From contig JAPKBW010000006.1 of the NCBI GenBank assembly GCA_028823235.1, positions 1 to 64,000 of the forward strand: a stretch of 64,000 nucleotides of DNA, in the 5' to 3' direction. The stretch's first letter is position 1; each line of letters starts with the position of its first letter. A model generated the notes under the pieces. It ran no database searches, was not told the origin of the DNA, and saw only the letters and a list, made by a program, of their open reading frames with translations. Shown here piece by piece: positions 1-64,000 of this stretch. The position numbers were made by a program, and so were the translations under genes. This stretch comes from Longimicrobiales bacterium (GTDB lineage: Bacteria; Gemmatimonadota; Gemmatimonadetes; Longimicrobiales; Gaopeijiaceae).

Positions 1-77
1 TAACAGACAGTCGTATTGAGAACTTCAAGCGCTTGCTGCCGAAGGCGAAGAGGGCCCCACACCGAGGGATCACACCA

Positions 78-3000
78 TCACTGCGTGACCATACGAATCA
101 ACTGCTGCAGCCGCTGCTTATGCTCCTCAAGTTCGGTGACCAGAATCTCGAGCCGCTCATACATGTCGGCTGCCGGCTTCTGATCTGCTCGCTGCGTGTT
201 GCCGTACAGATAGTTGAACTGGTCTCGCAGCATCGGCTCCGGATAACTAGTGATCGTGCGGTCCGTCAGTAGTGCCCGCTCAATCTCCTTCAGGTCGTCC
301 GCCACGTCTGATCCTTCCGCCGCGCGCACCTGAGCACTTTGGAGACGCTCTATCGTCGCGTCGGCGTCTTCGATCGCCGTGCGAACCTGAATCCCTAGGT
401 CGTACTGCGCCTGGAGGTCCGCCTGCGTGACCCCGTCCGCGGCGACACGCGGATCCATGATTACCTCGAACGATCGCTCTGAGGTCTGTCCGTCGACCGT
501 GAGTCGTGCGGTGTAGCGACCCGGCACCACAAGTGGTCCACGACCCGATCCGCCTGGACCCGGTACCGTAAAGTTCCAGACAAACCGGTTCAGACCCTGG
601 TTCAGGGTGGGTGCGGCAGCGCCTGTGTTCCTTTGGAACGGACCGCGCATCTCCTGCCCCGTTTCGGTCGTCATGCCCGGCTCGGTGCTCTCGAAGGACC
701 GCATCGTTTCACCAGACGCCGATACGATCTCCATCTGAATCGATCTGGCCTGGGTTGGGAGCATGTAGTCCAGCTCCGCACCGTTCGTTGAATACTGCGG
801 CTCGTCAGGCGCGCCGCCACCGAAGCCACCACCACGCAGTCGGTAGGCATCCTCCGGCTGGTAGAGGAACGCGCCACCAGCTGCCATAGCCTGATCGGCC
901 TGACGAAGCGGAGAGAGGTTGTCCATGATCCAGAAGGCCCGCCCCATCGTAGACAGCACGAGGTCGCCCTGATGGACTTTGATGTCGGTGATCGGCGTGC
1001 GCGGCAGATTGAACTGGAACTTCTCCCAGCTCTCCCCGTCGTTGAACGAGATGTACATCCCGAACTCGGTCCCGGCATACAGCAGACCCTCACGCTCCGT
1101 GTCCTCACGCACCGCACGGGTCGCGTGGTGTGACGGGATGCCATTGTTACCGGGCGTCAGGAGGGTCCAGCTCTCGCCGTAGTCTTCGGTCTTGTAGATG
1201 AACGGTGTCAGGTCGCCGAGTAGCGTGCGATAGCCCGCGAAGTACGCCTTCGCTGGATTGTGCGGCGACGGGTCAATGGTCTGAATCCGACCCTCTGGTG
1301 GCATGTCGGCCGGAGTAACGTCCTTCCACGTCTGGCCGCCATCCCTTGTCACCTGAACGAGGCCATCGTTGGCACCGGTCCAGATGACCCCTGGAGTCAG
1401 CGGCGATTCCTCGATGGTGTACAGAACCGAGTAGTGCTCCTCACCGGTGATGTCCCGCGTGATCGGACCACCCGACACCTGCTGCCGCTCCGGACGGAAA
1501 TCGGTGAGATCGGGGCTGATCTGCTCCCACGTCACACCCTCGTCCGTCGTCTTGTGAACGAACTGAGAACCGTGGTAGACCGTGCTCGCGTCGTGCGGCG
1601 ACACCTCGATCGGAACGGTGCGCTGGAAGCGATAGGTGAGTTCCGCTGGATTCACACCGTACAGATTCGCGAAGCCGACGTAGTACTGCTTCTCCTGGCC
1701 CGTGACCTGGTTGTACCGACCGAAACGACCTTTGCAGTTGGCGTAAACGATCGTCGGGTCACCCGGCTTCGGAACGGCGGGTCCGGTCTCACAACCACCG
1801 ACCGCCTGCCAGTTGCCCTGATGTCCGCCCTGCGAGCCAGTGCCCGGTGGGTTACTTGGCACACGAATCGTGCTGTTGTCCTGCTGGCCCGCGTAGAGCC
1901 AGTAAGGGAATTGGTCGTCAATATCGACCTGGTATAGCTCTGCGGTCGGCTGATTCGACTGCGTCGACCACGTGCTGCCACCGTCAAGCGTGACGTTGGC
2001 CCCGCCGTCGTTCGACTGAACCTGAATGAGCGGGTTATCCGGGTTGATCCAGGTATCGTGGTTGTCCCCATGCGGCGTCTGCCGGCGCTCGAGGGTCACC
2101 CCACCGTTGGTCGATTCGTAATAGCCCTCGTTGTTCACGTAGACGTGATCCGCATCGGTCGGATCGGCTGTCACCCCGGTGTAGTAGAACGGCCGGTTCA
2201 TGATGCCGCGTGCGTTGCTGACCATCTTCCAGCTCGCACCGAGATCGTCGGAGCGATACAGGCCCTCATCGGGGTCGGTGGTCTCGACCAGCGCGTAGAT
2301 CCGGTTCGGCATATCGGCCGACACGGACAGATCGATCTTTCCAATCAGTCCAGCTGGCAGGCCTTCGGACAGGTACTCCCAGTTGTCGCCACCGTCGGTC
2401 GACTTCCAGATTCCGTCCTCTCGAGCCGAAGCCTCCATGCCAGAGATAATCGTCCACGGCCGACGCTGCCCCCGCCACATTGCGGCGTAGATTTCGTTCG
2501 GATTGGCCGGGTTGATCTCCAGGTCGATCGCACCGACCGAGTCAGAGGTGAACAGCACCTGATTCCAGCTGCGCCCCGCGTCCGTCGTGCGGTACACGCC
2601 GCGATCAGGTGTCTTTGCCCAAGGGTTCCCGAGTGCGGCGACATAGGCCACGTCAGGGTTATTGGGATCAATCTCAACAGCTGCAAGCTGTCCCATTTCC
2701 ACCAGGCCGCGGCGCTCCCAGGTCTCTCCGGCATCACCAGAGTAGTACAGGCCACGCCCGCTGATCACGTTCGAACGGATGCCGTCAGAGCCGGTGCCGA
2801 CATACACAATGTCCGCATTGGATGGGGCAACACGGATCGAGCCGATCGAACCCGTCTCGAAGTACCCGTCAGAAATCGGGCGCCAATTAGTCCCATAGTT
2901 CTCGGTCTTCCACACACCACCACCGGTCGCTCCCATATAGAAGGTCAGCGGGTGATCACGGTGTCCAGCCACCGCAGTAACGCGACCACCGCGAGACGGG

Positions 3001-3164
3001 CCGACGTTGCGATAGGAAAGATCCGAAAAGTCTCGCTCGACACCGGACATCTCGTCCTGTGCTGAGACCTGCGCGGGAGACAGTGCCGGGACTGCGGCCA
3101 GTGCTAGTGCGCATGCCGCAGAGGCAGCGGTGCGAAGTACGAAATCAGACGAGATACGACTCAT
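78..3164 (-). CDS. Exported Asp-box (VPS10/sortilin-like) beta-propeller protein
   Basis: A 1,028-residue protein with a Sec-type signal peptide (residues about 1-35, ending near AQVSAQDE). It carries about eleven Asp-box/BNR-type repeats with the pattern S/T-x-D-x-G-x-T/S-W, for example SGDAGETW, STDGGDNW and TRDGGQTW, spread over residues about 85-720. These are the signature of sortilin/VPS10-like and sialidase-like propellers. The last 300 residues have no repeats and end in a helical, charged segment. The start is supported by an AGGA ribosome-binding site six bases upstream of the ATG. Related proteins are often labelled glycosyl hydrolase, but I see no sialidase catalytic set, so the substrate is unknown. 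It is probably periplasmic or on the cell surface. It stands alone at the window edge. Confidence 0.85.
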   Translation of the reverse strand: MSRISSDFVLRTAASAACALALAAVPALSPAQVSAQDEMSGVERDFSDLSYRNVGPSRGGRVTAVAGHRDHPLTFYMGATGGGVWKTENYGTNWRPISDGYFETGSIGSIRVAPSNADIVYVGTGSDGIRSNVISGRGLYYSGDAGETWERRGLVEMGQLAAVEIDPNNPDVAYVAALGNPWAKTPDRGVYRTTDAGRSWNQVLFTSDSVGAIDLEINPANPNEIYAAMWRGQRRPWTIISGMEASAREDGIWKSTDGGDNWEYLSEGLPAGLIGKIDLSVSADMPNRIYALVETTDPDEGLYRSDDLGASWKMVSNARGIMNRPFYYTGVTADPTDADHVYVNNEGYYESTNGGVTLERRQTPHGDNHDTWINPDNPLIQVQSNDGGANVTLDGGSTWSTQSNQPTAELYQVDIDDQFPYWLYAGQQDNSTIRVPSNPPGTGSQGGHQGNWQAVGGCETGPAVPKPGDPTIVYANCKGRFGRYNQVTGQEKQYYVGFANLYGVNPAELTYRFQRTVPIEVSPHDASTVYHGSQFVHKTTDEGVTWEQISPDLTDFRPERQQVSGGPITRDITGEEHYSVLYTIEESPLTPGVIWTGANDGLVQVTRDGGQTWKDVTPADMPPEGRIQTIDPSPHNPAKAYFAGYRTLLGDLTPFIYKTEDYGESWTLLTPGNNGIPSHHATRAVREDTEREGLLYAGTEFGMYISFNDGESWEKFQFNLPRTPITDIKVHQGDLVLSTMGRAFWIMDNLSPLRQADQAMAAGGAFLYQPEDAYRLRGGGFGGGAPDEPQYSTNGAELDYMLPTQARSIQMEIVSASGETMRSFESTEPGMTTETGQEMRGPFQRNTGAAAPTLNQGLNRFVWNFTVPGPGGSGRGPLVVPGRYTARLTVDGQTSERSFEVIMDPRVAADGVTQADLQAQYDLGIQVRTAIEDADATIERLQSAQVRAAEGSDVADDLKEIERALLTDRTITSYPEPMLRDQFNYLYGNTQRADQKPAADMYERLEILVTELEEHKQRLQQLIRMVTQ

Positions 3165-3390
3165 GGTAGGTCCTGCTCCGACTGTCGTTCTTGAAGAGGA
3201 CGGTGAGAATGCCCGCCCCGACCCCGAGGGTCAACCAAAAAGACACCCGAAGGCCTACTCGCGCTGAGCTGCTCTTCGAAATTCCTATCTATATCGGAAT
3301 CGAAACCGGGGCAGCGGCAGCGGTCTTCACCGTGGCGAATGGCTTCAGGTTCCAGTCACTGCCCCAAAGAGCCCAACGAAGACAGAATCT

Positions 3391-3417
3391 GGTCGGCGAG
3401 GTCAGATCTCGCCGACC
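3391..3417 (-). terminator. Hairpin at the end of the feoA-feoB1-hydrolase unit
   Basis: Perfect 10-bp inverted repeat (GGTCGGCGAG / CTCGCCGACC) with a 7-base loop that includes the hydrolase stop codon. On the minus strand it is followed by a moderately T-rich stretch (AGATTCTGTCTTCGTT). It is likely an intrinsic terminator, although the U-tract is imperfect. Confidence 0.5.
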
Positions 3418-4073
3418 CAGTCCCGAAACACGTCGCACATCTCCGCCAACGCTTCGCCGTCCGTGCGCCCCGATCGCTTCAGGACATGGAATCCGTGATC
3501 GGCGCCATCGACGATGTGAAGGGTAGGCGTGGGGGTCACCTCGTCGAGAAGAAGGGTGAGGAGATCCAGGTTCGCCAATTTGTCGCGAGTACCCTGCAGG
3601 AACAGCATGGGGAGTTCGACATCAGCGAGGTGAACTCCACGCTCGGCCGAGTCGCGCCCAGACGGGTGAAAGGGGAATCCGAAAAACACCAAACCCTTCA
3701 CGCCGGGAAGTGGCTCCCTTGAGGCAGCCGCAGATGCCATGCGGCCACCCATCGACTTGCCTCCGGCGAACAGGGGAAGGCCCGGTGCCAGGAGCGACGC
3801 TTCCGTCACCGCAGAGCGTACGGTCTCAATGAGTATCGGTGGACGATTTGGAGGCTTCTTGCCTGCCTCCTTGTAGGGGAAGTTGTATCGGAAAGAGGCG
3901 ATCCCACGGTCCGCCAGTTGACCTGCTGCGGCCTCCATGAACGAGTGCTCCATGCCGGCCCCTGCACCATGTGCGAACACGTACAGGCACGTGGCATCGG
4001 TGGGGCGCATCAGAATGCCCGACACGTCACCTGAGGAGTTGGTCGCCCAAAAGGTGTGGCGGGAAACCTTCAT
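3402..4073 (-). CDS. Small alpha/beta hydrolase (KANL3/Tex30-type, dienelactone-hydrolase-like)
   Basis: A 223-residue cytosolic alpha/beta hydrolase. The N-terminal strand is followed by FAHGAGAGMEHSFM (oxyanion region), the nucleophile elbow is GGKSMGGRMAS (serine near residue 107), an acid lies near QGTRDKL, and the histidine is in DGADHGFHV. These are the marks of the KANL3/Tex30-like hydrolase family, whose substrates are generally unknown. The ATG has a strong GGAG site upstream. It sits 19 bp downstream of feoB1 on the same strand and ends in a hairpin, so it is probably the last gene of the feoA-feoB1 transcript, though nothing in its sequence links it to iron. Confidence 0.8.
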   Translation of the reverse strand: MKVSRHTFWATNSSGDVSGILMRPTDATCLYVFAHGAGAGMEHSFMEAAAGQLADRGIASFRYNFPYKEAGKKPPNRPPILIETVRSAVTEASLLAPGLPLFAGGKSMGGRMASAAASREPLPGVKGLVFFGFPFHPSGRDSAERGVHLADVELPMLFLQGTRDKLANLDLLTLLLDEVTPTPTLHIVDGADHGFHVLKRSGRTDGEALAEMCDVFRDWVGEI

Positions 4074-4092
4074 CGCCTCTCCTCTTCCTTCG

Positions 4093-6012
4093 TCAGAATA
4101 TCCGGTACGCTATGAACGCTCCGGCGTACCCCAGAAACAGCATGTAGCTGAACTGGAGTATGGGCCACTTCCAGCCCGCCGTCTCACGCCGCATCACCGC
4201 CACCGTGGACATGCACTGAAGCGCGAATGCGAAGAAGACGAGCAGTCCGATCGCCGAGCCGCGTGTGAGATCTCGCTTGAGTATCTCCTGGAGCGCGACC
4301 GCCTCTTCGTCAGCAGTTTCGACACCGTAAATCGTGCCGAGCGTCCCCACAATCACTTCGCGAGCGGCCAGAGACGTCACGAGTCCGACGCCGATCCGCC
4401 AATCAAAACCCAGCGGACGGATCACCGGCTCAATCACCTGTCCAATCTGGCCTAGCGCACTCTCTTCGATGCCGGGTGCGCCGAGCTCGGTGCGCGGAAA
4501 CTGCATCAGTATCCACAATACGATTGCGACCGCAAAAATGACCCGGCCGGCACGGCGTAGAAAAATCTTGCTGCGATCGAGCAATCTCAACGCCAAGGTG
4601 CGCAGCGATGGAATCCGATACGGAGGCAGCTCCATCAGAAACGATGTCGGGTCGGCCTTCAAAATCGTCCGCTTGAGGATAAAGGCGGTTCCGATCGCCG
4701 CGACGATACCGAGGCCGTAGAGCCCGAGCATCGTAGCCGCCTGCGTGCCAAAGAAGGGCCCGAGGATGGGCTCGTTGGGGATGAAGGCCGCAATGAGCAG
4801 GGCGTATACAGGGAGTCGCGCCGAACACGTCATGAACGGAGTCACGAAGATCGTGGCCATCCGATCGCGTTCATCATCGATCGTGCGGGCGGCCAGGATC
4901 GCCGGTATCGCACACGCGTACCCCGAGAGCAGGGGCAGGAAGGCGCGACCCTGAAGGCCAACCCGGAACATCATCCGGTCGGCGATCACAGCAGCCCTCG
5001 CCATGTAGCCCGAGTCCTCGAGAATGCCCAGAAACAGGAAAAGGATGAGGATCTGGGGCAGGAAGATCACCACAGATCCGACACCGGCCCACACGCCATC
5101 AACCAGGAGAGATCGGTACCACGTATCCGGCATCGTTGTGGATAGCCACTCACCCGAGGTGCTGATGCCGAAGTCGATGCCATCCATGAGCGGCACCGCC
5201 CACGTGAAGATCGACTGGAATACGAGCAGGACCACGCCGAGGAATATCAGCGGGCCCCATACACGATGTAGAAAGATGCTGTCGAGACGATCACTCATTG
5301 CAGAAGGCCCCGGCGGCACGAAGTCCGCACCTTGGACCACCTCGCTGACGAGTTTCCTTCTCGCTGCGAACGCGTCGACAACCGGAAGGGAAACGCCTCG
5401 GCCCTGGTTGCTGAGCGTGCGCTCAACGTACTCAGTCGGGCCATGGGACGTGTCGATGCCCGCGAGATACGCACGCACCCCATCGACGCCTTCCCCACTC
5501 CGGGCGCTCGTCCGGGCAATGTCGACACCCAGACGCTCGGCGAGCGCCTCATCGTTCACGCTGCCTCCACGCTCTGAGAGCTCGTCACACATGTTCAGCA
5601 CGAGCAGTGTCGGGAGTCCCAGTTCCAGGACCGGCTCGACAAGCATCAACTGGTTCTCGAGACGCGTGGAGTCCACGATCAGGACCAGTGCATCGGGCGG
5701 ACGAATGCCCTCGACCTTGCCTTCGAGAACGTCGCGCGTGACCCGCTCATCGAGCGTTCGTGCGGAGAAGCCATGTACGCCGGGAAGATCGACCAGATCG
5801 ATCTCACGGTTTGTGTCGAGCCGTACCTGCCCGACGTGCTTCTCGACGGTTACGCCGGGGTAGTTGGCGACCTTCTGACGAAGCCCTGTCAGCTGATTGA
5901 AGAGGGTCGTCTTCCCTGAATTGGGAGGACCCACAAGAGCAACGAGTGGCTCGTGCCTCTCGGCTATCGCAACGGTCGCACCATCAGCGACGGGGGGGTG
6001 CAACTCATCCAA
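4093..6012 (-). CDS. feoB: Ferrous iron transporter FeoB (copy 1)
   Basis: A 639-residue FeoB: an N-terminal G domain, a linker, then a polytopic Gate/core domain. The G1 loop is GPPNSGKT (residues 28-35), G3 is DLPG (75-78) and G4 is NMCD (140-143). The membrane part has the pore signature CAIPAI near residue 367 and the second Gate signature around CSARLPVYAL. The family imports Fe2+ across the inner membrane with GTP hydrolysis. The open frame starts with TTG, with no good ribosome-binding site; there is no nearby in-frame ATG that keeps the G1 loop, so TTG is retained. It follows feoA by 15 bases. G1 reads GPPNSGKT rather than the commoner GNPNxGKT. Copy 2 lies 1.4 kb away. Confidence 0.95.
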   Translation of the reverse strand: MDELHPPVADGATVAIAERHEPLVALVGPPNSGKTTLFNQLTGLRQKVANYPGVTVEKHVGQVRLDTNREIDLVDLPGVHGFSARTLDERVTRDVLEGKVEGIRPPDALVLIVDSTRLENQLMLVEPVLELGLPTLLVLNMCDELSERGGSVNDEALAERLGVDIARTSARSGEGVDGVRAYLAGIDTSHGPTEYVERTLSNQGRGVSLPVVDAFAARRKLVSEVVQGADFVPPGPSAMSDRLDSIFLHRVWGPLIFLGVVLLVFQSIFTWAVPLMDGIDFGISTSGEWLSTTMPDTWYRSLLVDGVWAGVGSVVIFLPQILILFLFLGILEDSGYMARAAVIADRMMFRVGLQGRAFLPLLSGYACAIPAILAARTIDDERDRMATIFVTPFMTCSARLPVYALLIAAFIPNEPILGPFFGTQAATMLGLYGLGIVAAIGTAFILKRTILKADPTSFLMELPPYRIPSLRTLALRLLDRSKIFLRRAGRVIFAVAIVLWILMQFPRTELGAPGIEESALGQIGQVIEPVIRPLGFDWRIGVGLVTSLAAREVIVGTLGTIYGVETADEEAVALQEILKRDLTRGSAIGLLVFFAFALQCMSTVAVMRRETAGWKWPILQFSYMLFLGYAGAFIAYRIF

Positions 6013-6027
6013 TAGAGGAGGACCGCC

Positions 6028-6315
6028 TTAGTCCGCGTCCTGGAACTGCGAGAGAATTTTGACGCAGAGGCAGGCCGCCGTCTCGCGTCGCAGCGCAAGG
6101 AGTGATCCATCCACCGAGACAATTGGATCGCCGCCCGGCGAGGATCGCACGGGGCAGATCCGGCATCCTGGCAGTACGCCACGCTCCAGAAGCGGCTCCG
6201 CCAGGTGTGCCGGCAGATCGATGCTGACGAGCTCAACTTCCTGACGCAGAGGGATGTCCCCCAGCCTCAGATCGGCCCCGTCCTGCTCGTTCTTCGCGAC
6301 CGGCAATGCCTGCAC
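6028..6315 (-). CDS. feoA: Ferrous iron transport protein FeoA
   Basis: A single SH3-like FeoA domain: LRLGDIPL at the start, a GVLPGC turn, and VDGSLLALRRETA, the usual FeoA C-terminal signature. It is the small cytosolic partner of FeoB, encoded 15 bases upstream of feoB1. I start the gene at a GTG (6315) that has AGGAGG 12 bases upstream, giving about 95 residues. An upstream ATG at 6354 would give 108 residues, but it has no ribosome-binding site and lies only 3 bases from a Fur-like inverted repeat. The extra N-terminal residues have no counterpart in typical FeoA. Either start leaves the domain intact. Confidence 0.88.
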   Translation of the reverse strand: MQALPVAKNEQDGADLRLGDIPLRQEVELVSIDLPAHLAEPLLERGVLPGCRICPVRSSPGGDPIVSVDGSLLALRRETAACLCVKILSQFQDAD

Positions 6316-6357
6316 GATGGACTTGTTCCTCCTCGTCTCACCCTGATACGACATGGA

Positions 6358-6378
6358 TGAGAATGAAATTGACTCTCA
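6358..6378 (-). promoter_or_regulatory. Fur-like operator upstream of feoA
   Basis: Inverted repeat TGAGAAT-(7)-ACTCTCA, arms matching in 6 of 7 positions. The central 19 bases agree with the classical Fur box at about 13 positions by my hand alignment. Placed just upstream of the feoA ribosome-binding site, it is consistent with iron repression of feoA-feoB1. No fur gene is in the window. Confidence 0.45.
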
Positions 6379-6470
6379 ACTAAGGTACACGGGCGCGACG
6401 CACCGCGAAAGCCGCGCTAACGGTAGAGACACAGCCCCACTCCGTTGCGCTGAGACCTCGTATAATGCAG

Positions 6471-6510
6471 AGAGTCTCCCGACCCCCCAGAAAAGGGGGC
6501 GGGAGACTCT
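6471..6510. other. Very stable long hairpin between mscS and feoA
   Basis: Inverted repeat with 16-bp arms (AGAGTCTCCCG plus C-run on the left; GGGGGCGGGAGACTCT on the right), one bulged A, and a loop of about 7 bases. It lies downstream of the dtxR-feoB2-mscS unit. It lacks a T-run on the expected 3' side on either strand: the short T/A run sits on the wrong side of the stem for the minus-strand transcript. It may stop or protect the transcript, but it is not a textbook intrinsic terminator. Confidence 0.6.
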
Positions 6511-6536
6511 AAAATGCGTCAGCGAAAGCCGTCGCG

Positions 6537-7355
6537 TCAGCTCTGCTGATACATGTGAACATCGCGCTGAGGGAACGGCATCGAGCATCCCGCAGCCTCG
6601 AGGCCTTCTTTCAGCCCTCGCGTCAGATCCCACCGTGTCGTCCAGTAGTCCTCGGCCTTTACCCAAGGCCGGACGACGAGATTGACGGAGGAGTCTCCCA
6701 ACTCATGTACAGCGACAACCGGCGCCGGATCAGAAAGCACCCGTGTGTCGGAGGAGATGATGTCCATGCATGTGCGCACCGCTACACCGAGGTCATCACC
6801 GTAATCCACACCCATGACGAGGTCGATGCGCCGAGTGTCGTTCGTTGAGAAATTCTTGATCGTGGTGCCGAAGATCTGCGAATTCGGCACCCGAATCTGA
6901 ACGTTGTCTGCCGTATGCAGGATACACGAGAAGATGCCCACCTCCTTCACTACGCCGGAACCACCGCCCACCTCCACGAAGTCGCCGACGTCGAAGGGGC
7001 GGAAGGTCAGCAGCATGATGCCCGCCGCAAAATTTGAAAACGTGCCTTGGAAGGCGAGGGCGATCGCCAGACCAGCGGCACCGAGCACTGCGACAAACGA
7101 TGCCGTGCTGATACCGAGCACCCCCATTGCGGTTACCGCCACAATCACGATTACCGACACATGAATGAGTCCCGACAAGAACGGAATCATGATCTCGTCG
7201 ATCGGACCCTTCTTGAGCGCCTTGCGAGCAAACGCCCGAACCCATCCGGCGAACATCCACCCGAATATGAGAACGGCTATAGCGGCCACGAACTTCGGGG
7301 CCCAGGAGGCCACGGCCTCGGTCGCAAAGGCCATGAATGCTTCAAAATCCATCAT
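6537..7355 (-). CDS. MscS-family small mechanosensitive channel (copy 1)
   Basis: A 272-residue MscS core: three N-terminal membrane helices, a glycine/alanine-rich pore helix (AVLGAAGLAIALAFQGTFSNFAAG, about residues 85-108), and the cytoplasmic beta domain starting with FRPFDVGDFVEVGG. These features define small MscS channels, which release solutes on hypo-osmotic shock. The ATG at 7355 has GAGG seven bases upstream and is preferred to an upstream TTG. It is 57 bases downstream of feoB2 and reads the same way, so it may be cotranscribed with the iron regulator. A second, more distant MscS gene lies at 57-58 kb. Confidence 0.93.
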   Translation of the reverse strand: MMDFEAFMAFATEAVASWAPKFVAAIAVLIFGWMFAGWVRAFARKALKKGPIDEIMIPFLSGLIHVSVIVIVAVTAMGVLGISTASFVAVLGAAGLAIALAFQGTFSNFAAGIMLLTFRPFDVGDFVEVGGGSGVVKEVGIFSCILHTADNVQIRVPNSQIFGTTIKNFSTNDTRRIDLVMGVDYGDDLGVAVRTCMDIISSDTRVLSDPAPVVAVHELGDSSVNLVVRPWVKAEDYWTTRWDLTRGLKEGLEAAGCSMPFPQRDVHMYQQS

Positions 7356-7412
7356 TGGATACCTCAACACGCGTTAGGAGAGGCCAGCACCTGCAGCGCA
7401 GGTCATGCGACT

Positions 7413-9641
7413 TCAGCCCGCGACCAGTCTCCAGATCTGGGCCACCAGGAAGCACACTACGACACCCATCACGACAGGCATCATGGTGGCGACCGCGGTC
7501 CATTTCAAACTCCGCGTTTCCTTGAAGATTGTATAAATCGTCGTAGAACACGGGTTATGGAGAAGGCTGAACAACATGAGGTTCACCGCCGTGAGCAACG
7601 TCCAGCCCCCGGCCCTCAGGTACGCACCGGTCGTCACGAGCGAGTCCTCCTCGAACATGACACCAGCCCCGGCACCCTCTCCCGCGAGTTCAGGAGTAAC
7701 GAGAACGGTCAGCATCAGAATCGTGGGGATCACGATCTCGTTCGCTGGGATTGCGACGACATAGGCCAACAGGATGACCCCGTTTAGCCCGAGGACGAGC
7801 CCCGCAGGCTCGAGCCAGTCGACTGTGTACTGGGCAATGCTCACCCCGCCGAAAGTGATGTTCGAAACGAGCCAGATCGCGGCACCGGCCGGGATGGCGA
7901 AGATGATGGCGCGCCACAGCACAATCAGAGTGCGATCGATAATCGACGTATACAGCGTCTGGAGGACGCGGGGGGGGCGATACGGAGGTAGCTCGAGGCT
8001 AAAGCTGGTCGCCTCGCCGCGCAGCACCGTGCGAGACAGCAGCCAAGATGAGAAAAACATCATCACGATGCCGAGCACTGCGATGCCCACGACTGCTCCC
8101 GCACTCACAAGCCCTCCCAGGTGCGTCGGTGCGAGGGCTCCAATAAAGATTGTCGCGATCAGGATCTGGGTCGGCCACCTTCCGTTACATAACGAGAAGT
8201 TGTTAGTGATGATCGCGATGAGCCGCTCTCGCGGGCTGTCGATGACTCTCGTTGCAACGACGCCGGCGGCGTTGCAACCGAATCCCATGCACATCGTGAG
8301 CGCCTGCTTCCCATGTGCCCCTGCTTTCTGAAACATCGAGTCCAGATTGAAGGCCACGCGCGGGAGGTATCCGAAGTCCTCCAAAAGCGTAAACAGCGGA
8401 AAAAAGATCGCCATCGGAGGCAGCATGACACTGATGACCCATGCCGTCGCCAGATATACGCCGTCGAGCAGAAAGCCATCGATCCACCACGGCACGCCTA
8501 TCGCTGCCGAAATGCCCTTGAGCCAGGTCCAGCCGTGGTCGATGAGAAGAGTCGCCAGCATCGATGAAGGAACGTTGGCTCCCTCGATGGTCAGCCAGAA
8601 CACCACTGTTAGGATGAACAGCATCAGCGGGAACCCGAAGGTTCGACTCGTTAGCAGCTCGTCGAGCTTCCGGTCGAAAGAGAACCCGACCTTCGCAAGC
8701 CCTGTTTTCTGCACCTTGTGAGCGACCTGCTCTGCAGCGGCGTACGCGTGCTCAGTCACGATGTCGTGAAAGTCAGGGGGCAATTCCCACCGTAGTCGCG
8801 TGGCCACGTCGAGCAGCCGCTCAGACTCTTCCTCGGGGGGCGGCGACACACTGGCCCATGATTCGTCGTGGATAAGTTGCCCCAGTTCCCCTGATCGCAC
8901 GGCTTCCTGAACGGCCTCGTCGGCGTTCAGCAGGCGGAGGGCAACCCATCGTGCGTTAGGCACCTCGGGGTAAACCTCTTCCACGGTGGGGACGAGGCCG
9001 GCGATCGCTCGCTCCACCTCCGGGGCGTGTTCCGCGAGGCGATACGGCGTACCCACTCGTTCACCCGTGGCGACCTGGTGCGCTGCGGTCAGCAGCTCCT
9101 CGATGCCGATGCCCTCGCGAGCCGTGCCGGGTACCACGGGGACCCCAAGTTCCTTCTCGAGTTTTTTCGGGTCCACCGCGATTCCGTGTCGCCTGGCCTC
9201 ATCCATCAGGTTCAGGAAGACGACCACGCGATCCGTAATCTCAAGTATTTGAAGAACGAGATTCAGATTTCGCTCGAGGCGGGTCGCGTCGACCACTACG
9301 ACCGTCACGTCTGGTCGACCGAACAGAACGAAGTCGCGCGCGACTTCCTCATCCACGCTGCCGGCTTGCAGAGAATAGGTGCCTGGAAGGTCTACGACCT
9401 TCACGCGATTGCCTTCGTGAGCGAATGCGCCCTCGGCACGAACGACCGTCTTACCCGGCCAGTTACCCGTATGCTGACGAAGTCCTGTGAGCTGATTGAA
9501 GACCGTGCTCTTTCCCACGTTGGGATTCCCGGACAGAGCGACCAGATAGTCCCACTTGTCTGGGCTCAGCCCGAGGCGAATCAGGCTACTCTGGCGGTGT
9601 TCCGCACACGACCCGCACGGACTGGTTGAGAGGGTGGCCAT
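7413..9641 (-). CDS. feoB: Ferrous iron transporter FeoB (copy 2, CNAAG subclass)
   Basis: A 742-residue FeoB of a different subclass from copy 1. The N-terminus has a CxxC pair (C9, C12). The G domain has GNPNVGKS (38-45), DLPG and NLMD, followed by a long helical linker and a polytopic membrane domain. The Gate motif is GFGCNAAGVVATR (near residue 455) rather than the CxxP form of copy 1, and the second motif is NNFSLCNGRWP. This CNAAG form is known as a separate FeoB branch. Its ATG shares one base with the stop of the upstream regulator (TGATG), which indicates translational coupling. No separate feoA is beside it; the upstream regulator supplies FeoA-like domains. Confidence 0.95.
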   Translation of the reverse strand: MATLSTSPCGSCAEHRQSSLIRLGLSPDKWDYLVALSGNPNVGKSTVFNQLTGLRQHTGNWPGKTVVRAEGAFAHEGNRVKVVDLPGTYSLQAGSVDEEVARDFVLFGRPDVTVVVVDATRLERNLNLVLQILEITDRVVVFLNLMDEARRHGIAVDPKKLEKELGVPVVPGTAREGIGIEELLTAAHQVATGERVGTPYRLAEHAPEVERAIAGLVPTVEEVYPEVPNARWVALRLLNADEAVQEAVRSGELGQLIHDESWASVSPPPEEESERLLDVATRLRWELPPDFHDIVTEHAYAAAEQVAHKVQKTGLAKVGFSFDRKLDELLTSRTFGFPLMLFILTVVFWLTIEGANVPSSMLATLLIDHGWTWLKGISAAIGVPWWIDGFLLDGVYLATAWVISVMLPPMAIFFPLFTLLEDFGYLPRVAFNLDSMFQKAGAHGKQALTMCMGFGCNAAGVVATRVIDSPRERLIAIITNNFSLCNGRWPTQILIATIFIGALAPTHLGGLVSAGAVVGIAVLGIVMMFFSSWLLSRTVLRGEATSFSLELPPYRPPRVLQTLYTSIIDRTLIVLWRAIIFAIPAGAAIWLVSNITFGGVSIAQYTVDWLEPAGLVLGLNGVILLAYVVAIPANEIVIPTILMLTVLVTPELAGEGAGAGVMFEEDSLVTTGAYLRAGGWTLLTAVNLMLFSLLHNPCSTTIYTIFKETRSLKWTAVATMMPVVMGVVVCFLVAQIWRLVAG

Positions 9642-10690
9642 CAGGCGACGTCCTCGGACAGAGCGGCGCTCATCGAAGGGACGTCAATCCGGATCCACGT
9701 GGCCTGCTCGCGTCGCAGTGCGATCAGCGCACCACGAATCGAGTACGCGATCGGGTCACCTGACGCGCTGCTGAACACCGCCTCGATCTCCGTGCCTCGG
9801 ACCACTCCGAGGTCCAGCAGCCGCCTGCGCTGGGAGCCTTGGCACGCAGGCGAAATCCCGACAACCTGAGCGGACTCCCCAGGGGACAGATCGGCGAGGG
9901 TCGCTACAGGAGCATCGGCTCGCTCACCCTCTGGGAGCATCCGGACCGTAACGTTGCGACAGACGACATTGTCGAGCGTGCGCTCACGCCCGTGTGATCG
10001 CAGGCGAACCCCGCGGTCACTTCTTTCTGCCACTTCGAGTCGAGTCCCCAGGTCGAGGCCATCCCGTAGAAGCGCGTCGTAAATGACACGGGGTTCATCT
10101 TCCAGATGTACGATCTCAAATGTGCGCCCAACGTCCGCGCTCACGAGCGACAGACGTTCGACCACCGGCAGCTCTCCACCCGCTGTGGGAATCGGATCTC
10201 CATGGGGATCCCAAGCTGGATGCCCAAGCCGGGCCGCCAGCGCCTCCGCCTCTTCCGCGGACAGGGCGTGCTCCATTCTTTCTGCTTCCGCATGCCACTC
10301 ACCTGCGGGCACCCCGGTCCGGTCCGCCAGGTACCGTTCCCAAAGACGATGCGCACGGACCAGCCGCAGAGCTGAGTTGCGGCCCGCGTCCGTGAGCTTC
10401 GGGCCCGAAGCTTCGTTGCGTACCAACAGGGACTCGGCCAGCAGCTTCAACAGGTCGGCTGCCCGGCCTGTGGACACCTCGAGTTGCCCGGCAAGACTTT
10501 CAAGGGAGACATCTCTTCCAATGCTCTCACAGGTATAGACGTGTTTGACCGCATCCTCGAGAAGCACCCGTTCGCTGAGGCGCACAAGTCTCAGGTACCT
10601 GGCCACGACACCCCACTTCGGCCAAACAAGCAGTCCTGATAGAACACAGAGGACGCCGAAAACGGTGAGTGCGATTGTAGGATTAAGCAT
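9641..10690 (-). CDS. Membrane-anchored DtxR-family regulator with two FeoA-like domains
   Basis: A 349-residue fusion. Residues 4-24 form one hydrophobic helix. Residues 40-105 are a DtxR-type winged helix. Residues 105-170 are the DtxR dimerisation/metal domain, with H114, E118 and HAEAERMEH (H133, E137, E140, H141) and the conserved DPHGDPIP end. Residues 175-255 look like a first SH3/FeoA-like domain, and 260-337 is a clear FeoA domain (LLDLGVVRGT, IRGALIALRREQ). The position equal to DtxR C102 is glutamate (E137), as in MntR/SirR-type members, so Mn2+ or Fe2+ sensing is possible. ATG 10690 has GGAG eight bases upstream; a GTG at 10708 is also open. An iron box lies 40 bases upstream, implying autoregulation. 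The gene overlaps feoB2 by one base. Confidence 0.9.
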   Translation of the reverse strand: MLNPTIALTVFGVLCVLSGLLVWPKWGVVARYLRLVRLSERVLLEDAVKHVYTCESIGRDVSLESLAGQLEVSTGRAADLLKLLAESLLVRNEASGPKLTDAGRNSALRLVRAHRLWERYLADRTGVPAGEWHAEAERMEHALSAEEAEALAARLGHPAWDPHGDPIPTAGGELPVVERLSLVSADVGRTFEIVHLEDEPRVIYDALLRDGLDLGTRLEVAERSDRGVRLRSHGRERTLDNVVCRNVTVRMLPEGERADAPVATLADLSPGESAQVVGISPACQGSQRRRLLDLGVVRGTEIEAVFSSASGDPIAYSIRGALIALRREQATWIRIDVPSMSAALSEDVA

Positions 10691-10730
10691 GGTGCCCGCT
10701 CCGCGCACGGCATTGCGCGATGATGAGAAT

Positions 10731-10748
10731 ATTTAGGCTTACCTAAAT
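10731..10748. promoter_or_regulatory. DtxR/IdeR-type iron box
   Basis: Perfect palindrome ATTTAGG-CTTA-CCTAAAT with 7-bp arms and a 4-base centre. TTTAGG...CCTAAA matches the core of DtxR/IdeR operators. It lies about 40 bases upstream of the dtxR-feoA fusion gene (minus) and about 107 bases upstream of the multicopper oxidase (plus), so it could control both. Confidence 0.8.
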
Positions 10749-10854
10749 TTCATCTCACGGGAAGTTTCGTCAACCCGTACCGGTCCGTGGACACGCTGCC
10801 CTCACGGATCGACAGTGTGTTGCCCACCTCGCGGGGCGGCGCGAATCTCAACGT

Positions 10855-13104
10855 ATGCCGTTGCAATCACATCCTCTCTCAGCGAGCCCCTGGCTTGCCA
10901 CCGCACTCCTTGCCGTGGGGCACCTCCACGCTTCCGGGCAGATTCCCGACGTCTCGTCGATCTGTTCTGACCGCCCGCCCGCCACGGGGGAGTCGCTCTT
11001 CTCCGCCGACCGGGCAGTGCCGGAGCGCACCGGGTCAGATGCAGCCCGCCCGGCGTCCGACCTCTACTGCATGGACCTCTTCTCGACGACCCGAGGAGGA
11101 CAAGCTGCCGGGGTGATCGAGCTTCGAAAGCCATGGTCCCCCTTCGGGGTCACGGTCACGGCCGAAGGGAGACATCGACACGATTTGAAAGCATGGATCG
11201 CTCGACTGCCTGACCCCTCATCCCTCGGGCCCTACACGACCTACGTGGCCTGGGCGACGCCCCTCGCGCTCGATCCCGTGATCAAACTCGGCGAGGTAGC
11301 GAACGGTCTGAACAACCTCGGCGAAGTGGCGTTCAACAAGTACCTGGTCTGGGTGACTGCGGAAGCGTCCGCCGATGTCGTAGAGCGGAGCGGGCCGCTG
11401 ATCATCCGAGGTCGCTCCCCGTCGAGCCGCATGGAAGCGCATGACCTCCTTGCCCTAGCACCGTCGGCAGAGATGGGTGTGCCCGAGATGACGGGCGATG
11501 GGAGCGACTGGACGATGCCCCCGATGTATGCCGGCGTCCCAATGCTGCCAGGGGTGATGCAGTCGCGGCCCGTCGTCGCGCCATTCCGGCCTGCGGTGGA
11601 TCTGAACACGCTCCCCGCTGCCCGGCCTCGCGACATCGTGACGCTGCCCGATGGGGGCACGCTGGACCTGACTGCCGGCTTCGTCCGGAAATCGGTGGCC
11701 GGTCGGGACCTCGTGATGATGGCATTCAACGAGCAGATCCCGGGGCCGCTGATCGAGGTCACGGAAGCCTCGACGATCTTCGTGAACTTCACAAACGACA
11801 CGCCGCTCCCAGCGGCCGTCCACTGGCACGGTCTGCGGCTCGACAATCGCTACGACGGAGTCCCGGGGGTCACGCAGGACCCAGTACAGCCAGGCGAAAG
11901 CTTCCGGTACACGATCCACTTCCCCGATCCCGGGATCTACTGGTACCACCCGCACCATCGCGAAGACGTGTCTCAGGAGTTGGGACTCGCGGGCAACATG
12001 CTCGTCGAACCGCTGGCCTCAGACTACTACAACGAGGTCGACCACGAAGAGGTCGTCATGCTGGACGACCTCCTGCTCGGCGCTGACGATGTGGTTCCGT
12101 TCGGCGAAGAGTCTGCGAACTACATGCTCATGGGACGCTTCGGGAACGTCTTCCTCACGAACGGTGAGCCGGAGTACGGACTCGACGTAGATCCCGGCGA
12201 CGTCGTCCGATTCCATTTCACAAACGCATCCAACACCCGCACCTTCAACATCGCGTTCCGCCCCACGGACGCCCCCAATGGCGAGCCGCTGCCGATCAAG
12301 GTCATCGGATCAGACGTTGGCAGATTCGAGCGGGAGTCGATGTCGGAGAGCGTCACTCTGGCCCCCGCTGAGCGGTACGTCGTCGAGGTACTGTTCCCCG
12401 AGGGCGGAGCTTACGCGATGACCAACCGCGTGCAGGGCATCAACCACCGTCAGGGACTTTTCCTGGAGGAGTCGGCCGTGCTGGGCCAGATCACGGTTTC
12501 GGGTGCCACCTCTGAGAGCGCCTCGGATCACGCTCATGACTTCGAGTCCCTTCGGACCCATGACGCGGTCGTCGAGGATATCGACCGCTATCGACCGCTC
12601 TTCGACGGACCCACCGACCACGAGCTCGTCCTTACACTCGAGGTCGACAACCTGCCGATGGCAATCGAACAGTCCATGAACCTCGACTGGATCTACTTCA
12701 ACCCCGTCGAATGGAGTGGCACGATGCCCGTCATGAACTGGGCAACGAGCGGGGCCGAGGTCCAGTGGCTTCTACGGGATCCCCGAACTGGAGCGCAGAA
12801 CGACGCGATCGACTGGGCGTTCAAGGTCGGAGACGTGGTGAAGGTGCGGGTCACCAACGATCGGGCCGCGTTCCACTCCATGCAGCATCCCCTGCACATC
12901 CATGGACAGCGCTTTCTTGTTCTTGAACAGAACGGTGTGCCGAACAAGAACATGGTCTGGAAGGACACCGTCCTGTTGCCGGCGGGGTCCACAACGGACA
13001 TCCTCCTCGAACTGTCCAATCCGGGGCGATGGATGGTGCACTGCCACATCGCCGAGCATCTCGAATCCGGAATGAAATTCGTCTTCGACGTCGAAGGAAA
13101 CTGA
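10855..13104 (+). CDS. Exported multicopper oxidase with extra N-terminal domain
   Basis: A 749-residue protein with a signal-like N-terminus. All copper sites are visible: HWH (323-325) and HPHH (365-368) for the trinuclear centre, HPLHIHG (678-684), and HCHIAEHLESGM (729-740) with the Cys-His pathway and an axial Met. It is therefore a laccase/CueO-like periplasmic oxidase; ferroxidase, cuprous oxidase and phenol oxidase activities are all possible. Residues about 50-230 precede the first cupredoxin domain and form a separate domain I cannot assign. It contains a conserved-looking PDPSSLGPYTTYVAWAT segment. The ATG has no clear ribosome-binding site. The next gene begins two bases after the stop, indicating an operon. 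The iron box upstream hints at metal control. Confidence 0.92.
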   Translation: MPLQSHPLSASPWLATALLAVGHLHASGQIPDVSSICSDRPPATGESLFSADRAVPERTGSDAARPASDLYCMDLFSTTRGGQAAGVIELRKPWSPFGVTVTAEGRHRHDLKAWIARLPDPSSLGPYTTYVAWATPLALDPVIKLGEVANGLNNLGEVAFNKYLVWVTAEASADVVERSGPLIIRGRSPSSRMEAHDLLALAPSAEMGVPEMTGDGSDWTMPPMYAGVPMLPGVMQSRPVVAPFRPAVDLNTLPAARPRDIVTLPDGGTLDLTAGFVRKSVAGRDLVMMAFNEQIPGPLIEVTEASTIFVNFTNDTPLPAAVHWHGLRLDNRYDGVPGVTQDPVQPGESFRYTIHFPDPGIYWYHPHHREDVSQELGLAGNMLVEPLASDYYNEVDHEEVVMLDDLLLGADDVVPFGEESANYMLMGRFGNVFLTNGEPEYGLDVDPGDVVRFHFTNASNTRTFNIAFRPTDAPNGEPLPIKVIGSDVGRFERESMSESVTLAPAERYVVEVLFPEGGAYAMTNRVQGINHRQGLFLEESAVLGQITVSGATSESASDHAHDFESLRTHDAVVEDIDRYRPLFDGPTDHELVLTLEVDNLPMAIEQSMNLDWIYFNPVEWSGTMPVMNWATSGAEVQWLLRDPRTGAQNDAIDWAFKVGDVVKVRVTNDRAAFHSMQHPLHIHGQRFLVLEQNGVPNKNMVWKDTVLLPAGSTTDILLELSNPGRWMVHCHIAEHLESGMKFVFDVEGN

Positions 13105-13105
13105 C

Positions 13106-14527
13106 ATGAGACTCCACACCACAGCCCTCTCTGCAGCACTGGCCTGCCTCGCTCTCACGGCAGTTGGGCCCGACCAGGTGGCAGCTCAGAATTTCGACGA
13201 GTTCGTCGCAGTGCCGATGGGCACAGTAGCCCTCACGCATGCGAAGGTCATCGATGGGACCGGTGCCCCGGCGATGCTGGATCAGACCATTCTGATTGAA
13301 GGAGATCGAATCATCGCCATCGGGCAGTCTGGTTCAGTCCACGTGCCTGCCAATGCCAACATCGTCGACCTCACGGGCCAGACGGTGATCCCAGGACTCG
13401 TGGGGATGCACAACCACTCCTACTACACGGGTGGAAGCGGCCGCGCGGCGCAGCTCTCCTTCTCAGGCTCACGGCTCTACCTGGCCTCGGGTGTCACGAC
13501 AATCCGTACCACGGGCGCTCAGCAGCCGTATGCGGAACTGAACCTCAAAAGGGAAATCGATACGGGCAACGTCATTGGCCCGACGATGTTCACGACCGGC
13601 CCATACCTGACCGGCGAGCAAGTCGGTGGTGGAACCATGACCCAGCTCAGCGATCCTGAACAGGCGCGCCGTGTAGTGCGCTACTGGGCTGAAGAGGGCG
13701 TCAGCTGGTTCAAGGCCTACACGTGGATCTCACGCGCGGAGCTCGGCGCGGCGATCGACGAGGCGCACAAGTTGGGCGTTAAAGTCACGGCTCATCTGTG
13801 CTCTGTGGGATACCGGGAAGCCGTCGCGCTTGGCATCGACAACGTCGAACACGGACTTTTCGCGAACAGCGAGTACGCGCCCAACAAGGTTGAGGACGAG
13901 TGTCCTGCCGGCTTCCGGAACAGCTTCCCGGACCTCGATGTGAATGGTCCCGAAGTGCAGGCGACGTTCCGGGACATGATCGACAACGGTGTACCCATGA
14001 CGTCTACGCCGGTGGTCTACGAGATCTCGGTATCTGGCCGCCCCCCCATCGACGAACGCATCTTTGATGTACTCGCACCTGAGATTGCTGAAGAAGTCCG
14101 TGCGATCTCCGTCGCACGACGGGCCGGACAAGGAGCGATTCCGCCTGCGCAGTACGCTAAAGCAATGGAGTACGAGCGTGCCTTCGTGGCCGCTGGCGGT
14201 CTTCTGGCGGCTGGCGTAGATCCAACCGGATACGGGGCAGCCCCTCCAGGATTCGGTGACCAGCGTAACTACGAATTGCTGCTCGAAGCAGGCTTCTCTG
14301 CCCCCGAGGTCATCCAGATCATGAGTCTGAACGGGGCCAAGGTTTTGGAAATCGACGGCGAAGTCGGAAGCGTTGCGACCGGCAAGATCGCGGATCTCGT
14401 GGTCATCGACGGTGACCTCGAAGCGGTCGGGAATCTCCACGGGACGAGCATCGTGTTTCGACACGGTATCGGCTGGGACTCACCCAAGCTGATTGAGTCG
14501 GTTCGCGGAGTGGTCGGAATCCGCTGA
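13106..14527 (+). CDS. Exported amidohydrolase-superfamily protein
   Basis: A 473-residue protein with a signal peptide (about residues 1-27, ending VAAQNF) and an imidazolonepropionase/dipeptidase-like amidohydrolase fold. The metal motif HNH is at 102-104; further ligands are likely the His in VTAHL, the His in NVEHG, and the Asp in AAGVDPTG. The C-terminal part returns to the beta domain (GKIADLVVIDGDL). GAAGGAAA just upstream of the ATG is a good ribosome-binding site. It begins immediately after the multicopper oxidase stop and precedes the metal permease-like gene. The family hydrolyses cyclic amides or dipeptides; the substrate is not predictable here. Confidence 0.88.
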   Translation: MRLHTTALSAALACLALTAVGPDQVAAQNFDEFVAVPMGTVALTHAKVIDGTGAPAMLDQTILIEGDRIIAIGQSGSVHVPANANIVDLTGQTVIPGLVGMHNHSYYTGGSGRAAQLSFSGSRLYLASGVTTIRTTGAQQPYAELNLKREIDTGNVIGPTMFTTGPYLTGEQVGGGTMTQLSDPEQARRVVRYWAEEGVSWFKAYTWISRAELGAAIDEAHKLGVKVTAHLCSVGYREAVALGIDNVEHGLFANSEYAPNKVEDECPAGFRNSFPDLDVNGPEVQATFRDMIDNGVPMTSTPVVYEISVSGRPPIDERIFDVLAPEIAEEVRAISVARRAGQGAIPPAQYAKAMEYERAFVAAGGLLAAGVDPTGYGAAPPGFGDQRNYELLLEAGFSAPEVIQIMSLNGAKVLEIDGEVGSVATGKIADLVVIDGDLEAVGNLHGTSIVFRHGIGWDSPKLIESVRGVVGIR

Positions 14528-14555
14528 CCCCCACGCTAAGACCGGTCCGATAGTC

Positions 14556-15215
14556 ATGGGCTACCTCATTGCGGCGGCGGCGGCACCGCTCCTCGGACCG
14601 GTGCTGTATCGCATACTACATGGTCACCCGAAGGCCGTTCGATTCGTTGACGGATCGGTCTATGTGGCCGTGCCGCTTCTTGTCATCTGGCAGGTGTTAC
14701 CAGATGCCTGGGCTTCGCGCAGCTTAATCGCCCTCGTCGCCCTCGTGGCGGGATTCACAGTTCCCGCGATTGTGGAAAAAGCTTCTCACGCACTAGCTCA
14801 GCAGACCGATAACGTTGCCATGGTCATAGGGCTATCCGGACTCGTGCTCCACGCCATGCTGGAGGGAGCAGCCTTCGTCCCTAGAGACGGAGCGGTCGAT
14901 GGGCCCTTCGCGATCGCGGTAATCCTTCACCGTATCCCGGTTAGCCTCGTGATCTGGTGGCTCATTTGTCCGCGGTTCGGCTCATCGCTTGCTGCCGCAG
15001 GCGTCGGGTCCATCGTCCTAGCAACTCTGGCCGGATACGGAGTCGGCACCGAGGTTCTGGGAGGAATGCACAGCGGCGGCGCTGAGATCTATCAGGCGTT
15101 CGTCAGCGGATCGCTGGTTCATGTGGTCTTCCATCAGGGCCGCCACGATCATGATCATACCCATGAAAACGAACACGCTCACGACCACCGACAAGAGCAG
15201 GACAGCCATGACTGA
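14556..15215 (+). CDS. ZIP-like metal permease with His-rich C-terminal tail
   Basis: A 219-residue polytopic membrane protein with about seven helices and a histidine-rich cytosolic or periplasmic tail (residues 194-219: HDHDHTHENEHAHDH). Helix 4 has H99-A-M-L-E103-G, close to the ZIP HNxxEG motif. The next helix has H125-R-I-P where ZIP proteins have HE/HNxP, but it then reads V-S instead of H/E-E/G. This suggests a ZIP-family relative with part of the binuclear metal site lost. An in-frame start at 14493 would overlap the amidohydrolase; the ATG at 14556 begins directly at the first helix and is preferred. Its stop overlaps the next gene by eight bases. Confidence 0.65.
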   Translation: MGYLIAAAAAPLLGPVLYRILHGHPKAVRFVDGSVYVAVPLLVIWQVLPDAWASRSLIALVALVAGFTVPAIVEKASHALAQQTDNVAMVIGLSGLVLHAMLEGAAFVPRDGAVDGPFAIAVILHRIPVSLVIWWLICPRFGSSLAAAGVGSIVLATLAGYGVGTEVLGGMHSGGAEIYQAFVSGSLVHVVFHQGRHDHDHTHENEHAHDHRQEQDSHD

Positions 15216-15786
15216 CCGAGCCACCGGGGCCTCGACCCTTCGCCGGGCGCTTCTCACTGCCGCCGCAATCGCTCTTGGCATCGGGACCTGGGAAACGGAG
15301 GCAGAAGCGCAGCAAACTCAGGACGGCCCGATGATTCAGTCTGCTGGGGCAGTTTTTTCCGTGGACACCGATTTTTTCACCCCTACCGATCGTGACTACA
15401 AGGTCGCCTTCGAAATTGCACAGCCGTCCTCTTCTCCGGACCAGTTAAACCCCACCATCAACACGGTCGCACGCTTTCTGAACATGCACGCCCAGGCGGG
15501 GGTGTCTGAGGATCGACTCAGCGGAGCGATCGTCGCGCACGGGCCAGCCTCCTTCGAGCTCCTCGACAATGAGGCCTACCGCGCCCGGTTCGGCGTCGAC
15601 AACCCGAACGCTGAACTCATCAAGGAACTCATCGCAAATGGGCAGCCAGTGCTCCTCTGTGGCCAAAGCGCCGCATCGAGGAACGTGCCCACGGAAGGTC
15701 TCATCCCAGGGGTTCAGGTCGCCCTTTCGGCGATCACCGCCTTCATGCTGCTCCAGGAACAGGGATATAGCGTAAATCCCTGGTAG
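15208..15786 (+). CDS. Exported DsrE-family-like protein
   Basis: A 192-residue protein with a signal peptide (residues about 1-34, ending ETEAEAQQ). The body has the alternating strand/helix pattern of DsrE/DsrF-like proteins, with AIVAHGPASFELL and one cysteine in PVLLCGQSAASR (C151), the position of the active cysteine in DsrE/YchN-like proteins. Some members carry persulfide sulfur; in an exported copy the role is unclear. The ATG at 15208 has CAGGA upstream and overlaps the permease by eight bases, so translation is coupled. It is the last gene of the multicopper oxidase unit. Confidence 0.75.
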   Translation: MTDRATGASTLRRALLTAAAIALGIGTWETEAEAQQTQDGPMIQSAGAVFSVDTDFFTPTDRDYKVAFEIAQPSSSPDQLNPTINTVARFLNMHAQAGVSEDRLSGAIVAHGPASFELLDNEAYRARFGVDNPNAELIKELIANGQPVLLCGQSAASRNVPTEGLIPGVQVALSAITAFMLLQEQGYSVNPW

Positions 15787-15807
15787 CGGGGCTGGTCGTT
15801 CGGCACG

Positions 15808-16020
15808 CTACCGCTTCAGCCACATCAGAATGGCATCGGTCACGGACTCCGACGTACCCTGCTGCACGAAGTGACTCATTGTCTGAAGTCACCGTGCAGT
15901 TGGCTGCCGCGCCACTCAGCATCACGATGTGGTCGGTCGACCGAAAAGTCCACGAAGGTGGCCAAGCCAGCAGCGGTGGGAGCGCCGACCTGATTATTCA
16001 TTATGAAACACTTCCCCTGA
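15808..16020 (-). pseudogene. Possible remnant of an alpha/beta hydrolase C-terminus
   Basis: The 462 bases between 15787 and 16248 hold no intact gene. On the minus strand there are two pieces in different frames. One starts near FIMNNQVGAPTAAGLATF. The other is SHFVQQGTSESVTDAILMW followed by LKR and a stop. The second resembles the HF-hx-Q-E...WL end of haloalkane-dehalogenase-type hydrolases. Identification rests on short similarity by eye, so it is tentative. Confidence 0.3.
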
Positions 16021-16248
16021 ATGGGATTCAAGCACCTTCCCGGTAGGCTCACGCCTCGGCGAGCCTCCCCCTGAGACGACCCCACCTGCACCTCGCAACA
16101 TAGGTGCGCACGCGGCGGCTGAAGGCCCGTTTTGCGCGACCGCTCCACGTCGAGCGGTTGCGCAACCAGCGTGACCTACGGATTCTGAGTGCTTGATACC
16201 ATGCGCACGCGTCGAATCTGGCCGGGCCAGCAACGGAGAAGCGAAACC

Positions 16249-17463
16249 ATGAGCAAGAACCAAGTCTCCCGCAGACACTTCGTCGGAGGCGCGACGGCTG
16301 CCGCCGCCCTCGGCACGCTCGGACTCACGCCCACGGTGGCCGAAGCCAAGTTGCGCCGCGCCGCCGAGCGCGGAATTCGACGCCTCCCTGGTGGCGCTCC
16401 GATGCTCCGGGATCTCCAGTCGCAGGTCGATGCATACGACGCACTCGCGCATCTCTCGTCGAACGAGAATCCGTTCGGGCCATCAGAGAAGGCCATCGAG
16501 GCGATGACCTACGCGTTCAAGTACTCGATGCGGTACGGCTATCCCGACAACAACGTCCAGCAGCGTATCGCGGACGCGCACGGTGTGCCTCGAGATCACG
16601 TCCTCATGGGTGCGGGATCAGGCGAGATTCTCGACGTCGTGGGCCTGACCTGGCTGGCCGCGGACAAGAAGGTCGTCGGTGTCGAGCCCTCATACGGTTC
16701 GGTGTATCAACACGCGACTGGAATCGATGCAGATACGATCCTCCTGCCCCTTGAGTCAGACTACCGCCAGAACATCGAGCGTATGGTCGACGTCACGAAT
16801 CAGAACGCCCGGGACGTGGGCTTTGTGTACCTCTGCAACCCGAACAACCCCACCGGAGTTACAGTCACCGCCGATGAGGTGGCGTACTTGCTCGACAACA
16901 TCCCGCAGGACATTCCGGTGCTGATCGACGAGGCGTACCACCACTTCGTCGAGGATCCGGCATACGAAGAGTCCTTGAAGTACGTGCGCGAGGGGCGCCG
17001 TGTGATCGTCGCCCGCACCTTCTCAAAGATCTTTGGAATGGCTGCGATGCGGATCGGCTTCGCCATCGCGCCGCCCGACATGATTGCGGAGATGCGTCCG
17101 TACAGCACAGGCAGTGTCAACGCACTCGCGCGATGGGGTGCCGTCGCATCGATGGAGGACACGCCCTCCTCAGAGCGCATGCTTGCGCACAACCGGCAGT
17201 GGCGAAACAAGACGGTCTCCGACGTCGAGGGCCTGGGATTCGAGGTGATTCCCTCGCAGACGAACTTCTTCATGGTGAACCTCCGGACCAACATCGCTCC
17301 GATCCGGCAGGCCTTCCGTGACCGGGGGGTGGCCGTTGGTCGCAACTTCCCACCAATGCTGGAGCACCTGCGGGTCTCGGTCGGAAACGAAGAAGAGATG
17401 GGCCGATTCATGAACGCGTTCGAAGACATCATGAAGAATGCCGCGGCTGGAGCGGGTGCCTGA
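16249..17463 (+). CDS. Tat-exported class I/II aminotransferase (HisC-like)
   Basis: A 404-residue fold-type I PLP enzyme resembling histidinol-phosphate aminotransferases. The N-terminus is a twin-arginine signal (VSRRHFVGG followed by an Ala/Gly-rich helix, residues 6-30). PLP-binding features are MGAGSGEIL, NPNNPTG, LIDEAYHHF, ARTFSKIFG with the Schiff-base lysine K260, and MRIGFAIAPP. The ATG at 16249 has GGAG upstream; the open frame extends farther but lacks the signal context. Export of a folded cofactor enzyme fits the Tat route. Members with this leader are usually of unknown substrate; a role in histidine synthesis is unlikely for an exported protein. Confidence 0.88.
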   Translation: MSKNQVSRRHFVGGATAAAALGTLGLTPTVAEAKLRRAAERGIRRLPGGAPMLRDLQSQVDAYDALAHLSSNENPFGPSEKAIEAMTYAFKYSMRYGYPDNNVQQRIADAHGVPRDHVLMGAGSGEILDVVGLTWLAADKKVVGVEPSYGSVYQHATGIDADTILLPLESDYRQNIERMVDVTNQNARDVGFVYLCNPNNPTGVTVTADEVAYLLDNIPQDIPVLIDEAYHHFVEDPAYEESLKYVREGRRVIVARTFSKIFGMAAMRIGFAIAPPDMIAEMRPYSTGSVNALARWGAVASMEDTPSSERMLAHNRQWRNKTVSDVEGLGFEVIPSQTNFFMVNLRTNIAPIRQAFRDRGVAVGRNFPPMLEHLRVSVGNEEEMGRFMNAFEDIMKNAAAGAGA

Positions 17464-17495
17464 ATTCAGGACCGACCAGCTTCGGGGAGAATCCG

Positions 17496-17833
17496 ATGAT
17501 CACGGTTCGTCGCGGCTTCCTGGGCACCGTAGCAGCGGCCGGTGGCGATCACTCAGTTAGCGCGAATCAGCTCTCTTCGTCTGAGATGCCGCAGGCGTCG
17601 AGCACAACGTCGGCGGCGTCTCTCGGCTCGCCCACGGCGGGCTGGGACCCACAGGCGCGGCCAGGATTCTCTCAAATGACGATGCCATCGCGGGCTTTGC
17701 CGTCGTGACGTCCAAAGGTGCGATCGCACTGAGGGAGGCACGTATTCAGAGTGACATCCTGCTCACGGGGATGGCACCTGCCGACCTTCATCTATCCCTG
17801 TACCTCGAATACGGCGCAGTTCGCCTTCCGTGA
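17496..17833 (+). pseudogene. Degraded Tat-leader ORF
   Basis: The stretch 17464-17888 holds a start with a Tat-like leader (VRRGFLGTVAAAGG) in one frame. A second open stretch of 82 codons (17585-17833) in another frame includes DDAIAGFAVVTSKGAIALRE and ends LEYGAVRLP-stop. The second piece has the codon and residue composition of a real protein but no start. I read this as one frameshifted or deleted gene; the family is not recognised. Confidence 0.4.
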
Positions 17834-17888
17834 CGCGCCTCGGTACCCACAGCGGTATCAAAATGACCACCAACCGAGCAAGACCTAA

Positions 17889-19052
17889 ATGAGCGCGACC
17901 CGCAAAGACTTCCTCAAGATCTCCGCCGCTGGCGCCGCCGCGTTCGGACTCGATCCGTCCAAGGTCCTTGGAGCTCCGACGTCCACGCTTTCGTCGACCC
18001 TTGAGCCCTTCCTGCAACCCCAACGTCAGGTTCAGGAGGCGCCGCGAGCGCTCGACATCCTCATCCTTGGAGGCACCGGCTTCATTGGTCCGTTCGAGGT
18101 GCGCTACGCGCTCGACAGAGGTCACAACGTCACGCTGTTCAATCGCGGTTCCGGAAGAGCACTCTTCCCCTATCTTGAGACACTCGTCGGAGATCGAAAC
18201 GGTGACTACGAGTCTCTGCGAGGAAGAAAATGGGACCTCGTCATCGACAACTCGACCTCCCGCCCCGACTGGGTAGAACTGGCGGCGAACTTCCTGAAGG
18301 ACTCCGTCGATCATTTCATGTATGTGTCGTCGCGCTCGGCATACTCGGACCTATCGAGCGTCCCGATGTCGATTGCGGCTCCAACGTGGACGTACGAGAC
18401 AGCGGGACTCACACCTGGAGACGAGTTGCCATACGGCCTCGCGAAAGCCGAGTCCGAGCGCACCGCGATGGGGATCATGCCAGGTCGGACCACCATCGTC
18501 AGACCAGGCCTGATTATCGGCCCGGGCGACGAGACAGACCGGTTCACATACTGGCCGGTTCGTATCGACCGTGGAGGCGAGGTTCTCGCGCCCGGCGACG
18601 GATCGGATCCAGTCCAAATTATCGATGTGCGCGACTTCACTGAGTTCATGATCCATCTCGGCGAAGACTCGACCATGGGCATCTTCAACTGTGTAGGCCC
18701 GAGAAATCCCCGCCCAATGGCAGAGCTCTTGTACGGCATCCGAGCTGCGACCACAGAGGAATGCACCTTCACTTGGGTCGATCGCGAGTTCCTCGCAGAA
18801 CGTGGAGTCCGAGCCTATGCCGAAATGCCCGTGTGGCGTCCGCCGGTGGCGGGCAGGGAAGGCTTCGCTCAATTCGATCTGACCCCTGAAGTCGAAGCAG
18901 GTCTAACCTTCCGCCCGCTTGCTGTCACGGCACGTGACACGCTGGAGTACCACCACTCAAGACCCGCAGCACGTCAGGCGGACCTTCGGTCGGGGCTGGA
19001 CGCCGCTCGTGAGGTCGAGGTTCTCGCGGAGTGGCACGCACAACGCGGATAA
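17889..19052 (+). CDS. Exported NAD-dependent epimerase/dehydratase-family protein
   Basis: A 387-residue extended-SDR protein. The first 30 residues look like a Tat signal with R-K in place of R-R (ATRKDFLKISAAGAAAFG). The Rossmann motif is LGGTGFIG (near residue 60). The active-site region has YVSSRSAYSD and YGLAKAESE, the latter supplying the usual Y-x-x-x-K. The family epimerises or dehydrates nucleotide sugars, but exported versions with this leader have no fixed function. It follows the degraded Tat ORF and precedes the moxR operon by 87 bases. Confidence 0.82.
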   Translation: MSATRKDFLKISAAGAAAFGLDPSKVLGAPTSTLSSTLEPFLQPQRQVQEAPRALDILILGGTGFIGPFEVRYALDRGHNVTLFNRGSGRALFPYLETLVGDRNGDYESLRGRKWDLVIDNSTSRPDWVELAANFLKDSVDHFMYVSSRSAYSDLSSVPMSIAAPTWTYETAGLTPGDELPYGLAKAESERTAMGIMPGRTTIVRPGLIIGPGDETDRFTYWPVRIDRGGEVLAPGDGSDPVQIIDVRDFTEFMIHLGEDSTMGIFNCVGPRNPRPMAELLYGIRAATTEECTFTWVDREFLAERGVRAYAEMPVWRPPVAGREGFAQFDLTPEVEAGLTFRPLAVTARDTLEYHHSRPAARQADLRSGLDAAREVEVLAEWHAQRG

Positions 19053-19139
19053 TCGCGGACTGGCGCCCATCCCCCTGCCCGTGGACATTGTGGGCCGTCC
19101 CTGCAGGGGGATCCCTTCGGCCTCCGGGCCGGGTTCGAA

Positions 19140-20123
19140 ATGGAGACGCGGGTGGAGCAAGCCACGGTCGATGAAAGCTCGAGTGTTTTCGATGCGTTAG
19201 CAGGAGCGGTCCACGAGCGTGTCGTGGGCCAGGACCAGGCAGTAGAAGGACTCCTGGTCGCGCTGCTGACAGGTGGGCATATCCTCCTTGAGGGGCTGCC
19301 AGGTCTCGCGAAAACGCTCATGGTGCGGACTCTCGCTGAAGCGATCCACACCGACTTTCGGCGTATTCAGTTCACACCCGACCTGCTACCGACAGACATC
19401 GTCGGAACACCGGTCTTCGACCAATCTTCCGGCGAATTCCGGGTGCAAAAGGGGCCAATTTTCTCGAACATCATCCTCGCTGATGAGATCAATCGGGCTC
19501 CACCCAAGGTGCAGGCGGCATTGTTGGAGGCGATGGAGGAACGACAGGTCACGATTGCGGGTGAGACCTTTCCGCTCGACGACCCCTTCATGGTCTTGGC
19601 AACTCAGAATCCAGTCGAGCTGCACGGAACGTACCCGCTCGCCGAAGCCCAGCTCGACCGCTTCGCCATGAAGCTGGAAATCGGCTATCCGAACCGCGCA
19701 GAGGAGAAGACCATCGTACGCCGCGTCGCGTCTGGGGAGACCATTCCGGTCGAGACCGTGATCACTGTCGACGCGATCGCTGCGGGCCGTAAAAAAGTGG
19801 CAGCCGTTCGGCTCGAGGACGAGGTCCTCGACTATATCGTCGAGTTGACCTTCGCGACGAGAGAACCGAGCCAGTATGGGCTGAAGGATCTTGCCCCACT
19901 CATCGAGTACGGCGCGTCTCCACGAGCGACGATCTTCCTGACACGCACCGCCAGGGCTCGTGCCTTCCTCGAAGGTCGAGACTTCGTCATGCCTGACGAC
20001 GTTAAGGCGATGGCACCCATGGTCATGCGCCACCGGATCCGCACGACGTATGAAGCGGACGCGCGCGGTATCGACTCCGATGCCATCGTGAGCCGAGTCC
20101 TCGAGGCCGTGCCCTCACCCTGA
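19140..20123 (+). CDS. MoxR-family AAA+ ATPase
   Basis: A 327-residue AAA+ ATPase. Walker A is GLPGLAKT (52-59), Walker B is IILADE (111-116) followed by INRAPPKVQAALLEAMEE, and sensor 1 is ATQNPVE. This is the classic MoxR pattern. MoxR proteins act as chaperones with von Willebrand factor A proteins. It opens a six-gene run (moxR, DUF58, batD-like, batA, batB, batC-like) with one- to four-base overlaps, and its last base is shared with the DUF58 start. Confidence 0.95.
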   Translation: METRVEQATVDESSSVFDALAGAVHERVVGQDQAVEGLLVALLTGGHILLEGLPGLAKTLMVRTLAEAIHTDFRRIQFTPDLLPTDIVGTPVFDQSSGEFRVQKGPIFSNIILADEINRAPPKVQAALLEAMEERQVTIAGETFPLDDPFMVLATQNPVELHGTYPLAEAQLDRFAMKLEIGYPNRAEEKTIVRRVASGETIPVETVITVDAIAAGRKKVAAVRLEDEVLDYIVELTFATREPSQYGLKDLAPLIEYGASPRATIFLTRTARARAFLEGRDFVMPDDVKAMAPMVMRHRIRTTYEADARGIDSDAIVSRVLEAVPSP

Positions 20124-21034
20124 TGTCCGGGGGTCACCACGTATTCTCTCCTGAGGTCACAGCTCAGCTTAGGCGCATCGAGCTGACGACACGGGGATTA
20201 GTGGAGTCGCTCTTCAGCGGCGAGTACCACTCTATCTTCAAGGGACGTGGTCTCGAGTTCTCCGATGTTCGGGAGTATCAGCCCGGGGATGACGTGCGTT
20301 CCATCGACTGGAACGTGACCGCCCGAAGGGGCCGCCTCTTCATTAAAGAGTTCGTCGAAGAACGTCAGTTGAACGCGCTGGTCGTGGTCGACCTCTCCGC
20401 GTCAAAAGCGTTCGGAACAGGCGCGAAGGACAATGCGACGATCGCGTCCGAGATTTCCGCGATTCTGGCGTTGGCCGCGACGACCAACAACGACCGCGTC
20501 GGCCTTCTCCTCGTCACCGACGAGATCGAGCACTTCGTCCCACCGGACACTGGACGAAGGCACGCGCTCCGACTGGTCCTCGAGTTGCTCGCGTGGCAGC
20601 CGAAAGGGCGCGGCACCCGCATATCGACAGGACTCGCGTTCGCAGAGCGGGTACTCCGCCAGCGAACCACGGTCTTCCTTATCAGCGACTTTCTGACCGG
20701 GGAAGGCTCAGACCCCGATCTGGCTCGGGCGGCCCGAAAACTCGCGTGGCACCACGACCTCGTCCCAATTCGGCTGACCGACCCGGCTTCTTCCGAATTA
20801 CCGAACGTCGGAATGCTGGCTGTGAGTGATCCGGAGACGGGTGAGCGCACTGTTCTGAATACGAGCAGTCGTCGCGTAAGGGAGGAATTCAGGACACGGG
20901 CACTCTCCGTGCGAGAAGGGATCGACCAGGTCTTTCGCGACCTCAACCTCGACACCATCGATCTCGATACGACCGCCGACTACCTGCCACCGCTTATCGG
21001 ATTCTTCCGTCGAAGGGCGGCGACCAGTCGATGA
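20123..21034 (+). CDS. DUF58 (vWA-like) protein
   Basis: A 303-residue DUF58 protein with the typical opening GLVESLFSGEYHSIFKGRGLEF, the signature YQPGDDVRSIDWNVTARRG, and a vWA-like fold with VVVDLSASKAFG in place of a full MIDAS. The family is always found next to MoxR and is thought to be its client or partner. It overlaps both moxR (one base) and the BatD-like gene (four bases). Confidence 0.93.
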   Translation: MSGGHHVFSPEVTAQLRRIELTTRGLVESLFSGEYHSIFKGRGLEFSDVREYQPGDDVRSIDWNVTARRGRLFIKEFVEERQLNALVVVDLSASKAFGTGAKDNATIASEISAILALAATTNNDRVGLLLVTDEIEHFVPPDTGRRHALRLVLELLAWQPKGRGTRISTGLAFAERVLRQRTTVFLISDFLTGEGSDPDLARAARKLAWHHDLVPIRLTDPASSELPNVGMLAVSDPETGERTVLNTSSRRVREEFRTRALSVREGIDQVFRDLNLDTIDLDTTADYLPPLIGFFRRRAATSR

Positions 21035-22080
21035 GGGTACTCTTGCTCTTAGCTCTGATCGGCGTCCTGGTGGCAGGCGACCCTGTGCACGCACAGGCGG
21101 GCCCACGCCTCACCGTTCAGAGTGTGGTTGTGTCGGCCGACACCGTGGGCATCGGCGATCGATTCGACCTAACGCTCACGGTCGATCTCGCCCCGAGGTC
21201 CGTCGCGTTCTTCCCAGACTCCCTGTACGGCCGCGGCTTCGAGCCCTTCGAGGCCGTGCGCTGGACGACCTCGGGCGACCCCGCAAACGGGCTGCAGGTA
21301 GAGGTAGTCTACACACTCTTAGCTTTCGAAGTCGGCTCGGTGGCGATTCCCGAATTCGAAGTTTACGCGGCAGATGCCCGGCAGAGTGTCTCCGCAGGCC
21401 TTACGACCGAGGGAGTGTTGGTGGGACATTTCGAGGGGTTCGTAGAGAGTCCGGAGTCCGTACCATCCGCACGTCTTCGCTCCGTTTCCGAGCAGATCAT
21501 CTACGTCACATCAGTGCTGTTGCTCGAAAATGTCTCGGCAGGAGTCCAGCCGAGACCCCCTGCAGATGTCGCCGGTGCGAACCGGAACTGGCCCGCCTCG
21601 TTGATCCTTCTGGCGTCCCTGGGAATCCTGCTCTCCGTGCTCGTGGTCACCATCCGCGACTGGATGGCGAAGGCTGGTGCAACCGATCCGCCATTGACCC
21701 CCCGGGCCGCTGCACTCGCAGCGCTCGACGATCTCTTGGCGACGGGCGCCCACCAGGACGGGCGTGTGCGTGATTTCTTCGAGGGATCGAGTGAGATCGT
21801 ACGGCGCTACGTCGAGGCGTTTGATGCGCGATGGGGGCCGTCGTGGACGAGCACCGAACTGATGGGGGGACTGAAGCGACGGCCGACGAGCGTCGCGCCG
21901 ACAGGTCTCGAAGCCGAGATGGCGGCGGCCGAAGAGGTGAAGTTCGGGGGAAGTCGACCCGAGACAGAGAACGCTGAAGCACATTGGCAGGCACTGCATG
22001 CCTGGATCGAAACAACGACGGAACCGGACAGCTCCATCGACGTCGACGTGGCTCCGGGCGTCACCCAGAGTTCGAAGTGA
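21031..22080 (+). CDS. BatD-like single-pass membrane protein
   Basis: A 349-residue protein with a signal peptide (residues 1-22, PVHAQA). A beta-rich periplasmic part follows (residues 25-180), then one membrane helix (about 190-212, ILLASLGILLSVLVV) and a cytosolic helical domain with LTPRAAALAALDDLLA. The position between DUF58 and the vWA genes and this layout match BatD or its short relatives (DUF4381-like). Sequence similarity alone is weak, so the name rests on context. Confidence 0.65.
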   Translation: MRVLLLLALIGVLVAGDPVHAQAGPRLTVQSVVVSADTVGIGDRFDLTLTVDLAPRSVAFFPDSLYGRGFEPFEAVRWTTSGDPANGLQVEVVYTLLAFEVGSVAIPEFEVYAADARQSVSAGLTTEGVLVGHFEGFVESPESVPSARLRSVSEQIIYVTSVLLLENVSAGVQPRPPADVAGANRNWPASLILLASLGILLSVLVVTIRDWMAKAGATDPPLTPRAAALAALDDLLATGAHQDGRVRDFFEGSSEIVRRYVEAFDARWGPSWTSTELMGGLKRRPTSVAPTGLEAEMAAAEEVKFGGSRPETENAEAHWQALHAWIETTTEPDSSIDVDVAPGVTQSSK

Positions 22081-23012
22081 ACGTGGCACTCGCCTCTCCC
22101 CTGTGGCTGTGGCTGGCAGCAGTGTTGCCTGCTATCGCTTGGTGGCTCGCGCCTCGCCGAGCCGGCGGAATCATCCTGGCTCAAGCAGGCGACGAGGGGG
22201 CGGCACCGGTACGCAAGAATGTCCTCGAGACGCTTCCCCTCGCTCTGCGACTGGGAGCCCTCGCGGCATTGATCGTGGCGATGGCGGGTCCCCAGATGGT
22301 CCGCGTCTACGAGGATCCTCAAGTCGAAGGCGTCGGCATTGCTCTCGCGATCGACCTGTCCACTTCGATGTGGGCGGAGGACATGGGCGCGCGGCAAAGT
22401 CGCCTCGCCGTTGCAAAGACGACGGCTCTTCGCTTTATCGACGCTCGCACCGATGACATCGGGCTTGTCAGCTTTGCCGGTGAAGCATTCACCCGCCTCC
22501 CTCTTACTCACGACGGATTCGTAGTCAAGGCGGCGGTCGAGGGGTTAGAGGTCGGGCTTCTGACCGACGGCACCGATATCGCCGGCGCGATCGCCGCTGG
22601 GGCAGGTCTCCTGAAGGATGTCCCCCACCGTTCGAAGGTCCTCATCCTGGTCACGGACGGGGCACACAACAAAGCCGGTGTCATGCCCGACCTCGCGGCG
22701 AGGGCCGCAGCGGCTGTGGGCGTAACGATCTACCCGGTGGCTATTGGTCAGGAGCAGGGCCGCGACACGCGATCTATGGAAACCGTACTGACCCAGGCAG
22801 CTCGGATCACGGGCGGCCAATACTTCAAGGCCACGGACGCCTCCGCGCTCGACGACATCTACGATGAGATCGACCGGCTCGTTCAACCGTCCGAGGAAAC
22901 GATCCAGCGTGTCGAGACGACGGCGTACGCGTGGGTCTTCGCGTTGATCGCACTCGGACTCCTGGCGTTGGCGTCCGCGCTGCGGGGCTCCCGCTGGGGG
23001 GTGCTCCCATGA
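22077..23012 (+). CDS. BatA-like membrane protein with vWA domain
   Basis: A 311-residue protein with two N-terminal membrane helices, a vWA domain from about residue 80, and a C-terminal helix. The MIDAS is DLSTS, with later ligands in VTDGAHN. I place the start at the GTG overlapping the upstream stop (GTGA); longer in-frame starts would run inside the preceding gene and add a charged, non-membrane leader. BatA proteins occur in Bat operons linked to stress or oxygen tolerance. Confidence 0.88.
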   Translation: MNVALASPLWLWLAAVLPAIAWWLAPRRAGGIILAQAGDEGAAPVRKNVLETLPLALRLGALAALIVAMAGPQMVRVYEDPQVEGVGIALAIDLSTSMWAEDMGARQSRLAVAKTTALRFIDARTDDIGLVSFAGEAFTRLPLTHDGFVVKAAVEGLEVGLLTDGTDIAGAIAAGAGLLKDVPHRSKVLILVTDGAHNKAGVMPDLAARAAAAVGVTIYPVAIGQEQGRDTRSMETVLTQAARITGGQYFKATDASALDDIYDEIDRLVQPSEETIQRVETTAYAWVFALIALGLLALASALRGSRWGVLP

Positions 23013-24094
23013 CCTTCGAGCGACCCGATCTCCTCGTGGCGCTCCCTGCCGCCGTCACAATTCTGCTGCTCGCGGTCGTCCTCCAGTGGAGGCGGGGTGT
23101 CCGATTGGTCCGAGCATACGGTGGCTCGGATCCTGCCCGGCGCCTCCTCGGTCGCCGGCTCGAGATCTTCCCGGTGGCACGTACGCTGGTGCTCGTCCTC
23201 GTGGGCTCGGGACTGGCCCTGGCCGCAGCCGGACCCTCACGGGAGTCCTCCGAGCCGATTGAACCACCGACTCCGGTCGATCTGATCGTCGCGATCGACG
23301 TGTCGCATTCGATGACTGCTGCAGACGTTGACCCGTCGCGGGTCGCCCGGGCGAGAGATGCGCTCGACCGTATCCTAGAGCAAGGCGTCGCGGACAGAGT
23401 CTCGCTGACCCTGTTTGCGGACTGGCCCTTCGGTCTGGTGCCTCTGACAGACGACGCCGACGTCATTTCTTTCTTCTCTCCGTGGGTCGCTCCTGAGCTG
23501 GTGTCCACTCGTGACCAGGGCACCTCTCTTGCATCCGTTTTCCGGCATACACGTACCGTCTGGGAGGCTCGGCCGAGGAACGACGGCGAGCCGATCGTAT
23601 TGATCATTTCGGACGGTGAGGCTCACGGATCCGACCCGGACGTCCTCGATTCCGTCGCAGTGGCGACCGAAGCTGGCATGCGGATTTGGACCGCGGGTGT
23701 AGGCACGCCGCAGGGTGCCCCCCTCTTCGTGGCCGGGTCCGAGGGAGCTCCTGTGCTGGACACGGACGGTCGCACCGTGATTGCCGAGTTCGGGCCGGAA
23801 CTACTCCAGTCGATGGCCGCTCGGGGGGACGGGATCTATCACGACATCTCGACGGACGGTGGTATCCGCTCGCTCGTCTCGGCCCTTGGGCGCGAGAGCG
23901 GTCCGAGCGACACTACCGCTGATGTGCCCACAGACCCGGTATTCTGGCTCTTCCTGGCGTGCCTGGGCCTCCTGATCGTGGAGGCCGCCCTCGACTCAGG
24001 GGTGCTTGGCCGTCGCGCTGGATCGGAAAGGGCAGCGCGGGACGCTGAGACCACGCACGGTCCGGCCTCTACCGCGAGGGGCCGAGCGGCATGA
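23009..24094 (+). CDS. BatB-like membrane protein with vWA domain
   Basis: A 361-residue protein with an N-terminal membrane helix (VALPAAVTILLLAVV), another near residue 60, a vWA domain with MIDAS DVSHS and ISDGEAHGSD, and a C-terminal helix (PVFWLFLACLGLLIV). The ATGA overlap with the previous gene fixes the start. With the BatA-like protein it is likely to form the membrane part of the Bat complex. Confidence 0.88.
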   Translation: MTFERPDLLVALPAAVTILLLAVVLQWRRGVRLVRAYGGSDPARRLLGRRLEIFPVARTLVLVLVGSGLALAAAGPSRESSEPIEPPTPVDLIVAIDVSHSMTAADVDPSRVARARDALDRILEQGVADRVSLTLFADWPFGLVPLTDDADVISFFSPWVAPELVSTRDQGTSLASVFRHTRTVWEARPRNDGEPIVLIISDGEAHGSDPDVLDSVAVATEAGMRIWTAGVGTPQGAPLFVAGSEGAPVLDTDGRTVIAEFGPELLQSMAARGDGIYHDISTDGGIRSLVSALGRESGPSDTTADVPTDPVFWLFLACLGLLIVEAALDSGVLGRRAGSERAARDAETTHGPASTARGRAA

Positions 24095-24858
24095 AGACTC
24101 CCCTGCACCGCGCCATCCTTGCAACTGTCGTCCTGGTCGGCCTGAGCCTGTCCGTCATGTACGAACGCGAAAGTCTCGAGCGCGCGAATCGAATGCACAG
24201 AGATGGACGATCAGCGGAAGCTGCCGACCTCTACCGGGCTCGGGCCAACGAGGGTATGGGCGACGCGGAGCTAAGGTACAATCTCGGCACCGCACTCGTG
24301 CCGTCTGGCGTGGTCGAGGCGGAAGAACAACTGGCGCGAGCTCTCTCGAGCGCGGACACCGAGATCCTGGGTCGAGCGAACTACAACAGCGGGTTGCTCC
24401 AACTCAACCATGCCTTGACCGCTGGGGTCCCAGACTCGGTTCGGATCCATGCGACCGCTGCTGCCGATGCCAATCGGTCAGCGCTGCGCCTGCATCCGGA
24501 CAACGTAGACGCAAAGTGGAATCTTGCGATGGCCCTTCGACTCATGGATTCAATCGATGCGATCGAGCGGAGAAGCGGTCGGGAGCTCGATGATGGGGCG
24601 ATGGAGGCGGACGTCGTCACCCGGTCGGTGAACGTCCCTGACGCGGCAGAGGACGAACGTGCGGAGGATCCGCCCGCGGAGGGTGAGAACGAATCGGTAG
24701 CCGTTGCTGGAGACGAGTCACCACTGTCGCTGGATGAGGCCGCAGACATTCTCGGGCGCAGCCACCTCGACGCTACTGAATTGCTCGGGAAGTTGATCGC
24801 TCTGGAGAGTCGGAGCCGATGGGGTCGGCAGCCGAGCCGAGGGATCCGCCGCTGGTAG
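24091..24858 (+). CDS. BatC-like tetratricopeptide protein
   Basis: A 255-residue protein. One N-terminal hydrophobic helix (AILATVVLVGLSLSV) is followed by about three TPR-like helix pairs (residues 35-165: YNLGTALVPSG, NYNSGLLQLN, AKWNLAMALR), then a long acidic low-complexity stretch and a basic C-terminus. TPR proteins at this position are BatC/BatE-like and are thought to assemble the vWA partners. It overlaps batB by ATGA and ends the operon. Confidence 0.78.
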   Translation: MKTPLHRAILATVVLVGLSLSVMYERESLERANRMHRDGRSAEAADLYRARANEGMGDAELRYNLGTALVPSGVVEAEEQLARALSSADTEILGRANYNSGLLQLNHALTAGVPDSVRIHATAAADANRSALRLHPDNVDAKWNLAMALRLMDSIDAIERRSGRELDDGAMEADVVTRSVNVPDAAEDERAEDPPAEGENESVAVAGDESPLSLDEAADILGRSHLDATELLGKLIALESRSRWGRQPSRGIRRW

Positions 24859-25012
24859 CAGCCGCTGGCTACGGCCGTGGATTAGCCCGACACACCTGCT
24901 GTGTCAGGTGCAACCGTCCATGTGGACGACCTGGGTAATTTGCCCGATCAGACGCCGGCGGGGCCGAGATCATCGCAGCGATCACGGAACAGGCCGACGG
25001 CGAAGCAGGCTA

Positions 25013-25714
25013 CTAGTCCCGGCTGGCCCAGCTCACGAACTGCACGCCCTCCCCACCTGTCGCACAGCTCCTTTCGTCGTACCGGAGCCCCGTGCCGACG
25101 ACCATGAAGTCCTCACGAGTGGTGGCAGCGTCGACCGGATCGGCTACCCAGACATCCCACGGGCCTGCGGCCAGCCAGAACTCCTCGGGACTCCCTACCA
25201 GCGGAACGCAGCTGAAGTCGACGCGGCGAAGTGCCCTGCTGCCACGCACGATACGGATATCGTCGATCGTGGGCGCCCGAGTTGAATCCCACTCTCGAAT
25301 GCTCAGCTCTTCGAATTCACGTCTCTCGTCACCTGGCGTGACCGGCTGCCCCTCCGGATCACCCGGCAGTGGAATCCGCCAGTGCGCAGTACTCACCGAA
25401 ATGTGAGCCTTCAACAACGCAGCAGCTCGGTCGCGAAAGTCGTAGTCGATGAAGACGCTGAGAAGCTCCATCGACACATAGGCGACCGGCAATTCCTCGC
25501 TGGGCGCAGCCATCCAGATCATATCGCTCGCCCAGGAACGCAACAGCGGGCGACTGAGTATCCGAGCCGCGGATCCGTCTGAAGCGCCGGCAGAGGCACC
25601 TTCGGGAGGCCCTCCAGCAGCACCCGCACGGTCACAGCCTGTCGCTCCAACCACGAACCCGGTTGCTGTCCCCGCACTGGCACGTCGCAGAAACTCCCGA
25701 CGAGACTCCATCAC
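25013..25714 (-). CDS. Tat-type lipoprotein of unknown function
   Basis: A 233-residue protein with a twin-arginine leader (SRREFLRRAS) and a lipobox-like ATGC (C27), followed by a Gly/Ala/Ser linker to about residue 50. The body contains aromatic and acidic residues (SMELLSVFIDYDFRDRAAALL; FWLAAGPWDVWVADP) and no known motif. It starts at an ATGA overlap with cutC, so the two are cotranscribed. The family is not recognised. Confidence 0.72.
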   Translation of the reverse strand: MMESRREFLRRASAGTATGFVVGATGCDRAGAAGGPPEGASAGASDGSAARILSRPLLRSWASDMIWMAAPSEELPVAYVSMELLSVFIDYDFRDRAAALLKAHISVSTAHWRIPLPGDPEGQPVTPGDERREFEELSIREWDSTRAPTIDDIRIVRGSRALRRVDFSCVPLVGSPEEFWLAAGPWDVWVADPVDAATTREDFMVVGTGLRYDERSCATGGEGVQFVSWASRD

Positions 25715-26472
25715 TCTCCTCCCTGAACGAGCGCGTCGACTACGCCCCGAATCAGAGCTTGATCGGCGACTTCTCGTGAGTACTCGTCCGGCTCGTAGGC
25801 TCGGCCCATGGGCACGCCCACCACTCGATAGCCCATCGGACTCGCTTCATAGGCACTGGCGCCCATGTGTACCTCACGGACACCTGGCACAGCCAGAACC
25901 TCACGCACGTTGTCACCCCGAATACCACCACCGGGGAGGATCACGGCCGCATCCCCAGCCCGAGCGAGCAGCTTGGCCAGCAGTGGGAGAGCGTCGAGCA
26001 CACGGGCTCGTCCGGCTGATGTGAGGACCCGGTCGACACCCAGTTCCAGAAGTGTATCGAGACTCTCGGGAAGATCACGAGAGACGTCGAACGCTCGATG
26101 GAAGGTCACGGGGAGCGGGCGCGCAGCATCGATCAGACGCTCCGTCCTGGCTCGGTCAATCCGTCCCACTGCGTCGAGGACGCCAAATACGACGCCGTCG
26201 GCTCCTGCCTCCCTGATGCGCGTCACATCCCTCGTCATCACCTCGAATTCGACATCGGAATAGAGAAAATCTCCACCCCGCGGCCGAACCATCACCATGA
26301 TCGGCACGTCCAGGCGCTCCGTCGCGACCTCGACTTCCGCGAGGCTCGGCGTCGTCCCACCCTCTACGAGATTCGCACAGAGTTCGACACGATCGGCCCC
26401 GGCATCGACGGCGGCGATGGCAAACTCGGCAGATGCCGAGCACACCTCGAGAAGTGGGCGTTGACGATTCAT
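25711..26472 (-). CDS. cutC: CutC-family copper homeostasis protein
   Basis: A 253-residue TIM-barrel protein. CutC signatures are visible: LLEVCSASAEFAIAAVDAGA, DRVELCANLVEGGTTPS, VMVRPRGGDFLYSD, FHRAFDV, and VLTSAGRARVLDALP with ILPGGGIRGDN. CutC has been linked to copper tolerance, but the biochemical role is unsettled. The ATG at 26472 is chosen because homologues begin just before LLEVC; the open frame extends 19 codons upstream. It is divergent from the flavoprotein gene (63 bases apart) and coupled to the downstream Tat lipoprotein. Confidence 0.93.
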   Translation of the reverse strand: MNRQRPLLEVCSASAEFAIAAVDAGADRVELCANLVEGGTTPSLAEVEVATERLDVPIMVMVRPRGGDFLYSDVEFEVMTRDVTRIREAGADGVVFGVLDAVGRIDRARTERLIDAARPLPVTFHRAFDVSRDLPESLDTLLELGVDRVLTSAGRARVLDALPLLAKLLARAGDAAVILPGGGIRGDNVREVLAVPGVREVHMGASAYEASPMGYRVVGVPMGRAYEPDEYSREVADQALIRGVVDALVQGGE

Positions 26473-26535
26473 GAGCGGAGCTTGGCACTCGGCGCCCGTA
26501 GACGCCAGACCGTTCAGGGGGGTATACATCTCGCC

Positions 26536-27777
26536 ATGTCTTCATCTTCTCCACAACGCCCGGTGGTCATCGTCGGGGCCGGCGCAGCCGGCCTCATGGC
26601 TGCCCTGATCGCGTCTCGCGGAGGGGCTGAGGTCATCCTCATTGAAGGCACGAAGGATGGGGGTCGAAAGATCCTGATCAGTGGGGGAGGACGGTGCAAC
26701 ATCCTCCCGTCGGTGACGCAGCCGGAACGTTACGTCACCGATTCCTCTCCGAACACGCTCCGGAAAATCCTGAAGTCCTGGCCACAACCGGAGCAGCGGG
26801 CGTTCCTTGAGCGTGAACTCGGCATGCCGCTGGAGCTTGAGGAGGAGACCGGCAAACTCTTTCCTTCTTCCCACAAGGCACGTGACGTCCGCGACGGTCT
26901 CGTCCGAGGCGTCGAGGAAGCGGGCGGACGGATCTGGTTCGGCACCCGGGTGAGAGACCTCAAGAGTGAAGACGACCACTGGATCGTCGAACTGGACAAC
27001 GCTCCTTCGATCGCCGCGCGGGCGGTGGTCATCGCTACGGGCGGCCTTTCGGTTCCGGCCACTGGAAGCGACGGCGCAGGGCTCCGACTCGCGGAGATGC
27101 TGGGTCACCGTATGCATCCAACGTATCCGGCCTTGACTCCACTCATCGCCAGACCGCATCCGCACGCCGCCCTGGCTGGGATTTCGCGTACCGTCACGAT
27201 TACCGCCCCAGGGAGTCGTCCGCCGTTCAGCACGACAGACGGATTCCTCGTGACGCACGACGGCTGGAGCGGGCCGGCAGCCCTCGATGTCTCACATCTT
27301 GCGATCCGGGGGCGGGCGGGCGGAGCCCGCCAGGAGCTCAGGGTTCAATGGACTCAGCATGACGGAGAGTCTTGGGACGCCATGCTCCGTTCCGGAAGCG
27401 GGCCGGTTCGGGCAACGATCGCAAGGCATTTGGAGCGTCGACTGGCCGACACGCTCCTCCAGGAAATTGGACTGGATCCAATGACATCGCTCGGGCAGAT
27501 GAAGAAGGCAGACCGTCGAGCCCTCGCCACCGCACTCTCCGAGTACACGCTGTCCTGGACGGGCGATGCCGGCTACAAGAAGGCTGAGGTCACCGGCGGC
27601 GGGGTAGCTCTCGATCAGATCGATCCAAGAACCATGGAGTCGCGGTGCTGTCCGGGTCTCTTCCTGTGCGGGGAGATCCTCGATGCGTTTGGACCAATCG
27701 GCGGACACAACTTTCTCTGGGCCTGGGCCACCGGAAAAGCGGCTGGTGAGGGAACGCTCTCACTATCTTCGGGATAG
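26536..27777 (+). CDS. BaiN/HI0933-family flavoprotein
   Basis: A 413-residue FAD-binding protein. The dinucleotide motif VVIVGAGAAGLMAA lies at residues 9-22, followed by KILISGGGRCN, a family hallmark, a middle insert domain, and a C-terminal CGEILDAFGPIGGHNFLWAW FAD motif. The family (HI0933/YhiN/BaiN) includes bile-acid dehydrogenation enzymes, but most members are uncharacterised. The open frame runs far upstream, antisense to cutC; ATG 26536 is the start that fits homologues. Confidence 0.93.
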   Translation: MSSSSPQRPVVIVGAGAAGLMAALIASRGGAEVILIEGTKDGGRKILISGGGRCNILPSVTQPERYVTDSSPNTLRKILKSWPQPEQRAFLERELGMPLELEEETGKLFPSSHKARDVRDGLVRGVEEAGGRIWFGTRVRDLKSEDDHWIVELDNAPSIAARAVVIATGGLSVPATGSDGAGLRLAEMLGHRMHPTYPALTPLIARPHPHAALAGISRTVTITAPGSRPPFSTTDGFLVTHDGWSGPAALDVSHLAIRGRAGGARQELRVQWTQHDGESWDAMLRSGSGPVRATIARHLERRLADTLLQEIGLDPMTSLGQMKKADRRALATALSEYTLSWTGDAGYKKAEVTGGGVALDQIDPRTMESRCCPGLFLCGEILDAFGPIGGHNFLWAWATGKAAGEGTLSLSSG

Positions 27778-27784
27778 TCGGCCT

Positions 27785-28567
27785 ATGTCGATTCATGAGA
27801 AAGGTCTCCCCCGACGCTCATTTCTCGCAGCCGCGCTAGGCGGCGGCGTCCTTGGTCTGACCCGGAATGCGGCGGCAGCCAAAGCCGTCCGATCGGCTTT
27901 CGACCCTCGGCTGACCGCTCGGCCGCAGAGGCCCACTCGGACGCCCGCAATCGGACTGAGTCATTTCGGTGAAGGCCTCCTACGCGGCGGCTTGCTGTAC
28001 GTTCCTGAGTCGTACGATCCCGCAACGCCGGCACCGCTCATCGTCGCCCTGCATGGGTCCGGGGGCCGGGCGGAAATCTGGAGCAGGCTCTTCGACGAGT
28101 GCGAGACCCGCGGCCTGGTGCTGATGGCCTCCGACTCTCGTGACCGGACGTGGGATCGCGTGCACGGAGACTTCGGACCCGACGTCGGCTTCATCGACTC
28201 CGCCCTGCGCTACACGTTCGATCGGTGCGTGATTGACCCGACACAAGTCGCCCTCGCCGGGTTCTCAGACGGCGCCTCGTACGCGCTGTCCCTCGGTCCA
28301 TCGAACGGGGACCTCTTTACTCACCTGATCGCCTGGTCTCCTGGCTTCTCGAGTCCGGCGGACCCCATCGTCGGCATGCCTCGTGTGTTCGTTTCACACG
28401 GCACCGCTGACAACGTCCTGCCCGTGACCCTCAGCCGAGTCATCATCGTGCCCACGTTCGAGATGGACGGATACGGCATCGAGTACGCGGAGTTTGACGG
28501 TCGCCACGAGATGCCCCCTGCGATCGTCACGCAGTCTCTGGACTGGTTTCTGGGCGGGCGCGACTAA
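27785..28567 (+). CDS. Tat-exported alpha/beta hydrolase (phospholipase/carboxylesterase-like)
   Basis: A 260-residue protein with a Tat leader (LPRRSFLAAALGGGVLG) ending near residue 35. The hydrolase core has LIVALHGSGGRAEIW (oxyanion), nucleophile elbow GFSDGASYAL, acid in HGTADNVLP and histidine in FDGRHEMP. This is the LpqC/phospholipase-carboxylesterase group of esterases. It starts eight bases after the flavoprotein stop. Substrate unknown. Confidence 0.87.
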   Translation: MSIHEKGLPRRSFLAAALGGGVLGLTRNAAAAKAVRSAFDPRLTARPQRPTRTPAIGLSHFGEGLLRGGLLYVPESYDPATPAPLIVALHGSGGRAEIWSRLFDECETRGLVLMASDSRDRTWDRVHGDFGPDVGFIDSALRYTFDRCVIDPTQVALAGFSDGASYALSLGPSNGDLFTHLIAWSPGFSSPADPIVGMPRVFVSHGTADNVLPVTLSRVIIVPTFEMDGYGIEYAEFDGRHEMPPAIVTQSLDWFLGGRD

Positions 28568-28613
28568 GCCACGGTGCTGCATCACGCATCGCCTTCTTGG
28601 GCTGCTCAAGGAA

Positions 28614-29270
28614 CGATTGAATGTGAACGATCCCGTGAATCCGGTCTGGCGCAGGGTGATCGGGGTCGCGGCTGATATCAAGAATTTTGGAATACGCTCC
28701 GAAAGCCGAAACGCTCTGTATCTCCCGTACGCTCAGGCCCCAACGGGATTCATGTACCTCGTTCGATCCGACTTCACTCGTGAACCCCATCCGAGCAGAG
28801 GTGGCCGCACTCGATCCGGCGATTGCTCTGGCATCGCTGCAGCCCATGGAGGACGTAGTGTCTGCGACGCTCCAGGTGGACCGCCTCACCACGACCCTTC
28901 TCCGAGGATTCTCTCTCGTGACACTCCTTCTCGCCGTCGTCGGGTTGTACGGCGTCGTCTCTTGCAACGTCAGCATGCGCATGCGAGAGATGGGCGTTCT
29001 GATCGCTCTGGGAGCTCCCGCCGGAGACATTCGCTCCCTCATCCTGAAATGGGCCTTGGGCCTGGCAGCCGGGGAATCCTGATTGGCGCTGGCGGAGCTT
29101 TCGGGATGACCTGGCTCATGGAGAGCCTTCTGTTCGGGGTTGTCGCCACCGACATTCCCACCTTCGCGTTCGTCTCCGGATTGATGGCGTTGGCTGCACT
29201 AGCTGCGAGCCTCGTTCCCGCGATTCGAGCGACGCGTGTCGACCCGATCAAGATTTTGAAAGCGGAGTAA
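28614..29270 (+). pseudogene. Frameshifted ADOP-type ABC permease remnant (MacB/FtsX fold)
   Basis: Three consecutive pieces in two frames read as the C-terminal half of an 'acidobacterial duplicated orphan permease'. First comes VIGVAADIKNFGIRSE with LYLPYAQAPTGFMYLVR. After a shift near 28780 comes IRAEVAALDPAIALASLQPM to MREMGVLIALGAPAGDI. After a second shift near 29070 comes LIGAGGAFGMTWLMESLLFG to ATRVDPIKILKAE-stop. At least two frameshifts and loss of the N-terminal part make it a pseudogene, unless the assembly is wrong. Confidence 0.85.
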
Positions 29271-29274
29271 GATA

Positions 29275-29859
29275 ATTTTTACTACTGAGCTGTCCGCACG
29301 TGCAGGTGGGCAGTGTGAACTCTGTGCGGCAACGGGCGCCGATGTCCCATTCTCCGTCGGCCCGGACTCAGCCGACGCAATCGCTACGAGCGTCCTACTC
29401 TGTTCAACCTGCCAAAGCCAGCTCGACGGATCCGAGCCGCTCACAGCAGACCACTGGCGATCCCTCACTGACACGATGTGGAGTCAGGTGCCGGTGGTGC
29501 AGGTCATGGTTTGGCGTACGCTGCGGCGCCTCCGTCACGAGGGCTGGGCGTCAGAGGCCCTCGATATGCTCTACCTGAATGACGACGTGCGTGTGTGGGC
29601 CGAATCAGGTGAGCAGGACCCGGAACCCGATCTCACGGGAAGCCTCGTACACAGGGACGGCAATGGCGCGGTGCTCTCAGCCGGAGACACCGTGACGTTG
29701 ATCAAAGACCTGAGCATCAAAGGGGCTGGCTTCACAGCAAAGAGAGGAACCGCCGTGCGAGGCATCTCACTCGTGCAGGACAACGCGGGAACTATTGAGG
29801 GCCGAATCAACGGCCAGCAGATCGTGATCCTGACAGAGTTCGTCAAGAAATCTAGATAG
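29275..29859 (+). CDS. phnA: PhnA-family zinc-ribbon protein without a standard start codon
   Basis: About 194 residues. The N-terminal zinc ribbon has CELC (about residues 14-17) and CSTC. The C-terminal PhnA domain has DGNGAVLSAGDTVTLIKDLS, TAKRGTAV, DNAGTIEGRI and QQIVILTEFVKK. The frame is open from 29260, but no ATG, GTG or TTG occurs before the zinc ribbon. The likely first codon is ATT (29275) or ATA (29272), or the true start was lost by an error or mutation at the join with the permease remnant. The first ATG (29476) would remove the zinc ribbon. PhnA is not needed for C-P lyase and its role is unclear. Confidence 0.78.
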   Translation: MFTTELSARAGGQCELCAATGADVPFSVGPDSADAIATSVLLCSTCQSQLDGSEPLTADHWRSLTDTMWSQVPVVQVMVWRTLRRLRHEGWASEALDMLYLNDDVRVWAESGEQDPEPDLTGSLVHRDGNGAVLSAGDTVTLIKDLSIKGAGFTAKRGTAVRGISLVQDNAGTIEGRINGQQIVILTEFVKKSR

Positions 29860-29872
29860 GGTCGAGTGACGT

Positions 29873-31078
29873 TCACATTCCGAGCGACCCAGAGATCTCG
29901 CTAGCGACCCAGTCGATGTCCTCGACCTCGCGTCGAGACTCGAGAGCTGGTGCACCCGCTCCATCTGAGAACTGACCCAGGGCCCAGGCGGCATGGGCTC
30001 GAACGAGTGGCTGGCCGTCATTCAGCGCCCGGGACAGCGGTGCGAGGGCGTCCACCGCCGCGACGGAATCGGTCGCTGCCCAATTTCCGAGAGCCACGCA
30101 GAGGTTTCGTAGCATTCCCTTCCGTCGAGGTCGAGCGAGCGGGGACTCGGCATACGCGCGCTGGTAGGCCTTTTCAGACATATCGAGAAGTGAATGCGCA
30201 AAATCCACGAGGCGCGGTCCATCGAGCCCAGCGCGCGCGGCATAGGCAGGCTCGCTGGTCGGCGCAGCGAATTTAGCATTCCAGGGACAAACCTCTTGGC
30301 AGATATCACAGCCGAACACCCGATTCCCCATGAGTGGGCGTAGCTCGAGGGGAATCACGTCACGGAGCTCGATGGTCAGGTAAGAGATGCACCTCCGCGC
30401 ATCGATGACCGGTGCGCCGTCGGCGTCGCGTCCAAGCAGCGCATCCGTCGGACACGCATCGATACAGGCGTTGCAGCTCCCACAATGCTCTTCCTCGAAG
30501 GGCCCGCTAGCCGGCAGTTCGACATCGACCAGCAGGAGTCCGAGAAGGAACCAAGAGCCACGCCGGGGATCGATCAGGACGGTGTTCTTCCCGAACCATC
30601 CGAGTCCCGCTCGACGGGCGAGGTCGCGCTCGAGAATCGGCCCCGTGTCGACATAAACGCGCGCCTGCACGGAGTCGCCAGCCGGTCCCGACCTGACTTC
30701 ATCCTCCAGCCAAGCCTGCAGGGCGAGAAGCTTATTCTTCAAGACGTGGTGATAGTCCTCACCACGCGCATACCTGGCCACGACGCCTCTGGCAGGATCC
30801 CCGGCCCGAGCGGGGTCGTCCTCGTGGTAGTATTCGTGTCCGACCACAACCACCGACGCCACCGTATCCATAGTGCCCCGAAGGTCGGCCCGCCTCGCCA
30901 CCGAATCCTCACGGGCCAGGTAGCCCATCCCGCCGTGCCGCTCCCGAGCCACCCAGTCGGCGTAGTAGGGCATGTGAGCACTCGGCTCTGCACCGGCGAC
31001 GCCGAAGAGAGAAAGGCCGAGAGCGCGGGCCTTCGCCTCGAGGCGCGCGGTCAGTTCGGGCGGCGGCGTCATCCCCAC
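29873..31078 (-). CDS. queG: Epoxyqueuosine reductase
   Basis: A 401-residue cobalamin-dependent iron-sulfur enzyme that reduces epoxyqueuosine to queuosine in tRNA. Visible signs are GYLARED near residue 50, RVYVDTGPILERDLARRAGL, GWFGKNT, two 4Fe-4S motifs (CGSCNACIDACP and CDICQEVCPWN), and HEAT-like repeats in the last 90 residues (AHAAWALGQF). queE, which makes an earlier precursor in the same pathway, lies 5 kb away on the other strand. It is convergent with phnA. Confidence 0.96.
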   Translation of the reverse strand: MGMTPPPELTARLEAKARALGLSLFGVAGAEPSAHMPYYADWVARERHGGMGYLAREDSVARRADLRGTMDTVASVVVVGHEYYHEDDPARAGDPARGVVARYARGEDYHHVLKNKLLALQAWLEDEVRSGPAGDSVQARVYVDTGPILERDLARRAGLGWFGKNTVLIDPRRGSWFLLGLLLVDVELPASGPFEEEHCGSCNACIDACPTDALLGRDADGAPVIDARRCISYLTIELRDVIPLELRPLMGNRVFGCDICQEVCPWNAKFAAPTSEPAYAARAGLDGPRLVDFAHSLLDMSEKAYQRAYAESPLARPRRKGMLRNLCVALGNWAATDSVAAVDALAPLSRALNDGQPLVRAHAAWALGQFSDGAGAPALESRREVEDIDWVASEISGSLGM

Positions 31079-31109
31079 GCCGTGCCACAGACCTCACACG
31101 CTATCTGCC

Positions 31110-32408
31110 TCATGCGGCGTCCGCGGGATCAGCGACCTCGTAAACCCTGCCCTTCCACTCCACCGTGCGGCCCCGCCTCCAGGAGCGTAGGAAGATCCAT
31201 GCGGAGACGCCCGCCCCGAGCGGATAGAGCCACCCATACCGTGCCTGCGCACCCATCCGCCTGGTGAACCAGCTCCACATAGCGACGCTGATCAGATACG
31301 CGCTAACGGCCCACACGAGCACGCCCGCCTCGACCGCAATCTGAGCGGCGTCGGACATCACCTGCTGACCTCCCACATTCAGATCGACCCCTCCGAAGGT
31401 GAATCCTCCACCGGCCGCCCACAGAGCGAGCACCGTCGAAGGTAGCATCCAGAACGCCACACCACCGGCGAACGCCAGCGGCGCCACGATGGAGCGAAGT
31501 CCGCGAGGCAAACTCAGTTGCCCCCCGATCATGAGGTTCTTCGACCATCCCTCAATGAGATCATCCAGTGACCGATACATCCGGGTCGCGAAGTCCGTCT
31601 CCGCGCTTCGAATGCGCAGTTGAAGCCCAGTCCGCTTCACATGCTGCGCCATCGCAAGGTCTTCGACGACCTCTCCTTTCACTGCCTGATGCCCCTCAAG
31701 CCGGTCGTAGGCCTCCCGCGTGAAAAGAAGATACTGGCCGTTGGCGACAGCATCCCTCCACTTCGCGTTCTTCGCGGCTCTCTCGAAGTCGGGGAAGCGA
31801 AGAAGCATGGCGAAGAAAATCTGCGGCTGAACCAGACGCTCCCAAAACGAGGCCATGATCTGGCGTCCCACGATCGTGAGCAGGTCCGCGCCCTCTTCCT
31901 CAAGGCCGGCGACGGCACGGCCCAGCAACCTGGGGCTATGCGTCGTGTCCGCGTCGGTAAACAGGAGCAGGTCCCCCGTGGCGACCTCTGCCCCCTGCCA
32001 GCATGCCCAAGGCTTTCCGAGCCAACCCTCCGGAAGAGAACGTCCGTCGAGGACCGTCACCCTCGGCTCGACCTCGCCCGGCGGACTCTCCTGAGAAAAG
32101 GCGCCACCTTCGACGCCCCGGGCCAAATTCGCAGTGTTATCCTCACTCCGATCATCAACGACGATGATCTCGAGCGGCCGATACTCTTGAGCCAGAAGCG
32201 AGGCAACACACGCCTCGATGTTCAGTGTCTCATTGCGGGCCGGCACGATCACGCTGACCGATCGTCCGGACTCGGTCGACTCGCCTTCGCGCGGCGCCTC
32301 AGACGGTGGAGGCAGCTCGGCGGGAAATCGCGCGACGAATCGCGCGAACACGAACAGCCCCAGCCATGGCAGTGAATAGAGGAGCGGAGTCAGATCGGGC
32401 ACGGACAC
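31110..32408 (-). CDS. Family 2 glycosyltransferase, membrane-anchored
   Basis: A 432-residue GT-A glycosyltransferase: one N-terminal membrane helix, then SVIVPARNETLNIEACVASL (about 53-72), VVDDRSEDNT, metal motif FTDADT, catalytic-type EDLAMAQ, and several C-terminal membrane helices. The layout is like HpnB and carotenoid/hopanoid-associated transferases. No pathway gene is next to it. It is followed closely by queG on the same strand. Confidence 0.85.
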   Translation of the reverse strand: MSVPDLTPLLYSLPWLGLFVFARFVARFPAELPPPSEAPREGESTESGRSVSVIVPARNETLNIEACVASLLAQEYRPLEIIVVDDRSEDNTANLARGVEGGAFSQESPPGEVEPRVTVLDGRSLPEGWLGKPWACWQGAEVATGDLLLFTDADTTHSPRLLGRAVAGLEEEGADLLTIVGRQIMASFWERLVQPQIFFAMLLRFPDFERAAKNAKWRDAVANGQYLLFTREAYDRLEGHQAVKGEVVEDLAMAQHVKRTGLQLRIRSAETDFATRMYRSLDDLIEGWSKNLMIGGQLSLPRGLRSIVAPLAFAGGVAFWMLPSTVLALWAAGGGFTFGGVDLNVGGQQVMSDAAQIAVEAGVLVWAVSAYLISVAMWSWFTRRMGAQARYGWLYPLGAGVSAWIFLRSWRRGRTVEWKGRVYEVADPADAA

Positions 32409-32459
32409 GGGAATCGGCGAGTATCAAGGAGACTCATACTGAAGCTAGTGCCGGATCGG

Positions 32460-32501
32460 GACCGGTAGCGACAGACCGGTAGCGACAGACCGATCACACA
32501 A
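32460..32501. repeat. 14-bp tandem repeat
   Basis: Unit GACCGGTAGCGACA occurs twice in perfect tandem and begins a third time (GACCGATCACACA). It lies between the divergent glycosyltransferase and aminotransferase genes, where it could affect promoter spacing. Confidence 0.85.
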
Positions 32502-32523
32502 CGTCCCTTGGCGCTACGTTCGC

Positions 32524-33687
32524 GTGCCCACTCATCCTTCGACATACAGGCCGCTACGCGTGACCGACTTCGAACAGATCCGCTCAGAGTTCCCCATTCT
32601 CGAGCGAAAGACCTACATGAACTCGTGCTCGCTCGGGGCCCTCTCCCGTCGTTCGGAAGCCTACCTCGGCGAGTTTACCGAACACTGGCATGAGATGGGC
32701 GCGTCGGCCTGGTATCGGCACTGGCTCGGTCGAGTCGAGGACCTGCGCGGACGGGTCGCCCTCTTCCTAGGTGCCACACCCCACGAGCTCGCGCTCCTTC
32801 CATCTACCTCGACAGCCCTCGCCGCAGTGACCGAGTCTGTCCGGAACGGTGACCGCAATCGGGTGATCTGCACCGAGCTCGACTTTCCCACGCTGGCATA
32901 CCAGTGGGCCGTGAAGCCGGAAATTGAGCTCGTCGTTCTGCGGTCGGAAGACGGCATCAGTATCGACCCACAGCAGTACGCCGACGTCGTGGATGAGCGC
33001 ACCCTCTACATCGCGACGAGTCACGTCTTCTTCACGACGGGCTACGAACAGGACCTCACCGCTCTGGCGGACATCGCACGGGACGCCGGGGCCATGTCCC
33101 TCATCGACGGCTACCAGGGCGCGGGCCAGGTAGAGCTCTCTCTCCCCGAAACGGGAGTCGATTTCTATACCACGGGACCCCTGAAATGGCTCTGTGGAGG
33201 GCCAGGCCTCGCGTACCTGTACGTGCGCGACACCCTGGTGGGGCAGCTCGAACCGCGACTCACGTCATGGTTTGCGACAGAACGTCAGTTCGATTTCGAC
33301 CTTGAGGGCTTCAGCTATCGACCCGACGCCCGTCGCTTTGAGCTCGGCACACCCGCCCTGCCGACGGTCTACACGTCCCTCGGCGGCCAAGAGATCATTG
33401 ACGAGATCGGAATCGAGGCAATCGTTGCTCGGAATCGTGTGCTAACCGACCGAATCATCGCTCGTGCGGAAGGCGCTGGCCTTCGCCTTCGCCTCGCAGA
33501 TCCGGATCACCGGACCTCCATCGTCATGATCCATCATGATGATCCGCCCGGAGCCATCAAGTATCTCGCCGAACACGGGGTGATCGTTGACTATCGACCA
33601 GGCTTCGTGCGCGTGAGCCCCCACTTCTACAACACCGAGGCCGAGGTCGACCGCTGCATCGACGTTCTGGCCCAGTACTCCTGCTGA
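32524..33687 (+). CDS. Class V aminotransferase-fold protein (cysteine-desulfurase/kynureninase-like)
   Basis: A 387-residue fold-type I PLP enzyme. Features: PSTSTALAAV (phosphate cup), SHVFFTTGYEQDL, LIDGYQGAGQV (aspartate to the pyridine), and TGPLKWLCGG with Schiff-base K221. The GTG at 32524 is the first start; a second GTG at 32560 begins VTDFEQIRSEFP and is equally possible. No desulfurase loop cysteine is evident, so a desulfurase role is not supported. The reaction is unknown. Confidence 0.85.
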   Translation: MPTHPSTYRPLRVTDFEQIRSEFPILERKTYMNSCSLGALSRRSEAYLGEFTEHWHEMGASAWYRHWLGRVEDLRGRVALFLGATPHELALLPSTSTALAAVTESVRNGDRNRVICTELDFPTLAYQWAVKPEIELVVLRSEDGISIDPQQYADVVDERTLYIATSHVFFTTGYEQDLTALADIARDAGAMSLIDGYQGAGQVELSLPETGVDFYTTGPLKWLCGGPGLAYLYVRDTLVGQLEPRLTSWFATERQFDFDLEGFSYRPDARRFELGTPALPTVYTSLGGQEIIDEIGIEAIVARNRVLTDRIIARAEGAGLRLRLADPDHRTSIVMIHHDDPPGAIKYLAEHGVIVDYRPGFVRVSPHFYNTEAEVDRCIDVLAQYSC

Positions 33688-33718
33688 CAATCGCGACCAA
33701 GCCACACGGATCCACCGA

Positions 33719-34010
33719 ATGAAGACCGCCCTCCCGACCCAGCCTCGGTCGCCAGCGCCCCACCTTGATCCTCGGGACCCTGCTCCTGCTGGTGATCTCC
33801 GTGACGGCGTTCGGCCAGTCCGACGGAGTCCAGATCGAACAGGCGCTCGTCGACGTTTGAAACGCGATTAAACAAGGAAACATCTCGAACTGGTCGGTGT
33901 CGAAAGCCGGACGACGGGCTACAACGGCATCAAGACAGAGATGCATCACACTGAGGTCACCGTGCGGGGCGACACCGCCTGAGTCACGCACTGTTGGCCG
34001 GACGGGCCAG
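33719..34010 (+). pseudogene. Remnant of an exported DUF4440/SnoaL-like protein
   Basis: This fills the gap 33688-34028. Pieces in two frames read as a signal peptide (LLLLVISVTAFGQ), then IEQALVDV-stop-NAIKQGN, and after a shift GYNGIKTEMHHTEVTVRGD followed by TA-stop-VTH. The pattern ALVDxWNAIKxGD...GDTAWVT fits SnoaL-like proteins. Both stops are TGA where Trp is expected. About 60 residues are missing between the pieces. Confidence 0.6.
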
Positions 34011-34028
34011 CCCTTGGCCGTCCTTGAA

Positions 34029-34403
34029 CTAGACCTTCGGAGCCCACCGATCCGAATCGCGAACTCGATACTTCTCTAGCACCTGTTCCAGGGCTGAGTC
34101 GAGCTCGATCCCCTGTTCGTTGGCAATCACGAGAAGTACGAACAGCACGTCCGCCAGTTCAATCGCCAGATTCTGATCAGGCTCATCGGCCTTCTTCGTC
34201 TTGTGACCGAACTGGTGGTTCATCTCGCGAGCGAGCTCGCCGACCTCCTCGATCAACCGGGCCAAGTTCGTGAGCGGTGGCCAGTAGCCCTCTTCGAACT
34301 GAGAAATCCAGCTGTCGACTCGGGCCTGCGCATCTTTGAGCGTCAGGCTCCCGTCCCCCTCTGACGTCACGTCTTCGTCAGTACTGGCCCCGTCGGCGCT
34401 CAC
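34029..34403 (-). CDS. MazG-like nucleotide pyrophosphohydrolase
   Basis: A 124-residue all-alpha NTP-PPase. The metal-binding motif is LIEEVGELAREMNH with the second acidic pair in LAIELADVLFVLL (E-x-x-E...E-x-x-D pattern). These enzymes clear non-canonical nucleotides. The start is the GTG overlapping the upstream stop (GTGA); longer in-frame readings lie inside the oxidoreductase gene. Confidence 0.9.
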   Translation of the reverse strand: MSADGASTDEDVTSEGDGSLTLKDAQARVDSWISQFEEGYWPPLTNLARLIEEVGELAREMNHQFGHKTKKADEPDQNLAIELADVLFVLLVIANEQGIELDSALEQVLEKYRVRDSDRWAPKV

Positions 34404-35437
34404 GGCTCCAAGACCAGCTTCCCGAAGATCTCGCCCTTCTCGAGAGTCTCGTGCGCGCGACTCGCATCCTTCAGAGGCATGATCTCCTGAATCACCGGAT
34501 CGAACACGCCGTCGAACACGAGTCGCATCACCTCGCGGAACTCCTGCGGCGTACCCATGGTGCTGCCCATGATCTCGAGCTGTTTCCAGAAGACGAGTCG
34601 AAGTTCCGTAACACCATGGGACCCCGTCGTTGCTCCTGACGTCACAAGCCGACCGCCTCTCGAGAGAGCTCGTAGGCACTTCGGCCAGATCTCCTCGCCG
34701 ACCGTATCGAACACGACGTCGACGCCCTGCTTGTAAGTATCGCGCCACACCTCGCGTGAGAAGTCGACCTCATGGCGGTCGTAGGCGATGTCCGCACCCA
34801 GGGCCTTGATCCGAGTCACGTTCTCAATCCCACCGGTAACGGCAAACACCTTCGCTCCGGCTCTCCTCGCCACCTGCACGGCGGCCGTGCCGACGCCACC
34901 GGAAGCACCTGTAATCAAGATCCGTTCCCCTGCCCTGAGTCGCCCCCGTGTGATCAGCGCACGCCATGCAGTGACAAATACAAGGCCTGCGGCCGCGGCC
35001 TCAGCCGCCGGGAAGTCGCCGGGTATCTCGAGGAGGTTCTCGGCCGGAACAACCGCGTACTCCGCGAAGCCTCCTTGGGTGTGCTCCCCAATAATCCGGA
35101 AGGGAAGCTCCTCGAACGAATCCCCTCGATCCTGACCCTCGTACCAGTCGTAGCCGAGGGAAGGATCCACGACGACACGCGTACCGACCGGGACATCCTC
35201 CGCACTAGGTCCGACGGCATCCACCACACCAGCGATGTCAGACCCGCCGATGTGCGGCATCGGCGTCTCGATCGGGAGGCCTCTGCGCACCCACAGATCA
35301 AGATGGTTCATGGCCGCGGCATCGACCTTCACACGCACCTCACCTGGTCCCGGTTCGGGGATCGGCACCTTCTTGATCACGACGACCTCCGGACCTCCGC
35401 AGTCCTCGAAAACAGCGGCACGCATCATTCTTGGCAT
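34400..35437 (-). CDS. Zinc-type MDR alcohol dehydrogenase / quinone oxidoreductase
   Basis: A 345-residue medium-chain dehydrogenase. GroES-like N-terminal part: GEVRVKVDAAAMNHLDLWVR and GSDIAGVVDAVG. Rossmann part: ILITGASGGVGTAAVQVA (near residue 170). The four structural-zinc cysteines are not seen, so it is closer to quinone oxidoreductases. Coupled to the mazG-like gene by a four-base overlap. Substrate unknown. Confidence 0.9.
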   Translation of the reverse strand: MPRMMRAAVFEDCGGPEVVVIKKVPIPEPGPGEVRVKVDAAAMNHLDLWVRRGLPIETPMPHIGGSDIAGVVDAVGPSAEDVPVGTRVVVDPSLGYDWYEGQDRGDSFEELPFRIIGEHTQGGFAEYAVVPAENLLEIPGDFPAAEAAAAGLVFVTAWRALITRGRLRAGERILITGASGGVGTAAVQVARRAGAKVFAVTGGIENVTRIKALGADIAYDRHEVDFSREVWRDTYKQGVDVVFDTVGEEIWPKCLRALSRGGRLVTSGATTGSHGVTELRLVFWKQLEIMGSTMGTPQEFREVMRLVFDGVFDPVIQEIMPLKDASRAHETLEKGEIFGKLVLEP

Positions 35438-35513
35438 CGAGTCACCTGAGAAACGGGATCGAACGGCAGTGACAGTCTACGGGATCGCCGAGCGTTGTTC
35501 TAGCTTCTGCGCC

Positions 35514-35888
35514 ATGGTGGACGACGACACAACACTGGGCGGCTACTTCCGCGTACATGATCGCCCTCCCGCGTTCGAGGGGTCGGACGGGCATCCGTAC
35601 ACCGTGTCGGTCGAAACCGAGAAGACTGGCAACCTCAGATCCCCGGTCGAAGGCTTCCTCGTTTTCCCGCGATGGGCGCAAAGCGGTGTAGGCATCGTCG
35701 GTCATGTGGAGACTGCGATCCTCACGCAATCGGCGTCGGTCGAAGACGCGACCGACACGATCGGCCGCCTCACTCTGTACGAAGTCCACGCGCTCCTCGA
35801 GGACGCGGTCAGACGATCGCTGCAGGCAGACGCCGAACGGACGAGTTCCGAGTCGGCCGCGGACAAGGAGGCGGCGACCGATGGCTGA
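35514..35888 (+). CDS. Conserved hypothetical protein
   Basis: A 124-residue soluble protein starting MVDDDTTLGGYFRVHDRP. It has a beta-rich first half (PYTVSVETEK, GFLVFPRWAQSGVGIVGHVE) and a helical second half ending in an Ala/Glu-rich tail. The family is not recognised. It overlaps queE by eight bases, so the two are cotranslated; this suggests a housekeeping role but nothing more. Confidence 0.7.
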   Translation: MVDDDTTLGGYFRVHDRPPAFEGSDGHPYTVSVETEKTGNLRSPVEGFLVFPRWAQSGVGIVGHVETAILTQSASVEDATDTIGRLTLYEVHALLEDAVRRSLQADAERTSSESAADKEAATDG

Positions 35889-36549
35889 GCCATTCCTGCG
35901 AATCACCGAGATCTTCCATTCGATTCAAGGCGAATCGACCTGGGCCGGGGTACCCTGCACGTTCGTCCGACTGACGGGCTGCCCACTACGGTGCACTTGG
36001 TGTGACACTGCATACGCCTTCCACGGCGGCAGTCGGATGACCTTCGACGAGATCGTCTCCGAGGTGAAGAGCCACTCCGCGACAATCGTGGAAATCACCG
36101 GCGGCGAACCACTCGCGCACCCGGGAGCGGTCGATCTAGCGACCCTCCTCCTCGACGAGGGCTTCACGGTTCTCCTCGAAACTTCTGGGGCCTTCGACAT
36201 CTCACCTCTGGACGACCGCGTCCATCGGATCATGGACCTGAAGTGTCCGGGCTCCGGAGAGTCCAAGCGGAACCTCTGGAGGAACCTCGCCCATCTCGGC
36301 CCCCGAGACGAAGTGAAATTCGTGGTCAAGGACCGAACCGACTACGAGTGGGCTCGTGATGCCATACGCGAGCACGGGCTCGACGACCGGGTGCGAACGG
36401 GGACGCTACGAGCGCTCCTCATGTCTCCGGTGTGGGGTGAAGTCGACCTCGAGGCGTTTGCAGCCTGGATTCTCGAAGATGGCTTGCCGGTCCGCTTTCA
36501 GGTCCAGGTGCACAAGCTCATCTGGGGGGCGAAGGCGACCGGCGTCTGA
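35881..36549 (+). CDS. queE: 7-carboxy-7-deazaguanine synthase
   Basis: A 222-residue radical SAM enzyme of queuosine/preQ0 synthesis. IFHSIQGESTWAG opens the fold, the cluster motif is C34-x3-C38-x2-C41, and EITGGEPLAHPG is the SAM-binding GGE motif. It converts 6-carboxytetrahydropterin to 7-carboxy-7-deazaguanine. ATG 35881 overlaps the upstream gene; the open frame extends farther but loses family similarity. It shares one base with the next gene. Confidence 0.96.
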   Translation: MAEPFLRITEIFHSIQGESTWAGVPCTFVRLTGCPLRCTWCDTAYAFHGGSRMTFDEIVSEVKSHSATIVEITGGEPLAHPGAVDLATLLLDEGFTVLLETSGAFDISPLDDRVHRIMDLKCPGSGESKRNLWRNLAHLGPRDEVKFVVKDRTDYEWARDAIREHGLDDRVRTGTLRALLMSPVWGEVDLEAFAAWILEDGLPVRFQVQVHKLIWGAKATGV

Positions 36550-37154
36550 TGTCAGGGGCTGCATTTGACACCCGGTTCTCCGCACTTCGCAAAGCACTCA
36601 GAAAGAGCGGCACCCCTCGATCGGATCATCCAGGTCCTGTCACGAACAGGATGGAGGCGGCAGTTGCAATGGTTGTCCGCGGCGAACCTCAGCTCGACTT
36701 CCTCCTGATCAAGCGCGCGACCTCGGAACGAGATCCGTGGTCCGGCCAGATGGCGTTGCCTGGCGGACGCTGGGAGAGAACCGACTCCGGCCTGCTTCAT
36801 ACCGCACGCAGGGAGACGATGGAGGAGACCGGGGTCAACCTCGAAATCCACGGCTCACCACTAGGCCGACTCGAAGACGTAACTCCGTCTAGCACCAGAC
36901 TGCCCCCCATGCGCATCGCACCCTTTGTATTCGGGGTGCCGGCCGGAACCGAGGCAGAAGTGGCGAGCCCCGAGGTCCAGAGCGTCCACTGGATCCCTCT
37001 AGATGTCCTGCGTGCTCCCGAGACCAGCACCGACGTCCGCATCCAGCTCCCCGGTCTCGATAAACGTTTCCCGAGCTACCATGTAATCGGCGAACACGTC
37101 TGGGGCCTGACCCACCGAATCCTCACAGGCTTTCTGGACCTCTACCCGTCCTGA
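36549..37154 (+). CDS. NUDIX hydrolase (CoA pyrophosphatase-like)
   Basis: A 201-residue protein with a full Nudix box LPGGRWERTDSGLLHTARRE followed by TMEETGV (about residues 62-88), giving the REx2EE metal site. The RxxD spacing and length fit the NudL/CoA-pyrophosphatase branch, though the NuCoA motif is not clear. It begins on the last base of queE. Confidence 0.88.
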   Translation: MSGAAFDTRFSALRKALRKSGTPRSDHPGPVTNRMEAAVAMVVRGEPQLDFLLIKRATSERDPWSGQMALPGGRWERTDSGLLHTARRETMEETGVNLEIHGSPLGRLEDVTPSSTRLPPMRIAPFVFGVPAGTEAEVASPEVQSVHWIPLDVLRAPETSTDVRIQLPGLDKRFPSYHVIGEHVWGLTHRILTGFLDLYPS

Positions 37155-37193
37155 CCCCGTCCGGTGAAACCCCACCAGCAAACTCGTCACACC

Positions 37194-38294
37194 TCAGTCA
37201 CGCCATTCCGCAATAAACACATTCGTATCCGATGTATCTCCATTGTTCCGGTTCGAACCGAATACGAGGTAACGCCCGTCCGGGCTGAATACCGGGAAGC
37301 CATCGAAGCCCTCAGAGTGCGTGACCTTCTCCATGCCCGTGCCATCGAGATTGATCATGTAGATGTCGAAGTCACGGCCCGAGTCATCTTCGTGGTTCGA
37401 GCTCCAGAGAATTCTCTCCCCGTCCGGGTGCCAGTAGGGCGCGAAATTGGCACCGCCAACGTCCGTGACCTGACGGACGTTCGAACCGTCCGCATCCATC
37501 ACATATATCTCCAGCTCGCCGGGGCGCAGCAGCCCCTGCTCCAGCAGGCTCATGTAATCGCTGGCCTCATCACTTCCCTCTTCCGGATAGTGTGCACGCC
37601 AGATGATCTGCGATCCATCCGGGGAGTAGAACGCGCCACCATCGTATCCGAGGCGGTTTGTCAGCTGAACGACATCGCTCCCGTCCGGATTCATCGCGTA
37701 AAGATCGAGGTCACCGTTGCGGACACTCGTAAACACGATGCGATCACCAACCGGCGAGAACGTCGCCTCAGCGTCGTAGCCATCCTCTGTGGTCAGCTGA
37801 CGCAGGTTTGAACCGTCGACGTTTGAGACCCAAACGTCGTACGAGTGGTAGATCGGCCACACGTAGCCCATCGAAAAATCGGGGTTCGGCGGGCATGACG
37901 CATCGTGGTGGTGCGTCGATGAATACAGGATCTGATCGCCGTCAGGATAGAAATACGAACACGTCGTACGACCCTCCCCGGTGCTGACCATGCTTGTCTC
38001 GGCCGTGTGCGGATCGAGAACGAAAATCTGATCACACTCCGTGCCGGGCTTCTTGGCCTGGTAGATCAGCTGCGATCCGTCGAACGCCCAGTAGGCTTCA
38101 GCGTTCTCGCCACCCAATGTGAGCTGACGCACATTCTGGAGATGACCCTCGCCCTCATATGTGAGGGGGGTATCGCCGGCAAGGTTGGCCGCGGGACCCA
38201 TGGCCTCGGAGGATGTATCTTCTGCTCCCCCGCTAGATTCGCACCCAATCGCAACGACTAAAAGAGTCGCAACAGCAAGCATTCGATGAGTCAC
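37194..38294 (-). CDS. TolB/PD40-type beta-propeller lipoprotein
   Basis: A 366-residue lipoprotein with signal and lipobox VVAIGC (C18). At least six PD40 repeats follow: FDGSQLIYQA, PDGDQILYSS, VGDRIVFTS, PDGSQIIWRA, PDGERILWSS, PDGRYLVFGS, each with NxDGSNxRQLT connectors. Likely periplasmic and attached to a membrane. Such proteins often bind ligands or partners; the function here is unknown. It is convergent with the NUDIX gene. Confidence 0.88.
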   Translation of the reverse strand: MTHRMLAVATLLVVAIGCESSGGAEDTSSEAMGPAANLAGDTPLTYEGEGHLQNVRQLTLGGENAEAYWAFDGSQLIYQAKKPGTECDQIFVLDPHTAETSMVSTGEGRTTCSYFYPDGDQILYSSTHHHDASCPPNPDFSMGYVWPIYHSYDVWVSNVDGSNLRQLTTEDGYDAEATFSPVGDRIVFTSVRNGDLDLYAMNPDGSDVVQLTNRLGYDGGAFYSPDGSQIIWRAHYPEEGSDEASDYMSLLEQGLLRPGELEIYVMDADGSNVRQVTDVGGANFAPYWHPDGERILWSSNHEDDSGRDFDIYMINLDGTGMEKVTHSEGFDGFPVFSPDGRYLVFGSNRNNGDTSDTNVFIAEWRD

Positions 38295-38377
38295 AACAAA
38301 CCGTCCTGGTTAACAACGTTTTCGGCGACACTGGCCCGGTCGCTTGTGACAGCTGGCCAGCTCGCTGCTAGTCCTGC

Positions 38378-38900
38378 CCCGACCCGACGGTCGTCACGGG
38401 TGACGCTGTCGGGACGATGGCTCATGTCCGGCACCTCTCCGATGACCGGCTCGAAGGCCGCGCCGTCGGCACCGCGGGGGCTCGATGTGCTGCAGACTAC
38501 ATTACGGCCCAATTCCGTAACATCGGCCTGACCCCAGCGGGATCCCAAAGTAACTACTTCCAGTATTTTCCCATCCGTAAAGCTGCGGAGTCGGGCTCCG
38601 AAAATTCTTTCATCATTGGGGCGACAACATTTTCGGTCGGGACAGACTGGATGCCGTTCGGCTTTTCCGCCAGCATCGGCCTCGAAGGCACCCTGATCTT
38701 CGGTGGTTACGGACTCAGTAGTCCCGGGAATCCGCAGGACGAATACACTCGGCTAAACATCTCCAGGAAAGTGGCCGTGCTCGATTGGGGAGACCCCGAT
38801 GCGCCTCAGGGCGGCGAGGCGCGAAACGCCCTCGGAATTCCAGTAGTCATCGTACGAGGGGACCTCGCGAATGATGTGCGCGCTGCGGCTCGCAATCTAA
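38378..38900 (+). pseudogene. N-terminal fragment of an M28-type peptidase
   Basis: Reads MAHVRHLSDDRLEGRAVG, AADYITAQFRNIGLTPAG, and then a protease-associated-like segment LIFGGYGLSSP with GIPVVIVRGDLAND. This matches the N-terminal part of M28 aminopeptidases. No signal peptide is in frame (one may lie in another frame from 38286), and the metal-binding catalytic domain is absent. It breaks off near 38900 before the arsenic unit. Confidence 0.7.
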
Positions 38901-39005
38901 GATCGCCACGACGGTATCTCCGGAAGTGGTCGAGGCAAACGTTGATGCTTCGTTCCAGTTCGGCTCCTTCGCGGGTAACGGCGCGATCGCCATCTACACT
39001 CGGTA
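38895..39005 (+). other. Short open tail fragment of unknown origin
   Basis: In a different frame from the peptidase fragment, codons SKIATTVSPEVVEANVDASF lead to FGSFAGNGAIAIYTR-stop. This looks like the C-terminus of a protein, but its family is not recognised and no start is present. Confidence 0.3.
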
Positions 39006-39079
39006 GAAGCTGAATGCCGGGGCCTGAGCCCCAAGCTAGATCGACGCGGTAGGACGGGCCCGCCCTGCCGCGCCCACCC

Positions 39080-39913
39080 TCAGGACTTCGTCGCCTCGAA
39101 GTGCGCGCCAGCGATTGATCCTGCGAAATCTGTGAGCGTCGATTCCTCATCTGGGTTCTGTCTGATGAAGTCTTGGACGCCGGGGTCCGTGAGGATGTAG
39201 CTCGCGGGGTAGAGCTTCTCCTCCGTAATCCGCACGTCAGCGAAGCCCGCGTCGCGGAACTGCTGCATGTACGTCTCGCGGTAGGTGGGCAGGCAGGCGG
39301 CCACCGCATTCAGGTCGCCCTGGAGGACCAGAGGCACGGGTAGGTCCGAGACCATGTCCGAGACCACGACTCGTCCGCCCGGCTTGAGGACGCGGTACGC
39401 CTCCGCGAGCACTTTGTCTTTTGCGGTGCTCAGGTTCAGGACGCAATTCGAAATGATGACGTCGACCGTCCCGTCTGCGACGGGAATTGCCTCGATCTCA
39501 CCGAGCCGAAATTCGACGTTGTCGTAGCCGGCCTTGTTCGCGTTCGTCCGAGCGCGATCGATCATCTGAGGTGTCATGTCCACGCCGATGACCGTGCCGG
39601 AGGCTCCGACCTGGTTCGCGGCCAGGAAGCAGTCGATGCCCGCGCCGGACCCGAGGTCGAGAACGGTCTGACCTTCTTTGAGGGATGCCAGGGCAGTGGG
39701 GTTACCGCAGCCCAAGCCGAGATTGGCGTCTTCCGGGAGGTCAGCAAGCTCGTCTTTCGAGTAGCCGATGATCTGGCTGATGTCCTCCGCCGGGCTGGCC
39801 GTATCGTCTCCGCAGCAGGAGGGTTCGCAGCATCCAGAGCCTTCTGTGGCAGCGCGCGCGTAGCGGTCGCGGACGGCCTGTTTCTGTTCCGTCTCGGTAT
39901 GTGTGGCACTCAT
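39080..39913 (-). CDS. arsM: Arsenite methyltransferase
   Basis: A 277-residue SAM-dependent methyltransferase. SAM motif VLDLGSGAGIDCFLAA. The three arsenic-binding cysteines of ArsM are present in LGLGCGNP, SNCVLNLS and VAACLPTYRE. The N-terminus has an extra CCEPSCCG cluster (C28, C29, C33, C34). It methylates arsenite, aiding detoxification. ATG 39913 has an excellent GGAGAG six bases upstream. It is transcribed after the marR-type gene, with its own promoter-like sequence. Confidence 0.96.
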   Translation of the reverse strand: MSATHTETEQKQAVRDRYARAATEGSGCCEPSCCGDDTASPAEDISQIIGYSKDELADLPEDANLGLGCGNPTALASLKEGQTVLDLGSGAGIDCFLAANQVGASGTVIGVDMTPQMIDRARTNANKAGYDNVEFRLGEIEAIPVADGTVDVIISNCVLNLSTAKDKVLAEAYRVLKPGGRVVVSDMVSDLPVPLVLQGDLNAVAACLPTYRETYMQQFRDAGFADVRITEEKLYPASYILTDPGVQDFIRQNPDEESTLTDFAGSIAGAHFEATKS

Positions 39914-39940
39914 GAATTCTCTCCAATTAGTTTGATGCTG

Positions 39941-39956
39941 CAACTAGTTGTGTCAA
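39941..39956 (-). promoter_or_regulatory. arsM promoter -35 and putative MarR operator
   Basis: The minus strand carries TTGACA (39951-39956) abutting the perfect palindrome CAACTAGTTG (39941-39950). The shared string TAGTTGTGT also occurs at the start of the marR-type gene. An AT-rich region 17-19 bases downstream could be the -10. This is consistent with repression by the adjacent regulator. Confidence 0.55.
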
Positions 39957-39983
39957 AGAAAGAGCTGACGGCGCGCACTCCGA

Positions 39984-40523
39984 TCAGCTCACCACGCAGC
40001 AACTACCACCCGACACCTCGACCCGCGCCGAAAACGAACGGCCGAGCCTGGCGACAAGCCGAGTGATTGCCGAACGAATCTCCGGGTCGAAATCAGAGAG
40101 CATGTCAGCGTACTCGATCGTTTGGTCCTGCTCGATCTTCTCGAAGATCTCGACTCCCATCTCCGTTGGGACCAGATGCACAACGCGACCGTCCTCAGCG
40201 TCTCTCTCTCGGACGAGCAGGCCCTTGTCCACCATACCGTTTGCGATGCGGCTGGCAGTGCTCTTGTCCAAGTAAAGATGCGCGGCGAGGTCGTTCACCG
40301 TCATGGCACGAGCTTCTACGATGCCCTTGAGCGCGTAGCACTGGCTCACGCTGATGTCGTAGCAGCACGACCGGTCCCGGTCCCGGAACTGGATCACGCG
40401 GAGCAACTCACTCAAAGCACCTGACAGATGCAGTGCGTCTTCGAGCAGCGCTGGATCCACTGTGGGCTCCAGGATGGGTAGGGCGGTGGAGCCGCTCTTT
40501 GGGGTGTCGATAGTAGTTGGCAT
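39984..40523 (-). CDS. MarR-family regulator, likely arsenic-responsive
   Basis: A 179-residue winged-helix regulator: VNDLAAHLYLDKSTASRIAN is the recognition region and RERDAEDGRVVHLVPTEMG the wing. Cysteines are placed oddly: C53-C54, C62, and a terminal C175-C176 (GGSCC). Vicinal cysteines suit arsenite or metal sensing, and arsM lies 70 bases downstream. ATG 40523 is preferred to a TTG two codons earlier. No ribosome-binding site is visible and the -10-like TATATA lies eight bases before the ATG, so the mRNA may be nearly leaderless. Confidence 0.85.
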   Translation of the reverse strand: MPTTIDTPKSGSTALPILEPTVDPALLEDALHLSGALSELLRVIQFRDRDRSCCYDISVSQCYALKGIVEARAMTVNDLAAHLYLDKSTASRIANGMVDKGLLVRERDAEDGRVVHLVPTEMGVEIFEKIEQDQTIEYADMLSDFDPEIRSAITRLVARLGRSFSARVEVSGGSCCVVS

Positions 40524-40558
40524 ACACAACTATATATCGATGAAGATATTTGGGTCAA
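40524..40558 (-). promoter_or_regulatory. marR promoter with operator half-site
   Basis: On the minus strand, TTGACC (40553-40558) is followed after 16 bases by TATATA (40531-40536), then TAGTTGTGT reaching the start codon. That string matches the arsM operator flank, suggesting autoregulation and a very short or absent leader. Confidence 0.5.
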
Positions 40559-40577
40559 CCCTTGGGGGTGGGTGCGG

Positions 40578-40696
40578 CTAGCGGTGTCTGGTGAGGGCGT
40601 TCCTGATGACCACAGTCCGGGCCTGCTGTCCAGCTGCTGAACTCTGCCCGCCGACGAACACGAAAAGATCTCCATCAGGGTGGAAATCCCAGTTCG
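40578..40696 (-). pseudogene. C-terminal remnant of a propeller-type (TolB/kinase-like) protein
   Basis: The minus strand reads NWDFHPDGDLFVFVGGQSS then RTVVIRNALTRHR-stop. The xxDxHPDGDRFxFV...VVxxNW pattern is the last blade seen in WD40/TolB-type kinases and lipoproteins. No upstream part remains; it abuts the peptidase remnant. Confidence 0.45.
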
Positions 40697-40815
40697 TTAA
40701 TGTCGTGGCCGTGCTTCCCGGATCGGATCCAAGCCTGCGGGACGAGTACGTGATCATTGTCGAACGCGACGGAGAGCGGCTGCGCCTGAACATCACGCTC
40801 GGAGAACTGCGCTAG
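40690..40815 (+). pseudogene. Second fragment of an M28-type peptidase
   Basis: Reads FVNVVAVLPGSDPSLRDEYV, the strand-loop that begins the M28 catalytic domain, fused directly to ERDGERLRLNITLGELR-stop, which resembles the end of a PDZ or similar C-terminal domain. The zinc-binding core is missing. It continues the direction of the N-terminal fragment 1.8 kb away. Confidence 0.5.
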
Positions 40816-40834
40816 CAGCCAGCCTGGCTGGCTG
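40816..40834. terminator. Palindrome after gyrA
   Basis: CAGCCAGCC-T-GGCTGGCTG forms a 9-bp perfect inverted repeat eight bases past the gyrA stop on the minus strand. There is no clear T-run, so it is only a candidate terminator. It overlaps a TGGC repeat. Confidence 0.4.
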
Positions 40835-40841
40835 GCTGGAC

Positions 40842-43397
40842 CTACTCTCCTAGCAGGTCCAGCTGGCCTCCCTTAACGCCGGGGCCGTCGTTCGGCCCGT
40901 CGTCCGCCGTGTCGTTCACGCTCGGTATCGGTTCCCCAGCGGGTGCCCCACCGCGCCCCTGCGCGCGCGTGACTTCGACAACCCGATCTCCCCCATCCAC
41001 CGCCGTGATACGCTTGCCCTGGGTTCGCCGACCCTGAATCGGTACGGAGTCTGCGGCGGCTCGCGTGACCTGTCCGCCTGCCGTGACGATCATGACCTCA
41101 TCGGCTTCGACGACCTCAAGAGCACACACGATCGGCGCGTTCTGATCACCGCTCGGCATCGCGAGATTGCCCTGCCCACCTCTCTTCTGGAGAGGGAATT
41201 CCGAGATCTCCGTCCTCTTACCGAGTCCGTCCTCGCTGATCGTGAGCACTGTGGCATTTCGCCTGATCAGCAGCATACCAGCGACTCGGTCATCGCCCTT
41301 CAATGCCATCCCCCGCACACCGGCCGCGGTACGGCCAACCACACTGATATCATCCTCGGGGAAACGGATCGCTCGCCCTTCCCGGGACAGCAGCATGATC
41401 TCCGTTGTCCCGTCGGAAAGACTCACGTCCATGATCCCATCACCATCCTTCACACCGGCAGCCTTCACGCCTCCTGAGCGTGGGTTTGAGAACTCGGTGA
41501 CCAGCGTCCGTTTCATGATACCCTGCCTCGAAAGGAAGACCAGGTAGCGGCCTTCGACCTTCAGGTCGTCGATCGGGATCATCGAAATGATCCGATCTGA
41601 ACGGTCGGCTCCGTCGAGCAACGCGTAGATGGACTGCCCACGCGACGCACGTCCGCTTTCGGGAAGGTCCAGAACCGGCAGGAAATTGCAGTGCCCGCCC
41701 TCGGTGAACGCAAGAATCCATCCCTGTGTGCGGGCCACGAAGATCCGCTCCAGATAGTCGTCTTCGTACCGCTCCATGCCCGCGAGCGCCTTTCCGGATC
41801 CGACCCGGCGCTTGTAGAGGTGCATCGGGATCCGCTTCACAAACCCTTCGTGTGAGAGCGTGACCACGACGTCCTCGTCCGCAATTTGACCCACTACCTG
41901 AGGCATCTCGAGCTCCGCCTCGTCGTCGTCGAGAAGGACGGTCCGGCGCTCGTCACTGTACTTGCTCACGACCTCCCCGAGCTCCTCCAGCATGATCTGG
42001 AGCTGGCGCTCTTCAGAACCGAGGATCTCCCTGAGCGTTGCGATCAGGCCTTCGAGTTCAGCGAGCCGATTCTCGAGCTGGACTCTCTGGAGCGCAGTCA
42101 GTCGGGACAGTCGCATGTTGAGAATGGCGTCGGCCTGGATCTCACTCAGTCCGAAGCGATCCTGAAGGCGAACCGATGCTTCTGGGCGATCTGACGACGC
42201 CCGAATGATCCTGATCACCTCGTCGATGTGATCGAGTGCAGCCAGTAGCCCCCGGATGATGTGATTCTCGGCCTCGTGCTTCTCTAGGTCGAATCTGCTG
42301 CGCTTCTGTATGACCTCGAGCCTGTGGTCCCTGAACCGCTCGAGCATCTCCTTGAGATCAAACTCCTTCGGTTCTCCGTCATCGAGAGCCAGAAGGTGGG
42401 CACCGAAAGTCGTCTGGAGGCTCGTGCCTCGGAACAGAATCTTGAGCACCGCGGCTGCGTCGGCGCCACGCTTCAACTCGATCACGAGTCGAATGCCGTC
42501 CCGGTCGGTCTCGTCCCGAATGTCCGAAAGGTCGTCGACCTTGCCCTTCTTGGAGAGGCCCGCGATCTGCTCGATCAACTTGGTTTTGTTGACCGTATAA
42601 GGCAGCTCAGTCACGATGAGCTGCTCCTTCCCGCCCCTCAGTGCTTCCTTCACGACACGGGCCCGCATGACCACACGGCCCCGACTCGCCTTATACATCT
42701 TATCAATGCCCTCTCGCCCAACGACAAAGCCGCCCGTCGGGAAGTCCGGCCCCGGGATATGGCGCATCAGATCATCAACCGAACAGTCCGGGTCGATGAC
42801 GAGCTGACGGATCCCGGCCGCGACCTCCGCGAGGTTATGCGGAGGGACATTCGTACTCATCCCAACCGCGATTCCCGAGGATCCGTTGATCAGAAGATTC
42901 GGGAACCGACTGGGGAGAACCGTGGGCTCTTCACGCTGATTGTCGAAGTTCGCCTGAAACAGGACTGTTTCTTTCTCGATATCATCCAGGAGTTCTATGG
43001 CCAGAGCCTGGAGTCGCGCTTCCGTGTACCGATACGCTGCGGCCGGATCTCCGTCGATGGATCCGAAATTTCCCTGACCGTCGATCAGCGGGCGACGAAG
43101 TGAGAAGTCCTGCACCATCCGCACCATGGCGTCGTACACCGCCGAGTCACCGTGGGGATGAAATTTGCCGAGCACATCTCCGACGACCGCCGCGCTCTTT
43201 TTGTAAGGGCGATCGGGAGTGAGGCCCATCTCATACATCGCATAGAGAATGCGCCGATGCACGGGCTTTAAGCCGTCACGTACGTCGGGGAGCGCTCGCT
43301 GGACGATGACGCTCATCGAGTAGTCCAAGAACGACTCCCGCATCTCTTCTTCGAGGCTGCGGGGAAGAATTCGTTCCCGCTTGGAGGCCGTAGCCAT
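40842..43397 (-). CDS. gyrA: DNA gyrase subunit A
   Basis: An 851-residue type IIA topoisomerase A subunit. The breakage-reunion domain has the catalytic tyrosine in AYRYTEARL (Y124). The quinolone region [18 protein letters not shown] has S85 and D89 at the positions of E. coli S83 and D87, the susceptible form. The C-terminal pinwheel contains a GyrA-box-like QKRGGQG, which favours gyrase over topoisomerase IV. It ends with an acidic linker and QLDLLGE. It acts with GyrB to introduce negative supercoils. gyrB is not in the window. Confidence 0.96.
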
Positions 43398-43620
43398 TCC
43401 GTCTCCGGTAGTGCAATTCGAGGGTCCGCGGCACGGGCCGCAGATGGATCACGCGAGGCGAAAACCCGGAAAACCGTGTCAGGGGGTGCCGCGCGGCCCT
43501 AGCTTCTATCAATTGGCGGAGGGCCGCAAGCCGAGCATCATCGGAGAGGGCATGCTTCCAGCTGAAGATGCGGAAAGGCTTCCTCCTCGAAGCCTCTATC
43601 CGTTCTGGCTGATGCCTCGC

Positions 43621-43941
43621 TCAAGAAATCATGTCCCTCAGCGTCTCTCCAAATTCTTCCGCCATCGTCGGGTGTCCATGACGATTCGCTGCTGCGATTC
43701 CCGTTCTATACGCTTCGGCGGCCTCGTCATCGCGGCCCATCTCGCGTAACGCCGACCCCAGCCGACCCCAGCCATTGCCCTCGTCATCCGTCCCATCGAG
43801 ATAGACGCGGAGCGCTTCGGCACCCTCCTCCGTGCGGCCGGAATTCAGGTACTCGAGCGCCAGCCCAAACCGAAGTCGTGAATCATCGGGACGGTTCCCG
43901 ACCATTCTTTCCAGTGCGGCCAGGCGATCAGAGGAGGTCAT
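43621..43941 (-). CDS. Small tetratricopeptide protein
   Basis: A 106-residue TPR protein with about three helix pairs: RLRFGLALEYLNSGRTEEGAEALR, then GWGRLGSALREMGRDDEAAEAYRTG. Probably a cytosolic adaptor. It follows the next upstream gene (43959-44381) by 17 bases on the same strand. Partner unknown. Confidence 0.8.
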   Translation of the reverse strand: MTSSDRLAALERMVGNRPDDSRLRFGLALEYLNSGRTEEGAEALRVYLDGTDDEGNGWGRLGSALREMGRDDEAAEAYRTGIAAANRHGHPTMAEEFGETLRDMIS

Positions 43942-43958
43942 CGCTTTCTCAGGTGGAA

Positions 43959-44381
43959 TTAATCAGGGAATTGAAACGAGGTGACTGCCTCAGCCGTCGG
44001 CGAAGTCCCGCTGACAATTTCGATGAGGACCTCCATCTCCGAAGCCATCTCGCCCAGTCGGTGAGCCACTGAGAAGACATGAGCGAAGTCGAAGTACGCA
44101 GCGACAGCTTCTTCGTCCGCCGCGTGCGTCGTGACCACAAGCGATTCCATTTCGATTCGGAGACATTCTACTATGACCCACACAGTGGCCTCGACGCTCC
44201 GAACCTCAGCGAGTGTCGAGAAAGAGATGTCACCATCGAGCCGGGGCAGCAGCGCCTCGACACGGTCCCGCTCAGCGGCGGGTGCGAGCACGGCTCCACG
44301 ACCGGGTTCCTCTCGTTCGAGGAAGACTCGCGCACCTGACCGGAGTGCGGTCAGTTCTTCGTAGTTGAAGTGCAAGATCAC
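43959..44381 (-). CDS. Conserved hypothetical protein
   Basis: A 140-residue soluble, mostly helical protein starting MILHFNYEELTALRSGARVFL. The GTG start has AAGGAG eight bases upstream. It contains one cysteine in VIVECLRIEMESLVV and an acidic C-terminal half. No motif recognised. It likely forms a two-gene unit with the TPR protein downstream. Confidence 0.7.
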   Translation of the reverse strand: MILHFNYEELTALRSGARVFLEREEPGRGAVLAPAAERDRVEALLPRLDGDISFSTLAEVRSVEATVWVIVECLRIEMESLVVTTHAADEEAVAAYFDFAHVFSVAHRLGEMASEMEVLIEIVSGTSPTAEAVTSFQFPD

Positions 44382-44456
44382 CGTGGGCTCCTTGTGAGCT
44401 TCTCCTTCCTTCTACTAATCGGAGGGTCCTGTTGTTTCTGCAAGCGTTCCATTCCG

Positions 44457-44870
44457 TCACGCTTGCGCGTGGGCGCCTGCTGATTCAACGGTCAGTGGAA
44501 TCGAAACGTGGTGCTCGTCATTCACGATGACGTCGAACGAGTATCGACCGCCAACGGGGAACACGAGCCCGTCCATGTTCAGGACGTGTGGCACGAGGAT
44601 TCCCGATGTGATGCCGAGAGGCCCGGATGACAGATTCATCTCCCCGTCGACACGGACCACCTGCTTTCCATCCGGCGCCTTGAGCACGATTCCGACTTTG
44701 TGCTTGCCGACCTCATGGACCCCCGCGGAGAAGCGCAGGACCAATGCCATTCTGGGATGGCGAGTCGGAAACGAAGATGTACCCAGACGATCGAATATGC
44801 CGAGAATGTTGAGCTTTCCGGACCCATCGACGGTTGCGGCGTCCGCCAGCAATGCAAGATCTACTTCCAT
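44457..44870 (-). CDS. DUF6941-like small beta-rich protein
   Basis: A 137-residue protein beginning MEVDLALLADAATVDGSGKLNILGIF and ending in a beta-sandwich with HVLNMDGLVFPVGGRYSFDV. This opening and layout match the DUF6941 group of small proteins. Its ATG shares a base with the stop of the CPBP gene (TGATG). Function unknown. Confidence 0.7.
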   Translation of the reverse strand: MEVDLALLADAATVDGSGKLNILGIFDRLGTSSFPTRHPRMALVLRFSAGVHEVGKHKVGIVLKAPDGKQVVRVDGEMNLSSGPLGITSGILVPHVLNMDGLVFPVGGRYSFDVIVNDEHHVSIPLTVESAGAHAQA

Positions 44871-45625
44871 CAGACAGCTCCCTTCTGAGTGACGAGAAGC
44901 CTCTCACCAAGAGTGATTCCGGCGAACACATCAATGAGGATATGCGCGGCGATCGGTGGCCAGAGGCTCCCCGAAGCAATGAATGCATAGGCCAGTACGC
45001 CACCCACGATCGTGGTACGAGCGATCCCTAACCAACCTTGATACCCATGCATGATCCCGAAGACCAATGTCGTCAGTACGACCGCTCCAGGAAGCCCGAT
45101 CAACGGAGTCAACAAAGGGATCGCATATCCTCTATAGGCGAGTTCCTCTCCAGAACCAGCCGCGACGGAAAGGGCCAGGAAGAGACGTCGCTCCTCCGGA
45201 GAACGGGGAAGGAGCTGCCGAAGCAGCGGACTGTCAAAGCCCTCGGTCATAACTGTGATCTGGCGGAACGCGAACATGATCAACAGTGAGGCGAGAGTGA
45301 CGCCCACCGTCCATCCGAGGAACTCCGACGGCGGGATCGCAACGAGACCTAGGGCAGCGGCGCCCCCCTCGCGCGTGCCTACGAACCAGCACGCCGTAGC
45401 AATGAGCCCGAGCGTGAATATCGAGCTCCAGTACACAGGTAGTCGCTCGATCTGTACGTCGCGGATGAGCGGGATCTGAGCGAGGGAGAACGTCGGCACA
45501 GCGGCCAACAACAAAGCGAGCAGGATCGCATCAACCAAGGGTACCTGCGCAGCGTAAGTCAGGCCAAGCAGTACAGTCCAGAACAGCACGACCGCCAACC
45601 CATTGACGACCCCGTAGAGGGTCAC
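44870..45625 (-). CDS. CPBP-family intramembrane metalloprotease
   Basis: A 251-residue polytopic protein with CPBP motifs GEELAYRG (motif 1, Glu pair and Arg), FGIMHG (motif 2 His) and AAHILID (motif 3 His). The family (Rce1-like/Abi) cleaves proteins within the membrane. The GTG start overlaps the decarboxylase stop (GTGA); an upstream reading would lie inside that gene. Confidence 0.9.
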   Translation of the reverse strand: MTLYGVVNGLAVVLFWTVLLGLTYAAQVPLVDAILLALLLAAVPTFSLAQIPLIRDVQIERLPVYWSSIFTLGLIATACWFVGTREGGAAALGLVAIPPSEFLGWTVGVTLASLLIMFAFRQITVMTEGFDSPLLRQLLPRSPEERRLFLALSVAAGSGEELAYRGYAIPLLTPLIGLPGAVVLTTLVFGIMHGYQGWLGIARTTIVGGVLAYAFIASGSLWPPIAAHILIDVFAGITLGERLLVTQKGAV

Positions 45626-47067
45626 CGGGACTCCACGGCCGCGAGTCCGAGGCTCTCGATCTTCTCGAGTGTGAGGCGGACGTCGCCCCACGTCGTCGCA
45701 TGATTCAAAATGCAAAGCCGTAGAGAGTACAGTCCTCGGAGGCGCGTGGACGACATCATGGCCACTTTCGAGCCGATCACTCCCGCCTGTACCTCTATGT
45801 TGATCGTCTCCAGAACGGCGTCATCGAGTCCGCACCCCTTCGGGTTCACCCGGAAGCACACCACGCCGAGAGAAGCCGGATTCGCCATCTGGAGCACAGC
45901 GGAAGCCCGCACATAGGCCTCCGCCTCCGCCGCGAGCTCGATCCCCTTGCTGATCGACCGCCGGAAGGCAGCCACCCCGAAGGTCTGTATCGACATCCAA
46001 ACCTTCAGCGCGCGGAAGGACCGCGTGAGTTGAAGTCCGCGGTCCCCGAAGTTGGGGTGCTCGGATCCCCACTGCGCATCCTGCAGATAATCCGGATGTA
46101 CTGTAAAGGCCTCTTCGAGTTTCCGGACATCCTTCACCATCAGGCATCCTGCCTCGAACGGCTGGAAGAGCCATTTGTGTGCATCCATGGCGATCGAGTC
46201 GGCGCGATTCAGTCCGCGAAACAGTCGCTGCCCTTCCTCGCAAAGAATCGCAAAGCCGCCATACGCGGCGTCGACATGCATCCAGATGCCCTCAGCTTCG
46301 CAGAAGTCGGCCATCTCCTCCATGGGATCCACGGCACCCGTGTTCGTCGTGCCGGCGTTTCCGCAAACCGCGATGGGCGCGAACCCAGCGGCACGATCCT
46401 CGGCTACCATGCGCCTCAGGGCATCTATATCAATGCGGAAGAACGGATCGCTCGGGACCTTCCGCACGTGCGCAGGCCGCACGCCCACGATCGTCGCAGC
46501 CCGGCTCAGGGCGGTGTGGCTCTGATCGCTCATGTAGACGGTAGCCCGCTCCGGGGCGCCCGCCGCTTCACGTGCGGCGACGAAGGCGTCGAGGCTCGCC
46601 GCAGAACCTCCGCTCGTGAAGAGTCCACCCGCCGTATCCGGATAGCCGAGCCAGTCCCGAAACCAGTCGAGGACGACGACCTCGAGCTGGCTGGGGCCAC
46701 TCGCTCCGAGCCAGGTCCCCTGGAAGGTGTTGTACCCGGCAGCCATGTAGTCAGCGAGCACACCCGGCCAGGTCGGCGAGGAAGGCACGAAGGCGAAGAA
46801 CCTCGGATGGTCGACCCTGCCCGCGATCGGAAGAATCTCTCGAGCGGCTCGCTCAATGACCTCTTCGGGCGGACGTCCCTCCTCCGGCGGATCCTCTCGC
46901 ATGAGAGGCTCGAGCTCGGCGCGAGACCCTCCGAGCCATGCGGCTTCATCCGGCAGGCCCTGAATTCGGTCCACAACGATCCGTGACACCTGGTCGGCCA
47001 ATTCGAGCATTCGTTCCGGGGTGAGCTCAAGCTCGCTCCGTGGGCCATCTTCCGTCGGCGAGGTCAT
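45622..47067 (-). CDS. Group II PLP-dependent amino-acid decarboxylase
   Basis: A 481-residue PLP decarboxylase related to aromatic-L-amino-acid and glutamate decarboxylases. FAFVPSSPTWPGVLADYMAA, FTSGGSAASLDAF, the VHVDA-type aspartate (MHVDAAYGGFA), and the lysine in DAHKWLFQPFEAG (near residue 294) are the family marks. The substrate cannot be set from the sequence. It heads an operon with the CPBP and DUF6941 genes. The start has AAGGAAG about 11 bases upstream. Confidence 0.92.
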   Translation of the reverse strand: MTSPTEDGPRSELELTPERMLELADQVSRIVVDRIQGLPDEAAWLGGSRAELEPLMREDPPEEGRPPEEVIERAAREILPIAGRVDHPRFFAFVPSSPTWPGVLADYMAAGYNTFQGTWLGASGPSQLEVVVLDWFRDWLGYPDTAGGLFTSGGSAASLDAFVAAREAAGAPERATVYMSDQSHTALSRAATIVGVRPAHVRKVPSDPFFRIDIDALRRMVAEDRAAGFAPIAVCGNAGTTNTGAVDPMEEMADFCEAEGIWMHVDAAYGGFAILCEEGQRLFRGLNRADSIAMDAHKWLFQPFEAGCLMVKDVRKLEEAFTVHPDYLQDAQWGSEHPNFGDRGLQLTRSFRALKVWMSIQTFGVAAFRRSISKGIELAAEAEAYVRASAVLQMANPASLGVVCFRVNPKGCGLDDAVLETINIEVQAGVIGSKVAMMSSTRLRGLYSLRLCILNHATTWGDVRLTLEKIESLGLAAVESR

Positions 47068-47085
47068 GCCGATAATCTTCCTTTC

Positions 47086-47400
47086 ATGTTAGCAGAAACC
47101 AGTACCCGGAACGGCGTCACATATCGTGTCCTCGACGCGATGGACGCCCCACATACGGGCCGTATTCTACGCCTTCGTCTGCAGTCCGGCGAAGCGCCTT
47201 CCATCAAGTCACTCAAAGGCTCGGAACTCGTTGCGATTTCGCAGGAAGGTGATGAGTGCCGCTTCCTTATCCTGGGCTTTGCAGTCTTCGGCGGCAAAGC
47301 CAGCAACGACCGATTCGCGCGCACTGGACGTATCGACGTCCACGTTGAAGAGCTCGGCCCGGCGGGCCCGATCGGCCTTCGCTGGGAAGTCGCCAGCTAG
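47086..47400 (+). CDS. Conserved hypothetical small protein
   Basis: A 104-residue beta-rich protein. It contains VTYRVLDAMDAPHTGRILRL, a GECRFLILGF-like strand (EGDECRFLILGFAVFGGK) and an end with VEELGPAGPIGLRWEVAS. No domain is recognised. It starts only 18 bases from the divergent decarboxylase start, so the two promoters must overlap or one message is leaderless. Confidence 0.7.
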   Translation: MLAETSTRNGVTYRVLDAMDAPHTGRILRLRLQSGEAPSIKSLKGSELVAISQEGDECRFLILGFAVFGGKASNDRFARTGRIDVHVEELGPAGPIGLRWEVAS

Positions 47401-47406
47401 GCGTTC

Positions 47407-48087
47407 CTACTCGTTCGCTCGAATGCCGGGCGGCTCCGTATTGAAAGTGTCGAGGAACCAGTCCCGATACTCGTCCGTCCGCCCAGGGTTCTGGCGTGCC
47501 CAATCTGCACGACTCACCGCAAATTCCCCCGGCCGTGCAGTGAATATAAAGGCGTCCAGGAACCCGGCCTCCTTAGCATAGGCCAGCTCATCGAGCGGAC
47601 CAAACGGCTGCGTGTCGAATACCGTCCGCCCCAGGATCCAAGCGTCCGCAGCACGTGAAGTGATCTCACGCTCGAGCGTGTACCCTACCGCCGTCGGGGC
47701 GGTGGGAACCCAAAGGGACTGCCGGCCCATCGTCGACATCAGGTGCATGTGTCCGTAAAGCTGGTAGACCAGTGACGCATCGCCGCCGCCTAGCGAGAGC
47801 TGAAGCGTCACTGTGTCGTTACTGACCAGCATGCCCTCCCAAGGGAACACCTCCGCCAGAGTCGATTGAGTGATGACCCAGAAAGACGGGTCGTCGCTGA
47901 TATTGGCCTGTTCGGCGGTCACCCATTCATTGACGACCTTCATCTCTTCGTAATCGGCCCGAATTCGGGCCCCGGAATGGATGATGATCGGCCGCGGACG
48001 GGGTAGCGTCGGCTCGGCCGCCGCGCACGCTCCCATGACCGCCAGTATCATCATAAGTCCAACACGGACAAGCAGTTTGCGCACCAT
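47407..48087 (-). CDS. Putative lipoprotein of unknown function
   Basis: A 226-residue protein. The ATG at 48087 begins MVRKLLVRVGLMMILAVMGAC, a signal peptide with lipobox (C21). The body has no known motif: HSGARIRADYEEMKVVNEWV, LQLSLGGGDASLVYQLYGHM. The open frame extends 35 codons upstream, but that part has no signal character. Convergent with the small gene at 47086. Confidence 0.72.
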   Translation of the reverse strand: MVRKLLVRVGLMMILAVMGACAAAEPTLPRPRPIIIHSGARIRADYEEMKVVNEWVTAEQANISDDPSFWVITQSTLAEVFPWEGMLVSNDTVTLQLSLGGGDASLVYQLYGHMHLMSTMGRQSLWVPTAPTAVGYTLEREITSRAADAWILGRTVFDTQPFGPLDELAYAKEAGFLDAFIFTARPGEFAVSRADWARQNPGRTDEYRDWFLDTFNTEPPGIRANE

Positions 48088-48213
48088 GATACGGCGAGGA
48101 GCCGTGAGGGCGCTGCGATCGGCCTGGGGCCGGAATATCTTCAACCTTGACACTGAGGGTCCCGTGATCCGAATTGGTGTTACTGCTAACATATGCTACG
48201 TAAGGATAGTACC

Positions 48214-48777
48214 GTGCAAAGCACGCTCAATGACGACGTACGCAAGTTTCGCGCTCCACAGACGATGACACCTGATGAATTGGGCGACAGCCTCGCTCGA
48301 CTCGTCTGGGAGAGCTTTTCAGATTTCGTCTCGAAAGAGGACGTCGAAACGCCGCTCGAAGACTTCGCCGCCCTATATGACGACGATGGGATCGCGCACC
48401 ACACAGCCGAGGAAGCTTTGATCTTCTTCATGTGGGCGCATACACGTGGCGTACAGTTGGCATTTCTCGGACGCGCTCCTGACGAGCGCATCCGCGAAGG
48501 CCTCGATGCGCTGCACACCGCCGTCTTTGAGGACATGGTCGACAACGGCACGCCCAGGGTGCAGGTGCCGCTCTTCGAACAGCTCGTGAGCGCTCGCTAT
48601 GCCGAATACCATCAGGCTGCCGCGCAGTCTGACAGAAAGCTCGGAACCGCTGTGTCCGCACATCTGCTCGGTGGAGTGATTCGTGATTCGACGTCTGCCG
48701 CGATTCGCGAGCGAGCGGTTGCAGTCGCCAACCCACTCCGTGATTTCCTGCAAGATGTGGAGCTGATCGAGGCCTAG
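48214..48777 (+). CDS. Hypothetical helical protein
   Basis: A 187-residue soluble protein, almost entirely helical. Visible strings are LARLVWESFSDFVSK, AEEALIFFMWAHTRGVQLAF and PLFEQLVSARYAEYHQAA. I set the start at GTG 48214, which has AGGA seven bases upstream; an ATG at 48193 lacks a site. Convergent with the paa unit, one base apart. Family unknown. Confidence 0.68.
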   Translation: MQSTLNDDVRKFRAPQTMTPDELGDSLARLVWESFSDFVSKEDVETPLEDFAALYDDDGIAHHTAEEALIFFMWAHTRGVQLAFLGRAPDERIREGLDALHTAVFEDMVDNGTPRVQVPLFEQLVSARYAEYHQAAAQSDRKLGTAVSAHLLGGVIRDSTSAAIRERAVAVANPLRDFLQDVELIEA

Positions 48778-48778
48778 G

Positions 48779-49027
48779 TCAGCTCCCTGCGCCTCGCCAC
48801 TTCATCATTTCGAACGGAGACCGGCAGCCTCGGCACCAATAGGTGCTCACGGAAGCGTGCGACCCGAACGCGTTCATGATCTCCGTTTCGCGCTGGTCAC
48901 AAAACGGGCATACCGGTTCGGTCGGAAGCGAATCAGGCGCCTCTTCACGGCGGTCGTCCCGGCTGAACGATGACGCTCTCGTCTCAGTGCCCACTTTCCC
49001 CTTCCGGGATGGCGGATCAATGGCCAC
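48779..49027 (-). CDS. PaaD zinc-ribbon domain encoded as a separate gene
   Basis: About 82 residues. A charged, disordered first half is followed by CPFCDQRETEIMNAFGS, then YWCRGCRSPFEMMKW. The CxxC...CxxC pair with AFGS and the CxxPF end is the zinc ribbon normally found at the C-terminus of PaaD. GTG 49027 has AGGA upstream and lies 13 bases after paaC; longer readings are antisense-like composition inside paaC. It ends the paa operon. It probably works with the MIP18-only PaaD gene at 50103. Confidence 0.75.
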   Translation of the reverse strand: MAIDPPSRKGKVGTETRASSFSRDDRREEAPDSLPTEPVCPFCDQRETEIMNAFGSHASVSTYWCRGCRSPFEMMKWRGAGS

Positions 49028-49040
49028 GGCTCGTCTCGTC

Positions 49041-49829
49041 CTACTCGACGAAGAGCGCGCGATTACGGTCGCCGCGCGCCCGCTCGATCGCTTCATCATT
49101 TGGCTGCCCCATCGTGCGGCCCCGAGTCTCGTCCCAGTCGGCGGAAGCGTCGACAGAATCAAGGTCAACATCGACAAGCTTGGTGAACTCGCCGACACGG
49201 TCAGCGAATGCCGCAAGGCGCAACTCACGGTCCTCCAGGACACCCGCGTCAACGAGAGCGCGTGAACCGGCATCATCCGCTCCAACCCAGGCCACCATCG
49301 TCGGTAGCATCGAGTGTGTGGCGGCCGTCAGGAGATCCTTCGCCTCCCCACCGGCAGCCGCGAGGCGCTTGTACCAGGCGGCTCCGAGGCTCGCGTGAAA
49401 TTCCTCCTCGGCAAGCATCTTCCACACCCGATTCCGCGCAGGCTCGAAGGCTCCACCCGCAAAGGATCTCAAGACCGAAGAGATGCCGCCATCTACCAGG
49501 ACCATGGCAGCCACGACCGCGGCCCAGTCCGCCATTTCTTCGTCGAGCGCAGCCACGGACGCATACTCCGAAGCCTGGCGATCATGCTCCATCGGCACCG
49601 GATCCTTGCCCAGCCCCTTGAACATCGAGTACAGCAGACGAGCGTGCCCCCACTCGTCCTGCGCCATCGAAGAAGCCGCGATCCCGGTCTCGATCGAAGG
49701 GGCACCGATAGTCCAGTCAGAGTATCGGATCCCCATGAGTCGCTTTGAGTCCGCGAGTGTCAGGATCAGGCGCTCTAGCGCAACCCGGCTGGTCTCGTCC
49801 AAGGCGTCTACATTCAGGGGCTCGGTCAT
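49041..49829 (-). CDS. paaC: 1,2-phenylacetyl-CoA epoxidase structural subunit
   Basis: A 262-residue ferritin-like subunit. TLADSKRLMGIRYSDWTIGAP, then SMAQDEWGHARLLYSMF and LAEEEFHASLGAAWYKRLA. PaaC lacks full catalytic iron sites and supports PaaA in the epoxidase complex that activates phenylacetyl-CoA. ATGA overlap with the paaB-like gene. Confidence 0.92.
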   Translation of the reverse strand: MTEPLNVDALDETSRVALERLILTLADSKRLMGIRYSDWTIGAPSIETGIAASSMAQDEWGHARLLYSMFKGLGKDPVPMEHDRQASEYASVAALDEEMADWAAVVAAMVLVDGGISSVLRSFAGGAFEPARNRVWKMLAEEEFHASLGAAWYKRLAAAGGEAKDLLTAATHSMLPTMVAWVGADDAGSRALVDAGVLEDRELRLAAFADRVGEFTKLVDVDLDSVDASADWDETRGRTMGQPNDEAIERARGDRNRALFVE

Positions 49830-50053
49830 ACGTCGGCCCTTCGAGCGTTTGCGAACACGCCCTCATCGCGGTTCACGGGAATAATCGCGGTACGTTCTAC
49901 GACGCACATCTCGAACCACTTTTCCTCGTCGTAGGTCTTCCACGCATACACGCGCGCGGTCTCGTCGTCGAACGCATCGATGTATCCGATGTGCACGAGT
50001 TGATCGCCGCGGTCTTTCCGGGTGAACACGTCGTAAACGACCTCTCGCATCAT
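49826..50053 (-). CDS. paaB: PaaB-like subunit of phenylacetyl-CoA epoxidase
   Basis: About 75 residues, starting MMREVVYDVFTRKDRGDQLV; HIGYIDAFDDETARVYAWKTY is the PaaB-type middle and WFEMCVVERTAII the end strand. Shorter than usual (about 95). Two ATGs in tandem (50053, 50050) are possible starts. It overlaps paaC by four bases. PaaB bridges PaaAC dimers. Confidence 0.85.
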   Translation of the reverse strand: MMREVVYDVFTRKDRGDQLVHIGYIDAFDDETARVYAWKTYDEEKWFEMCVVERTAIIPVNRDEGVFANARRADV

Positions 50054-50102
50054 CTCAGATTCTCTCTTCGGGTCAGCGAATCGACTCGGCACGTTGTTCG
50101 GC

Positions 50103-50531
50103 TCAAACGCCGATCCCGAGCAAGCGAAGCTTTTCTCGACCCTCTTTTGTGATTCGTTCGTTGCTCCACAGCGGGTCCCAGACTTCTTCGATCTCCACAG
50201 AGTCGATCCACAACTCCGATTCGAGACGGTCCGTGATATCCTCGCGGATGAATTCCATGCACGGGCACGCCGTAGCCGTGAACGTGAGGAGCACACGTGC
50301 CACTCCCTTCTCGACCTCAACTCCGTAGATCAGCCCCAACTCCGGCAGGCTGATCGGAATCTCCGGGTCGAGCACTTCGTTGAGCGCATCCCACGTCGCC
50401 TGCAAAACATCAGCGGGCATCACGGTCAGGGGCACTGACCAGATATCGCGTCCGCCGCTCTTGTGGACTGAGATGTGCGACGGAAGGCCGACGTCGAGAC
50501 GACGGACAACGGGCAGTTCGGCGACACTCAT
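50103..50531 (-). CDS. paaD: PaaD MIP18-type assembly protein lacking its zinc ribbon
   Basis: A 142-residue protein. The first 45 residues are an unusual leader. The MIP18/DUF59 domain follows: LDPEIPISLPELGLIYGVEV and FTATACPCMEFIREDI, with the reactive cysteines. Full PaaD has an additional zinc ribbon, here encoded apart at 48779. The family helps mature the epoxidase. It lies 28 bases downstream of paaA. Confidence 0.88.
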   Translation of the reverse strand: MSVAELPVVRRLDVGLPSHISVHKSGGRDIWSVPLTVMPADVLQATWDALNEVLDPEIPISLPELGLIYGVEVEKGVARVLLTFTATACPCMEFIREDITDRLESELWIDSVEIEEVWDPLWSNERITKEGREKLRLLGIGV

Positions 50532-50559
50532 GCGCCCGCTCCGGTCGCATCCATCATGG

Positions 50560-51510
50560 TCAGGCGACTTTGCCGTTGAACCAGCGCGAAACGTCCATGC
50601 GAGAACGCTGGACCGACTCCACGTAGATCTCGTTCATCGGGCCACGACCCTTCCAGCGAGCGAAAACGTCGTCCCAGCTGATCTCGCCCTCGTCGAACGC
50701 CCAGCGCTTCTCGGCGACGTCGTACTGACATGGGAACGGATAGTCGAGTACGTACTCACCCTTCACGGTGTCGAAGTGGGCAGGCGCCTTGAGTCCGAGT
50801 TCTTCACAGAGCGGGACGGTGGACGCCATCCAGACCTGCCGGAGCTGATCATTGGTCAGGCCCTTCAGCTTGTAGTCGAGCTGACCCGAGTGACGCTTGC
50901 GATCATCAGGGAGCCCGAACCACTCAATGGTCATCGGGAACATCCAGTCGACCGACTGCTGAACCATCTCCTTAGCCTCACCACCGGCCTTGGCCAACCG
51001 GCGCATCCACACCTCACCGTGCCGCAGGTGGAACGTCTCCTCCATATCGATCTTCACGAGCGCTCTCTTGAGCGGCGCGTATGACGTGTTCTGGTAGACG
51101 TCCGACAGAAGCGTGATGCCGGCTCGATCGAAGAACCCGTTCGCGACGACGAGGTCAGCCCAGTTGTCGAGCGGCTGGTCGAATCCATAGGGATGCTTGA
51201 ACTCGTGTGGCTGCCTGCCGTACACGAGCTGCTCCTTCGACTCACCGATGTCCTCTAGAAGACGGTACGCGATGTTCGCGTGAGCCAGCTCGTCCTGGAT
51301 GATCGCGTGGGCGGACACCTGCGTGTTGGTCGACGGGGCGTGTCTCGCCGCCATCCAGTAGGAAGGTGCGCTCATGAGCTCGGTATCGGCTTGCACCGTC
51401 AGCTGCACGCGAAGAGCCTTCCGATATCCCTCCGTCATGTCTTCGGGTCCTTCGACCATGTATCCGTCGTTGACCTTCTGCTTGAGCTCGTCTTCGGTGA
51501 ATGGGCTCAT
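50560..51510 (-). CDS. paaA: 1,2-phenylacetyl-CoA epoxidase catalytic subunit
   Basis: A 316-residue ferritin-like di-iron protein. Ligands are visible as E44 (DTELMSAPSYWM), E74 and H77 (QDELAHANIA), and EETFHLRHGE. It carries out the epoxidation of phenylacetyl-CoA with PaaB, PaaC and a PaaE reductase (not in the window). GAGGAAG precedes the ATG. An inverted repeat lies just upstream. Confidence 0.95.
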   Translation of the reverse strand: MSPFTEDELKQKVNDGYMVEGPEDMTEGYRKALRVQLTVQADTELMSAPSYWMAARHAPSTNTQVSAHAIIQDELAHANIAYRLLEDIGESKEQLVYGRQPHEFKHPYGFDQPLDNWADLVVANGFFDRAGITLLSDVYQNTSYAPLKRALVKIDMEETFHLRHGEVWMRRLAKAGGEAKEMVQQSVDWMFPMTIEWFGLPDDRKRHSGQLDYKLKGLTNDQLRQVWMASTVPLCEELGLKAPAHFDTVKGEYVLDYPFPCQYDVAEKRWAFDEGEISWDDVFARWKGRGPMNEIYVESVQRSRMDVSRWFNGKVA

Positions 51511-51528
51511 GACTTCCTCGCGCGTATG

Positions 51529-51558
51529 ACACTTTCGTCACGACAGACGAAAGAGTGT
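51529..51558. promoter_or_regulatory. Inverted repeat upstream of paaA
   Basis: Arms ACACTTTCGTC and GACGAAAGAGTGT, with a two-base bulge, surround a 6-base centre. Located between the MIP18 gene and the paaA ribosome-binding site, with AT-rich DNA just upstream on the minus strand. It may be an operator or a short terminator/attenuator; no regulator is nearby. Confidence 0.45.
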
Positions 51559-51603
51559 AATAAATGTATTCAGCTAGTCGCTGGCCTCAAGGGCTCAGAA
51601 CGG

Positions 51604-51912
51604 TCAGAGCCCGAGAGATGCACGAATCAGCGGGCTGATCCGCTCCGGGGTCCACGGCGGATCGAAGGTCAGCTCGACCTCTGCGCGCTCAACGCCATCC
51701 ACGCCCTCGATCGTCGTCTTTACGTCCTCGACAATCTGCCCCGCGACTGGGCACATGGGAGAGGTCAGGGAGATCGTCGCGTGAACGTCTGCCTCGGTGA
51801 TCTCGATGTCGTAGATCAAGCCCAAGACCACCAGATCCAGACCCAGCTCTGGATCTTTCACAGTCTTCAGCGCGGTACGGACGTCCTTTTCGGTGACTGC
51901 CATTGTACTCAT
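51604..51912 (-). CDS. MIP18-family iron-sulfur assembly protein (SufT/DUF59-like)
   Basis: A 102-residue MIP18 domain: KTVKDPELGLDLVVLGLIYD and LTSPMCPVAGQIVEDV with one conserved cysteine, ending TFDPPWTPERISPL. The DPELGLDLVxLGLIYD opening is the SufT/metal-sulfur cluster assembly type. It heads the paa unit (93 bases before paaA), giving two MIP18 proteins in one locus. Confidence 0.9.
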   Translation of the reverse strand: MSTMAVTEKDVRTALKTVKDPELGLDLVVLGLIYDIEITEADVHATISLTSPMCPVAGQIVEDVKTTIEGVDGVERAEVELTFDPPWTPERISPLIRASLGL

Positions 51913-52386
51913 CCGCCTGTTCGCAGCGAGGGTTCACAATCCGTCGGTCCGAGGCGTGCGTTCAGCCCTGCCAACGGGGACGAGAAGATAACTAGATGCG
52001 CGGAGGGGTGACGCAGGTGTCACGGCCGCACTCACGTCTGACCGATCTGCACCTGTGGTCGGCGTCAGCTCCAGTTGACCGAGAAATTTTGTCAGCGCGT
52101 TTCACGAATTCGACACAAATCAATCCACGATAGTGGGCGCGACGGTACTGACAGTATCGCGATGAGTGTCGGTCAGAGCCACAAGCTGCTCGTCCCGACC
52201 GAGCACAATCATCTTGGACTCATAGGTCCGGTCTCCATCCTCACCCAGCGCAGGTGCGCGCGCTGAGATCCCCGGCCTTTCCTCTCCCACGAACGATCAC
52301 TCCGGTCACCGGTCCGGCATCTACCCAAGCAGTCGAACCGTATCCCTAGCGAGGGTTCTAGGAGCGCAGACGCCGCGCGAGCGCCC
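51913..52386. other. 474-base spacer between the paa unit and an NHL gene
   Basis: No intact long gene. It should hold the promoter of the MIP18-paa operon near 51913-52000. The only coding-like stretch is a 56-codon minus-strand frame (listed separately). Confidence 0.6.
52120..52290 (-). CDS. Possible small ORF (56 residues)
   Basis: Frame with GTG start and GGAG nine bases upstream. It reads GDRTYESKMIVLGRDEQLVA then LTDTHRDTVSTVAPTIVD-stop. Composition is polar and protein-like. It could equally be the tail of a lost gene. It lies 96 bases downstream of the NHL gene, same strand. Confidence 0.3.
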   Translation of the reverse strand: MGEERPGISARAPALGEDGDRTYESKMIVLGRDEQLVALTDTHRDTVSTVAPTIVD

Positions 52387-53451
52387 TTACCGGTGCACGC
52401 CGCTCTCCCGTCGTACATACTTCCGAAGCATCCGTGGGCCAACCTCTGCTCCATACACGTTCCCGAAGGCATCCACGGCCACTCCCTCGGCTGCGCTAGT
52501 ACCGGAGTTGTCGGGATCCGACTCAGGATCGGGAATGAACGCAGTCACGAAGCCTGTGCGCGCAGACCCGATGTAGATCCCACGGCGCCACCCGGCGTTT
52601 CGGCCCGTATTCGACTCCGAGTCGGCTGAGTAAAGCACGTCGTTCTCGTCGATGAATAGACCGCTTGGGCGACCGAACTGGTGCCACGTCTCGAGGTGCT
52701 CCCCACCCTGAGTGAAGATCTGCAGCCGGCTGTTGGCCCGATCGCCGACGAACAGCCGACCTTGCGAATCCATGGCAAGCGCATGTGGGTCCTGGAACTG
52801 CCCATTGCCCGTGCCTGTCTCTCCCCACTCCATGAGGAAGTTGCCCTCCTCATCGAACTTCACGACTCGGTTGTTTCCGTTCGCGTGGTGCCCATCGACC
52901 ACGAAGATGCTCCCATCCGGAGCGACGAGCATGTCCGACGGTCGGAGAAACTGCGTGCGGCTGTTCCCCGGATTGCCTTTCTCTCCGAGGCGCATGAGCA
53001 CTTCACCCTCGGGACTGAATTTTATGATCTCATGCCCTCGGCCCGCGGGCTCAGGACCGTATCCCACAGCATCCGCAATCCAAACGTTGCCCTCGCGGTC
53101 CACATGTAGTCCATGCGGCCAGTAGATCATGCCACCGCCAAAGCTCGTCATCAGGTTGCCGTCGAGGTCGTAACGCAGAATCGGATCGACGTTCGAATCG
53201 GCACATGAGTTAGCCCCACAACGATCAGCGACCCAGATCGACATCCCGTCGGGCGCCGGATAGATCGCACTCGTCGAGCCCCAGGTTCGACCATCTGGAA
53301 GCTCAGCCCAAACCCCGGCCACGGTAGCATATGGGTTCGGCGAGACCATCTGGGCGGTCCCTTCGGCCGGAAATTGGCAGAGCAACAGGGCGGCAAGTGC
53401 AAGTCCAGTCATACCGTGGCGCGGAGCGAACATCGATGAGACTCCAGTCAT
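52387..53451 (-). CDS. Exported NHL-repeat beta-propeller protein
   Basis: A 354-residue protein with a signal peptide (residues 1-33, PAEGTAQ). Five or six NHL repeats follow: PHGLHVDREGNVWIAD, PSDMLVAPDGSIFVVDG, PHALAMDSQGRLFVGDR, EGVAVDAFGNVYGAE. The pattern resembles peptidyl-alpha-hydroxyglycine lyases and related NHL proteins. Catalytic residues cannot be confirmed. It starts 32 bases after the HupE-like stop, same strand. Confidence 0.85.
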   Translation of the reverse strand: MTGVSSMFAPRHGMTGLALAALLLCQFPAEGTAQMVSPNPYATVAGVWAELPDGRTWGSTSAIYPAPDGMSIWVADRCGANSCADSNVDPILRYDLDGNLMTSFGGGMIYWPHGLHVDREGNVWIADAVGYGPEPAGRGHEIIKFSPEGEVLMRLGEKGNPGNSRTQFLRPSDMLVAPDGSIFVVDGHHANGNNRVVKFDEEGNFLMEWGETGTGNGQFQDPHALAMDSQGRLFVGDRANSRLQIFTQGGEHLETWHQFGRPSGLFIDENDVLYSADSESNTGRNAGWRRGIYIGSARTGFVTAFIPDPESDPDNSGTSAAEGVAVDAFGNVYGAEVGPRMLRKYVRRESGVHR

Positions 53452-53483
53452 GAATCAAGCTGAGGGCCTCAGGTTGTCATCCT

Positions 53484-54863
53484 CTAGGCCTCCGCGCCAG
53501 CCTGAATCGACTCGTCGTCGGCCCCCGCCGAGTCCCCGCCCTGTCCCGCACCCTCCAGTCTCCCGAAACCCGCCTTGAGCAACCAGAGCACGCCGGCGAT
53601 CACGAGAAGTAAGGCCATCCACCTCATGAGCATGACGCCGAAGGAGACGTTCAGCACCGGAGCAGAGAAGTCGTATTGAAGCAGCGCCCCACCCCTTTCC
53701 AGCATCCAGTGCCAACCTGTATGGGCGAGAAGTGCCGACAGCGCCACGACGCCCATGACCGGGGGCAGCCAACGCCTGAACAGGAGTTCGAGCACCGGGA
53801 TAACGAGCGCGAGCACGAAGAGTTGACCGAACTCGACACCGAGGTTGAAAGACAGCAGTGAGGTGACCAGGTGGGCACCCGCGAACTGAAGAGACTCCGA
53901 CAGCGCAAAAGAGAAGCCAAATCCATGGACCAACCCGAAGGCGAAGGCCACCATCCACCGATTGCGAAGCGTCGAACCGACAATGTTCTCGAATGCCATG
54001 AACACGATCGAGAGCGCAATGAGAGTCTCGATCAGCGGAGGAAACCACAGCGCGTTAGGCGCCATGCCCAGGGCCGCCGCGATCAAGGTGATCGAGTGCG
54101 CCACAGTAAAGGCCGTTACAATCGGGACGAGGGCCCGGAAGCGGCGAATCGGAATGACCAGACAAAGCAGAAACAGGAGGTGGTCGATTCCGTCCAAGAT
54201 GTGCTGGAATCCGAGGACGATGAACCGCCACGCCGCCTGGTGCCATCGTGGATCGAGCCGCACGAGACCGGGGAGGCCGGAGAACTGGAACGCCCGCTCG
54301 GCTCCCCCAGCGGGCTGGAACCGGAGCACCGTTATGGTCCGAAGTCCGAGATGCCCCAGACCTGACTCGATTGAAAAATCAGACTGCTCAGATTCGATAG
54401 GCCACTCGAGGAGAACGTCCACCATGGCCTGTTGAGGCGGCAACTCAATGCCCGCAGGCAGCACGCCCGATCGTAGGTTGGCAAGCGCCCGGTCATAGGT
54501 AGCAAACGCCCTGTCACCAGGGCTGGATACCCGGACTTCTGTCGCAGTGGGGCGACCCAGGTCTTCGCCGTTCTCGAGCATCGAGACGTAATCCGTGATC
54601 CACAGGTCGACTGCCTCTCGGACCATCTCGCCAGATTCCACAATCGAGAGGTAACCCGGCCCCTCTACCGGAAACTCATAGTCTCGGAGAGATGCGAGAG
54701 GTGCCCGCAGCAACATCCGCAGAACGCCGGCCTCCGGCCTGACGAAGGCTTGGATCGTCACATCCGACGGAATCTCGTGAGCCTCTCCCGACCAGGTAGG
54801 GAGTAACAGCACGAGTGCAACAAGGACCGCGGCGACGCGGCGGTTCGGAGGAATCACAGACAT
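53484..54863 (-). CDS. HupE/UreJ_2-family membrane protein
   Basis: A 459-residue protein. A signal peptide and a 190-residue periplasmic beta domain are followed by a membrane core with HupE/UreJ marks: FQHILDGIDHLLFLLCL, FTVAHSITL, ETLIALSI, FGLVHGFGFS, FNLGVEFGQ. The His-Asp helices are the suggested metal path in this family, linked to nickel/cobalt transport, though this long form has no proven substrate. It has an acidic tail. Divergent from the next NHL lipoprotein. Confidence 0.85.
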   Translation of the reverse strand: MSVIPPNRRVAAVLVALVLLLPTWSGEAHEIPSDVTIQAFVRPEAGVLRMLLRAPLASLRDYEFPVEGPGYLSIVESGEMVREAVDLWITDYVSMLENGEDLGRPTATEVRVSSPGDRAFATYDRALANLRSGVLPAGIELPPQQAMVDVLLEWPIESEQSDFSIESGLGHLGLRTITVLRFQPAGGAERAFQFSGLPGLVRLDPRWHQAAWRFIVLGFQHILDGIDHLLFLLCLVIPIRRFRALVPIVTAFTVAHSITLIAAALGMAPNALWFPPLIETLIALSIVFMAFENIVGSTLRNRWMVAFAFGLVHGFGFSFALSESLQFAGAHLVTSLLSFNLGVEFGQLFVLALVIPVLELLFRRWLPPVMGVVALSALLAHTGWHWMLERGGALLQYDFSAPVLNVSFGVMLMRWMALLLVIAGVLWLLKAGFGRLEGAGQGGDSAGADDESIQAGAEA

Positions 54864-54981
54864 GGCCGCGAAGCTACCCGTGCCCGTAACTCAGCAACAG
54901 GATTGCCGAGCCGCGATTGGCGGCGTAGCCTTTCCTTCCTTGCGGGGCACGGCGTCCCGCTCGCCCTTCAGGAGAACGGTG

Positions 54982-56175
54982 ATGGAGAAGCGTACTCTGC
55001 TCCTCGGCGTGGGTCTCGTGGCTACGATTACGGCGCTTGCCTGCGCCTCAGAAGCCGTCGACAACCTCGGCGCTGATAATGTCGGTACCGCGGGCATGGC
55101 CCCCATGTTCGAGGTCGATCCTTTCTGGCCCAAGCCTTTGCCGAATCACTGGATTCTCGGAAACGCAGTCGGCGTTGGCGTAGACTCCCGTGACCACGTC
55201 TACATCATTCACCGTGGCGCAATGTCACTGAACGAGCGGACGGAAATGGGCTCCGGCACGAACCCGCCGACCAGCGAGTGCTGCACCGCGGCACCTCCGA
55301 TCCTTGAGTTCGACCCGGAAGGCAACCTGATCAATGCCTGGGGTGGCGAATCCACTGACGAATATCAGTGGCCGGCATCGAATCACGGCATCTCTATCGA
55401 TCCGAACGACAATGTCTGGATTGGCGGAAACGGCGCGGGCGACAGCCATGTGCTGAAGTTCTCGCGCGACGGCGAGTTCCTGGCCCAGTTTGGGATTCCG
55501 GAGCAAGGTGCGAACAGCATGAGCACCGAACACTTCGGGCGCCCGGCCAAGATTTCGTTCAACATGACTGGCGACGAGGCTTACATCTCTGACGGTTATC
55601 TGAACAAGCGCGTCGCAGTCATCGATGCGAACACCGGTGAGGTGAAGCGCTTCTGGGGGGCCTACGGCAACGAGCCGAGCGACGAGGGCACCGGACGCTA
55701 CGACCCCAACGCCGAGCTCATCCAGCAGTTCCGGACTCCGGTGCACTGCGCGGAGCCGTCTGAGGATGGACTCGTCTACGTCTGCGATCGCCCGAACGAC
55801 CGTCTCCAGGTATTCCAGACCGACGGGACATATGTAACGGAAACCCGTATCGCTCCGGCCACGCTGGGCGACGGATCGACATGGGATATCGCGTTTTCTC
55901 GTGATCCCGCTCAGACCTACATGTACCTAGCCGACGGCAAGAACATGAAGGTCTACATCATGGATCGGCAGAGCCTCGAAATCCTCACGAGCTTCGGCGA
56001 CGGCGGTCGTCAGCCGGGGCTCTTCTTCGCGGTGCACTCCATAGCGACGGACTCTCAGGGCAACATCTTCACCACAGAGACCTACGAAGGGAAACGCGTC
56101 CAGCGCTTCGTCTACAAGGGAATCGGTCCGGTGTCGGCCGAGAACCAGGGTGCGCCATGGCCGGTGGGCGACTAG
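54982..56175 (+). CDS. NHL-repeat lipoprotein
   Basis: A 397-residue protein with a lipobox (TALAC, C20). The ATG has AGGAG eight bases upstream; an in-frame start at 54862 overlaps the HupE start and is rejected. NHL blades: AVGVGVDSRDHVYIIHRG, ASNHGISIDPNDNVWIGG, GEAYISDG-type strands and VHSIATDSQGNIFTTET. Cysteines in TSECCTAAPPILEFD. Probably membrane-attached in the periplasm. Function unknown. Confidence 0.85.
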   Translation: MEKRTLLLGVGLVATITALACASEAVDNLGADNVGTAGMAPMFEVDPFWPKPLPNHWILGNAVGVGVDSRDHVYIIHRGAMSLNERTEMGSGTNPPTSECCTAAPPILEFDPEGNLINAWGGESTDEYQWPASNHGISIDPNDNVWIGGNGAGDSHVLKFSRDGEFLAQFGIPEQGANSMSTEHFGRPAKISFNMTGDEAYISDGYLNKRVAVIDANTGEVKRFWGAYGNEPSDEGTGRYDPNAELIQQFRTPVHCAEPSEDGLVYVCDRPNDRLQVFQTDGTYVTETRIAPATLGDGSTWDIAFSRDPAQTYMYLADGKNMKVYIMDRQSLEILTSFGDGGRQPGLFFAVHSIATDSQGNIFTTETYEGKRVQRFVYKGIGPVSAENQGAPWPVGD

Positions 56176-56199
56176 TCAGAAACAGCAAGCCCTAACCCG

Positions 56200-56237
56200 A
56201 ACGGGGCGCGGTGGAGTGACTGCCATCGCGCCCCGTT
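56200..56237 (+). terminator. Intrinsic terminator after NHL lipoprotein
   Basis: Arms AACGGGGCGCG and CGCGCCCCGTT with a 16-base loop, followed by TGTCGTTGT. A strong 11-bp GC-rich stem placed 25 bases past the stop. Confidence 0.8.
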
Positions 56238-56461
56238 TGTCGTTGTGCCTTGCTCTGGCCCTGAGGCCCGTCGGGGCGTCCCACGACAGTGTCACCAATG
56301 GCGGTGACAGCTTCTCTAGCTCCCTATCAGCCTCCCCGGGTCCGCCCATGCCCGCCCCGGGATCTGCCTTCCCCTCCAGGATCAGGCCGCTTGTCGGTTC
56401 CACAAGCCGAGGTAGTTTTCTGGCTATCACCCAATGAAGGTCATCTTTAGCAGGAGATCCA

Positions 56462-57085
56462 ATGCGCCGTTTTTCCACCCTCCCCGTGCTGTTGATCGCC
56501 GTCGCCGCGTGCGGCGGCGAGGAAGCCATGAACCAAGCTGCGTCCAGTGAGATGGATGTGGCCTCCGGGGACCCGCTTGAGTGCTATCTGGCCCGAGGCA
56601 CCATGGCTGAGGCAACGGAACGCCCGAGTCCACTTCGCGAGACCGACTTCTCAGTCGGCGGCCACGATGGCCTGCTCTGCTACGGAGCTCCTTCCGCTCG
56701 CGGTCGTGGCATCATGGGCGAACTGGTCGTCTACGGTCAGCCTGAGCGTATCGGCGCCGACGAGCCCACCACGATCCACCTCTCCGGCCCTGCGTCGGTT
56801 GGTGGCGTGGATCTCGAGGCGGGCAGCTACTCGATTTACGCCATCCCGGCAGAAGACGAATGGCAGTTCTTTATCAACTCGAACTGGGAGCGGTGGGGCG
56901 TTCCGATCGACGAGAGTGTCCGTGCTTCCGAAGTGGGTGTCTTCAGCGCACAGCCTGAGCACATCGACGAGTTCGTCGAGACTCTGACGTACAGCTTCGT
57001 GCCGATGGCCGAGAACACGATGGGTGACGTAGTGCTGCAGTGGGAGAACACGCAGGTGAAGTTCCACGTGCACCCCGGTGCCTGA
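56462..57085 (+). CDS. DUF2911-family lipoprotein
   Basis: A 207-residue protein with a lipobox (VAAC, C17). DUF2911 signs: SARGRGIMGELVVYGQP, GADEPTTIHLSG, LEAGSYSIYAIPAEDEWQF, and ENTQVKFHVHPG at the end. The family is periplasmic and of unknown function. AGGAG upstream. Ends in a bidirectional-looking terminator. Confidence 0.9.
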   Translation: MRRFSTLPVLLIAVAACGGEEAMNQAASSEMDVASGDPLECYLARGTMAEATERPSPLRETDFSVGGHDGLLCYGAPSARGRGIMGELVVYGQPERIGADEPTTIHLSGPASVGGVDLEAGSYSIYAIPAEDEWQFFINSNWERWGVPIDESVRASEVGVFSAQPEHIDEFVETLTYSFVPMAENTMGDVVLQWENTQVKFHVHPGA

Positions 57086-57142
57086 CCGGTACCGTGCTGG
57101 TGAAGTCAGAGCTGGCTTAAGGCCAACCTGAGCAGTACAAGC

Positions 57143-57176
57143 GAAGGGCCCTCGACCTCACGGTTGGGGGCCCTTC
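57143..57176 (+). terminator. Intrinsic terminator after DUF2911 gene
   Basis: Perfect 9-bp arms GAAGGGCCC and GGGCCCTTC, loop of 16 bases, then TTTCT on the plus strand. It lies 4 bases from the convergent MscS stop. Confidence 0.85.
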
Positions 57177-57179
57177 TTT

Positions 57180-58214
57180 CTAGTCCTCACGCTGCATGAC
57201 AACAGTCCTAATCGGATACGGGATCTCGATGCCCTCCGTGTTATAGCGCTTGTGAAGGCGCTTGATGAACTCATGCCGAATCGGAGCCTGGCTCCGGATC
57301 TCCCGCACCATCATCCGAGTCTCGAGGTTGATGCTCGAATCTGCAAACGTGTGGAATACCACAACAGGGTCCTCCGTGCTGATGCCGCCATCGATCTCCT
57401 CCAGCACTTCTTTGGCGACCTCCATCGTGACCCGCTCCACCTGATCAAGATCGCTGTCGTAGCTCACGCCCACCTCGATGCTGACCCAGAGGGAGGTTCT
57501 CGGAAAGCTGAAGTTCTTTACGATCGACGACGCGAGGAGCGAGTTCGGCACCACGACCAGATTCCCGTCCGGAAACGTCTGGATCGTGGTGTTCCGACCC
57601 TTCACGTCGGTGACCCAACCCCGCTCCCCTGAGCTGAGCTGGACAAAGTCCCGCGTCCGCACCTGTCGTGACAGAATGATCTGCACGCCCGCGAACAGAT
57701 TCCCGAGGGTATCCTGCAGCGCGAGAGCGACGGCCAGTCCACCGATTCCGAGGGCGGTGATCAGCGGGGTGATGTCGATCCCGAGGTTCTGCAGGATGAT
57801 GAAGATTCCGAGTACACCTACAGCACCACGGGCCAGGCTCACGACAAGCGTCGGTGACCCGATGGGACCCTGGGCTCCCTTCGACAACATCTCAACGACG
57901 CCGCCCGTCAAACGCATTCCACCAACAGCGACCGAGCCGATCAGCACCACCATGAGACCGCTGCTCATGAACGCCGCCATGCCCGGTGGAACGTCGCCAA
58001 CCGTGCTCGCGAGATAAATCCCGGCAGCCGCCAGCCAGACAGTGGGAAGCCGCTTCAGCGAGTCGACGACAAGGTCGTCCCATTTAAAGCGCGTGTTCTT
58101 CGCGAGCACGTGCAGACGGGCCATCACGAGGCGTTCGACGATATAGCCGAGCAGGAGTCCGCCCAGAACGAAGACGCTGCGCTGCACCCAGGGATCCTGG
58201 AGGAATTTTGTCAT
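57180..58214 (-). CDS. MscS-family mechanosensitive channel (copy 2)
   Basis: A 344-residue MscS-type protein with about five membrane helices. The pore helix is ALGIGGLAVALALQDTLGNL (near residues 152-171), followed by the beta domain FVQLSSGERGWVTDVKGRNT and VVVPNSLLASSIVKNFS. Only distantly related to copy 1 at 6.5 kb. Alone on its strand. Confidence 0.93.
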   Translation of the reverse strand: MTKFLQDPWVQRSVFVLGGLLLGYIVERLVMARLHVLAKNTRFKWDDLVVDSLKRLPTVWLAAAGIYLASTVGDVPPGMAAFMSSGLMVVLIGSVAVGGMRLTGGVVEMLSKGAQGPIGSPTLVVSLARGAVGVLGIFIILQNLGIDITPLITALGIGGLAVALALQDTLGNLFAGVQIILSRQVRTRDFVQLSSGERGWVTDVKGRNTTIQTFPDGNLVVVPNSLLASSIVKNFSFPRTSLWVSIEVGVSYDSDLDQVERVTMEVAKEVLEEIDGGISTEDPVVVFHTFADSSINLETRMMVREIRSQAPIRHEFIKRLHKRYNTEGIEIPYPIRTVVMQRED

Positions 58215-58689
58215 GACTGGATCATGTGGTAGTTCGGATCGCTCGGCTCTGCAGAAGTCCTGGAATAGGCACGACTAGCCCTCCAGGATTCCTAGTGAGA
58301 ACTTCGCGCGTCGTCGCATGAAAGTGAGGGAACCCCCTCCGACTCGCGTAGAGGGTTGGGGCGTGATCGAGCGGCAGGGCAGACGTGTAGCACCGAAATC
58401 ACAATGCGACATAGCGCCGTACGGAGCCACGCCCAATTGCCCACTGAACGTGACGGAGGTAAAAGGATCCCTCCATTTTGCCAGCTGTCCTCTGGGGCCG
58501 GATGGCTCGTCTCTCGAGCCCACGCCACCATCGCGGCAGCGTGGCGGCCAACCCACAGACTCAGACAGTTCAGGACCGAGTGGGTGTTACTGCCGATGAC
58601 GCGGACCTCGACGTGGAAGTCCTCATAGTGAAGCATGGTCGCGCATGCGCATTCCGCAATGTCATCCGGCCAGATCCTGGACAGCAACT
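58215..58689. other. Spacer with no clear gene; possible mobile-element end
   Basis: Long frames on both strands overlap, but none has a recognisable protein. Minus-strand DNA around 58400-58490 has repeated GGCAAAATGG and GGGCAATTGGG strings, which vaguely recall IS21-type ends. This is a weak hint only. Confidence 0.2.
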
Positions 58690-58896
58690 TCAGGTCCTCC
58701 GGAGAAATGGTGTCGGATCGGAGTGATCCGTGAGCCACACGGACCCATCCAGCAGCAGGTAAGCCGTGTCATCCTCGCTGTCACTCTGCTCGATCAGAAT
58801 CTCGCCGGGCCCGAACACTCGCTTCTCCCCTTCAGTACGAAGTGATTCGCGCTCATCGGGTGTGAGATATCGGAACGGGATGATCTGCTGGAGCAT
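58690..58896 (-). pseudogene. Truncated cyclic-nucleotide-binding (Crp-type) domain
   Basis: 68 residues starting MLQQIIPFRYLTPDERESL; GEKRVFGPGEILIEQSDSED and AYLLLDGSVWLT are the first half of a cNMP-binding fold. The frame stops before the phosphate-binding cassette, so binding is unlikely. It may be a broken gene. Confidence 0.5.
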
Positions 58897-58993
58897 GGTC
58901 TTCGACCGCTGAAGCCAGAGGGGCTGAGATGCGGAAGAATAGGTGCCAGTGGCGGGGTGGCGCACCCGAGTCGTCTTGATTTTCTTCCGGGCA

Positions 58994-61318
58994 ATGAAAT
59001 TGAGATCGATGGCCACCCGCTGGGGTGCCGGGGTGGCCCTCACCTTGTTTGCGGGACTCGCGCACGAAGCACTTGGCCAACAGACGCCGAGCAGTTTATC
59101 TGCTGACATGTCCCTGGGGCAGACCGCAGCTGAGGCTTCTGGGATCGTGGATCTTCAAAGGCTCTCCGGGCCAATCACGTTCGACGGCTTCAGCGATGAG
59201 GCGGCATGGCAGGACATCGAGCCGCTATCGTTGACGATGTACGAGCCGACCTTTCGAGGCGCGACCGATCGACGCATCCAGGTGCTGGTTGGATACGACA
59301 GCGTCGCTGTCTACATGGCGGGGCGCTTCTATCATGACGACCCCGATGAGATCCGTGCCTTCTCTCTGACACGGGACCGCTGGAGTGGTGACGACGGGTT
59401 CGGGATCCTGTTCGACACCTTCAACGACAACGAGAACGGCGTACGCTTTGTCGGCCTCCCTCTCGGGGCGCGAATGGACATGACGGTCACCGGCGGTGGC
59501 GCTCAAGGAGACAGTGGTGGCAGAGGCGGGTCAGGTGGTGGCCCGCGCAGCAGCTCATGGAACGCTTTCTGGGACCTCGAGACTCAGGTGACTGAGGAGG
59601 GATGGTTCGGAGAGATCCGCATCCCCTTCTCATCTTTGCGCTTCGAGACCGAGGCCGATGGCTCGGTCGTCATGGGCATGATGGCCTACGCGTACGAGCC
59701 AGGTGAGGCGTCTCGTTGGACGTTCCCTGCTATTCCGCAGGACTTTCCCTATACCCAGATCTCCGCTTGGCAGGACGTACGCCTCGAGGACATCCAATCG
59801 TCCAGTCCGATCTACGTGATGCCCTACGCCCTGACCGGTGGAACCCGAGCCTCGGTTCTCAACGAAGCCAGGGATGAGTGGAGCTACGAAACCAGAGAGC
59901 AGTACGAAGTCGGCGGCGAGGTGAAGCTCAATCCTACGCCGAACCTCACGCTCGACCTGACGGTCAACACGGACTTCGCCGCCGTCGAGGCAGATCAACA
60001 GCAGGTCAACCTCACCCGTTTCTCACTCTTCTTCGACGAGAAGCGCCCGTTCTTCCAAGAACGTGCAGGCATCTTCGGCTTCGACACCGGTGCAGACCGG
60101 GGAACGCTGTTCTACTCGCGCAGAATCGGCCTCTCCGAGGATGGCGCTCCGGTCCGCATCTACGGCGGAGCCCGTATGGTGGGTCGCATCGGGACATGGG
60201 ACCTCGGCTTCATCAATATGCAGACACAGGCCTACCTGACCCGTGCCTCTGAGAACTTCGGGGTACTCCGACTGAAGCGACGGGTGCTGAACGAGAACTC
60301 GTTCATAGGGGCGATGTCGACGAGTCGGATCGCCGCCGACGGCCGTTACAACGTGACGTACGGAACAGACGGCCTCTTCCGGCTGGGCTCGGACGAGTAC
60401 TTCACGCTGAAGTGGTTGCAGACCTTCCAGGGAGGCGATGCGTTCCTCGATGCGGCGCCATCGGGCTCCGGCGCAGGACGAGTCGTCTTCGACTGGACCC
60501 GTCGACGTCTCGGCGGGCTCAGCTACCAGCATTCCTTCACGTACTCCGGCGCAGGATACAATCCAGGCATCGGCTTCGAGTCGCGGCAGAACTTCACCCG
60601 AGGCCAGAGTGACTGGAACTATCAGTGGTTCCCCAACGAAACGTCGACCTGGCGGAGGGTCTGGGTCGGGGCCAAGAACAACCTCTGGGCCCGCAACGCA
60701 GACGAGGAGGTCGAGACCGGATTGATCTCACCCTTCATCCAGCTCGAGACGAAGCCCGGTATCACTTTCAAGCTGGCCGCAAACTCGCAATACGAAGATG
60801 TGGTGGAGGACTTCAATCTCTCCGACGGGGCCACGATCCCCCGAGGCTCCTACTGGTTCACGGAAGGAGAGGGCCAGTTCCGTGCCCCACGCGGATGGAC
60901 CGTTCGACCGAATCTCACACTCACTGGTGGTCAGTTCTTCGACGGCACGAGGGTCGCCATCGGCTCCAACCTGTCATGGAGTGTCAATCAGCACCTGGAG
61001 CTTCAAGGTGGATGGGAGTGGAATCGGATCGAGTTCGAAGATCGCATGCAAAACTTCGACTCAAACCTCTTCCGGTTGACTGCCCGCGGCGCCGTCAACA
61101 CGAAAATCTCCGTGGATGCGTTCGCGCAGTACAACTCACTTAATGACCAACTGGCCATGAACACGCGATTCCGGTACAACTTCCGCGAGGGTCAGGATCT
61201 GTGGTTCGTGTGGAACGAGGGCCTCAACCTCGAGCGAGAAATTCTCGGGGTGCCCACGCTCCCACTTGAGAGTGCTCAGGCACTGACGCTGAAGTACACA
61301 CACACTTTCATTTTTTAG
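58994..61318 (+). CDS. DUF5916 protein with family 9 carbohydrate-binding-like domain
   Basis: A 774-residue exported protein. Signal residues 1-30 (AHEALGQ). Residues about 50-230 form a CBM9-like domain: LSGPITFDGFSDEAAWQDI, YDSVAVYMAGRFYHDD, WFGEIRIPFSSLRFE. The remaining 500 residues are DUF5916, probably an outer-membrane beta-barrel (alternating strands to a final aromatic, YTHTFIF), with KRPFFQERAGIFGF. ATG 58994 is chosen; 59009 is also possible. Function unknown. Confidence 0.88.
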   Translation: MKLRSMATRWGAGVALTLFAGLAHEALGQQTPSSLSADMSLGQTAAEASGIVDLQRLSGPITFDGFSDEAAWQDIEPLSLTMYEPTFRGATDRRIQVLVGYDSVAVYMAGRFYHDDPDEIRAFSLTRDRWSGDDGFGILFDTFNDNENGVRFVGLPLGARMDMTVTGGGAQGDSGGRGGSGGGPRSSSWNAFWDLETQVTEEGWFGEIRIPFSSLRFETEADGSVVMGMMAYAYEPGEASRWTFPAIPQDFPYTQISAWQDVRLEDIQSSSPIYVMPYALTGGTRASVLNEARDEWSYETREQYEVGGEVKLNPTPNLTLDLTVNTDFAAVEADQQQVNLTRFSLFFDEKRPFFQERAGIFGFDTGADRGTLFYSRRIGLSEDGAPVRIYGGARMVGRIGTWDLGFINMQTQAYLTRASENFGVLRLKRRVLNENSFIGAMSTSRIAADGRYNVTYGTDGLFRLGSDEYFTLKWLQTFQGGDAFLDAAPSGSGAGRVVFDWTRRRLGGLSYQHSFTYSGAGYNPGIGFESRQNFTRGQSDWNYQWFPNETSTWRRVWVGAKNNLWARNADEEVETGLISPFIQLETKPGITFKLAANSQYEDVVEDFNLSDGATIPRGSYWFTEGEGQFRAPRGWTVRPNLTLTGGQFFDGTRVAIGSNLSWSVNQHLELQGGWEWNRIEFEDRMQNFDSNLFRLTARGAVNTKISVDAFAQYNSLNDQLAMNTRFRYNFREGQDLWFVWNEGLNLEREILGVPTLPLESAQALTLKYTHTFIF

Positions 61319-61322
61319 TCCC

Positions 61323-62927
61323 GTGTCCCTCGAGCAAGAAATCGCTAGGCGCCGCACCTTCGCCATCATCAGTCACCCGGATGCCGGAAAAACTACGCTG
61401 ACGGAGAAGCTGCTCCTTTATGGCGGTGCGATCCGCACCGCTGGCTCGGTCAAAGGACGGAGGGCGGATCGGCATGCGACGTCCGACTGGCTCGAGATGG
61501 AGCAGGAACGTGGAATTTCGATCACCGCGAGCGTTCTGCACTTCGACTACGAAGGCTTTCGAATCAACTTGCTGGACACCCCGGGGCACCAGGATTTTTC
61601 GGAAGACACGTACCGGGCGCTGACGGCCGCCGACAGTGCGATCATGCTCCTCGACAATCGGAAGGGTGTCGAGACGCAGACACGAAAACTCTTCAGCGTC
61701 TGTCGGAAGCGACGGCTGCCGATCTTCACCTTTGTGAACAAGTGTGACCGCGTCGGAGAGGACCCCCTCGGGCTCCTCGACGACGTGCAGGTTGAGCTCG
61801 GCATCGACTGTTTCGTGTCGACATGGCCGGTGAGAAAAGACGGACAACTCATCGGCGTGTACGACCGCTCGCGGGAACGTGTCTGGCTGTACGAGAAGAC
61901 TGACGACCATGGGAAGTCGCGACCGAACGCGACGCTGCTCGAACTCGAAGCACCTGAGCTCGAAGCGGAGCTCGGGGCCAAGGCCGTCGACCAGTTGGCC
62001 GAAGAGATCGAGCTGATTTCCGTTGCGGGAACACCCGCCGATCTCGACGCCGTCGCTCGAGGTGAGGCGAGTCCGGTCTGTTTCGGGAGCGCGCTCACAA
62101 ATTTCGGGGTCGATGTTTTCTTGGAGCGATTCCTCCAGCTGGCACCGCCACCTGCGGCCCGCGAGGGATCCGAGGGCACGATCGACCCCGTCTCTCATCC
62201 GTTCTCCGGGTTCGTCTTCAAGGTCCAGGCGAACATGGACCCACGACACCGCGACCGCGTCGCATTCCTCCGTGTGTGCTCCGGCCAGTTTGCCGAGGGC
62301 ACCGAGGCCGTCGTCTCTCGAAGTGGGAAAACGATCCGCCTGGCCCAGCCTCAGGAGTTCATGGCTCGAGAGAGAACGCATAGCGACGCCTTCGCGGTGG
62401 CAGGGGATGTCGTGGGGCTCCTCGACCGTGGATCACTCCGGGTGGGCGATACCGTCGCCGTAGGGGGCCAGATCGAGTACGCAGGTGTCCCCCGCTTCAG
62501 CCCCGAGCACTTCGCCCAGATCCACATCGAGGACGCACTCAAGCGGAAGCACCTCGACCGTGGGCTTCGCCACCTCGCGGAAGAGGGCACGATTCTTCTT
62601 CTGTTCGCGCCCTCGCTGACTGGACCGGTGCCGATCGTGGGCGCAGTCGGCGTGCTGCAGTTCGACGTCCTCCTGGACCGGCTGCAACGAGAATACAGCG
62701 TCACGGCACGCCTCGAACGGCTCCCCTTCCATTGCGCTCGATGGGTGACCGGACCGGATGCCTCCATCGACAAGGTGGCAAATGCCTATGGTCGGCGTCG
62801 GGTCGAGGACGCTGACGGGGCTGAACTGATTCTTTTCGACAACGAGTGGACGCTCCAGCGCAGTGTCGAACAGGAGAAGGAACTGACGTTTTACGACGTC
62901 CAGCCGCGGAGGCCGGCGGGCGCCTAG
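61323..62927 (+). CDS. prfC: Peptide chain release factor 3
   Basis: A 534-residue translational GTPase that recycles RF1/RF2. G1 SHPDAGKTT (17-25), G2/switch EQERGISITAS, G3 DTPGH, G4 NKCD, followed by RF3-type domains II and III (FRHLAEEG-like RGLRHLAEEGTILLL, VGAVGVLQFDVLLDRL). The start is GTG five bases after the DUF5916 stop. Confidence 0.97.
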   Translation: MSLEQEIARRRTFAIISHPDAGKTTLTEKLLLYGGAIRTAGSVKGRRADRHATSDWLEMEQERGISITASVLHFDYEGFRINLLDTPGHQDFSEDTYRALTAADSAIMLLDNRKGVETQTRKLFSVCRKRRLPIFTFVNKCDRVGEDPLGLLDDVQVELGIDCFVSTWPVRKDGQLIGVYDRSRERVWLYEKTDDHGKSRPNATLLELEAPELEAELGAKAVDQLAEEIELISVAGTPADLDAVARGEASPVCFGSALTNFGVDVFLERFLQLAPPPAAREGSEGTIDPVSHPFSGFVFKVQANMDPRHRDRVAFLRVCSGQFAEGTEAVVSRSGKTIRLAQPQEFMARERTHSDAFAVAGDVVGLLDRGSLRVGDTVAVGGQIEYAGVPRFSPEHFAQIHIEDALKRKHLDRGLRHLAEEGTILLLFAPSLTGPVPIVGAVGVLQFDVLLDRLQREYSVTARLERLPFHCARWVTGPDASIDKVANAYGRRRVEDADGAELILFDNEWTLQRSVEQEKELTFYDVQPRRPAGA

Positions 62928-62929
62928 TA

Positions 62930-63991
62930 TTAGCCCCGCTGCCGCCGACGCTTCAGGAATCCGATAGCCGCCGGGACGGCGACGAGCCATAGTAGCCAGG
63001 ACAGGCGCTCTCCCCAGCTGAGCATCCTGAAATACTCCCACGTCAGCCACGGCAGCGTGGCCACCATTCGTATCGGCGATCCGTTGTGGTAAGGCATGCG
63101 CCGCTCAACGACGAGAACCGCGCTCCGCCGATTGGCGTGGAGCACTTCATCGATGACCTCGCCCAGTTCCACGGGTGCCATATCCGGCCACCCTGGAATG
63201 CTCATCACACTCCAGGACGCCACGGTACGCCCCCACCCGTGAAGGTTGGCCCCGCCTATCAGTGCCAGATCGAATGAATCGGCAGCCGCAATGATCTCGG
63301 CCCGCTCGGCTCGGACCTGCTCCAATCCTCGGGGCGAGCCGTCGTTGATCTCGATGCCGATCATCCCAGAGGGAGTCTCCTCCGTTAACGGGATCAGATA
63401 CTTCAATGGCCCCGGCATCGTGTAGAAGAGTGTTGGCGGTCGCTCACCTCGCGCGTGGGCAACCTCGAGTGAGTCGGCCTCCATGTATACACTGTCCGCA
63501 TCGAGTGCGAAGAGATAACGATCCCGGGCGCCGAGGGCATTCGTTGGCCTCAGGTGAATCCTGATTTCCGCGCCCTCGAGAATGACGGTCCGCTCACCCG
63601 CTGTCGCCGGATTGTTCGCCGCCGACTCGTCGAACCCCTTCCACGTGTAATGATCCGTCACGTAGGCCGCGTCAAAGCCACCGGCCTCATGCCACCCCCG
63701 ATTACCATCGGCAGCGAAGAGGCTCCAGCCGTCGTGAGAGTGGAGAGTGTGGGAATGGAAATCGATGGATAGCAGGTCTGCGTCGGCCAAACGCATTCCG
63801 GTCATCGGGCGAGGCAGGACCATGGCCGCCAGGTAGAATCCGAAGAGCAGAACGAGGGCTATTCCGGCGCGCGTGACCTCTTTTCCAATCCGGATAGGAA
63901 GCGCTGGCGGACGTGAGAGGGGCTGTATCCGGGCACGGCTGAGGACTCGCCAGCGCAGCGAGACATACAGAAGGACAAGGGTTAGCAGCAC
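62930..63991 (-). CDS. Membrane-anchored PHP-domain-like phosphoesterase (5' end may be cut)
   Basis: At least 353 residues. N-terminal membrane helix (ALVLLFGFYLAAMVL), then metal motif DFHSHTLHSHDG, VTDHY, EGAEIRIH and GGANLHGWG; one C-terminal membrane helix (LLWLVAVPAAIGFL) and a basic tail. This is the PHP metal fold. The frame is open to the window edge, so the true start may lie outside. Confidence 0.8.
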   Translation of the reverse strand: MLLTLVLLYVSLRWRVLSRARIQPLSRPPALPIRIGKEVTRAGIALVLLFGFYLAAMVLPRPMTGMRLADADLLSIDFHSHTLHSHDGWSLFAADGNRGWHEAGGFDAAYVTDHYTWKGFDESAANNPATAGERTVILEGAEIRIHLRPTNALGARDRYLFALDADSVYMEADSLEVAHARGERPPTLFYTMPGPLKYLIPLTEETPSGMIGIEINDGSPRGLEQVRAERAEIIAAADSFDLALIGGANLHGWGRTVASWSVMSIPGWPDMAPVELGEVIDEVLHANRRSAVLVVERRMPYHNGSPIRMVATLPWLTWEYFRMLSWGERLSWLLWLVAVPAAIGFLKRRRQRG

Positions 63992-64000
63992 GGCGTAGTG

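Follow-up and report, generated by a model that had tools for sequence, protein, structure and literature searches.

Characterised transporters of the ZIP family carry metal into the cytoplasm. The ZIP fold is composed of a scaffold formed by TM2, 3, 7 and 8 and a moving transport domain formed by TM1, 4, 5 and 6 (PMC10372143). The metal site of these proteins varies, in that hZIP1, hZIP2 and hZIP9 have a Lys at a TM5 position and no second metal site, and in hZIP2 this Lys is critical for transport (PMC9530640).

The locus described in the present work lies in a window of 64,000 nucleotides (the whole stretch of DNA that was analysed) from the genome of a marine Gemmatimonadota bacterium, which comprises 3.1 Mb in 90 contigs. 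It encodes a small permease which an initial annotation had described as ZIP-like, with an altered metal site and a histidine tail, and had grouped with three neighbouring genes in a four-gene metal/sulfur system of the envelope. Genes for FeoB and a DtxR-FeoA fusion lie on the minus strand, followed on the plus strand by genes for an oxidase, an amidohydrolase, the permease, a DsrE-like protein, an aminotransferase and an epimerase. The principal features are as follows.

7413 to 9641, minus strand: FeoB (Pfam FeoB_N/C, Gate)
9641 to 10708, minus strand, divergent: DtxR-type metal-binding domain fused to FeoA (Pfam Fe_dep_repr_C and FeoA; synteny)
10800 to 14544, plus strand: oxidase-amidohydrolase two-gene cassette (blastn, matching another genus at about 95% DNA identity)
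10855 to 13104, plus strand: multicopper oxidase with an N-terminal extension of about 250 aa (Pfam Cu-oxidase_3/_2; motifs HWHG, HPH, HPLHIH and HCHIAEHLESGM)
13106 to 14527, plus strand: exported amidohydrolase (Pfam Amidohydro_1; metal ligand motifs MHNH, FKA, TAH, VEHG and GVDP)
14556 to 15215, plus strand (ATG at 14556, stop at 15215): ZIP-derived permease of 219 aa, with seven predicted helices and without the ZIP TM8 (hhalign, AF2, Foldseek)
15208 to 15786, plus strand (ATG at 15208): exported DsrE/F-like protein with a single cysteine, Cys151, in LCGQ (Pfam PF02635, 1.2e-9)

The permease start follows the amidohydrolase stop by 28 bp. The oxidase is intact and keeps all four copper motifs, and the amidohydrolase is likewise intact and keeps its metal ligands. 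The N-terminal extension of the oxidase (10855 to 11650, about 250 residues) has no Pfam match and is conserved in relatives. Two Feo systems lie nearly adjacent on the minus strand (4093 to 6354 and 7413 to 10708), with an MscS-type channel gene between them; the first consists of FeoA and FeoB and the second of FeoB and the DtxR-FeoA fusion, which has an N-terminal hydrophobic segment, and the pair of systems recurs in related genera (L083 and L086, where L numbers denote loci of relatives).

Homology of the permease to ZIP transporters

Scanned as a single sequence, the window permease gives no match to any Pfam or NCBIfam model, and a search of PDB sequences with the permease profile gives none up to an E-value of 10; these searches were replaced by a profile-profile comparison. 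When a profile of 36 family members is aligned by hhalign with eight ZIPs of the same order, the match extends over 189 columns with an E-value of 5.5e-10, and an unrelated CDF control reaches a probability of 0.4%. The HAMLEG of TM4 and the HRIPVS of TM5 are in register with HAFFDG and HKVPAG of the local ZIPs. The Pfam Zip model matches 16 of the 36 members (best E-value 7.8e-9), the window protein not being among them, and no member scanned singly exceeds the model's cut-off of 35.1 bits, the best reaching 31.2; the window's genome gives no match to this model. Homology between the permease and the ZIPs is thus well supported at the level of sequence families, and the ZIP-like character proposed initially is borne out by the profile comparison.

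The structural comparison is less decisive. An AlphaFold model built from 36 sequences, with a pLDDT of 87.4, replaced an earlier model from 18 sequences with a pLDDT of 78.6, and for both models the top PDB structures found by Foldseek are those of BbZIP, with a probability of 1.00 but a TM-score of only about 0.42 and an E-value of 8e-3. The TM-scores to BbZIP do not rise with the better model, and the structural equivalence of the permease to a ZIP is regarded as moderately supported.

The permease family was found in 81 of 298 genomes of the phylum and in 19 of 119 genera, although a few of these, with the weakest matches, may represent ordinary ZIPs. The relatives recovered by sequence come mostly from metagenome assemblies of Gemmatimonadota, and none was found on a plasmid. 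Genes in the relatives were called with a simple codon-usage script, except that the GC-rich loci L039, L040 and L137 are represented by tblastn matches only. One contig labelled as Rhodospirillaceae (L022, PBPM01000072.1) carries this Gemmatimonadota locus and is probably misbinned.

Metal site, helices and histidine tail

The residues of the permease that bear on metal binding are located as follows, all on the plus strand.

14850 to 14864: predicted TM4 metal ligands H99 (14850 to 14852) and E103 (14862 to 14864), aligned with the TM4 H..D/E of ZIPs
14928 to 14933: TM5 H125-R126, the equivalent of the His-Lys of ZIPs that lack M2, aligned with HKVPAG (PMC9530640)
15120 to 15134: TM7 H189 (15120 to 15122) and H193 (15132 to 15134) in SLVHVVFHQ, identified by conservation
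15144 to 15212: His-rich C-terminal tail, predicted to be cytoplasmic, identified by His count and the positive-inside pattern

The M1 ligands, namely the His and acidic residue of TM4 and the His of TM5, are present and conserved across the 36 members. H99, H125 and H189 are invariant, H193 is nearly so, and position 103 is occupied by Glu, replaced only by Asp; H99 and E103, which the initial annotation had described as kept, both fall in the fourth helix. The acidic ligands of M2, in contrast, are missing, with R126 and V129 standing in their place and the TM5 motif HRIPVS being free of acidic residues. Because hZIP1, hZIP2 and hZIP9 also lack the M2 acids, this absence is not decisive against membership in the ZIP family, and because those proteins combine a Lys with the lack of a second site, the loss of the TM5 acids constitutes a known ZIP variation (PMC9530640). 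The earlier description of the metal site as altered therefore stands insofar as the second-site acids are lost, but not insofar as it implied an oddity. Residue 126 is Arg in all of the 36 members except three fused ones, in which it is Gln, and the presence of Arg rather than Lys is the local difference.

The model from 36 sequences contains seven helices, the last spanning residues 174 to 203, and no hydrophobic segment follows residue 195 of the window permease, so that it has no TM8. Since TM8 is a scaffold helix (PMC10372143), the helix that is missing belongs to the scaffold rather than to the transport domain. Seven helices with no hydrophobic segment beyond TM7 make the permease a divergent and shortened protein that is ZIP-derived but not a standard ZIP. 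The last 31 residues contain 10 histidines, in agreement with the number of added histidines first noted, and the last 25 contain 8, an enrichment with a chance probability of about 1e-7 at a His frequency of 2.5%. A His-rich end is found in most family members, although its length varies and in some it is reduced to RHDHRH. The average loop charges follow the positive-inside pattern and alternate in the way expected of a ZIP whose N-terminus is outside, which places the tail inside the cell; the tail is accordingly predicted to be cytoplasmic, and not in the envelope.

Fused relatives and the origin of the free-standing permease

In about 35 of the sampled Gemmatimonadota genomes the family match is the start of a far longer open frame, mostly of 570 to 770 aa. 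All five of the long frames that were scanned have an ArsP_1 (PF03773) match after the ZIP part, four above the cut-off and one, degenerate, below it. Against the NCBIfam model CuZnOut_SO0444 (NF033936), which has a cut-off of 300 bits, two fused proteins score 174 and 193 bits and the degenerate third scores 34. The motif CSCGVVP is present in nine of ten fused proteins read, and the fused proteins carry, between TM7 and the ArsP_1 part, the TM8-like hydrophobic segment that the window permease lacks. No ArsP_1 gene is present in the window protein or anywhere in its genome.

In a tree rooted on canonical ZIPs, all free-standing copies fall into a single clade (support 100/99) nested within a grade of fused proteins; the fused L068 is the first to join this clade (95/90), followed by further fused clades at a deepest fork behind the split that is weak (82/51). 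One sequence, L017, was left unclassed as fused or free-standing because its open frame runs off the contig. Because the free-standing copies are nested inside the fused grade, the window permease looks like a split-off ZIP half which would have lost TM8 as well as the exporter while retaining its His tail, and a single split that dropped both TM8 and the ArsP_1 domain appears to be the simplest reading of the tree.

Proposed function of the permease

The reading which we favour, with a probability of roughly 0.6, is that the permease is a divergent, single-site, seven-helix ZIP importer, that it represents the N-terminal half of an older two-domain ZIP-ArsP_1 transporter of the SO_0444 type which was split once in the phylum, and that its neighbours (the oxidase-amidohydrolase pair and the DsrE-like protein) are independent modules. 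The permease, which keeps the transport-domain helices TM1, 4, 5 and 6, would import a single divalent ion from the periplasm to the cytoplasm, with Zn(II) as the most likely metal and Fe(II) as a possible one. The ion would bind at a single site of the M1 type formed by H99, E103 and H125, with R126 taking the position of the second metal, like the Lys of hZIP1, hZIP2 and hZIP9, and the His tail that follows TM7 could catch the metal as it leaves the site on the cytoplasmic side. Since TM8 forms part of the ZIP scaffold, it is also conceivable that the seven-helix form does not transport, or that it needs a partner.

The neighbours of the permease family are nearly all metal genes, and they point in turn to Fe, Zn and Cu. 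Fused members in one family, such as that in L074, lie in a cluster with CopC, CopD, MbnH, MbnP, ZrgA, two COG0523 GTPases, a Fur-like regulator, SCO1 and PCuAC. Dense copper/zinc gene clusters of this kind surround the ZIP-ArsP fusion in both L074 (1 to 14663) and L075. Amidohydrolase genes adjoin some of the fused members, but they are given no weight here, since genes of this kind seem to be common in the phylum. Among free-standing members, one is beside a CDF gene (L079) and another beside a gene for a DUF411 protein (L080).

An alternative for which we see a rather small chance is that the free-standing permease does not transport at all and acts in the membrane as a sensor or chaperone for metal, which it might, for instance, feed or report to DtxR-FeoA. 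The loss of TM8, the position of R126 beside the site and the His tail would all suit such a role, and the DtxR-FeoA gene is conserved by synteny near the permease in related genera, and in several genera the permease is placed near the DtxR-FeoA/FeoB pair. This proximity is direct and divergent only in L086, however, where the permease adjoins the DtxR-FeoA gene without an oxidase or amidohydrolase; in L036, L083 and L087, guaA or other genes intervene, and the free-standing members in L079 and L080 are not near Feo genes. The invariance or conservative replacement of H99, E103 and H125 across the 36 members, moreover, fits the retention of ion handling.

Association of the permease with its neighbours

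A less probable alternative is that the four genes form one periplasmic system for copper or iron and sulfur, in which the oxidase would oxidise the metal, the permease import it, the DsrE-like protein carry sulfur and the amidohydrolase free a chelator. In favour of such a system, the quartet is kept at nine of the ten loci fetched from the window's genus (L026 to L035, with DsrE a remnant in L033) although its proteins diverge to 45-80% identity, and the trio of oxidase, amidohydrolase and permease, without DsrE, occurs in L024, L025, L081 and L082, in two further genera. Across the phylum sample, a comparison of coordinates placed the oxidase next to the permease in 12 genomes, which belong to three genera. 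The flanking DtxR-FeoA, aminotransferase and epimerase genes are largely conserved too, however, so that retention of the quartet reflects general synteny. The synteny survey that had been suggested with the initial annotation found the quartet only in the window's genus and its pieces apart elsewhere, the oxidase-amidohydrolase pair moving alone and the permease lying near Feo genes without the other three. The four-gene system proposed for the envelope is not borne out, and a four-gene unit is rejected by synteny: the oxidase-amidohydrolase pair, the permease and DsrE are three separate modules.

The separateness of the first module is seen most clearly in its DNA. Positions 10800 to 14544 match two genomes of another genus at 95.5% and 95.2% identity over 3.7 kb (blastn), whereas the window's genus-mates are only about 72-74% identical across the same region. 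The match breaks off sharply 11 bp upstream of the permease start codon, and the copies in the other genus have no permease or DsrE beside them. These identities indicate that the oxidase and amidohydrolase genes are a two-gene cassette that has moved between genera. The cassette, whose copies elsewhere lie in L133 (6605 to 10349) and L136 (6228 to 9964), has different flanks in the different genera.

The DsrE-like gene overlaps the permease gene by 8 bp in the window, and its product matches Pfam DsrE above the cut-off, has an N-terminus that is leader-like as judged by eye, and contains one Cys, in an LCGQ that is invariant in intact copies, all of which confirms the overlapping, exported, single-cysteine neighbour originally described. 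The 8-bp overlap is not universal, since in several genus-mates the DsrE match starts about 50-190 bp past the permease match. Of 298 genomes, 46 carry the gene, in most cases with no adjacent permease, and it stands alone in L134 and L135; no DsrEFH or TusBCD partners were recognised among the listed neighbours, and the only link of the locus to sulfur is the DsrE fold. Two further observations concern this family: in L135 (6132 to 7208) a match to DsrE overlaps a frame that was called as a membrane protein beside an ApbE-like gene, a possible fusion, and in L077, which belongs to another family of the class, a single gene separates a ZIP-ArsP fusion from a weak DsrE-like gene (7310 to 7837) on the opposite strand.

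Implications and comparison with known systems

The least probable alternative is that the permease exports or exchanges metal. Hints in that direction come from the His tail, from neighbours such as the CDF, DUF411 and copper genes, and from the efflux domain of the SO_0444 type to which its relatives are fused. Against it, characterised ZIPs move metal inward, and fused or divergent members also lie near acquisition-type genes for ZrgA, COG0523 proteins and TonB receptors. A broader and more tentative proposal, which we hold to be possible though doubtful, is that Gemmatimonadota possess a two-domain transporter in which a single-site ZIP importer and a Cu/Zn exporter of the SO_0444 type are joined in one chain that perhaps exchanges or sorts metals, and that its split in one lineage left a working seven-helix minimal ZIP; if so, the loss of TM8 would show that the ZIP scaffold is reducible.

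The family adds to the ZIPs a branch whose member in the window was missed by Pfam and NCBIfam scans. The fusion of a ZIP to an efflux-type permease is new in this analysis, and no description of a ZIP without TM8, or of a ZIP-ArsP/DUF318 fusion, was found in the literature searched, subscription papers lying outside the search. A natural seven-helix ZIP would provide a test case for the roles of TM8 and of the second metal site. The locus also cautions that genes which stay together need not form one system, as the quartet resolved into three modules once more genera were compared.

Of the known systems, the DsrE/DsrF-like family (PF02635) resembles the downstream gene product in its domain and single cysteine, but this product is predicted to be exported and is free-standing, and the nearby genes include no recognised Dsr or Tus partners. 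The ArsP_1/SO_0444 Cu/Zn efflux permeases (PF03773, NF033936) correspond to the C-terminal domain of the fused relatives, including the CSCGVVP motif, although these relatives score below the NCBIfam cut-off and the domain is missing from the window protein. BbZIP (PDB 5TSA, 5TSB, 7Z6M) is the closest structural match for both permease models, but it has eight helices and a binuclear site, whereas the window permease has seven helices and one predicted site. With ZIPs (SLC39, PF02535) of the hZIP1/hZIP2/hZIP9 type the permease shares profile homology, the TM4 H..E, a TM5 His followed by a basic residue, and the replacement of M2 acids by hydrophobic residues. It differs from that type in having Arg (Gln in some fused members) rather than Lys, in the His residues of TM7 (SLVHVVFHQ), in the lack of TM8 in the free-standing forms, and in that the window protein is unrecognised by Pfam.
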